DNA of 29,339 nt, taken from positions 1 to 29,339 of the IMG/VR virus record IMGVR_UViG_3300043466_000271. One strand, 5' to 3'. Within the stretch, counting starts at the first letter, position 1; every line of letters starts with the position of its first letter. Positions 1 to 29,339 of the stretch are shown here, piece by piece. The notes below the pieces were generated by a model. The model worked only from the letters and a program-made list of their open reading frames with translations. It did not search any database and was not told the DNA's origin. The DNA comes from a virus. The translations under genes and the position numbers were made by a program.

Positions 1-2
1 AG

Positions 3-113
3 AAGGCTGGATTCACCGTTGAGTATGCGTTGACACAGGCTAGATGTGCTAGAATTCTTCGATCTGGCGAGTACCGCTGGGACACTAAGGAGATCAAACT
101 ATGGACCCCATGA
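3..113 (+). CDS. 3' end of a truncated upstream gene, product unknown
   Basis: This frame is open from the window edge to a TGA at 111-113 and encodes the last 36 residues of a protein, ending in KEIKLWTP. The other two forward frames close within the first 33 bases, so this is the only continuing frame. Its end overlaps the next gene's start, as is common in phage operons. The fragment is too short for a family call; it would belong to the metabolism or replication module that precedes the structural genes in T7-like phages. Confidence 0.55.
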   Translation, partial: KAGFTVEYALTQARCARILRSGEYRWDTKEIKLWTP

Positions 114-439
114 ACCGTTCACGACTGTTGACCACCCACAAGGAACTGACTGATGAGGCCCGGGCCCTGTCTGAGCGTAAGAACCACGACTACTCCGGGG
201 GCAAGGACGATACCCACCCCTTCCTCAACTTCACCCGCTGTGAGGCCATGGGGATCTGTAAGACTGAGGCTGGGATCATGGTCCGCCTGACGGACAAGAT
301 GTCCCGCCTTAGTACCTTCATTACGACAGGGGAGTTCAAGGTCAAGGACGAGGCCCTCCGGGATACCGTGCTGGACATCATCAATTATGTGGTGATTCTC
401 TACGCCTATGTCCAGTCCCAGAAGGAATCCGGGAAGTGA
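101..439 (+). CDS. Nucleotide modification associated domain 1 (DUF1599-type) protein
   Basis: A 112-aa soluble protein. The segment NHDYSGG, then PFLNF, then the GI-x-VRL-x-DKMSRL stretch near residues 62-70 is the pattern I associate with the DUF1599 / nucleotide modification associated domain 1 family (PF07659). That family is frequent in phages and is predicted to act in nucleotide or modified-base metabolism; no reaction can be assigned here. The start at 101 has an AAGGAG Shine-Dalgarno at 87-92 with 8-nt spacing. A second ATG at 110 would give an ATGA overlap with the upstream gene but is less well spaced. The family call comes from motif memory, not a search. Confidence 0.75.
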   Translation: MDPMNRSRLLTTHKELTDEARALSERKNHDYSGGKDDTHPFLNFTRCEAMGICKTEAGIMVRLTDKMSRLSTFITTGEFKVKDEALRDTVLDIINYVVILYAYVQSQKESGK

Positions 440-648
440 ATAACGACATTTCTAAGGAGGCAAATACCCCAGTTCCAATAATTAAGTTGGAAATGCTGGG
501 ATATCTCGACAAGGTCTTCCCGGAAAAGTGTGCAATTCTGGGCGAGACTCAGGACTCCATCTTCTATGCGGCTGGTCAACGATCCGTTGTTCGTTACCTG
601 TTCCGGTTGTATGAAGAGCAACAAGAGGCACAATGGAAGCGTGACTAA
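436..648 (+). CDS. Small conserved-type phage protein of unknown function
   Basis: A 70-aa protein starting with GTG that overlaps the previous stop (GTGA) and ending one base into the next gene (TAATG). The sequence LGYLDKVFPEKCAILGETQDSIFYAAGQRSVVR is hydrophilic and helical, ending in an acidic/glutamine-rich tail. Small genes of this length often sit just before the portal gene in T7-like phages. I do not recognise a named domain. Translational coupling on both sides supports it as a real gene. Confidence 0.65.
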   Translation: MNNDISKEANTPVPIIKLEMLGYLDKVFPEKCAILGETQDSIFYAAGQRSVVRYLFRLYEEQQEAQWKRD

Positions 649-896
649 TGGGATCATTTGCGGATTTTCTATCGCGGACTACTGCAAACTTCGCAATGCC
701 TTTTTCTCCCAGCCTGCGTCGAAAGATTAGGGCTCAACACGGCAGAATCCACAAGCGTATGGGCTTGCGTGTTAACGGGAAGAAGTGGGAAGTCCCGTAT
801 CCAGAAACCAAGTCTCCTAGCATTGCAGCCTCTCGTTATAAGATCCCCTCAACCCGTACTGTCGGAACGGTCGGAAATCCCTCATACAAGGTTTAA
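648..896 (+). CDS. Small basic protein of unknown function
   Basis: An 82-aa, strongly basic protein. Its start overlaps the stop of the preceding gene (TAATG) and it ends 3 bases before the next gene. The middle carries an Arg/Lys-rich stretch (SLRRKIRAQHGRIHKRMGLR) and the C-terminus is Pro/Ser/Thr-rich. There is no signal peptide or membrane segment. The position suggests a minor virion or assembly role, but this is inference from context only. Confidence 0.6.
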   Translation: MGSFADFLSRTTANFAMPFSPSLRRKIRAQHGRIHKRMGLRVNGKKWEVPYPETKSPSIAASRYKIPSTRTVGTVGNPSYKV

Positions 897-899
897 CCT

Positions 900-1112
900 A
901 TGTGCTTTTTCAGCAGCCCCCGTGTTCAAGCGCCGCCGCCCGCTCCTGAAATCAAGTTGCCTGAGCCCCCACCTCCGGCTATTCAGTCTGCTCCTATGAC
1001 GCAGAGCCGTCCCAAGACCCCCAGCGATGTAAACCCGCTGTTCAAGCGGCGCGGCAAGAAGTCCCTTACGATTCAAATGGGTTCGACTTCCTCCTACACC
1101 CCGGGAATGTAA
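900..1112 (+). CDS. gp7.3-like tail assembly/minor virion protein
   Basis: A 70-aa protein in three parts: a Cys-containing N-terminus (MCFFSSP), a proline-rich middle (residues 8-41), and a basic C-terminus with RRGKKSLTI followed by a Gly/Ser/Thr tail. The GKKSL element and small-residue C-terminus recall T7 gp7.3, a small virion protein needed for tail assembly, and it lies directly before the portal gene as in T7. An AAGG at 887-890 is the likely ribosome binding site. Resemblance is limited to the C-terminal third, so the assignment is tentative. Confidence 0.6.
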   Translation: MCFFSSPRVQAPPPAPEIKLPEPPPPAIQSAPMTQSRPKTPSDVNPLFKRRGKKSLTIQMGSTSSYTPGM

Positions 1113-2645
1113 ATGCCTGAAACTGGTAAGGCCCTATACCTCCACTTGGAGAATCAGCGGTACTCGTATCTTGAACGAGCCCGCGATTGCTCCCGTCTTA
1201 CGCTTCCGCACCTGATGCCCGACGATGGGGATCAGCGGTCGCAGAAGTTCGTGACCCCGTACCAGTCCATTGGTGCCCGTGGGGTGAACAACCTTGCTAG
1301 TGCCCTGCTGCTGTCCCTGCTGCCCCCAAACGCCCCGTTCTTCCGGTTTGTGATCGATCCGCAGGCCGCGAAGAACCTAGAGGCCCTGAATCCACGGGCC
1401 AAGGGCGAGGCTGAAAAGTCTCTGGCAGACATGGAGCGAATGATCGCCAAGGAGATCGAAGTACTGAACATCCGGGTTTCGCTGTTTGAAGCCCTGAAGC
1501 AGTTGATCGTCTGTGGCAATGTCCTGCTGTACTTCCCCGATGACGGCCCCATGCGGGTCATTCGGCTGGACCGTTATGTGGTCAAGCGCGATCCCATGGG
1601 TCATGTCCGGAAGATCGTGATCAAGGAGACTGTGGCTCCTGCTGTACTGCCTCCTGAAGCAGCGGAGATTGCCAAGTCTTGTATGTGCAGTCACGAAGAC
1701 ACCGTGGACCTGTACACCTGTTGTCATGTGCTGCCCGATGGTAAGGTCGAGGTCTACCAAGAGATTGGTGGGACCGTCCTTCCAGACAGCACCATTACCT
1801 ACCCCGCAGAGCGGAATCCGTTCCTCGCCCTGCGTATGAACCGGGTGGATGGTGAGGACTATGGCCGCTCGTATGTCGAGCAGTACTATGGGGACCTAGT
1901 TTCCCTAGATAGCCTGCGTAAGAGCATCGTGGAGGGATCTGCGGCTGCGGCCAAGGTCCTGTTCCTGATCAACCCTGTCGGCACTACCCGCCCCAAGAAG
2001 GTCGCCCAGAGCCCCAACGGGGCCATCATTGAGGGCAACGCGGCGGATGTGACGGTTCTTCAGGTCAACAAGGCTGCTGACTTCAGCGTGGCCTTGCAGA
2101 CCATGAATTCCATTAACGAGAGCCTGAGTTACGCCTTCCTGCTGACTGAGGCTTCAATTCGCAATGCAGAGCGTGTTACGGCTGAAGAGATCCGGTTGGT
2201 GACCCAGAGTATCGAACGACAACTTGGTGGCATCTACAGCCTTCTGTCGCAGGAATTTCAGTTGCCTCTGGTCCAGCGCATCATGGATCGCATGATCAAG
2301 GCCAAGAAGATGCCTAAGATCGACAAGAAGTTCGTGACTCCGGCCATTGTGACTGGTGTCGATGCTCTGGGCCGTGGCAACGATCTGAACCGCCTTGATG
2401 TTTATCTTCAGGGAATTGGACAAATCTTGGGCCCACAGGGACTTCAGCAGTATATTGATCTGCGAGAGTACATGAACCGTCGTGCCGCTTCGCTTGGCAT
2501 CGACACGGCGGGACTGGTCAAGACTGAAGAGCAAATTCAGCAGGAGCAGCAGATGGCTATGCAGCAACAGATGCTCCAGCAGAATACTCCGACGATGGTC
2601 CAGAGTGCTAGTCGAGTTGCCGAGCAGAGAGCCCTTGAACAGTAA
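1113..2645 (+). CDS. Portal protein (head-tail connector, T7 gp8 family)
   Basis: A 510-aa protein matching the podovirus head-to-tail connector family in length and in sequence. The N-terminus has the family hallmark: an aromatic/Arg-rich helix (LYLHLENQRYSYLERAR), then LPHLMP, then the YQSIGARGVNNLASALLLSLLPP region (about residues 50-73). The C-terminus is Gln-rich (QEQQMAMQQQMLQQ). The portal is the dodecameric ring at one capsid vertex through which DNA is packaged and ejected; it contacts the terminase and the tail tube. The gene starts directly after the stop of the previous gene and shares one base with the scaffold gene. Confidence 0.95.
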   Translation: MPETGKALYLHLENQRYSYLERARDCSRLTLPHLMPDDGDQRSQKFVTPYQSIGARGVNNLASALLLSLLPPNAPFFRFVIDPQAAKNLEALNPRAKGEAEKSLADMERMIAKEIEVLNIRVSLFEALKQLIVCGNVLLYFPDDGPMRVIRLDRYVVKRDPMGHVRKIVIKETVAPAVLPPEAAEIAKSCMCSHEDTVDLYTCCHVLPDGKVEVYQEIGGTVLPDSTITYPAERNPFLALRMNRVDGEDYGRSYVEQYYGDLVSLDSLRKSIVEGSAAAAKVLFLINPVGTTRPKKVAQSPNGAIIEGNAADVTVLQVNKAADFSVALQTMNSINESLSYAFLLTEASIRNAERVTAEEIRLVTQSIERQLGGIYSLLSQEFQLPLVQRIMDRMIKAKKMPKIDKKFVTPAIVTGVDALGRGNDLNRLDVYLQGIGQILGPQGLQQYIDLREYMNRRAASLGIDTAGLVKTEEQIQQEQQMAMQQQMLQQNTPTMVQSASRVAEQRALEQ

Positions 2646-3385
2646 TGAGTAATCACCAGCAAGTTACGATTGTCCGAGACACCGCAGAAAGCAACAACGA
2701 AGTGGACGCTTTGGCTCAGGCCGTAGCAGAGGCACAGGGTACGGCTTCGGCCCAGACTGAAACTCCGCAGTCGCGTCCTGAGTGGCTTCCCCAGAAGTTC
2801 CAGAGCCCCGAAGATCTCGCTAAGGCTTACGGCGAACTGGAAAAGAAGGTTGGAACCAAGGAGACTCCCAAGGCTGGCTTTGAGAACCTTGAGCAGTACT
2901 CGACCGAGTTCTACCAGAACGGCGACCTGAGCGATGAGTCGATTCAGGCCATCACCGCCAACATGGGTATTCCGGAGCAGATTGTCCGGGCCTATGTGGA
3001 TGGTCAGAAGGCCGTCATGGATCAGCAGTTCAGTTCTGTGATGGGCCTTGTTGGTGGCGAATCCCAGTACGAAGCAATGACTTCGTGGGCTGCTGAGAAC
3101 CTGCCGGAGGACGAGGTTGACGCTTTCAACCAGATCATGGACAGCGGCAACCTCAGCACGATCAAGGTTGCTGTTCAGGGCCTGTGGGCTCGTTACGGCC
3201 AGACCAACGGTAACCCCGCAGCCAAGTTGATTCAGGGCGAAACCACGGGGCCGTCTGGTGGGGCCTTCCGCAGCGTTGCTGAGATCGTGCAGGCCATGAA
3301 GGATCCCCGGTACGCCAAGGACCCCGCGTATCGTTCGGATGTCGAGAAGCGGGTCGCCCTGTCTAACGCTATGGGAGTCCGCTAA
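2645..3385 (+). CDS. Capsid assembly scaffolding protein (T7 gp9-like)
   Basis: A 246-aa, acidic, Gln/Glu-rich protein between portal and capsid genes, the invariant position of gp9-type scaffolds. The N-terminal 40 residues are low in complexity, followed by WLPQKFQSPEDLAKAYGELEKKVG (residues 47-70), a motif typical of podovirus scaffold proteins. Scaffold directs procapsid assembly and then leaves the shell. Start (TAATG with portal) and stop (TAATG with the next gene) both overlap neighbours by one base, indicating coupled translation. Confidence 0.9.
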   Translation: MSNHQQVTIVRDTAESNNEVDALAQAVAEAQGTASAQTETPQSRPEWLPQKFQSPEDLAKAYGELEKKVGTKETPKAGFENLEQYSTEFYQNGDLSDESIQAITANMGIPEQIVRAYVDGQKAVMDQQFSSVMGLVGGESQYEAMTSWAAENLPEDEVDAFNQIMDSGNLSTIKVAVQGLWARYGQTNGNPAAKLIQGETTGPSGGAFRSVAEIVQAMKDPRYAKDPAYRSDVEKRVALSNAMGVR

Positions 3386-3567
3386 TGAAGAAGAACCCTA
3401 AGACTACCGTCCTTGGCATTGCCACGATCCTGACCGCTGTTTCGTCGGCTGTGATCGCCCTGCTGGATAACGACCCGGCTACCGTGTTTGATGTTGCTTC
3501 GGTGGTCGCTGCCGTTACCGCTGGTCTTGGCCTGATTCTTGCCAAGGATGCCGACAAGGCGGCGTAA
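3385..3567 (+). CDS. Small two-helix membrane protein, holin-like
   Basis: A 60-aa protein with two hydrophobic segments (about residues 8-27 and 35-53) joined by a short acidic turn containing DNDPAT, with a Lys-rich N-terminus (MKKNPKTT) and a charged C-terminus (KDADKAA). Size and topology resemble class II holins such as T7 gp17.5, but no family motif is recognisable. It is coupled to the scaffold gene through TAATG. T7-like phages normally run straight from scaffold to capsid, so the location is unusual. Other possible roles include a superinfection-exclusion or lysis-timing membrane protein. Confidence 0.7.
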   Translation: MKKNPKTTVLGIATILTAVSSAVIALLDNDPATVFDVASVVAAVTAGLGLILAKDADKAA

Positions 3568-3791
3568 TGGGTTGGATCTACCAACTGGTTACTTCGATCC
3601 TGCACTTCATTGAACGGCTTGCATCTAAGGAAGTCAAAGGTGAAAACGCTGATCCTAATGCTGGGGGCGTTCGTGATCGCTTCCGTAGGCGGGTGCAACA
3701 GCACCGTGATTCTGGTCCCTCCGGGAACTCCTGTTCAACTGGCGGAACCTGTCAAGGCGCGTGTGTTCGTTGTGCAGAAAGACGGGACTAA
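3567..3791 (+). CDS. Small putative membrane-associated protein overlapping a lipoprotein gene
   Basis: A 74-aa frame that begins by TAATG overlap with the preceding membrane gene. Residues 1-25 (MGWIYQLVTSILHFIERLASKE) form a short amphipathic or hydrophobic helix. From residue 25 on, the coding sequence overlaps the lipoprotein gene in another frame, and the protein there is low in complexity and rich in Arg, Ser, Gly and Cys. The N-terminal helix looks meaningful, while the tail may be shaped by the overlap. Translation is plausible from the coupling geometry, but it could also be only a leader that feeds ribosomes to the lipoprotein gene. Confidence 0.45.
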   Translation: MGWIYQLVTSILHFIERLASKEVKGENADPNAGGVRDRFRRRVQQHRDSGPSGNSCSTGGTCQGACVRCAERRD

Positions 3792-3885
3792 GGTTATGTC
3801 TTCCAACCGGGTGGAAATTCCTGCTGGTTGGTGGGCTGCTGATGTTCCAGAAGACACCGGGGAAATCCCGGCGGGAAGTCCATAA
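3640..3885 (+). CDS. Small lipoprotein (outer-membrane type), lysis or exclusion candidate
   Basis: An 81-aa protein starting at GTG 3640, which has an AAGGA Shine-Dalgarno at 3627-3631 with 8-nt spacing. The longer in-frame start at 3610 lacks this and would bury the signal peptide. Residues 1-18 are a lipoprotein signal peptide with a lipobox ending SVGGC; Cys19 would be acylated, and Asn at +2 predicts outer-membrane sorting. The mature 63-residue part is beta-like (STVILVPPGTPVQLAEPVKARVFV, written here with its key region only) and ends in an acidic Gly/Pro tail. Phage lipoproteins of this size are outer spanins or block superinfection. It lacks the Pro-rich character typical of Rz1, so the role is open. 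Confidence 0.75.
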   Translation: MKTLILMLGAFVIASVGGCNSTVILVPPGTPVQLAEPVKARVFVVQKDGTKVMSSNRVEIPAGWWAADVPEDTGEIPAGSP

Positions 3886-3913
3886 CATCCCCTATAACTC
3901 CGGACTTCCCCTT

Positions 3914-3946
3914 GAGCCCATACGGTTTATTCCGGTGGGCTCTTTT
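3914..3946 (+). terminator. Rho-independent terminator after the lipoprotein gene
   Basis: GAGCCCA at 3914-3920 pairs with TGGGCTC at 3936-3942, followed by TTTT at 3943-3946. It would separate the portal/scaffold/lipoprotein transcript from the capsid gene. About 120 nt of non-coding sequence follow before the capsid start; a capsid promoter is expected there, but I could not identify one with confidence. Confidence 0.75.
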
Positions 3947-4066
3947 CATTTCGTGGCTTTGGATGGGCCATGAAAAGGCTAAGGAATCTTGGCCCCTTGC
4001 GAGGGACAACCTTGAGGACTGGCTACTACAACCATCTATCGTGTCTCATACATAGGATTTTTAGTC

Positions 4067-5185
4067 ATGGCAATTTTCAATAGTCAGCCGTCGCGGATTG
4101 GTCAGGCCACCGTGTCTGGCTCGCCTTCGGGCGATGTCGATGCTCTGTTCCTCAAGGTGTTCAGCGGTGAAATCGTCACTTCGTTTGAAGAAAACAATGT
4201 GATGATGCCGCTGCACCGCGTTCGCACCATTTCCAGCGGTAAGTCGGCCCAGTTCCCGGTCACGGGCGTTGCTGGTGCTGGTTACCACACCCCGGGTGAG
4301 AGCCTGCTCTCGACCCCGACTACCACGGGTACCATCACGGCTACTGGTGGTGCGGGTAGCGGTAGCGCAATCGTGGCCCCCACTTCGGCCTCGACTTCCA
4401 AGTACCTCAACAAGTTCAAGCACAACGAAAAGGTTGTCTTCATTGATGATGTGTTGGTTTCGTCGGTGTTCGTTGCTGACATCGATGAGATGAAGAACCA
4501 CTACGATGTCCGTTCGGTCTATTCGACGGAAATCGGTCGTGCGCTTGCGTACACCGCTGACAAGGCTCTGATCCGAACGGCCATCCTTGGTGCCCGCAAC
4601 ACCACGGACCGCTTTGATGGTACGGATGCCCAATACCTTGGTGCCCAGCAGGGTACTGGTACTACGGGTGACAACCTCGTTCAGGCTTTGTTCAATGTCG
4701 CTCAGAAGATGGACGAGAAGAATGTTCCGTCGAATGATCGCTTTGCCATCCTGACCCCGGCGAAGTACTACGCTCTGGTGAATGACACTTCGGATGCAAT
4801 CAACCGCGACTACAACGATGCCAGCAATGGTAGCGTCGCTAGCGGTATGATCATGTCGGTCGCTGGTATCCGCATTCTGAAGAGCAACCACCTCCCGAGT
4901 GTGGACGAAAGCACCGCTGCTAACTTCCCGCTCTTCGGTAGTTCGGCTATTAAGAACGACCCGGGTGGTTCGGCTGGTACTGGTTACTCTGGTGCCAACT
5001 TCTCCACGACCCGTGGCATTGTCTTCCAGCGTGAAGGTCTTGCCACCGTGAAGTTGATGGACCTGAGCGTCGAAAGCGAGTACATCATGGAGCGCATGGG
5101 CACCCTGATGCTTGCCAAGTACGCGATGGGCCACTCGGTTCTCCGCAATGAGTGCTGCTACGAACTGACCTCGGCTGCTCTCTGA
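4067..5185 (+). CDS. Major capsid protein (T7 gp10A family)
   Basis: A 372-aa protein with the typical T7-family capsid architecture. A short N-arm containing GDVDALFLKVFSGEI (residues about 23-37) leads into the HK97-fold core with the motifs ENNVMMPLHRVRTISSGKSAQFPV and RALAYTADKALI, a central Asp/Asn-rich region, and a C-terminus ending in the LMDLSVESEYIMERMGT region. It forms the icosahedral shell. The start has an AGGA ribosome binding site 9 nt upstream. The gene is flanked by hairpin terminators on both sides, so it is probably expressed as its own high-level transcript. No frameshift extension comparable to gp10B was found. Confidence 0.95.
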   Translation: MAIFNSQPSRIGQATVSGSPSGDVDALFLKVFSGEIVTSFEENNVMMPLHRVRTISSGKSAQFPVTGVAGAGYHTPGESLLSTPTTTGTITATGGAGSGSAIVAPTSASTSKYLNKFKHNEKVVFIDDVLVSSVFVADIDEMKNHYDVRSVYSTEIGRALAYTADKALIRTAILGARNTTDRFDGTDAQYLGAQQGTGTTGDNLVQALFNVAQKMDEKNVPSNDRFAILTPAKYYALVNDTSDAINRDYNDASNGSVASGMIMSVAGIRILKSNHLPSVDESTAANFPLFGSSAIKNDPGGSAGTGYSGANFSTTRGIVFQREGLATVKLMDLSVESEYIMERMGTLMLAKYAMGHSVLRNECCYELTSAAL

Positions 5186-5211
5186 GTCGAGTTGAGTCTG
5201 TGAGTTAAAGG

Positions 5212-5253
5212 GGGGATGGTTCCCTTAGTTGGGTTCCATCCCCTCTTTTGTTT
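5212..5253 (+). terminator. Rho-independent terminator downstream of the capsid gene
   Basis: GGGGATGG at 5212-5219 and CCATCCCC at 5236-5243 form an 8-bp GC-rich stem with a second inner pairing of CCC with GGG, followed by the T-rich run TCTTTTGTTT. The position matches the terminator T-phi after gene 10 in T7 and would attenuate rather than abolish expression of the tail genes downstream. Confidence 0.88.
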
Positions 5254-5263
5254 GAGGAACACT

Positions 5264-5857
5264 ATGCCACTTACCAAGACAACCCGCCTTCAGGCCATCA
5301 ACACGATGCTGAGTTCAATCGGTGAAAGCCCGATCAACAGTCTGAACACGCAGCGGGCCGATGCCCTGATTGCTACCTCGGTTCTTGATGAGATCACCCG
5401 GGAAGTCCTGTCTTACGGGTGGCACTTCAACACCTCGGTTGACATTGAGATGGTTCCTGAGACTGGGACTGGGTATATCTATGTCGCTGATTCGATTGTC
5501 CGGGTCGATGTCGATCCGATCAGCGGTCAGGATGTGTCTGTCCGTGGCAACCGCCTGTATAACAACAAGAATAACTCCTTTGTCTTCGATACCTCGCTGA
5601 AGACTGTTCAGGTGTATTTCTTGGAGTACGAGGAACTTCCTGAAGAGGCCCGACGCTATATTGCCATTCGGGCTGCTAGGGTGTTCCAAGATCGCGTTGT
5701 CGGCTCGGTCAAACTGCACTCTTTCACCCAGAGCGACGAAGTTCAGGCTTTGGCTAAACTGCAAGAGTACGAGATGGACACCGCTGACTACAGCATCTTT
5801 GATTCCTACGATGTCGCTAGGACCTTTATCCGCCGTGGGTCTTACTGGGTCAACTGA
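5264..5857 (+). CDS. Tail tubular protein A (gp11 family, adaptor)
   Basis: A 197-aa protein that forms the ring between portal and nozzle. Family hallmarks are the N-terminal LQAINTMLSSIGESPINSL (about residues 9-27), the EVLSYGWHFNT helix and the C-terminal MDTADYSIFDS segment. I chose ATG 5264, which has a GAGGA Shine-Dalgarno at 5254-5258 and begins at the conserved N-terminus; the longer frame from 5216 runs back into the capsid terminator. Its stop overlaps the next gene start (TGATG). Confidence 0.93.
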   Translation: MPLTKTTRLQAINTMLSSIGESPINSLNTQRADALIATSVLDEITREVLSYGWHFNTSVDIEMVPETGTGYIYVADSIVRVDVDPISGQDVSVRGNRLYNNKNNSFVFDTSLKTVQVYFLEYEELPEEARRYIAIRAARVFQDRVVGSVKLHSFTQSDEVQALAKLQEYEMDTADYSIFDSYDVARTFIRRGSYWVN

Positions 5858-8376
5858 TGGTCTACATTCATACTCCGATTCCGAATCTCATTGGTGGCGT
5901 TAGTCAGCAGCCTCCGACGATTCGGAATATCAATGAAGCCGACGCGATCACCAACGCTGTTCCATCTCCTGTGGAAGGCTTGATCAAGCGTCCTCCTACG
6001 GAGTTTGTTGCTGCAATCAGGGACAGCCAGAACATTCTTCGTCAGCCCAACAAGGCCGATGAACCCTTCTTCCACCTGATTGAGCGGGATGCTAGCGAGA
6101 AGTACATCCTGTCCATTCTCAAGAACGGAACGGTGGATATCTTTGATCTTGCGGGCAACCGAAAGACGCTGTTTACGCAGCCCCAATTTAGCGGGCTGGG
6201 GACTGCTGCGGCTACTGATCGGGTGGCTTTGACTATTGCTGATGTGACTTACATCCTCAATAAGACCAACACGCCCGCCCTGAAGAACACTACTTCAACG
6301 CAGTTTCCCACTAACTACAACCGTAATGCATTGGTCTGGGTGCGTCAGGCTAATTACGAACGCGAACACAAGATCATCGTCACTTACGGGGCAACGACGG
6401 TTACCGCTACTCACCTCCCAACAGGAAATAACAACCTAGGTACGAACCACGCGGCTGAAGCGTTGGCCCACGTGCTGGATAATGATGCCAACCTAGCCAA
6501 CACGATTCACAAGGACAGCGTCATTTGGATCAAAGCGGGTACAACCGATATTAAAGTAGTCACCGAAGATGACTTTGCTGGCGAAGGGCTGACGCTGATT
6601 ATCAACGCTGTTGAGCGGTTTGAAGATCTGCCCCCATGCGCTCCCGATGGATACATGGTTCGTGTTGCGGGTAGCCCAGAAGCCGACTACGATGACTATT
6701 GGGTCAAGTTTGAGACCTTTGGTGGGGTTTCATTTGGGCAGGGGCTTTGGGTTGAAACGGTAGCCCCCGGTATCAAGTACGAAATCGACCCCGTCACGAT
6801 GCCGAAGATCTTGATCCGGCAGTCTGATGGCACCTTCATGCTGAAGGACGCTAATGGAACCACGCCCACGGTTGACGACGGTCTTCCAACGGGTAGTTCG
6901 GCAACCCTGTACAACGGCTTCAAGTGGTCTAATCGTCAGGCTGGCGACGAGGAAACCAACCCGGACCCATCATTCATCGGCACCAAGATCAACGACATGG
7001 TGTACTACCAGAGTCGGCTTGGGTTCATGGCTGGGGAAAACCTGATCTTCAGCGAAACCTCAGAGTTCTTTAACTTCTGGCGAACCACGGTCCTTGATCT
7101 GCTGGACACCGATACGATTGATGTGGCCTCGTCGGCATCCAAGGTTGGCGTGATTGCCTCTGCAATTCCATTCAACCGCGATCTGATCCTGTTCACCCCT
7201 ACGAACCAAATGGTGATGCGTAGCGGGGATATCTTCAGCCCCAAGAATGTTGCCATCCTGACTACGGGTGACTTTGAGAACCAAAGCAACCTAGTCAACC
7301 CCATTGCCACGGCCTCTTCGATCTTCTTCACCTACAACAACGGCGGCTATTCGGGTGTTCGTGAACTGATCCCACAGGCAAATATCGATGGTTCTTACAT
7401 TGCCAACGATCTGACCGACAATGTCTCCCGGTACATCGTAGGAACCCCCAAGCACCTCGCGGCCACCTCACACGACAACATTGCCGTACTGATTGCAAAC
7501 GACGAGTTGTATTGCTATCGGTACTTGACTAGGGGTGATACTCGGGTCCAATCGGCTTGGTTCAAGTTCACCTTTGCTGACTCTTCGGGAATCACGGGTA
7601 ATTACTGCAAGCCCCTGTGGTGTACCTTTGTCGAGTCGGATCTGTATGTCGTGTTCATGCGAACGGGAGCCACCGCCAGTACTGGCTACCTGACCATTGA
7701 AAAGATCCGCATGGGTGCGGGCCTTAACGACATTATTCCCAGCGGGAAGAACTGGATTACCCACCTCGATGCCCGCAAGTATTACCCGACTGGTCAGGGT
7801 ACTTATACTCAAGCCTCCAACACGACTTCATTCACCCTTCCGGCTCCGTTCTCTTACGCCGCCAATAAGATCCAAGTGGTTACCAAGGATGGGTATGTAG
7901 CCAAGGTTGTTGGGGGCAATGCATACAACTCCCCAAACACGGGCGATCCGGGTAAGGTGGTGGTTGAAGGTAATTACAACAACAAGGATGTTTGGATCGG
8001 ACTGCCGTACACCATGGAGTACCAGTTCTCCACTCAGTATCTGCGACAAGCCTCGCAAGGAACCAGCCCCGCTTCGTTGATCAATGGTCGGTATCAACTG
8101 AAGTACTTGGTTGTGCAGTATGCCGATACTGGGTACTTTGAAGTGGTTTCCACTCTCGGAACTGAAAACCAATTCTCGTATCCATTTACTGGCGAGATCT
8201 TGGGCACCGCAGTTCTTGGAGCCCTAAACTTGTCTACAGGCACTTTCAAAGTTCCGATCTACGGCAGGAACGATGCTCAAGTGCTGAAGATTAAGAACAA
8301 CTCCCACCTCCCGTCCAAGTTCTTGAGTGCAGAAATTGAAGGCGAGTTCACACGATTCCGCGAAGATGCTCGTTGA
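5857..8376 (+). CDS. Tail tubular protein B (gp12 family, nozzle)
   Basis: An 839-aa protein forming the hexameric nozzle of the short tail. The N-terminus IPNLIGGVSQQPPTIRN (about residues 8-24) is the family signature, followed by NAVPSPVEGLIKRPPTEFV. The central part contains LGFMAGENLIFSETSEFFNFWRT, another conserved region. Length is close to the T7 protein (794 aa). It is coupled to tube protein A by TGATG, and its 3' end overlaps the gp13-like gene by 11 bases. Confidence 0.95.
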   Translation: MVYIHTPIPNLIGGVSQQPPTIRNINEADAITNAVPSPVEGLIKRPPTEFVAAIRDSQNILRQPNKADEPFFHLIERDASEKYILSILKNGTVDIFDLAGNRKTLFTQPQFSGLGTAAATDRVALTIADVTYILNKTNTPALKNTTSTQFPTNYNRNALVWVRQANYEREHKIIVTYGATTVTATHLPTGNNNLGTNHAAEALAHVLDNDANLANTIHKDSVIWIKAGTTDIKVVTEDDFAGEGLTLIINAVERFEDLPPCAPDGYMVRVAGSPEADYDDYWVKFETFGGVSFGQGLWVETVAPGIKYEIDPVTMPKILIRQSDGTFMLKDANGTTPTVDDGLPTGSSATLYNGFKWSNRQAGDEETNPDPSFIGTKINDMVYYQSRLGFMAGENLIFSETSEFFNFWRTTVLDLLDTDTIDVASSASKVGVIASAIPFNRDLILFTPTNQMVMRSGDIFSPKNVAILTTGDFENQSNLVNPIATASSIFFTYNNGGYSGVRELIPQANIDGSYIANDLTDNVSRYIVGTPKHLAATSHDNIAVLIANDELYCYRYLTRGDTRVQSAWFKFTFADSSGITGNYCKPLWCTFVESDLYVVFMRTGATASTGYLTIEKIRMGAGLNDIIPSGKNWITHLDARKYYPTGQGTYTQASNTTSFTLPAPFSYAANKIQVVTKDGYVAKVVGGNAYNSPNTGDPGKVVVEGNYNNKDVWIGLPYTMEYQFSTQYLRQASQGTSPASLINGRYQLKYLVVQYADTGYFEVVSTLGTENQFSYPFTGEILGTAVLGALNLSTGTFKVPIYGRNDAQVLKIKNNSHLPSKFLSAEIEGEFTRFREDAR

Positions 8377-8830
8377 TGTCCGCCTTTCACGATCAACCGA
8401 TGCGGCCATAGTGGCCCTTGATATGCGTCAGGCTGATCGGGATGAGGTGGCTGCTTGTAGTGGACTGGAACCCCAAGAGGCTCTGGATATGGCCTACAGG
8501 CTGTCTACGGAGTGCTTTACGGTCGAAGCCCAAAGCAACGGACTTCCGTTGGCTATGTTTGGGTATGTCCTAGATCCTATTGGGGCTCGGGTCTGGATGC
8601 TTGGATCGGATTGCTTGTTCGACTACAAGTGGGACTTCCTGAAAAAGTCTCGTAAGTGGGTTGACTATTTGCAGCAGCAAAGCCCACTACTGTATAACCT
8701 AATTGACCAGCGCAACACCGTGCATATCAGGTGGCTGCAATGGCTTGATTTCAAATTTGTCCGAACTGTTCCCCACTATGGGGTGCAGGGACTTCCATTC
8801 ATTGAGTTTGTGAGGTACCGAAATGTGTGA
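8366..8830 (+). CDS. Internal virion protein gp13-like (GNAT-fold-like, DUF2833 type)
   Basis: A 154-aa protein. The pattern VALDMRQADRDEVAACSG near the N-terminus and a later LPLAMFGYVLDP...ARVWMLGSD block are what I know from the gp13-type internal virion protein family, which resembles small acetyltransferase folds but is not known to be catalytic. In T7, gp13 is needed for assembly of the internal core. I favour ATG 8366 (MLVDVRL) over the longer GTG at 8327, because the longer start would add residues translated inside the nozzle gene. The gene overlaps both neighbours. Confidence 0.8.
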   Translation: MLVDVRLSRSTDAAIVALDMRQADRDEVAACSGLEPQEALDMAYRLSTECFTVEAQSNGLPLAMFGYVLDPIGARVWMLGSDCLFDYKWDFLKKSRKWVDYLQQQSPLLYNLIDQRNTVHIRWLQWLDFKFVRTVPHYGVQGLPFIEFVRYRNV

Positions 8831-9488
8831 CTTTGGGATTACAGCGGCAGTAGCCATTGGTGCTGCGTCTGCTGCTGCTCAGGCAAGTGCCCAGAACAAG
8901 GCCGCAAAGGAGCAGAATGCCTATAGGTCGCGTCTTGGGGTCGCTGGCAACAAGCAGTATCTCCAGAACGCTGAGGCAGTCATCCGGGATGTGGGCTCAC
9001 AGGTCGATCAGACTGTCCGCCAGAACATCGAACGCTCTTCTGCGGTTCGGCAGGAACTAGAGGGGATCTCTCGTAACGCCCGTCAGGCCAAGGCTACGGC
9101 GACTACGGTGACTGCTGCTGCTGGGGTTGAAGGTCGTAGTGTTGATCTCCTCCATGCTGAGTTTGACCGCGATGTCTTGGAGTTTGAATCTGCTGCGCTC
9201 CGAAACCTCAGTAATATGCGGACGCAAATGGGTATGGAGATTCAGGCTATCTACGCCCGTGGTCAGAGTGCCATCAATGGTGGCTACCCTGCGCCGCTGC
9301 CGCCTGCTGCTAACCCCAGCCCATGGCTCCCGCTGATCAACGGTGTTACCACGGGTATCAGTACCTATAGTGCCCTCCAGTCATTCCGTACTCCGGATGG
9401 TGTGGGGGCTCAGGCAAACCAGACAGTAACCCCTCCACCCCCTAGTGGGCTTATTCCCGGGGTTCGCAGCGTTCCTCCCGGACCATAA
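8823..9488 (+). CDS. Internal virion protein B (gp14-like ejection protein)
   Basis: A 221-aa protein overlapping the previous gene by 8 bases. It starts with an Ala-rich hydrophobic stretch (GITAAVAIGAASAAAQASAQNKAAKEQN), followed by a long helical region with many Gln, Arg and Ala residues, and ends in a proline-rich tail. This composition and position match gp14, which in T7 leaves the capsid first and makes a channel in the outer membrane during DNA ejection. Length is close to T7 gp14 (196 aa). Confidence 0.85.
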   Translation: MCDFGITAAVAIGAASAAAQASAQNKAAKEQNAYRSRLGVAGNKQYLQNAEAVIRDVGSQVDQTVRQNIERSSAVRQELEGISRNARQAKATATTVTAAAGVEGRSVDLLHAEFDRDVLEFESAALRNLSNMRTQMGMEIQAIYARGQSAINGGYPAPLPPAANPSPWLPLINGVTTGISTYSALQSFRTPDGVGAQANQTVTPPPPSGLIPGVRSVPPGP

Positions 9489-9490
9489 TC

Positions 9491-12070
9491 ATGGCTAAAG
9501 CACGACCCACCCTTGGCGTAACTGCCCAACCAGTCAGCACCTTTATCCAGCCCAACCAGAATGCGGTGGCTGCGGAGTTGTATGACCAGCAGACGGTCCA
9601 GAACGCTCTTCAGTTTGCCGAAGCCTTCAGCAACCTGTCGGTGAGCGCGGCTCGTCTTGCTGGGGGCCTGAAGCAGGAATGGAACGAAGAACAGGTCCAG
9701 CAGGGTATGGATCTGGTCAACAAGAGCCGGAAGTCTTACCAGCAACTGGTTCAGTCTGGTGAGATCAAGCCCACGGAGAACCCGTGGTTTGCCATCGGTG
9801 CCCAGAAGGCCAGCGGCTCTATTGAGGCCATGAAGGCCCGGGTTAACTTTGAGAGTCTGCTGGAAAAGAAGATCGCAGAAGATCCGACTTTCCTCGATGA
9901 CCCCCGGGGCTTCGATGCCTTTGCTTATCAGTACACGCAGAATGTCAACCAGTTCATGGGCGATGCGTCGTACATGAGCAGGGCCTTCTACGAGTCGTTC
10001 AACCCTTTCATGGGGACGATGCAGGCCAAGCATGAAGGCCGGGTCATTGAACACAATACCCAGAAGATCCTGACGGGGGTGGCTTCGGAAATCCAGAGGG
10101 CAGCACAGGATTGGACCAGTCCCAACCCGGTGGTAAGCCAGCAGGCCCTAGGGACGCTTCAGTCTAGTCTGGATGAGATGGTCAATCAGGGTGTTGCCTC
10201 CAGTCGGGTCAACAACGCCGCTGTTGATGCGTTGGTCGAACTGATGGCAACCTCGGACAACCCTCGGGCGGCTCGGGAGATGTTTGATGCTTTGGTGTCT
10301 GGTACTGGTTACCTGTCTAATACCCAGTATGCCAAGACTCAGATGGCAATGAATGCCGCTAAGATCCAAACCAATGACCTCCGGATGTCTACCGAAGAAT
10401 CGAAAGTTTTGGCAGCGCGAATTGAAAAGGATCTGACTCCCCAAATCGTGTCTGGTGCAATGACTGTGGAGCAGGCCGCAGAAGCCCTTCGGGAAGACTT
10501 TGCTCAGGGCAAGGTGCGGATCAATGCAAACGAGCAAGAGTCCAAGATTGGCTACTTGCGCTCTTACAGCGCGGCTGCTATTCGGGAAAACGAAGCAAGG
10601 ATTCGTGAAGAAAAGAACAACGCGCTTTGGACATTGGTTACAGAAGCGGCCAACCCAGAAGGCGTTACTGATTGGAATGCCCGTATACAGCAAATGACCA
10701 AGGCTATTGATTCTCTTGAGTTTCCGCCTGAAGAAGCGTTCAAGGCCAAGGATCTTCTACTTGGAAAGATTATCCCAGACGCTCAAGCAAACCAAGCGGC
10801 ACTAGAGGTCCAGCAAGCCACCACCATTCTTTGGAACGGTACGGGCGACGGTAACGGGATTCTTCCTACTCTGGACCGGGAAGTTCGTGAGTCCTTTGAG
10901 CCAAACAGCAACTTTGTTCCCGGTTTTGCAGAAGCCCGACAACAGTATGATACCTATCTGACGCAGACCCTTGGGCTTACCCCTGATGAAGATAAGTACA
11001 AGAAGGGTCTTGCTCAGGCATATACGAAGATGCGTGACTCTCTGAAGCAGTATGAAGCCGCATACCTTCAGAGGGCCACTACCCGGGAAGAGGCTGCATC
11101 AGTTAGGCAGCGGTTCCTAGCCATGCGTATGGGTCTTGCAACGCAGTTTGACGATGCTAGGGATGTTGCTCCAGCCTTCAAGGGGCTGTTGAGTGAGATG
11201 AATCCACGGGTCGTTGAGCAGGCTGGCGTTGGTGAAGTTGGCGCCCTGCCATACACCGAAGACATGGTGATGGCTTATATGTTGGCTACCGAAAACAACC
11301 AGAACCTGTCCAAGATTCTTCCGGGTGGGGAAAACGGTAAGGCCCTGATTGCTCAACTGGACTATGCTGTGGACCGTATTCGGGCTGGAGAAAAGATCGG
11401 AGATGTGGCTCGGGATGTCTCTAGGTTGATGTCTTTCGGCGGCGTGTCCAAGATCGACTACTTCGATAAGATCAATCCTGTCAAGTGGATGGATACTGAT
11501 GGATCTGATCAACAGACTAGGGAAAACATTCGGGTATCATACGCAGAACTTAGGGAGGCCGTTGCGTCTACTTCTCGTTCTGGAGCCTTTGAGCCCGATG
11601 CTGGTACCTATCTCGACTACGAATACCGGAGACACTACGCAACGGAAGTAAGCAACAACCCCATGGCGGCTCGTAGTGCCCACAAGGTCGCTATGGACAA
11701 GGTCATGGAAGAGAATGTGTTCATCCGTGGCTCTCTGCTTCCGAAGCGAAACCTTGGTCCTAATCAGGATGAAATGTATCTTGAAGCGTGGCTCCGGGCC
11801 AACTATCCCAACAACCCCAATGCAACCTTGGTTGTCGTGTCGCCTCCGGGGGCAGATCAGGTCTTGATGGCTGTGCGTGAGAACGGAAACGCCGTCACTA
11901 GCGGTCTTATCAGGGCTCAAGACATCAAGATGGATAATGCCCTGTTTGCTCAGACTGTTGATGAGATGCTGAGGGGAAAGACACCGCGTCTGCCTCCTTT
12001 GCTAATTAAAACTAAAGGACAGAGATCGTCGCTTCCGCTGTGGCTGGATGAGTGGCTATACGCTAACTAA
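9491..12070 (+). CDS. Internal virion protein C (gp15-like ejection protein)
   Basis: An 859-aa, mostly helical, hydrophilic protein lying between the gp14-like and gp16-like genes, as in T7 (gp15, 747 aa). It contains many Gln/Ala-rich helices and no membrane segment or enzyme motif that I recognise. In T7, gp15 forms a hexameric tube in the capsid core and, after ejection, part of the channel across the periplasm. The identification rests on order, size and composition more than on specific motifs. Confidence 0.85.
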   Translation: MAKARPTLGVTAQPVSTFIQPNQNAVAAELYDQQTVQNALQFAEAFSNLSVSAARLAGGLKQEWNEEQVQQGMDLVNKSRKSYQQLVQSGEIKPTENPWFAIGAQKASGSIEAMKARVNFESLLEKKIAEDPTFLDDPRGFDAFAYQYTQNVNQFMGDASYMSRAFYESFNPFMGTMQAKHEGRVIEHNTQKILTGVASEIQRAAQDWTSPNPVVSQQALGTLQSSLDEMVNQGVASSRVNNAAVDALVELMATSDNPRAAREMFDALVSGTGYLSNTQYAKTQMAMNAAKIQTNDLRMSTEESKVLAARIEKDLTPQIVSGAMTVEQAAEALREDFAQGKVRINANEQESKIGYLRSYSAAAIRENEARIREEKNNALWTLVTEAANPEGVTDWNARIQQMTKAIDSLEFPPEEAFKAKDLLLGKIIPDAQANQAALEVQQATTILWNGTGDGNGILPTLDREVRESFEPNSNFVPGFAEARQQYDTYLTQTLGLTPDEDKYKKGLAQAYTKMRDSLKQYEAAYLQRATTREEAASVRQRFLAMRMGLATQFDDARDVAPAFKGLLSEMNPRVVEQAGVGEVGALPYTEDMVMAYMLATENNQNLSKILPGGENGKALIAQLDYAVDRIRAGEKIGDVARDVSRLMSFGGVSKIDYFDKINPVKWMDTDGSDQQTRENIRVSYAELREAVASTSRSGAFEPDAGTYLDYEYRRHYATEVSNNPMAARSAHKVAMDKVMEENVFIRGSLLPKRNLGPNQDEMYLEAWLRANYPNNPNATLVVVSPPGADQVLMAVRENGNAVTSGLIRAQDIKMDNALFAQTVDEMLRGKTPRLPPLLIKTKGQRSSLPLWLDEWLYAN

Positions 12071-12088
12071 AGCAAACAACTATAAACC

Positions 12089-15000
12089 ATGGCTGAACTA
12101 ACTTTCTCAAGTCCAATCTTCACTCAGAGTGCCGAAGAGATGGCGGCTGAACGAGCCATTCTCAACCGCGATGGGATCTATGACCCCAACTTTGAGATGC
12201 TGACTTCAGATGCCCGTGAACGGTACTTGTCGGGGGCTGTTCAATCGGGTATGGGTAGTGCAATCTATCAGACGGTAGAGGGAATCTATGACTGGTTTTC
12301 GGACGAGATAAAGGACCCCCTGAACTTCTCAAGCATCAACGAAGTCGGCCCCGGCTCCCCTGTTACCTATTCGATGGGTAACAACAAAGAGGGGCTGCAA
12401 AGGGATCTGGACACTATTCCGGCAAAGCATTGGCAGTATGTCCTGTCGGCCCCCAGTTACAACGAGTATCAGGACCGCCTTGAGTTTGTCCGTCGTGGTA
12501 TGCCGCAGGCTCAAGCGTCCACTATTGGCCTCGCTACGGGCCTTGTGGCCGACATTGGAGTCATGGCGTTGGGTGGGTACCTTGCAGAGCCTATTGCCTT
12601 GGCTGGCCTTGGTACCCGCACTACGATGGCTGGCAAGGTGGCTTCACGGTCGTTTGGATCGTATGGTGCCCAACCCGTTGCTGCCGCTGCCGCAGAAGCC
12701 GCCAATGCTGTATCCCGCCTGAGCCTTGGAGCAAGGTATACGGCTGTGGGTGTCGGTGAAGAGGTCGTTTACCAGTTTGCCCGACAGGGCCTTGATCCGC
12801 TGTACGACCCCTCCTTTGGCGAGGTTGTCCAGAACATGGTCCTATCAGGGTCGGCTGCTGGCTTGATTGGTGGCGTAGCCTTTGGTCGCCGCTTTGTGGC
12901 AGACCAGATTGAGGAGGCGGCACAGGGTTTCTACCGTCAAGGGCAGGCGATTCTCCCGGGCGGCTTTGAGATCAACTATACGCCTTTTGCTTTCCAATCT
13001 GCCGCCTATGCGGATCAGGCTCTTGCTAGTGCTACAGCCCGTACTGCTGATGAAGCCTTGCAGGAAGGTGCTGAAGCGGGGTTCAAAGAATGGAATGAAC
13101 TTCCACAAGAACTTCCGACTTCTTCTGGAGTTGCGCCAACTTTAGGGCGAGATGCCAAATACGACGAGGCGGTGCGTCGTGGCGACATGGAAACAGCGCA
13201 GCAGTTGGTTGATGAAGCCGCTCAGGAAGGCGGATATACACTCAGCGGCTACCACACAACGGCCAACCAGTTTAAGGAGTTTGATCCTGAACGGTCCACA
13301 GTTTGGGGTGAGTTTTGGTTTTCCGCAGAACCTAATGCTGGTCAAATGGGCGAGGCGGCGACTAGGACCGTTCGTGTCTATGTAAGGCCCGGAAAGGTTG
13401 GTACTGGAGGAGAAGCCCTGCGGCAACGGCGTATTCGCCTTATCAATGATGAGGGCGTTACGATTAGAGGAGAAGAGGCGCAGAAAGCGGTTTCTGATTA
13501 CGAATACAACACCGTTACCTTTGACCAGTTTCAGGGGGTTGGTTCCGACTCAGGCAAAGCGTTTGTAGTTTTTTCCCCAGATCAAATTAAGTTTGCCGAT
13601 CCTGTAATCTACGACGAGGCCGGAAAACCTATTCCGTTGTCGAAGCGGTTTGGTGTTGGTGCTTCTGGACGGGCAACCCAACCAGTACAAACTTCCCCAA
13701 TGTTTACAGGGGCTCAACGAGCAGCCTTTGAAGTGTCCTTGGCTACTGGAGTCCAACCGACCGTTGACACTTTTAAGGCGATTGGTCGCGCCATGGTCAC
13801 AGCGGCTCGTACTAGTCGAGGCGGTGGCTTCGCGTTCAACAAGCGATTCTGGGAAGCCCTGAGTGATGAACTTGGTGAGGAGGTCGCTTCTAAGTTCCGT
13901 CCTCTTCAACAGCGGTCTGTGATCAACGGAGCAGACAAACGCTTCGATTCCCTGTATGAACGGGAGTTCCTTGTTGACGATGTGTGGTCCCTGTTTAACA
14001 CGGGTCGGTGGCGTTCAGTTCAAGATGCACCTAACTCTCTGGTCTTCCGTGTTCTGGACGAGATTCGATCCCGTGGTGGTACGGTAACTCGTCAGGTTGT
14101 CAATGAGGTGGTGAACGACCTTCGTGAACTGGCTAAGAATCCCCCTACCCGGACTAACGCCAAGGGTCGAGTAGTTGTCGATACCTATGGCCGTAAGGCT
14201 GCGGTAATCGAAATCATCAACAAGCGAACTGGGGCTGTTGAGGTCGGTAGCGCAAGTACCGTGGCCCGCCGTAAGGGCCGTACTACAAAGCCTATTGATC
14301 TTCCGGAAAGCGTCCTGAAGCGTCTGTCAGCCACCGCCACCAGTAAGACGGTCAGGGCGGCTGCTGTGGCTGGAGGTCCCGACACCGGAGGTTCGCCTCC
14401 GACGATTACCAGCACCCCGGGAACCTTTGACGGGGTGCCTAAGCAGTTGTCAACTTGGTTTACCGAGCGCATTCCTCTGATTTCTCCCCTGCTGAATCAA
14501 GCGGCTAGGGCCATGGAGTCGGAGAACGGTGCCGTTCGGTTGATTGCTTCGCTGGCTTTCAATGCCCGTCGAGCCACCGGAGCGGCTACCAAGTACACCA
14601 TCTTTGAGGCTGGCAGTCAGATCCTGCATTCCACCATGTTCACCTTCATGCGTGGATACCGCAACTCGTTTGTGCGGTTTGCCATGGGTCGTGGAACTGA
14701 GGACATTGCTGAAAACGCTGGTACGCTGCTGGACAACTGGAAGTACGCCTTTGGCAACAAGGATCTTCGGCTTCAATTCAACCGTCGGATAATGAAGCAG
14801 ATGCGTTCTGGTAACTTTGATGACACGGTGTCGGCTGTGAATGATGCTGCCCGGGGCTTCAAGGAGATCTTTGAAAAGGTCCACAACATCGCCTTTGAGG
14901 CTGGGGTGGCTGGGTTCACCAAGTCTGCCGTTGTAAATTATGTCCCTCGCCTGTGGCGGTTCGACATGATTCGACGCTTGGCTACCACTAGTGAAGGTAC

Positions 15001-16930
15001 GGAAGCCTTGACTGGTCTGATTGAGCAGGCTATTGCCAAAAACGGACGCAAGGTTGTTATTGATGGGGTCGAAGAAACCTTTACTGGCGATGTCAAGGCT
15101 GCTGCTAAGGTCTTCACGGAGCGTCTGATCAGCATTGCCAAGTCCACCGAGAATGCTCCTATGACCGAGCAGGATCAGGAACTGGTGGAGGCCCTTGGGG
15201 ATCTTCTTGGCCCCCTGAAGGCTAAGACTGGCAGTAGGACCCCCTTTGGTCGTTCTCGCATTCTGCTGGACGAGTCGGCTGAGATTTCCACTACTGGTGA
15301 CTTGTTGGGTAACGGGCGGAACAACCTGTCTCTGGCGGACCTGTTTGATGACGATCTGCCCAAGGTCTTCCGGAAGTACATCACTTCAGTCATGGGGGCC
15401 GTCAACGAGCGTCGGTTGATCAACGGATTTAACGACTACTTGGCTGCAAACGGCTTCAAGGGACCCAAGAAGGTAGTTGATGGGGTCGAGGTTCAAGAGC
15501 CGCTGAAGGTCAGCACCATCAACGAGATGCTCGATACGGCTCGTAAACTTGGTGGTGCAGTCGAAGAGGGACATCTTGAGGGCCTGAAGGAAGTCATTGC
15601 CGCCCTGCGGTATGAACCTATCTACTCAGGAGCCCCCAAGTTTGGTGACAAGGCCATGTCCTTGTTCATGCAGTATGGGTACCTGACTACTGGTGGTCAA
15701 TTCGGCCTTGCAGCCATCAGCGAAGTTGCCCGTATTGTCGGTACCTTGGGAGTCCGCAGGACCTTCACGCAGTTGCCTGTGTTGGCTGAAATGATTGCCA
15801 ACTACAAGAACCTCGATCGTCCTGCTCAGAACTTTGCATCCTTCTTGGACGCTTGGTTCTCACCCTCCACCGACCGTCTGCGGCGAACCTTCATGGACCC
15901 CTTGGGGTCTACTGAGTACACCGGACCGTTCCAGAATGCCGTGCGTGGGGCCACAAACCTGATGTCGGACATCTCTGGTCTGGCTCCGATTACCAGTTTT
16001 ACCCAGCAGTTGACGGCGGCTACGGCCCTCCAGCATCTGTTTGAGTTGGGTTCTGGAGCCCTCAAGAAGGGTCTGGATGTTGGGGCCATCCGTAGCCTAG
16101 GTCTTGAGCCCGATGAATACAAGAAGTTGGCTGAGTGGGTGGCCTCTAACGCCGAACTCAAGGACGGGTTCTTGGGCAAGCGCGTTGTTGGCTTGAAGAA
16201 CATGGATGCTGTCGAGATGGATCAACTGAAGAAGTTTGTGGATCGCATGGTCCGCACCCGCATTCAGGATGTTCCAACTCGGGGCGACTTCCATAAGATG
16301 GCATTCACTTGGTGGGGCCGTCTAGTTACTCAGTTCTCCACTTTCAATATGAAGGGCATCGACAACTTCTTGATCCAGAATGCTGGACGAGTCAAGCAGG
16401 GTGGTGGACTTCAGGTAGCCAAGGAAATCACGGCTACCGCCATGCTTGCGGGCCTGATTGGCTACGGGCGCAACTACGCTGACTGGTGGTCCTTCAAGCA
16501 GTCTAGGAACTACGAGGAAGCCAAGAAGCGCGAAGAACTGTTGACCCTTGAGGGAGTTGTTCGCGGATCGTTCTCTGGACCTTCGGAAATGTTCCTGTTG
16601 ACCAAGGGGGCCGATGCTATGTGGGGTCTGGTCGATAAGGACCCCCTGTTTGCTCCCTATCGATATTCGGGCCTGAGTGCCTTTGGCTTCCCCGGCGAAA
16701 CCACCATCAGGAACGCTACTGGAGTCATTAATGATGCCAAGGGAGCCTTGATCGGTAAGCCGCTTGGGCTGGATATTGAACGACAGATAACCAGTAAGAC
16801 GGTCCACATGGGCCGTATGCTGTTGCCACTCCAGAATATGCCGGGTATCAAACAGTACCTAAATATTCTGGAAACTGAAATCTCGGATGAGTACAACCTG
16901 AATCGCCGTCAACCACGATCTTCGGACTGA
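12089..16930 (+). CDS. Internal virion protein D (gp16-like ejection protein) with embedded ADP-ribosyltransferase-like domain
   Basis: A 1613-aa protein, the largest in the window and longer than T7 gp16 (1318 aa). Residues about 145-290 contain several hydrophobic Gly/Ala segments. Residues 354-384 (YDEAVRRGDMETAQQLVDEAA) and 386-510 (GYHTT, FKEFDPERS, GEFWFS, then FVVFSPDQIKFADPV) match the layout of ADP-ribosyltransferase domains in phage polyvalent proteins, with His389 in the first motif. A basic linker (about 700-770) precedes a long helical C-terminal part typical of gp16, ending in VHMGRMLLPLQNMPGIKQYLN. I see no N-terminal lytic transglycosylase motif like that of T7 gp16. The protein would be ejected with the DNA and span the inner membrane. 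Confidence 0.88.
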   Translation: MAELTFSSPIFTQSAEEMAAERAILNRDGIYDPNFEMLTSDARERYLSGAVQSGMGSAIYQTVEGIYDWFSDEIKDPLNFSSINEVGPGSPVTYSMGNNKEGLQRDLDTIPAKHWQYVLSAPSYNEYQDRLEFVRRGMPQAQASTIGLATGLVADIGVMALGGYLAEPIALAGLGTRTTMAGKVASRSFGSYGAQPVAAAAAEAANAVSRLSLGARYTAVGVGEEVVYQFARQGLDPLYDPSFGEVVQNMVLSGSAAGLIGGVAFGRRFVADQIEEAAQGFYRQGQAILPGGFEINYTPFAFQSAAYADQALASATARTADEALQEGAEAGFKEWNELPQELPTSSGVAPTLGRDAKYDEAVRRGDMETAQQLVDEAAQEGGYTLSGYHTTANQFKEFDPERSTVWGEFWFSAEPNAGQMGEAATRTVRVYVRPGKVGTGGEALRQRRIRLINDEGVTIRGEEAQKAVSDYEYNTVTFDQFQGVGSDSGKAFVVFSPDQIKFADPVIYDEAGKPIPLSKRFGVGASGRATQPVQTSPMFTGAQRAAFEVSLATGVQPTVDTFKAIGRAMVTAARTSRGGGFAFNKRFWEALSDELGEEVASKFRPLQQRSVINGADKRFDSLYEREFLVDDVWSLFNTGRWRSVQDAPNSLVFRVLDEIRSRGGTVTRQVVNEVVNDLRELAKNPPTRTNAKGRVVVDTYGRKAAVIEIINKRTGAVEVGSASTVARRKGRTTKPIDLPESVLKRLSATATSKTVRAAAVAGGPDTGGSPPTITSTPGTFDGVPKQLSTWFTERIPLISPLLNQAARAMESENGAVRLIASLAFNARRATGAATKYTIFEAGSQILHSTMFTFMRGYRNSFVRFAMGRGTEDIAENAGTLLDNWKYAFGNKDLRLQFNRRIMKQMRSGNFDDTVSAVNDAARGFKEIFEKVHNIAFEAGVAGFTKSAVVNYVPRLWRFDMIRRLATTSEGTEALTGLIEQAIAKNGRKVVIDGVEETFTGDVKAAAKVFTERLISIAKSTENAPMTEQDQELVEALGDLLGPLKAKTGSRTPFGRSRILLDESAEISTTGDLLGNGRNNLSLADLFDDDLPKVFRKYITSVMGAVNERRLINGFNDYLAANGFKGPKKVVDGVEVQEPLKVSTINEMLDTARKLGGAVEEGHLEGLKEVIAALRYEPIYSGAPKFGDKAMSLFMQYGYLTTGGQFGLAAISEVARIVGTLGVRRTFTQLPVLAEMIANYKNLDRPAQNFASFLDAWFSPSTDRLRRTFMDPLGSTEYTGPFQNAVRGATNLMSDISGLAPITSFTQQLTAATALQHLFELGSGALKKGLDVGAIRSLGLEPDEYKKLAEWVASNAELKDGFLGKRVVGLKNMDAVEMDQLKKFVDRMVRTRIQDVPTRGDFHKMAFTWWGRLVTQFSTFNMKGIDNFLIQNAGRVKQGGGLQVAKEITATAMLAGLIGYGRNYADWWSFKQSRNYEEAKKREELLTLEGVVRGSFSGPSEMFLLTKGADAMWGLVDKDPLFAPYRYSGLSAFGFPGETTIRNATGVINDAKGALIGKPLGLDIERQITSKTVHMGRMLLPLQNMPGIKQYLNILETEISDEYNLNRRQPRSSD
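13151..13630 (+). other. Predicted ART-PolyVal-like domain inside the gp16-type protein
   Basis: This stretch codes for residues about 354-514. It consists of a helical lead-in (DEAVRRGDMETAQQLVDEAA), the strand with SGYHTT (His389), a Phe/Asp-rich loop, the second motif GEFWFSAEP, a beta strand RTVRVYVRPG, a dispensable-looking insert with NDEGVTIRG, and a final strand AFVVFSPDQIK. I know this order from phage polyvalent-protein ADP-ribosyltransferases, which modify host proteins early in infection. The catalytic acid normally in the last motif is not obvious here, so activity is uncertain. The domain is inserted ahead of the conserved C-terminal ejection part. Confidence 0.65.
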
Positions 16931-16948
16931 ATCTAAGGAGCAAAAATT

Positions 16949-18460
16949 ATGGCTAGTTTTGTCCAATACACTTCCACCGCAGGCCAAGTCAATTACTCAA
17001 TCAGCCAAATTGATGGTTGGTTGAGCCCTTCATTTCTGAAGGTTTATATTGACGGAAATCCTCAGCAAGCCAACGCTTACAGCCTTCAAACGATCAACAG
17101 CGTTCCGACGATTGTTCTCAATGCTGCTCCGGCTACTGGAAGTATTGTTCGTGTTGCCCGGGAAACCCCAAGTACCGTTAGTGGTTTCCAGAGTGATGTC
17201 GTTGACTTCCAAGATGCCTCAATTCTGACTGCACAGGACCTAGACAATGCGGTGGTAGGTCTGCTGCATATTACTCAGGAAGGGGCTGATACGGGCTCTG
17301 GAGCCCTTGGACCGACCTTGGACGGTACTGCGTGGGATGCCAATAGCAAGCGTATCACGGCTGTTACATCCCCCTCAGAACCCGGGGATGCAGCCACGAA
17401 AAACTATGTCGATACTTTGGCTTTGTATGGCAAGGCTCAGACGGTTCCACAGACTTGGGAGTTTACGGCTACCGCTGGTCAGACCAACTTCGGTTTGAGT
17501 GTTGAAAGCCCTGAGCCAGTAGGAACTGTGGAAGATATGTATCTTGTCACCGTTGACGGGGTACTGTATGCTCCTGATGAGTATACCTTTAGTGGGGGCA
17601 AGGGTGCCATTTCGCTGGTGTTCGACAGCGGTCTACAGGCTGGTGACAAGGTCTTGATTCGGAACTTCGGCGTGGCCCGGGCTGTAGCCGACGCGATTAC
17701 TCCGGGATCTATTACCGATGTCTACCTTGCGACCGATTCAGTAACTCCCGTAAAAATCGCTGCTGACGCGGTTACCACCGTAAAGATCAACAACCTAGCG
17801 GTTACCGAAACCAAGATTGCCGCTGGTGCGGTCACAAACGCTAAGTTGGGATTGTTGGCTGTTCAGGAAGCCAATATCAGCAACGGAGCAGTAACAAACG
17901 CAAAGATCGGTATTGGCGCGGTTGATACAGACCAGTTGGCAGCGGATGCTGTGACTAATGTCAAGATCGAAGACAACACCATCAGCGTTGGTAAGTTGGC
18001 TACCAGCGTAACCGTGGCGACCCTTGCCGCTCCTGCCGCCGATTTGGCAATGAACGGGAAGAAGATCACGGGATTGGGAACGCCGACCGCAGCGGACGAT
18101 GCAGCCACTAAAGACTATGTGGATACGGCTGGTGGCGGTACTGCGGCTCAGGGTAAAACACTAACCAACTTTCCTGTTGGAACTTACTTGATGGCTAAGG
18201 GTAGTTCTGCAAACGGAGATATTGTTTCAACAAACGAGTTGACGCTTAATGTTGCTTTGAATGCTGCGAACAACACAAACAACGGAGCCCTTAGTGTGGT
18301 TTACTATGTTCACACAGACGCAGCGTATAAGAACTATGTTGTGACCATATCGGCTACGCCTCCCTCCGGAGGTTCTGGGCCCCTGTCTGGAACTTGGGTA
18401 CCGCGTGGTATTACAGATAACACCTTGACTACTCAAGTTTTGCTTCAGAGGATCGCCTAA
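16949..18460 (+). CDS. Tail fibre / adaptor protein with gp17-type N-terminus
   Basis: A 503-aa protein with a strong AAGGAG ribosome binding site. Residues 1-155 match the T7 gp17 N-terminal virion-attachment domain (QYTSTAGQVNYSISQIDGWL, IVRVARETP, LTAQDLDNAVVGLLHITQE). Residues 170-248 form a second, similar beta module (WEFTATAGQTNFGL ... VDGVLYAPDEYTF). Residues 250-345 are repeats of the type AVT-x2-KI-x3-AV. The element DAATKNYVD (about 150-158) recurs as DAATKDYVD (about 386-394), a common phage fibre motif that flanks repeats. The C-terminus is a small beta-rich tip. It probably anchors the spike encoded further downstream. Confidence 0.9.
   Translation: MASFVQYTSTAGQVNYSISQIDGWLSPSFLKVYIDGNPQQANAYSLQTINSVPTIVLNAAPATGSIVRVARETPSTVSGFQSDVVDFQDASILTAQDLDNAVVGLLHITQEGADTGSGALGPTLDGTAWDANSKRITAVTSPSEPGDAATKNYVDTLALYGKAQTVPQTWEFTATAGQTNFGLSVESPEPVGTVEDMYLVTVDGVLYAPDEYTFSGGKGAISLVFDSGLQAGDKVLIRNFGVARAVADAITPGSITDVYLATDSVTPVKIAADAVTTVKINNLAVTETKIAAGAVTNAKLGLLAVQEANISNGAVTNAKIGIGAVDTDQLAADAVTNVKIEDNTISVGKLATSVTVATLAAPAADLAMNGKKITGLGTPTAADDAATKDYVDTAGGGTAAQGKTLTNFPVGTYLMAKGSSANGDIVSTNELTLNVALNAANNTNNGALSVVYYVHTDAAYKNYVVTISATPPSGGSGPLSGTWVPRGITDNTLTTQVLLQRIA
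17683..17998 (+). repeat. Coding repeats of the AVT-x-x-KI type in the tail fibre
   Basis: About seven imperfect 10-15-residue units follow one another (for example SVTPVKIAADAVTTVKINNL, AVTNAKLGLL, AVTNAKIGIG, AVTNVKIEDN). Such repeats form a triple-stranded beta shaft in fibre trimers. Number and order of units often vary between related phages. Confidence 0.75.
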
Positions 18461-18690
18461 TGCACTCCCATGACGCTCCGGAAATTATGCTGGCGATTGG
18501 CCGTCTTGAGGGCAAAGTGGATGCGCTACTACAGATGCAGCGTATTCAAGAGGATCAAATCAAGATTCACGAAGAGCGTATTCGGGATCTAGAGCATTCC
18601 AAGTCGTTCACTATGGGTATTGCCGCTACCGTGGGGGCAATCGTGTCTTTCTCTGTTCATTTGGTTTTCAAACTCGTTTCACAAGGATAA
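18460..18690 (+). CDS. Coiled-coil plus C-terminal membrane anchor protein (XhlA-like layout)
   Basis: A 76-aa protein coupled to the fibre gene by TAATG. Residues 8-50 form an amphipathic coiled coil (EIMLAIGRLEGKVDALLQMQ, then EERIRDLEHSK), and residues about 52-72 form one hydrophobic membrane segment. This is the layout of XhlA-type haemolysin/holin-accessory proteins, and T7 has its holin gene (17.5) at the same place after the fibre gene. A role in lysis is plausible but not shown; a membrane-anchored accessory of another kind is possible. Confidence 0.7.
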   Translation: MHSHDAPEIMLAIGRLEGKVDALLQMQRIQEDQIKIHEERIRDLEHSKSFTMGIAATVGAIVSFSVHLVFKLVSQG

Positions 18691-18695
18691 AAACA

Positions 18696-19034
18696 ATGTA
18701 TGTCACTAAGGTGCTTACCGACGCTACGGTCGCCGCTAGCAAGGTTTCTTCCAATGTCTACACCGCCCGTGAGCGTCCTGACCAGTTTGGTCTTGCCGTG
18801 ATCAAGCACGACGGGGCTAAGTTTTCCGCCAGCACCGCTTGCGCCACCATCGAAGGCTCGTTCGACAACACGACTTGGTTTGTGATCGACTCCTGCAAGG
18901 ACACCGACGCTGAATATGCCAACGACCTCAATGGCAACAACAACTGGTGTAAGGTCGTTGCGCTGGCCCCGTATATGCGGATCAGCGTGATCAACGGCGG
19001 CTCCAAGGTGTTCAACGCTTGGTTTGCTGAGTAA
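18696..19034 (+). CDS. Small beta-rich protein, probably structural
   Basis: A 112-aa protein with an AAGGA ribosome binding site just upstream. The sequence is beta-rich with ATIEGSFDNTTWFVIDSC (about residues 50-67) and ends in LAPYMRISVINGGSKVFNAWF. I know comparable single-domain beta-sandwich proteins from phage structural gene clusters, where they decorate virions or fibres, but I cannot name a family. Its place between two receptor-binding genes favours a role in the tail or fibre. Confidence 0.6.
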   Translation: MYVTKVLTDATVAASKVSSNVYTARERPDQFGLAVIKHDGAKFSASTACATIEGSFDNTTWFVIDSCKDTDAEYANDLNGNNNWCKVVALAPYMRISVINGGSKVFNAWFAE

Positions 19035-19072
19035 AGCATAGTCAGTAAACTCAACAACGGGAAAACAAATAA

Positions 19073-20749
19073 ATGTCAAAGCGAACACGATCAACCGTTA
19101 TTGTAAAGAAAACTTTTTCAGGTGTCTCTTCTCTTGCTGGCCCGGCTATTTACGGAAGTTCTCGCCCAGCGCGATTCGTCAAAGACCTTGCTAGCGGTGC
19201 CGATTCTCTCGACATCGTTGTGATTGGGGACAGCAACACCGGATCTGCACAGGTCGGAATGTGGGGATACCAAGGTGGATTCAGTCAAGCAATGCTTGAA
19301 CTTGGCTGGCTGTGTTATGGCCTTCCCATTTTCCCGACTATGAATGGGCTGTCCGCCGAGAGTGCTGCGACTGGCGGTTGGAATTGCAGCGCGTTCTTGT
19401 ATGCACCAACGGGGAACTTGGCAAGCGGCAATCGGAGCGGCGGGGCTACGGCATATGAGGCATGGACTCCCGGATCTGTGGCCACGGTGACCATCTCGCA
19501 GGCCAGCCCGGGTGTCGTGACATATACGGGTCATGGTTTGACGGCTGGTGCGCCATTCTATCTGACGACTAGCGGTAGTTTGCCGACAGGTTTGACTGCT
19601 GGTTTTACTTATTATGTTGCAAGTGTTACTGGAGTGGACACGTTTACACTTGCGTCTACACCGGACGGGTCCGCAATCGCCACAACGAGCGCAGGCAGCG
19701 GAACGCACACAATTCAGACTTGTCCGTGGATTCGATACGGTAGCGCAACCGCAACTCCTCCCGCGAAGGACGATTGGGCATACATCGCAAGCGGTTCATA
19801 CTCACAAAACTACAACGCGGTGGAAATGAATGTTGGCCACCCTCTATGGGATACAAACCTGACTCTGTGGCATCGCGTAAGATACGGTACGTTCACGGCA
19901 GCAGGAGGATCGTTTCAGGCGCGTTCGCGTGCCTATGACGGCAGCCCGGTGTACGCAAGCGGTTCTGTGCAGAGCACGCAGGGCGCAGCGTATTCGTTCG
20001 GTACTTACGAGTATTCGTTCAGCCTAACGGGGTCACCCGAAACCATGCACTCATCATGGAGCGGCGGTGCTGGCGGCGCGGTCGGCCCGTGCGCGATCCA
20101 TTCACACACCATCTACTGCAAGCGCAAGGGTTGGTCCGTGACGAGTCACGGGTATATGGCTGGCTACGACAGCGCGTCCATCAACCAAGTTGTCTCGTCT
20201 ATCGGTTCAACTTTGTTGCAAACCCACCTGCAAGAGTTGCGTGAACGGCAAATTGCGGCTGGGGGAAGTGGTCGGGTGTTGTTGGTGACGCATAGCGGAA
20301 TCAACGGCAATGAGTCTGCCAATGCGTGGACATCGTGTCACTCCTCAATCTGGAATACATACAAGACGGCGTGGGCCGCGCTGGGATATCCAGCGTCTGA
20401 TCTTGCCATCGTGTCGTTTGTTGGTGTTCCTGCCAACGCAGCCGACACTAGTAATACCGGGTCAAGCGGAAATCTTGTTGCAGTCCGGGCGGCAGCGAAT
20501 CTTTTGCCGCAATCCAATCCCGACATGACGGTCATTGATATCAAGAAACTGATGCCGTACTCCCGTGCATTGATTGGTGTTGGCAACGGTCGCTCGTATT
20601 ACCAGCGGACGAACAACCTGCCAAATGCCGGATCGGACGTCACCGTCCACCTGTCAGGTGGGATTTATACGGGATCAACTAGAGATACATCGGACGGGTA
20701 TACGGTCGTGGCACATGAAATTCTTGCCGTGTTGCAATCAATCGTGTAA
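19073..20749 (+). CDS. Tailspike/fibre with SGNH-type esterase domain
   Basis: A 558-aa protein. IVVIGDSNTG places the SGNH nucleophile at Ser54; SGINGNES (about residue 410) supplies the G-x-N block; and DVTVHLS near the end supplies Asp522 and His526. The hydrolase is interrupted by a long insertion. Residues about 139-212 are a beta domain with YTGHGLTAGAPFYLTTSG and LPTGLTAGFTYYV, a module common in phage fibres. Such enzymes remove acetyl or other ester groups from host capsule or O-antigen. The N-terminus is short and basic, so it may attach through the gp17-like adaptor. Base composition seems less G-rich in codon third positions than in neighbouring genes, in line with exchange of spike genes. 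Confidence 0.85.
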   Translation: MSKRTRSTVIVKKTFSGVSSLAGPAIYGSSRPARFVKDLASGADSLDIVVIGDSNTGSAQVGMWGYQGGFSQAMLELGWLCYGLPIFPTMNGLSAESAATGGWNCSAFLYAPTGNLASGNRSGGATAYEAWTPGSVATVTISQASPGVVTYTGHGLTAGAPFYLTTSGSLPTGLTAGFTYYVASVTGVDTFTLASTPDGSAIATTSAGSGTHTIQTCPWIRYGSATATPPAKDDWAYIASGSYSQNYNAVEMNVGHPLWDTNLTLWHRVRYGTFTAAGGSFQARSRAYDGSPVYASGSVQSTQGAAYSFGTYEYSFSLTGSPETMHSSWSGGAGGAVGPCAIHSHTIYCKRKGWSVTSHGYMAGYDSASINQVVSSIGSTLLQTHLQELRERQIAAGGSGRVLLVTHSGINGNESANAWTSCHSSIWNTYKTAWAALGYPASDLAIVSFVGVPANAADTSNTGSSGNLVAVRAAANLLPQSNPDMTVIDIKKLMPYSRALIGVGNGRSYYQRTNNLPNAGSDVTVHLSGGIYTGSTRDTSDGYTVVAHEILAVLQSIV

Positions 20750-20760
20750 AGATTACCCCC

Positions 20761-20967
20761 ATGAACAAAGACATCCTTGAAGCAATCCACTCGGCTCTTG
20801 CTCAAGAGTTGCTGCGAAAGATCCAGAACGGGGATGCGACCCCCTCGGATCTTAGCGTTGCCCGTCAGTTCCTCAAGGACAACGGCATTGATGCGGCTCC
20901 TGATGCCTCGCAGCCCATGCTGAATCTCGCCAAGATCATGCCCTTTGACGAAGAAGAAGCCGCTTGA
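20761..20967 (+). CDS. Terminase small subunit (gp18-like)
   Basis: A 68-aa protein that ends within the start of the large terminase gene (TTGA overlap). The sequence LEAIHSALAQELLRKIQNGDATPSDLSVARQFLKDNGID is the pattern of phage small terminases of the short T7-like type, with an acidic C-terminus (MPFDEEEAA). It is shorter than T7 gp18 (89 aa). It recognises or regulates DNA cutting and stimulates the large subunit ATPase. Confidence 0.88.
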   Translation: MNKDILEAIHSALAQELLRKIQNGDATPSDLSVARQFLKDNGIDAAPDASQPMLNLAKIMPFDEEEAA

Positions 20968-22619
20968 GTGAACTAGAACGCAAACTGAAGGACTTCAGGA
21001 ACTTCGTCTATCTGGCGTGGGACCATCTTGGGCTACCAGAGCCCACCCCTATCCAGTTGGACATCTCCAAGTACCTACATAAGGGCCCCCGTAGGCGTGT
21101 CGTACAGGCATTCCGTGGGGTAGGCAAGAGTTGGCTTACTAGTGCCTATGTGGTCTTCAGGTTGCTGCATGATCCCAAGTTGAATGTGCTGGTGGTGTCT
21201 GCCTCAAAGCAACGAGCAGATGACTTCAGTACCTTTACCCTGAGACTGATCAACGAAATTCCCATTTGCCAGCATCTCCGGCCTAGGGATGATCAGCGTA
21301 ACTCCAAGATTGCCTTCGATGTGGGCCCTGCTCCGGCCTCTCAGGCCCCTAGTGTTGTTTCTAAGGGAATCACAAGCCAGATCACGGGCAGTCGTGCTGA
21401 CCTGATCATTGCCGACGATGTCGAATCGTTGAATAATTCTGCGACTTTCCTGATGAGGGACAAGTTGCAGAGTGCCATTGCTGAGTTTGAAGCAGTTCTC
21501 AAACCCGGAGGGGAGGTGATCTATCTAGGTACGCCGCAGACCGAACAGTCGATCTACCACGGTCTGCATGAAAAGGGCTATGACACCCGTGTCTGGCCCG
21601 CTAGGTACCCCGATTCCCGCCTCAAGACGGCCTTTGGGGACAAACTGGCTCCCATGCTTCGGGATGGCGAGGAAGGCGGCCCAACGGATCCTAGGCGGTT
21701 TAACGCCATGGACCTGATGGAGCGTGAAGCCAGTTACGGACGCACCGGGTTTGCCCTCCAGTTCATGCTGGATTCGACCCTGAGTGACGCAGACAGGTAC
21801 CCGCTCAAGTTGAGCGACCTGATTGTCTTTGGTCTGAACCCAGAGAACGCTCCTGAGAAGCCTGTCTGGGCTATGAACCCCAGCAACATCGTCAAGGACA
21901 TTCCTTGCGTTGGGTTTAATGGAGATCGGTACTACAGCCCCATGGATATGCAGGGCAAGTGGGTGCCGTATTCGGGCAGCATCATGGCTATTGACCCCTC
22001 GGGTCGTGGCGATAACGAGACTGCTTATGCGGTTGTCAAGATGCTGAACGGATTTCTGTATGTCACGGACGCTGGTGGCTTGACTGGAGGTTACGACCAG
22101 ACAACCATGGAGCGTCTGGTTGGTATTGCCAAGACCCAAGCGGTGAACAAGATCATCGTGGAATCGAACTTTGGCGACGGTATGTTTACCGAACTGCTGA
22201 AGCCGTATCTGATGAAGTCGTACCCCTGCACGGTTGAAGAGGTGCGGCATAACACCCAGAAGGAACGCCGGATCGTTGACACCTTGGAACCCGTTATGTG
22301 CCAGCACAGGCTGGTCATTGACACCAATGTGATCCGGTCTGACTATGAGTCAACCAAGAAATACGCCTCAGAGAAGGCACTTCAGTACAGCCTGCTGTGG
22401 CAGATGTCACGAATTACCCGGGTCCGCAAGGCTTTGGCCTACGATGACCGACTGGATGTTCTGGCAATGGCCGTGGGGTTCTGGACTGAAATGATGGCTC
22501 AGGATGCCCAGAGTAAGATTACTCAGCGTCGTGAGGAAGAGTTGGATCGTGAACTAGAACGGTTTATGGAACACGCTGTCGGGCGTAAGCCCAGAGGTGA
22601 CACATGGATGAGCCTGTGA
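20964..22619 (+). CDS. Terminase large subunit (gp19 family, packaging ATPase-nuclease)
   Basis: A 551-aa packaging motor. The Walker A is FRGVGKS (Gly52-Ser56) and the Walker B is LIIADDVES (Asp151-Asp152). The RNase H-like nuclease domain starts with IMAIDPSGRGDNE (Asp344), continues with IIVESNFGDGMF, and closes with YDDRLDVLAMA (Asp495, Asp498). The start is TTG at 20964, overlapping the stop of the small subunit gene; there is no better ATG before the conserved N-terminus. T7 gp19 is 586 aa. It cuts concatemers and drives DNA through the portal. Confidence 0.95.
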   Translation: MSELERKLKDFRNFVYLAWDHLGLPEPTPIQLDISKYLHKGPRRRVVQAFRGVGKSWLTSAYVVFRLLHDPKLNVLVVSASKQRADDFSTFTLRLINEIPICQHLRPRDDQRNSKIAFDVGPAPASQAPSVVSKGITSQITGSRADLIIADDVESLNNSATFLMRDKLQSAIAEFEAVLKPGGEVIYLGTPQTEQSIYHGLHEKGYDTRVWPARYPDSRLKTAFGDKLAPMLRDGEEGGPTDPRRFNAMDLMEREASYGRTGFALQFMLDSTLSDADRYPLKLSDLIVFGLNPENAPEKPVWAMNPSNIVKDIPCVGFNGDRYYSPMDMQGKWVPYSGSIMAIDPSGRGDNETAYAVVKMLNGFLYVTDAGGLTGGYDQTTMERLVGIAKTQAVNKIIVESNFGDGMFTELLKPYLMKSYPCTVEEVRHNTQKERRIVDTLEPVMCQHRLVIDTNVIRSDYESTKKYASEKALQYSLLWQMSRITRVRKALAYDDRLDVLAMAVGFWTEMMAQDAQSKITQRREEELDRELERFMEHAVGRKPRGDTWMSL

Positions 22620-22795
22620 CTGAGTGGTCTTTGAACCTGACCCATAAGGCTTGCAGAGTTCTGCTTTCTTACGAGGATCACCTAAGAAGCGAACGCTCCC
22701 TAAAGGCATCAACCAAGTTGGCTAAGGCTATGCGTGAGTTGCGTGAGGCCCTGCCCAAGGAACTACTGGAGATGGCAAATGGCAAACCCCTGTAA
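22604..22795 (+). CDS. Small helical protein of unknown function
   Basis: A 63-aa protein overlapping the terminase gene end by 16 bases, with an AGAGGTG ribosome binding site. It is helical and charged (KASTKLAKAMRELREALPKE) with no membrane segment. T7-like phages often have a small gene (19.2, 19.5 region) after the terminase gene; I do not recognise a family here. It overlaps the next gene by 17 bases. Confidence 0.6.
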   Translation: MDEPVTEWSLNLTHKACRVLLSYEDHLRSERSLKASTKLAKAMRELREALPKELLEMANGKPL

Positions 22796-23018
22796 AGGCA
22801 AGAAACTGAATACTCCGTGGCGTACCCCGGGTGGAAACAAGAAGTCCGCCGTGTGCGTCAAGGACGGAGAGAAGACCAAGGTGGTCCGCTTTGGCGACCC
22901 CAAGATGAAGATCAAGAAGCACATCCCGGGTCGTAGGGCCAACTTCAGGGCTAGGCACAACTGCGACAACCCGGGTCCAAAGACCAAGGCACGATACTGG
23001 TCGTGCAGGGCGTGGTGA
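22779..23018 (+). CDS. Small basic Cys-containing protein, DUF6321-like
   Basis: A 79-aa protein. I chose ATG 22779, with GGAGA at 22768-22772 and 6-nt spacing, over the longer frame from 22734, whose extra part is not conserved-looking. Conserved-type blocks are KVVRFGDPKMKIKK (about residues 34-47) and RRANFRARHNCDNPGPKTKA, ending in YWSCRAW. I associate this layout with a phage family of unknown function (DUF6321) that often occurs next to DUF5872 proteins, as here. It has four Cys and a strongly positive charge. Nucleic acid or metal binding is possible but not shown. Confidence 0.7.
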   Translation: MANPCKGKKLNTPWRTPGGNKKSAVCVKDGEKTKVVRFGDPKMKIKKHIPGRRANFRARHNCDNPGPKTKARYWSCRAW

Positions 23019-23021
23019 TCT

Positions 23022-23375
23022 ATGCCCAAGGATGCGTGTTACCGTAAGGTCATGCGGTCGTATGGCAAGTGGTCCGCAAGGGCTGCTCAGGCTACCGCCA
23101 AGTGTCGCAAAGCCAAGGGAGATGTCCGTAAGGGTGAAGCCGGGGCTAACCTGAAGCGTTGGACAGACGAAAAGTGGGTCGATACCCGTACTGGTAAGCC
23201 CTGTGGTGGAGGCGGTAAGAACGAGTATTGCCGACCCAGCCGCAAGATCAGCAAGAAGACCCCCAAGACTGTGGGCGAAATGTCCAAGTCTGAACTGGCC
23301 GCTAAGAAGCGTGAAAAGATGAAGATCGGGATGCGTGGTGCATCTGGTCCCAAAGTGTCCCCTGCAAAGAGGTAA
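23022..23375 (+). CDS. Basic protein of DUF5872 type
   Basis: A 117-aa protein, extremely Lys/Arg-rich. The block DEKWVDTRTGKPCGG...NEYCRPSRKISKKTPKTVGEM (about residues 49-88) is what I know from DUF5872 in phages and large viruses. The N-terminal half (RKVMRSYGKWSARAAQATAKCRKAKG) is basic and helical. Function is unknown in the family. It follows the previous gene by 3 bases. Confidence 0.75.
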   Translation: MPKDACYRKVMRSYGKWSARAAQATAKCRKAKGDVRKGEAGANLKRWTDEKWVDTRTGKPCGGGGKNEYCRPSRKISKKTPKTVGEMSKSELAAKKREKMKIGMRGASGPKVSPAKR

Positions 23376-23377
23376 TC

Positions 23378-23590
23378 ATGTCAATGCTGAACAAGTTTGT
23401 TGTTCCTGAACTGAAGATTGCAAAGAAGACCGCTAAGGGCGGTAAGGATAACAAGTACAAGGCAAAGCCACACGCAGCCTTCCGTCCTTCAGTTGTTGCT
23501 GCTAGTAAGAGCGGGCTAACTGGGAGTGACGGTGTTCTGGGAGCGCCCCGTGGCGGTTTTGGTGGCGGTTTTGGTGGAGGTCTGCGGTAA
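23378..23590 (+). CDS. Small basic protein with Gly-rich tail
   Basis: A 70-aa protein starting 2 bases after the preceding stop; a second in-frame ATG lies two codons in. The N-terminal half is Lys-rich (ELKIAKKTAKGGKDNKYKAK) and the C-terminus is a repeat of Gly-Gly-Phe-Gly (GGFGGGFGGGLR). No family is recognised. Its stop overlaps the next start (TAATG). Confidence 0.65.
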   Translation: MSMLNKFVVPELKIAKKTAKGGKDNKYKAKPHAAFRPSVVAASKSGLTGSDGVLGAPRGGFGGGFGGGLR

Positions 23591-23706
23591 TGCCAAAGAA
23601 AGTTGTCGAAGCCCTGATGCGTAAGGGGATGTCCAAGAACAAGGCTTATGCCATTGCCTATGGACAGGTCAAGAATCGTCTTAAGGTTCGCAAGAAGGGA
23701 ACTTAA
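23590..23706 (+). CDS. 38-residue basic peptide gene
   Basis: The frame starts with ATG 23590 (TAATG overlap with the previous gene, GGAGG at 23576-23580) and encodes 38 residues: an N-terminal KKVVEALMRKGMSKNKAYAI helix-turn-helix-like pair and a basic tail (KNRLKVRKKGT). Phages often carry short proteins with the pattern LM-x-KGxSKxxAYAIA. Coupling on both sides and this pattern argue for a real gene. Confidence 0.65.
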   Translation: MPKKVVEALMRKGMSKNKAYAIAYGQVKNRLKVRKKGT

Positions 23707-23708
23707 AG

Positions 23709-23930
23709 ATGTCCCGTGACTACGCAGAAGAATACCGTAAGTACGGTGGTACCAATAAGTACAAGAAGGATCGGGCCCATCGAAACAAGGTTCGACGGAT
23801 GATGATCCGGGAAGGAAAGGTCCGTAAGAACGACGGTAAGGACATTGACCACAAGAACGGAAATCCCCGGGATAACCGTAGGTCAAATCTAAGGATCGTC
23901 CACCGATCAGTCAACCGGGCCAAGCACTAG
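23709..23930 (+). CDS. Small HNH endonuclease-like protein
   Basis: A 73-aa, highly basic protein. The C-terminal half contains DIDHKNGNPRDNRRSNLRIVHRSVNRAK (about residues 45-72, key residues Asp-His, Asn, Asp-Asn-Arg and Asn-Leu-Arg), the core of HNH nucleases as in phage HNH proteins. Free-standing HNH genes beside terminase genes can help DNA packaging or act as homing nucleases. Length is short, so it may be a minimal domain. Confidence 0.82.
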   Translation: MSRDYAEEYRKYGGTNKYKKDRAHRNKVRRMMIREGKVRKNDGKDIDHKNGNPRDNRRSNLRIVHRSVNRAKH

Positions 23931-23943
23931 AAAGGACCCATCC

Positions 23944-24273
23944 ATGGACATCAAGTGGTCACCCTATGTTATCAAAGTGAACCCTGTTGAGATGCCCAAG
24001 GATGAATTTGGTCAATTCTTCTACTACCCTACTCCTGAGATACACATCTCTAAGGACCTTAGGGGTATACCCTACTACAGTACACTAGTACATGAACTAC
24101 TAGAGATGGTGAATGGGGTCTATGAACTAGGTCTATCAGAGACTAAGATCAGGATCCTAGAGACATCCCTGATGCAACTGATGTGTCAGAACCCGGATGT
24201 CGTGACCAGTCTGGGAATGGCATTACAAGGCCCGGGTAGGGCAGAGGCCCCAGAGGTACCCCCCAAGGCTTAA
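23944..24273 (+). CDS. Phage protein with HELLE motif, metallopeptidase-like
   Basis: A 109-aa protein. STLVHELLEMVNGVYELGLSE (about residues 46-66) resembles the zinc-binding helix of small phage proteins with TL-x-HE-x2-E/H and a downstream LS[HE] motif. Here the second histidine of HExxH is replaced by Glu, so classic zinc protease activity is doubtful; His and the two Glu could still bind a metal. The N-terminal part is beta-like. The DNA is rich in CTAG tetranucleotides compared with its upstream neighbours, for example at 24087-24112. Confidence 0.65.
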   Translation: MDIKWSPYVIKVNPVEMPKDEFGQFFYYPTPEIHISKDLRGIPYYSTLVHELLEMVNGVYELGLSETKIRILETSLMQLMCQNPDVVTSLGMALQGPGRAEAPEVPPKA

Positions 24274-24552
24274 AAGGTCACAGACGGGCTCCTAGGGGCT
24301 GCAAACGGGTGCCTAGGGGGTGATGGGGGTAGACGATAGGTGGCTGAAGTGGGGTAGGGCTGATTTTGGGAAAAAAATGTGAAAGGCTTTAATTGATATT
24401 TAGTCCGCCCGCTACCCCCCGTGGGTACCCGTGGCCGCTCGACGATATCCCCACGCTTTGACTAGGTCGGAAACGGGCGCGAGACTTGAACGGATCCAAG
24501 GGTGGGCCCATGGTTGAACCGATGGAATCACGGCGGGATTGTGGAGCGGGTC

Positions 24553-24567
24553 GTCTAGGGTCTAGAC
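24553..24567 (+). promoter_or_regulatory. GTCTAG-N3-CTAGAC element, copy 1
   Basis: GTCTAGGGTCTAGAC, centre GGT. It lies about 100 nt upstream of the promoter at 24669 and 64 nt before copy 2, not in a leader. Confidence 0.85.
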
Positions 24568-24616
24568 GCCTGTCCCTCACTCGCCGTTTTCTTATCGGAC
24601 TCACCCCTAGCACTCT

Positions 24617-24631
24617 GTCTAGACTCTAGAC
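24617..24631 (-). promoter_or_regulatory. GTCTAG-N3-CTAGAC element, copy 2
   Basis: GTCTAGACTCTAGAC, centre ACT (AGT on the other strand). It ends 37 nt before the -35 box of the promoter at 24669, a position suited to an activator or operator. Confidence 0.85.
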
Positions 24632-24668
24632 GCCGGACTCACTCGTGGAAAAAAACTTGCCAATGCGC

Positions 24669-24697
24669 TTGACTTGAGCCGAAGGGTAGGCTATTCT
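24669..24697 (+). promoter_or_regulatory. Sigma70-type promoter
   Basis: TTGACT, a 17-bp spacer, then TATTCT. It would start transcription near 24704 with a 60-nt leader for the gene at 24767. The leader has an imperfect stem (TGTCGGG near 24701 with CCCGGCA near 24731). Confidence 0.75.
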
Positions 24698-24766
24698 CCT
24701 TGTGTCGGGCCACTTCCGCGTTGGTTGTGTCCCGGCACTCTCAAGGTTCAACGAAAGGAACCAACC

Positions 24767-25384
24767 ATGTCAGGAATCGCTACCACTCTCACCCCCGACG
24801 CAACCAAGGCCGACGCTATGACTGACGCGCAACGGACCGCGCATGAGGCCTTCACCAAGGCGGCTACCAAGGCATCCAAGGGCCTCGCCGCAGTGGGGAC
24901 CGCCATGGTGTCCGCCTTGAAGGCGGGGTGTCATGTCGCTCTGTCGCTGGCCCCGCGCACCTACCTTACGCAGGTCCTGACCGCTGCAGGCATGGCCCGT
25001 TCATCCGCGGACAGCGCCGCAGCCATGGCCTTCACGCTCTGGCACGCTCCTGAGGCTGAGGGAATCCCGGCTGAAGGACTCCGGCTGCTGGCCCGTGCTG
25101 CCAAGGGCAAGGATCCGTCGGAAGTGTCGACTGCCATCCGCAACGCCGTCCGTGCGGCTCGTGCCAAGGCACCCATGCGCGCCGATGGCGGTGCGGGCGA
25201 GGCATCGGTGGCGGACATTCGCGCCATCGTGGCGGGACCGTCGACCGCCAAGGCACCAGCGCAGGAACTCGCTGATCTGGCCTATCGTCTCGCCAAGCGG
25301 GACGCGACCGTGGCCAAGGCCATGCTCCGGGATGCCGTGGCCATCATGGGAGACCGCGAAACGGAAGACTGCGCCGACGAATGA
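24767..25384 (+). CDS. Ala-rich protein of unknown function, first early-type gene
   Basis: A 205-aa, Ala-rich protein, helical throughout, with alternating basic and acidic helices and no membrane segment. I chose ATG 24767, which has AAGGA at 24755-24759 and 7-nt spacing; the longer frame from 24674 would start inside the promoter. The leader has the cgAAAGGAA ribosome binding site shared by downstream genes. No family is recognised. It is a monocistronic unit: its own promoter upstream, and a 15-bp element and strong terminator directly behind it. Confidence 0.75.
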   Translation: MSGIATTLTPDATKADAMTDAQRTAHEAFTKAATKASKGLAAVGTAMVSALKAGCHVALSLAPRTYLTQVLTAAGMARSSADSAAAMAFTLWHAPEAEGIPAEGLRLLARAAKGKDPSEVSTAIRNAVRAARAKAPMRADGGAGEASVADIRAIVAGPSTAKAPAQELADLAYRLAKRDATVAKAMLRDAVAIMGDRETEDCADE

Positions 25385-25385
25385 T

Positions 25386-25400
25386 GTCTAGACTCTAGAC
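25386..25400 (-). promoter_or_regulatory. GTCTAG-N3-CTAGAC element, copy 3
   Basis: GTCTAGACTCTAGAC, centre ACT. It starts one base after the stop of the 24767 gene and lies just before the terminator at 25411. Confidence 0.85.
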
Positions 25401-25410
25401 ACGGGATCGA

Positions 25411-25445
25411 CCCTCGGCCACCTTCGGGTGGTCGGGGGTTTTTTT
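25411..25445 (+). terminator. Strong Rho-independent terminator with TTCG loop
   Basis: CCCTCGGCCACC (25411-25422), loop TTCG, then GGTGGTCGGGGG (25427-25438) form a 12-bp stem with two G-T pairs, followed by seven T (25439-25445) and further T-rich sequence. Confidence 0.92.
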
Positions 25446-25467
25446 ATTTTTGCGATTTTTTTTGGGC

Positions 25468-25489
25468 CGCTGTCATCACTACTATCATC
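25468..25489 (+). repeat. 22-bp direct repeat, copy 1
   Basis: Begins CGCTGTCATCACTACTATCA and continues TC. It is flanked by GGGCC (25464-25468) and GGCCC (25491-25495), which could pair. An identical copy begins 83 bp downstream. Confidence 0.88.
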
Positions 25490-25550
25490 AGGCCCGGTCG
25501 ATTCCGGTCGATTCCAGACCGTCCCGACCCCAGTTCAATCCGGGTTCGTT

Positions 25551-25572
25551 CGCTGTCATCACTACTATCATC
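25551..25572 (+). repeat. 22-bp direct repeat, copy 2
   Basis: Identical over 22 bp to the copy at 25468. Spacing start to start is 83 bp, near eight helical turns. Confidence 0.88.
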
Positions 25573-25630
25573 GCGGGCCGTCCCCATTTAGACACGCCAA
25601 GGACCGACCACAGTTGCTTTGGGTTGCCTG

Positions 25631-25650
25631 TAGTTATACCAGTCGTATCC
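25631..25650 (+). repeat. TAGTTATACC-type element 1
   Basis: TAGTTATACCAGTCGTATCC. Shares TAGTTATACC and GTATCC with element 2 at 25696 and the diverged copy at 25790. Confidence 0.65.
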
Positions 25651-25673
25651 GTTTCTGTAATCAGAAACAACCT

Positions 25674-25688
25674 GTCTAGGGTCTAGAC
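25674..25688 (+). promoter_or_regulatory. GTCTAG-N3-CTAGAC element, copy 4
   Basis: GTCTAGGGTCTAGAC, centre GGT, inside the repeat-rich non-coding block and 6 nt after a perfect hairpin (25651-25668). No gene start lies nearby. Confidence 0.85.
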
Positions 25689-25695
25689 ATCCCTT

Positions 25696-25715
25696 TAGTT
25701 ATACCCTAGGTATCC
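25696..25715 (+). repeat. TAGTTATACC-type element 2
   Basis: TAGTTATACCCTAGGTATCC. Its last four bases begin the perfect inverted repeat at 25712-25737. Confidence 0.65.
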
Positions 25716-25737
25716 TTATAAAGACCTCTATAAGGAT
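25712..25737 (+). repeat. Perfect inverted repeat, 9-bp arms
   Basis: ATCCTTATA (25712-25720) and TATAAGGAT (25729-25737) around an 8-nt loop. AT-rich arms and no T-tract make a terminator unlikely; a protein-binding site or origin element fits better. Confidence 0.75.
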
Positions 25738-25789
25738 CTATACAGGATTAGAGATAAGACTAGTAGAAGTACTACCTAAGTCAACTCTT

Positions 25790-25808
25790 TAGTTACTCTA
25801 AGGTATCC
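25790..25808 (+). repeat. TAGTTA...GTATCC element 3 (diverged)
   Basis: TAGTTACTCTAAGGTATCC, one base shorter than the other two. Lies 48 nt before the -35 box of the next promoter. Confidence 0.55.
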
Positions 25809-25855
25809 AACCTGTAGACCACAGGTAATCCAAAGTATTCCATCACATTCTGCTA

Positions 25856-25884
25856 TTGACATGAACATTCGTTTCTGTTACCAT
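25856..25884 (+). promoter_or_regulatory. Sigma70-type promoter
   Basis: TTGACA, 17-bp spacer, TACCAT. The spacer end and -10 (ATTCGTTTCTGTTACCAT) closely resemble those of the promoter at 28327 (AATCGTTTCGGTTAGCAT). The transcript would have a leader of about 78 nt containing copy 5 of the 15-bp element. Confidence 0.8.
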
Positions 25885-25935
25885 TCTCCTACCTGAAGGT
25901 GTGTCCTTGTTGGGCCTGCTGTTTCAGGGAATCCT

Positions 25936-25950
25936 GTCTAGAGTCTAGAC
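25936..25950 (+). promoter_or_regulatory. GTCTAG-N3-CTAGAC element, copy 5
   Basis: GTCTAGAGTCTAGAC, centre AGT, in the leader of the gene at 25969; 18 nt separate it from the ATG, with cgAAAGGAA between. Confidence 0.88.
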
Positions 25951-25968
25951 AACCGAAAGGAAAGCAAA

Positions 25969-26601
25969 ATGAAGCACTATGTGATCGCCACCGCAATCGT
26001 CCTGTCCGTCTTCTTCTTCACCCTGATGGACGCTAGCCCATGGATCACCGTGGGATTCGTCGGGATCTTCACCACCATGCTGGTGTTCCATTGTGACCGC
26101 CAACAGGAGCGGCAGAACGCCTTGGAGGAGCGCATAGATGAAATGGGGTGGGCTGAAGAGCAGATTGCCCGTCTGAACAAGGGCGGGCTCATCGGGTCAG
26201 GCCCGGGGGAAGAGAATGCGGAGGACCTGATGTCGGCATGGGACACCATGAGCAACGAACTCAAGGCCCTGACCGCCCCAAGGCGAACCGGATGGGTGGT
26301 TGCGTGGATCGACTCGTCGGGACGGGAGTTCAGCCAAACCGTATATGCCACGACGCAACACGAGGCATATGAAGTCGCCCTCGACTGTTACGCCGAGAGG
26401 CGGAATGTTTCACCGTTCCGATACGATGGGGTCTATGTGTTCAGGCTGTACCGCGAAGAGACTGTTCTTCCCTCAATCCATCAGAGCATCCGGGCCCACA
26501 ATCCGCCCGAGGCGGACGGAATGCCCGCGCTTGCCGACTTCGCCGCGCAGATGGAATACCTGACCGCCTATCAGGGAGGCAAGAAGTTCAAGCAACCCTG
26601 A
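25969..26601 (+). CDS. Membrane-anchored protein of unknown function
   Basis: A 210-aa protein. Residues 4-21 and 25-41 are two hydrophobic segments, followed by a charged helical stretch (RQQERQNALEERIDEMGWAE) and a soluble C-terminal domain with TGWVVAWIDSSGREFSQTVYA and a helix beginning TQHEAYEVALDCY. That C-terminal part looks like a small alpha/beta domain common in phage hypothetical proteins. An early membrane protein could act against host defences or superinfection; nothing specific shows this. It is preceded by a promoter and the 15-bp element. Confidence 0.75.
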   Translation: MKHYVIATAIVLSVFFFTLMDASPWITVGFVGIFTTMLVFHCDRQQERQNALEERIDEMGWAEEQIARLNKGGLIGSGPGEENAEDLMSAWDTMSNELKALTAPRRTGWVVAWIDSSGREFSQTVYATTQHEAYEVALDCYAERRNVSPFRYDGVYVFRLYREETVLPSIHQSIRAHNPPEADGMPALADFAAQMEYLTAYQGGKKFKQP

Positions 26602-26606
26602 GGCCC

Positions 26607-26635
26607 TTGACACGGTCCCCACTTGCTGATATTAT
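26607..26635 (+). promoter_or_regulatory. Sigma70-type promoter inside an inverted repeat
   Basis: TTGACA starting 5 nt after the stop of the 25969 gene, 17-bp spacer, TATTAT. The arms TCCCCACTT (26616-26624) and AAGTGGGGA (26641-26649) are a perfect 9-bp inverted repeat around the -10 box and start site, placed like an operator. Confidence 0.85.
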
Positions 26636-26672
26636 TCCGTAAGTGGGGATCGTTTCTCCATCAACCCGACCT

Positions 26673-26687
26673 GTCTAGAGTCTAGAC
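26673..26687 (+). promoter_or_regulatory. GTCTAG-N3-CTAGAC element, copy 6
   Basis: GTCTAGAGTCTAGAC, identical to copy 5, also ending 18 nt before the next ATG (26706), followed by acaaccgAAAGGAA. Confidence 0.88.
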
Positions 26688-26705
26688 ACAACCGAAAGGA
26701 AACCC

Positions 26706-27494
26706 ATGCTTACTGTTCTGCCTGTTCTGCAACCAGTTGCCCCCAAGTGGGCAGAAATCTCCGCCGCAGCCAACCGCGCCTACGACTATATCGTCGAGTC
26801 AGGCAACAACCCGCTGCGTGTCAACTACCACAGCGGTCTACTGACCAAGCCCGGAGCAAACACCAAACTCTCCAAGGCATCGCCCCTGCCCATTTGGGGG
26901 CTGACCTTGGCCCCTGCGGGGGCATCGGGGTACCAGTTGTGCCCGTGGCGTAGCCCGGAATGCGAAGCCGCTTGCCTTGGCATCACCGCAGGTCGCTCCA
27001 AGTTCTCCAATGTGCAGCAAGCCCGGATCAACAAGACGAGATATCTCATGGAGGACCCACTCAACTTCTACTGTGAACTTTTCCATGAGTTGCAGACACG
27101 GGCCCGCCGTGGAGGTCCCTTCGCAATGCGGTGGAATGTCCTATCGGATATCCCCATCGAATCCGTGTGTGCCCGTGCCCTGAACCTGCCCACGGTCAAC
27201 TACGACTACACCAAATCGTATCTACGGGCATTGGCCTCGTTGTCCCGGAAGAACTACAGGCTGACCCTGTCTTACTCCGGCCACAACTTGGAGGAATGCC
27301 TCGACTACTTGGATCGTGGGGGCAATGTCGCCATGGTCTTCAGGGATGTCCCATCGTCGTGGGATCGGTTCCGTGTGATCAACGGTGACGAATCCGACGC
27401 TCGTTGGACCGACCCGCAGGGTTGCATCGTCGGTCTTCGGGCCAAGGGCAACATCAAGGACTCCGTGTTCGTTATGAATCGTTCTCGCGTCTAA
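26706..27494 (+). CDS. Gp88/DUF7227-like phage protein with conserved Cys motif
   Basis: A 262-aa soluble protein. Blocks I recognise from a widespread phage family: LSKASPLPIWGLTLAPA (about residues 55-71), CPWRSPECEAACLGITAGR with Cys spacing x6-x3, then ARINKTRYL, RWNVLSDIP, VNYDYTKS, SYSGHNLEE, and near the end VINGDESDARWTDPQGCIVGL followed by AKG. Mycobacteriophage L5 gp88 and DUF7227 are the names I connect with it; the family has no established function. The three clustered Cys suggest a metal or Fe-S site. It is controlled by the promoter at 26607 and element copy 6. Confidence 0.75.
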   Translation: MLTVLPVLQPVAPKWAEISAAANRAYDYIVESGNNPLRVNYHSGLLTKPGANTKLSKASPLPIWGLTLAPAGASGYQLCPWRSPECEAACLGITAGRSKFSNVQQARINKTRYLMEDPLNFYCELFHELQTRARRGGPFAMRWNVLSDIPIESVCARALNLPTVNYDYTKSYLRALASLSRKNYRLTLSYSGHNLEECLDYLDRGGNVAMVFRDVPSSWDRFRVINGDESDARWTDPQGCIVGLRAKGNIKDSVFVMNRSRV

Positions 27495-27529
27495 GACATC
27501 TCTCTTCTCTTTTCTGAAAGGAACCCACA

Positions 27530-27835
27530 ATGGGAATGGATCAGACACTAACTGCGTACACCCCGTCCGGAAACTTCCAGATGCACTTGAGGAAAGCCTA
27601 CTGGCTCGACTCATGGCTCCGGGAACGGTGTCCCACGGGCTACAGCAGCGACGGCTGTTGGGCCAACTGCGAGATCACCCCGGGACTCGTCATTGAGTTG
27701 CGCCGGGCGGTGTGGGATGACTACTACAACGGTGAGTTCAGGGATGGCCCATGCTTGCAAACCATTCAGGCTATGGGATGGTTGGAGGCACACGATGCCA
27801 TGGGCCACACCATCAAGTATCACATGGACTGCTGA
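27530..27835 (+). CDS. Small protein of the MG[ML]D-type, unknown function
   Basis: A 101-aa protein beginning MGMDQTLTAY, similar to phage and bacterial proteins that begin MGLDMYL and contain a KAYWL/W-type aromatic motif (KAYWLDSWLRERC at about residues 22-34). It has five Cys and several His, and ends HTIKYHMDC. Function is unknown. The ribosome binding site is gAAAGGAA; the leader is pyrimidine-rich (ctctcttctcttttct) and has no 15-bp element, so the gene is likely cotranscribed with the 26706 gene, 35 nt upstream. Confidence 0.7.
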   Translation: MGMDQTLTAYTPSGNFQMHLRKAYWLDSWLRERCPTGYSSDGCWANCEITPGLVIELRRAVWDDYYNGEFRDGPCLQTIQAMGWLEAHDAMGHTIKYHMDC

Positions 27836-27838
27836 ACC

Positions 27839-27853
27839 GTCTAGACCCTAGAC
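27839..27853 (-). promoter_or_regulatory. GTCTAG-N3-CTAGAC element, copy 7
   Basis: GTCTAGACCCTAGAC, centre ACC (GGT on the other strand). It lies in the 39-bp gap between two genes, 3 nt after a stop and 21 nt before the next ATG, with no promoter visible in the gap. Confidence 0.88.
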
Positions 27854-27874
27854 ACAACCACGAAAGGAAACGAC

Positions 27875-28141
27875 ATGAACTACATCCCCTCATCAAACGA
27901 CAAGGTGCATTGGTATCGCCACGCTGAAGGTCATCGGATTTACTTCAAGAACGGATGGGCAGTTTCCATAATCCCCGGCTGCAATGGGGACACCATGGAG
28001 TGTGCCGTGATCCCGCCATACGATGGTGAAATGGATATCCAACTGCGGACACCCGATGAACTGCCCGTGTTCCTTGCCGGAATCCAGTCCCGCACCATCG
28101 AACCAATGACTCTGTCGGCCAACAACACCTTCACGGACTGA
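27875..28141 (+). CDS. Small conserved-type phage protein
   Basis: An 88-aa beta-rich protein. YFKNGWAVSIIPGCNG...TMECAVI (about residues 28-50) follows a pattern frequent in phage hypothetical proteins, NGxxVSxI followed by a strand with E-x-AV. No function is known to me. The cgAAAGGAA ribosome binding site follows element copy 7, and the gene is probably in one operon with its neighbours. Confidence 0.7.
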   Translation: MNYIPSSNDKVHWYRHAEGHRIYFKNGWAVSIIPGCNGDTMECAVIPPYDGEMDIQLRTPDELPVFLAGIQSRTIEPMTLSANNTFTD

Positions 28142-28144
28142 CCA

Positions 28145-28330
28145 ATGACCAACGACAGCAACAACATTGAAACCATCAACATCACCCCCAAGTGGGAAGC
28201 CGTGATCGACCTGTTCCTCATCGTCCTGAAGCCGCAATGCGACTTCGATACCCTGCAATATGTCCGCAGGGAACTGAAGCGAATCGCGGTGGTCATCGAT
28301 GAAACCAACGACACCATCAAGGGGGCTTGA
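28145..28330 (+). CDS. Small phage protein with ITP-x-WE motif
   Basis: A 61-aa protein starting 3 nt after the preceding stop, without a strong ribosome binding site, so probably coupled. INITPKWEAVIDLFLIVLKP (about residues 11-30) followed by a helix with RRELKRIAVVID matches short phage proteins with the pattern I-x-P-x-WE...L-x-RMA. Function is unknown. Its stop TGA lies inside the -35 box of the next promoter. Confidence 0.7.
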   Translation: MTNDSNNIETINITPKWEAVIDLFLIVLKPQCDFDTLQYVRRELKRIAVVIDETNDTIKGA

Positions 28331-28355
28331 CACAAGCAATCGTTTCGGTTAGCAT
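28327..28355 (+). promoter_or_regulatory. Sigma70-type promoter
   Basis: TTGACA (overlapping the stop of the 28145 gene), 17-bp spacer, TAGCAT. The likely start is near 28362, at the edge of a 15-bp inverted repeat GGTGGAA-G-TTCCACC (28363-28377), so the transcript may begin with a hairpin. Confidence 0.82.
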
Positions 28356-28362
28356 TGTCCTA

Positions 28363-28377
28363 GGTGGAAGTTCCACC
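28363..28377 (+). repeat. Inverted repeat at the predicted transcription start
   Basis: GGTGGAAGTTCCACC, a perfect palindrome around one central base. Could be an operator at +1 or a 5' hairpin, though a one-base loop would open in RNA. Confidence 0.7.
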
Positions 28378-28386
28378 AACCCTCCT

Positions 28387-28401
28387 GTCTAGGGTCTAGA
28401 C
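28387..28401 (+). promoter_or_regulatory. GTCTAG-N3-CTAGAC element, copy 8
   Basis: GTCTAGGGTCTAGAC, centre GGT, in the leader of the gene at 28430; 28 nt separate it from the ATG, the longest distance among the leader copies. Confidence 0.88.
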
Positions 28402-28429
28402 AGATCCCAGTTCTCGAAAGGAAAGTGAA

Positions 28430-28909
28430 ATGGAAATCCCAGTCAGCATCGTCCTCTCCCCCGAAGCACTCGCTAGCCTCCGGGGATCCACGGGTCCGAC
28501 CCTGTTCGACAAGTCCGAAAGCATCAACAACCTGACCGACAACCCAGAGTTCATCAGCGAAGTCGCCAGTCGGATCCACCCCAGCCAGATCGCGGATCAC
28601 ATCGACACCGACGACCTCGCGGAAGAGATGACCCGCAAGGTCGAACTGGACGCGGGTGAAATCGCGGGTTACATCGATGTCGAGTCCGTTGCGGGCTACA
28701 TCGACCCCGAAGAGATCGCAAACCACTTCGATCCAGACGACATCGCCTCACGCATAGACATGGACGATCTTGTCGAGGCCCTGCCCATGGGCCGTCTGGC
28801 TAACTCCTTGGCGAAGCAGATCGTGGAGAACCCATCGCTTCGGGAAGCCTTGGTTGAGGCGTTCATCAACCGCCTGACCCACAGCCTGCTCCCCAAGAGC
28901 AGCACCTAA
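28430..28909 (+). CDS. Acidic protein with tandem nine-residue repeats
   Basis: A 159-aa acidic protein. Residues 49-66 and 73-117 are made of seven nine-residue units of the form I-D-x-[DE]-[DES]-[IVL]-A-x-x (for example IDTDDLAEE, IDVESVAGY, IDPEEIANH, FDPDDIASR). Residues 40-48 look like a degenerate unit, and a 6-residue break lies at 67-72. The N-terminus is hydrophobic and beta-like (MEIPVSIVLSPEALASL) and the C-terminus is helical (LVEAFINRL). Strong negative charge could mimic DNA, but no family is recognised. The leader has a promoter, element copy 8 and cgAAAGGAA. Confidence 0.75.
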   Translation: MEIPVSIVLSPEALASLRGSTGPTLFDKSESINNLTDNPEFISEVASRIHPSQIADHIDTDDLAEEMTRKVELDAGEIAGYIDVESVAGYIDPEEIANHFDPDDIASRIDMDDLVEALPMGRLANSLAKQIVENPSLREALVEAFINRLTHSLLPKSST

Positions 28910-28957
28910 ACCTTTCGGTGGCTGGGCCGCGCATAGCCGAAGCAACGCGGTTTCCCC

Positions 28958-28986
28958 TTGACACCATCGTCAAAATCGTTTAGTAT
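28958..28986 (+). promoter_or_regulatory. Sigma70-type promoter
   Basis: TTGACA, 17-bp spacer, TAGTAT. Only 6 nt separate the -10 box from the ATG at 28993, so the start site would be at or next to that ATG. Confidence 0.8.
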
Positions 28987-28992
28987 TTAGCA

Positions 28993-29193
28993 ATGGAAGC
29001 AGAACTCCCCACATCTTCTACTTTCGTAGTTACAGATGCCATCGCCATGTCGTACATGGGTTGGCTCAAGACGGATTATCGCCAGTCGTTTGACTGGGCC
29101 GTCGTAGTGTCCGGTTTGACAGACGAATACGCGCTCACAGATGAGGAGCAAGTGTTCATTACCGTTGCCTTGAATCATCCACCACTTGTCTAG
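28993..29193 (+). CDS. Small protein, possibly from a leaderless mRNA
   Basis: A 66-aa protein (for example VVTDAIAMSYMGWLKTDYRQ at about residues 11-30, later DEYALTDEEQVFITVALNHPP). It has no Shine-Dalgarno, unlike all other genes of this region, and its ATG coincides with the predicted start of transcription. Its stop codon TAG lies inside element copy 9. The composition looks like a real protein, but no family is recognised. If it is not translated, the promoter simply serves the next gene with a leader of about 230 nt. Confidence 0.5.
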   Translation: MEAELPTSSTFVVTDAIAMSYMGWLKTDYRQSFDWAVVVSGLTDEYALTDEEQVFITVALNHPPLV

Positions 29194-29202
29194 ACTCTAG
29201 AC
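29188..29202 (-). promoter_or_regulatory. GTCTAG-N3-CTAGAC element, copy 9
   Basis: GTCTAGACTCTAGAC, centre ACT. It contains the stop codon of the 28993 gene and ends 21 nt before the ATG at 29224, followed by acaaccccgAAAGGAA. Confidence 0.88.
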
Positions 29203-29223
29203 ACAACCCCGAAAGGAACTGCA

Positions 29224-29339
29224 ATGTCCAAGACCTTCACCACCGTGTCCGACCTCTCCCGCATCCAGATGCCCGCTGCTACCCGCACTTGGCAACCCGT
29301 GTCTCAAGTCCAGTTGTTCAACTCCATGTGTGATGCGAT
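29224..29339 (+). CDS. 5' part of a gene cut by the window end
   Basis: ATG 29224 follows a cgAAAGGAA ribosome binding site, and the frame stays open for 38 codons to the window edge (begins MSKTFTTVSDLSRIQMP). The leader type (element plus ribosome binding site) is identical to that of complete genes upstream. Too little is present to assign a function. Confidence 0.7.
   Translation, partial: MSKTFTTVSDLSRIQMPAATRTWQPVSQVQLFNSMCDA

What the first reader, a model, noticed from the sequence alone, without database searches (positions are those of the whole stretch)
28958..29202. Possible leaderless gene whose stop codon lies in the regulatory element
The -10 box TAGTAT ends 6 nt before ATG 28993, so transcription would start at about the A of the ATG. 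The frame lacks a ribosome binding site, encodes 66 plausible residues, and its TAG stop is part of element copy 9. Translation of this frame would carry ribosomes into the element in front of the next gene, which could couple or counteract regulation there.
Basis: partly seen in the sequence, partly recalled or inferred. Interest (0 to 1): 0.55.

Follow-up and report, generated by a model that had tools for sequence, protein, structure and literature searches.

The report
Conserved leaderless gene ending inside operator
A small phage gene begins where its messenger RNA should begin, a layout kept in many related phages, and it ends inside a repeated DNA site that probably controls the next gene.

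Summary
Frame 28993-29193 (66 codons) has TTGACA-17-TAGTAT-6 nt-ATG upstream, no ribosome-binding site, and a TAG stop inside a 15-17 bp palindrome. It evolves as protein (dN 0.067, dS 0.346 against its closest relative) and its model is confident (pLDDT 84.7). In 27 of 30 a sigma-70-like promoter lies exactly 6 nt before the start codon. Of the 3 without promoter, 2 have a strong SD and 1 overlaps the upstream stop codon. Leaderless expression is therefore well supported, though no transcript was mapped.

The stop-in-element is real but mostly tight packing: other genes here also end in or beside the palindrome. The palindrome looks like a DNA operator: lineages carry their own versions, and it starts at +26 to +48 of 22 of 33 other promoter-like sites. 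The leaderless promoter has none there. Ribosome coupling is plausible but untested. The protein's function is unknown; I infer a small early accessory protein. Side finding: a covarying pseudoknot motif, unmatched in Rfam where searched, just upstream of the promoter.

The parts
28958..28963 (+). -35 hexamer TTGACA of the leaderless promoter
   Evidence: TTGAC or TTGAT in the 27 promoter-bearing family members
28981..28986 (+). -10 hexamer TAGTAT, 6 nt before the start codon
28993..29193 (+). leaderless small-protein gene (66 aa, three predicted helices); predicted TSS at the A of ATG
29187..29203 (.). palindromic element copy 9 (probable operator); holds the TAG stop 29191-29193
29210..29219 (+). 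CGAAAGGAAC, Shine-Dalgarno of the next gene
   Evidence: duplex -5.9 kcal/mol
29224..29339 (+). start of the next gene (cut by window end); a homologue in G006 has a DUF932 match
   Evidence: on L100:6001-6720; N-terminus by inspection
28920..28950 (+). H-type pseudoknot-like motif GGCT-GGG-CCGCG-CAT-AGCC-GAAGCAA-CGCGG just upstream of the -35
   Evidence: covariation tested on the related pattern; no Rfam match
28430..28909 (+). upstream gene (159 aa, repeated I-A-x-x-I-D motifs by eye), with its own promoter (28327), element (28387) and SD
24767..25384 (+). putative element-binding regulator (205 aa) with a helix-turn-helix-like segment; elements on both sides
   Evidence: inferred
24553..24567 (.). 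element copy 1 GTCTAGGGTCTAGAC
24617..24631 (.). element copy 2 GTCTAGACTCTAGAC
25386..25400 (.). element copy 3 GTCTAGACTCTAGAC
25674..25688 (.). element copy 4 GTCTAGGGTCTAGAC
25936..25950 (.). element copy 5 GTCTAGAGTCTAGAC, +46 of the promoter at 25856
26673..26687 (.). element copy 6 GTCTAGAGTCTAGAC, +32 of the promoter at 26607
27839..27853 (.). element copy 7 GTCTAGACCCTAGAC
28387..28401 (.). element copy 8 GTCTAGGGTCTAGAC, +26 of the promoter at 28327

Best explanation
28993-29193 is a genuine small-protein gene of a T7-like phage, transcribed by host sigma-70-type RNA polymerase from its own promoter. The transcript starts at or next to the A of the ATG, so translation is leaderless. 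SHOWN by sequence comparison: protein-level selection, an aligned start, a promoter at exactly 6 nt in 27 of 30 members, and SD or stop-start overlap in the three members without promoter. The palindrome that holds the stop belongs to the next gene's control region. INFERRED: it is a DNA operator for a phage-encoded dimeric HTH protein, perhaps the product of 24767-25384. Most other promoter-like sites (22 of 33) carry this operator at +26 to +48, before the SD. The leaderless gene has no leader to carry it, so its promoter escapes that control; the first operator its polymerase meets is the one at its own stop codon. INFERRED: a bound protein there acts as a roadblock limiting transcription of the DUF932 gene, and ribosomes following the polymerase through the 66 codons to the operator may weaken that block. 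The protein itself is most likely an early accessory factor exchanged between phages as a cassette.
For: Family: 30 non-identical CDS in 19 clusters. Promoter exactly 6 nt before the start in 27 of 30; L231 and L156 instead have SD energies of -12.2 and -9.9 kcal/mol, and L198 starts as TAATG on the upstream stop. Selection: dN 0.067, dS 0.346, substitutions by codon position 7/2/13, window against G001. Model: three helices, pLDDT 84.7, pTM 0.71. TANNNT about 12 bp before the start is the published sign of bacterial leaderless genes (passages of PMC3160421). Operator: in 8 genomes I count 41 promoter-like sites: 22 have an element starting at +26 to +48, 3 at +65 to +68, 3 weak sites at +166 to +213, 5 (in front of the putative regulator gene) none downstream; of the 8 leaderless promoters 7 have none before +191 to +202 and 1 (L028) none by that filter. 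DNA level, not RNA: lineage-specific palindromes that agree within a genome, and the asymmetric centres GGT and ACC both occur (3 and 1 of 9 in the window, 7 and 4 of 14 in G006); A-C would not pair in RNA. Cassette: window against G006 is 94% identical upstream, 53% in the CDS, 88% downstream; against G001 52%, 87%, 70%.
Against: No 5' end, ribosome footprint, protein or DNA binding was measured. Read-through from the 28327 promoter is not excluded. The SD contrast is not clean: six promoter-bearing members have SD-like energies of -3.8 to -6.2 kcal/mol (L028, L138, L127, L134, L166, L232), though in sequence upstream of the predicted transcription start, and the next gene's SD energy ranges from -9.3 to +0.4. 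The members are not independent, and many came from loci chosen by terminase or by the pseudoknot pattern. The regulator assignment rests on gene position, a predicted helix pair and a by-eye correlation confounded by phylogeny; whole-protein identity does not follow element type (window against G006, same type, 39%; against G013, other type, 40%). Foldseek found nothing in PDB below E = 4.5 for it, and the second look gives only weak ParB/Noc-like matches. 35 of 45 records gave no match to the small gene; many are fragments, but the 13 with terminase identity of 57-62% all lack a match.
Confidence: 0.7

Rival explanations
1. The gene is real but translated from a longer transcript that starts upstream; the promoter next to the ATG is minor and the leaderless geometry is incidental.
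For: A promoter-like site at 28327 reads in the same direction. L231, L156 and L198 show that the gene can do without its own promoter.
Against: In the window a longer transcript would still have no SD. Exactly 6 nt in 27 of 27 promoter-bearing members, with 2-12 allowed, is hard to explain otherwise.
Confidence: 0.12
2. The short frame is a dispensable, randomly open frame over a promoter that really serves the DUF932 gene.
For: It lies between a promoter and the next SD-led gene; Pfam and PHROGs gave no family for the window protein and only weak matches (best E 0.2 and 0.06) for single members.
Against: dN/dS about 0.19, length kept at 62-82 aa, conserved core residues and a confident model.
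Confidence: 0.03
3. The palindromic elements are promoters of the phage's own T7-like RNA polymerase rather than operators, so the stop codon lies in the next gene's promoter.
For: G006 encodes a T7-type RNA polymerase by Pfam and G001 by inspection; the elements stand before many early and middle genes.
Against: They are symmetric, with both orientations of asymmetric centres, absent from window 1-24552 by the element filter and from G006 1-27148 by pattern, and mostly placed downstream of sigma-70-like promoters. Recall: T7-type promoters are asymmetric.
Confidence: 0.1
4. The small protein itself binds the element as its repressor.
For: Phage repressors are sometimes read from leaderless transcripts (recall: lambda cI from PRM), and this gene's promoter lacks an element.
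Against: Window and G006 share the element type but have 36-39% identical proteins; window and G001 have different elements but 86% identical proteins. The model shows three helices; an HTH was not assessed beyond secondary structure.
Confidence: 0.05

Closest known systems
Bacterial leaderless genes (TA-led genes; passages of PMC3160421 and PMC12340547)
   Same: A TANNNT -10 box about 12 bp before the start codon, no SD.
   Different: A conserved phage gene family with a full -35 box, in genomes where neighbouring genes are SD-led.
Mycobacteriophage cluster A stoperators (passages of PMC9283540)
   Same: Many copies of a short repressor-site-like sequence in intergenic gaps as well as near promoters.
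   Different: Stoperators are asymmetric 13-mers whose orientation follows transcription, bound by a monomer; these are 15-17 bp palindromes that differ between lineages.
Cluster K start-associated sequences, SAS/ESAS (passages of PMC3203893)
   Same: Repeats just before the start codons of a subset of genes; half-site consensus differs between subclusters.
   Different: SAS is a 13-bp asymmetric repeat; ESAS are 17-bp inverted repeats with a variable spacer. Here a single compact palindrome, in places carrying the upstream gene's stop codon.
KorB (ParB-family) repressor and its OB operators in plasmid RK2 (passages of PMC11790492)
   Same: A repressor with several dispersed operators in one replicon; the putative regulator aligns weakly to ParB/Noc DNA-binding domains.
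   Different: No sequence match found; RK2 operators lie upstream of promoters, these mostly downstream.
LUZ100, T7-like phage with temperate features (passages of PMC10134795)
   Same: T7-like phage proposed to carry a repressor.
   Different: A MarR-like repressor is proposed there; 'leaderless' and 'operator' do not occur in its main text.

Membership tests
Leaderless (TA-led) gene | TANNNT box about 12 bp before the start codon | tested here: met
   exactly 6 nt between box and start codon in 27 of 30 members, window included
Leaderless (TA-led) gene | no Shine-Dalgarno | tested here: met
   +0.7 kcal/mol in the window; in six other promoter-bearing members an SD-like stretch of -3.8 to -6.2 lies upstream of the predicted transcript start
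Leaderless (TA-led) gene | 5' end of the mRNA at the start codon | not testable with these tools
   needs TSS mapping
Mycobacteriophage stoperators | many site copies in short intergenic gaps | tested here: met
   9 copies in the window; 82 elements in 8 genomes
Mycobacteriophage stoperators | asymmetric 13-mer oriented with transcription | tested here: not met
   palindromes with 6-7 of 7 paired arm positions
Mycobacteriophage stoperators | bound by the L5-type repressor and halting elongation | not testable with these tools
   no binding or transcription data
Cluster K SAS/ESAS | located at translation starts of a gene subset | tested here: met
   52 of 82 elements have an SD-like stretch and start codon within 45 nt downstream by pattern; at least 3 of the 52 fall inside the RNA polymerase gene and are spurious
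Cluster K SAS/ESAS | 13-bp asymmetric GGGATAGGAGCCC repeat | tested here: not met
   different, palindromic sequence
ParB/KorB-type regulator (protein 24767-25384) | ParB-type HTH DNA-binding domain | tested here: inconclusive
   VIA-align Z 6.0, rmsd 4.6, 107 aligned to 1vz0_E; Z 5.0, rmsd 6.0, 117 aligned to 7nfu_A; a designed repeat protein ranks above both at Z 6.8; no Pfam family
ParB/KorB-type regulator (protein 24767-25384) | N-terminal CTP-binding domain | not tested
   no specific search made; the ParB-like alignment starts at model residue 16

The most novel reading that the evidence does not exclude
Placing the stop codon of a leaderless gene inside an operator makes a two-way switch. 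When the operator is occupied, RNA polymerase would stall before the stop codon is transcribed, so the small protein is made only from non-stop messages and the next gene is silent. When ribosomes trail closely, they push the polymerase through, completing the protein and opening the next gene. The frame would thus act both as a gene and as a translated leader that overrides a phage repressor network.
Probability: 0.12. Interest if true: 0.75.

Novelty: new variant of a known kind. Interest (0 to 1): 0.52.

Why it matters
It makes a strong comparative case for a leaderless phage gene, with a natural contrast: 27 members with a promoter at 6 nt, and 3 without promoter that use an SD (2) or overlap the upstream stop (1). 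It also exposes an operator-like network in T7-like phages that I did not find described in the searches, where lineages carry their own palindrome and a candidate regulator. That makes a testable system for repressor-operator co-evolution and for whether trailing ribosomes overcome DNA-bound roadblocks.

Tried and rejected
RNA hairpin reading of the element: rejected because both orientations of asymmetric centres occur (GGT and ACC), which one RNA strand would not treat alike. Small protein as element binder: disfavoured by its mismatch with element type.

Fold of the small protein: no PDB match below E = 1.2. The second look gave Z up to 8.1 to 14-3-3 proteins and MIT/TPR-like helical folds, which for a three-helix model may be only a common arrangement. 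Best BFVD match A0A6J5M794, uncharacterised, 67 aa, E 0.029, TM 0.75, 32% identity. Its profile gave one PDB sequence match, E = 0.76; tblastn in phage records gave none up to E = 10. The next gene's homologue P0002 gave no match in phage records at E up to 0.01.

Host: not assigned. The single genome-contig scan gave two MAG contigs, possibly mis-binned phage. The closest phage records by terminase were at about 61% or less.

L237 was a false relative inside an unrelated gene. One search was translated in the wrong frame and not used. phrog_5301 'transcriptional repressor' on the 159-aa protein (E 0.009) looks like a low-complexity match. A text search for the element and pseudoknot core strings found four papers, unrelated to phages by title (listing only). 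A pseudoknot/phage motif search listed 10 of 39 papers, none on this motif by title (listing only). The leaderless/T7-like search listed 10 of 82 (listing only, apart from passages of PMC10134795).

Full report
What was checked. The window is a fragment of a T7-like podovirus (T7-type terminase and head-tail connector) with no near DNA match among 50,697 phage records (window 1-25000) and none closer than about 61% in the terminase.

The gene is real. A first search found the frame in an 86% identical relative (L001). A search of 45 related records found it in 10, and a profile search of 23 records, overlapping the first set, in 13. A profile of eleven seeds run over 26,920 stop-to-stop frames of 40-220 residues in the loci then held gave 30 non-identical coding sequences below E = 1e-10, seeds included, in 19 clusters at 80% identity. 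Between the window and L001, dN is 0.067 and dS 0.346, with substitutions at codon positions 7, 2 and 13. An alignment of nine members gives a three-helix model with mean pLDDT 84.7 and pTM 0.71. 35 of 45 records gave no match: many are fragments, but the 13 with terminase identity of 57-62%, some of them 29-41 kb long, all lack one, so the family seems confined to part of this phage group.

It is very probably leaderless. Allowing 2 to 12 nt, 27 of 30 members have a promoter of at least 9 of 12 matches, and in all 27 the distance is exactly 6 nt (the start was picked among in-frame starts in the first 60 nt of the open frame by best promoter score). As a base rate, 53 of 6,347 non-identical ATG ORFs of 50 or more codons in the held loci (L002-L006 and L085-L094 left out) have such a promoter. 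25 of these 53 are this family, all at 6 nt; of the other 28, 15 are at 6 nt and 13 elsewhere (family rows read by eye). The three members without promoter are the natural contrast: L231 and L156 start at a GTG overlapping the upstream TGA with SD energies of -12.2 and -9.9 kcal/mol, and L198 starts as TAATG on the upstream stop. The contrast is not perfect: six promoter-bearing members have SD-like energies of -3.8 to -6.2 in the promoter region. Published surveys use a TANNNT box about 12 bp before the start as the mark of bacterial leaderless genes (passages of PMC3160421; for Deinococcus about 6-7 bp before the ORF, passages of PMC12340547). No transcript was mapped, so this stays an inference from sequence.

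What the element is. The window has nine copies, all between 24553 and 29202. Relatives carry the same arrangement with different palindromes: GTCTAAGNCTTAGAC in G001, TTATAGASTCTATAA-like in G046, GTCTAGYSRCTAGAC-like in G016, TTCTAGTCACTAGAA in L231. Within a genome the copies largely agree; between lineages they differ; they stay palindromic. Asymmetric centres occur in both orientations (GGT and ACC), so one RNA strand would carry G-U in some and A-C in others. I read this as a DNA operator for a dimeric protein. In 8 genomes I count 41 promoter-like sites. Of the 33 that are not the leaderless promoter, 22 have an element starting at +26 to +48, 3 at +65 to +68, 3 weak ones at +166 to +213, and 5, all in front of the gene at 24767-25384 or its homologue, have none downstream. 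The leaderless promoter has none before +191 to +202 in 7 genomes and none by that filter in L028, whose copy at the stop is imperfect.

A candidate for the binder. The gene at 24767-25384 lies between elements and has homologues at the same place in seven relatives and further members. Many carry a segment like A-G-x-A-R-S-T-x-Y-Y-L-R-D-I-G; the window model (pLDDT 82.4) has helices 63-73 and 78-93 with a short turn. By eye the second helix looks alike in genomes with the same element and different with other elements, but phylogeny confounds this, and whole-protein identity does not follow element type (window against G006, same type, 39%; against G013, other type, 40%). Fold comparison is weak: nothing by Foldseek below E = 4.5; the second look lists Spo0J 1vz0_E (Z 6.0, rmsd 4.6, 107 aligned) and Noc 7nfu_A (Z 5.0, rmsd 6.0, 117 aligned) below a designed protein at Z 6.8. 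This is a lead, not an identification.

The small protein and the element vary separately. Window and G006 share the element type, yet the protein is 36-39% identical; window and G001 differ in element, yet the protein is 86% identical. Around the gene the window matches G006 (94% upstream, 88% downstream) but not in the CDS (53%), while the CDS matches G001 (87%, with 52% and 70% outside). The gene seems to have been exchanged as a unit while the operator kept the type of its own genome.

The stop codon in the element. Reading, 9 of 19 clusters have the stop inside the element (6 by the strict palindrome filter, 3 imperfect ones by eye), 5 touching it or one base away, 2 further away, and 3 show no element of that type (one of them, L166, has another palindrome just before the stop). 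The element supplies stops to other genes too: 15 of 82 elements in 8 genomes contain the stop of an upstream ORF of at least 60 codons, 6 of them this gene, and 22 more have one within about 25 nt before (some short ORFs there may be spurious). So the overlap is mainly tight packing. It still has a consequence worth testing: the polymerase that reaches this element from the leaderless promoter is followed by translation all the way, whereas at +26 to +48 of the other promoters the element lies before the SD. A trailing ribosome can help RNA polymerase past a LacI roadblock (passage of PMC4132739); conversely, a stalled polymerase would leave the stop codon untranscribed. Neither was measured.

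Comparison with known systems. It works like a bacterial leaderless gene beside an operator array of the stoperator or SAS/ESAS type (passages of PMC9283540 and PMC3203893), but the palindromes fail the defining asymmetry of stoperators and SAS, so I do not file them there. A text search for the element and pseudoknot strings found no phage paper by title, and the 10 of 82 papers listed for leaderless T7-like phages show none on this arrangement by title.

Side finding. Just upstream of the -35 is a pseudoknot-like motif. In 107 distinct contexts, 94 have CGCG within 32 nt; the base after it is the Watson-Crick partner of N in 80 of 94 (shuffles: mean 34, maximum 47), the next outer pair of the first stem forms, wobble included, in 67 of 94 (shuffles: mean 38, maximum 52), and 47 of 94 have an SD-like stretch and start codon shortly downstream. 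The pattern itself fixes most of the stems, and related contigs inflate the counts. No Rfam family reached its gathering score in the 9 and 14 sources searched.

Noticed in passing
window 28920-28950; L117-L235: A compact H-type pseudoknot-like motif (GTGGGNCGCGCATACC ... CGCGN') recurs in 107 distinct viral contexts, in 47 of 94 testable ones shortly before an SD-like stretch and start codon, with covariation and no Rfam match in the sources searched.
   Followed up: partly
window 24767-25384 and homologues: Putative HTH regulator flanked by elements; its second HTH-like helix seems by eye to change with the palindrome of the lineage.
   Followed up: partly
L100 6815-6835, L025 9610, L028 10235, L037 17495: Before the T7-like RNA polymerase gene the element sits a few bases from the ATG, close behind a -10-like box and with no SD, as if it overlapped the transcription start (by eye).
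   Followed up: no
L025 5055-5083: Three overlapping elements in tandem behind the putative regulator gene.
   Followed up: no
L134, reverse strand, 1280-1160: By eye: a -10 box 6 nt before an ATG whose frame runs through a hairpin GGCTCAAGGAGGTCTTGAGCC and the local palindrome in frame into the next gene.
   Followed up: no
window 27489-27497: The GP88-like gene ends in GTCTAAGAC, about one half-site, where G006 (L100 4249) has a whole element: a possible element loss.
   Followed up: no
L231 7562, L156 10576: Members of the small gene family without the promoter have a strong SD and overlap the upstream gene.
   Followed up: yes
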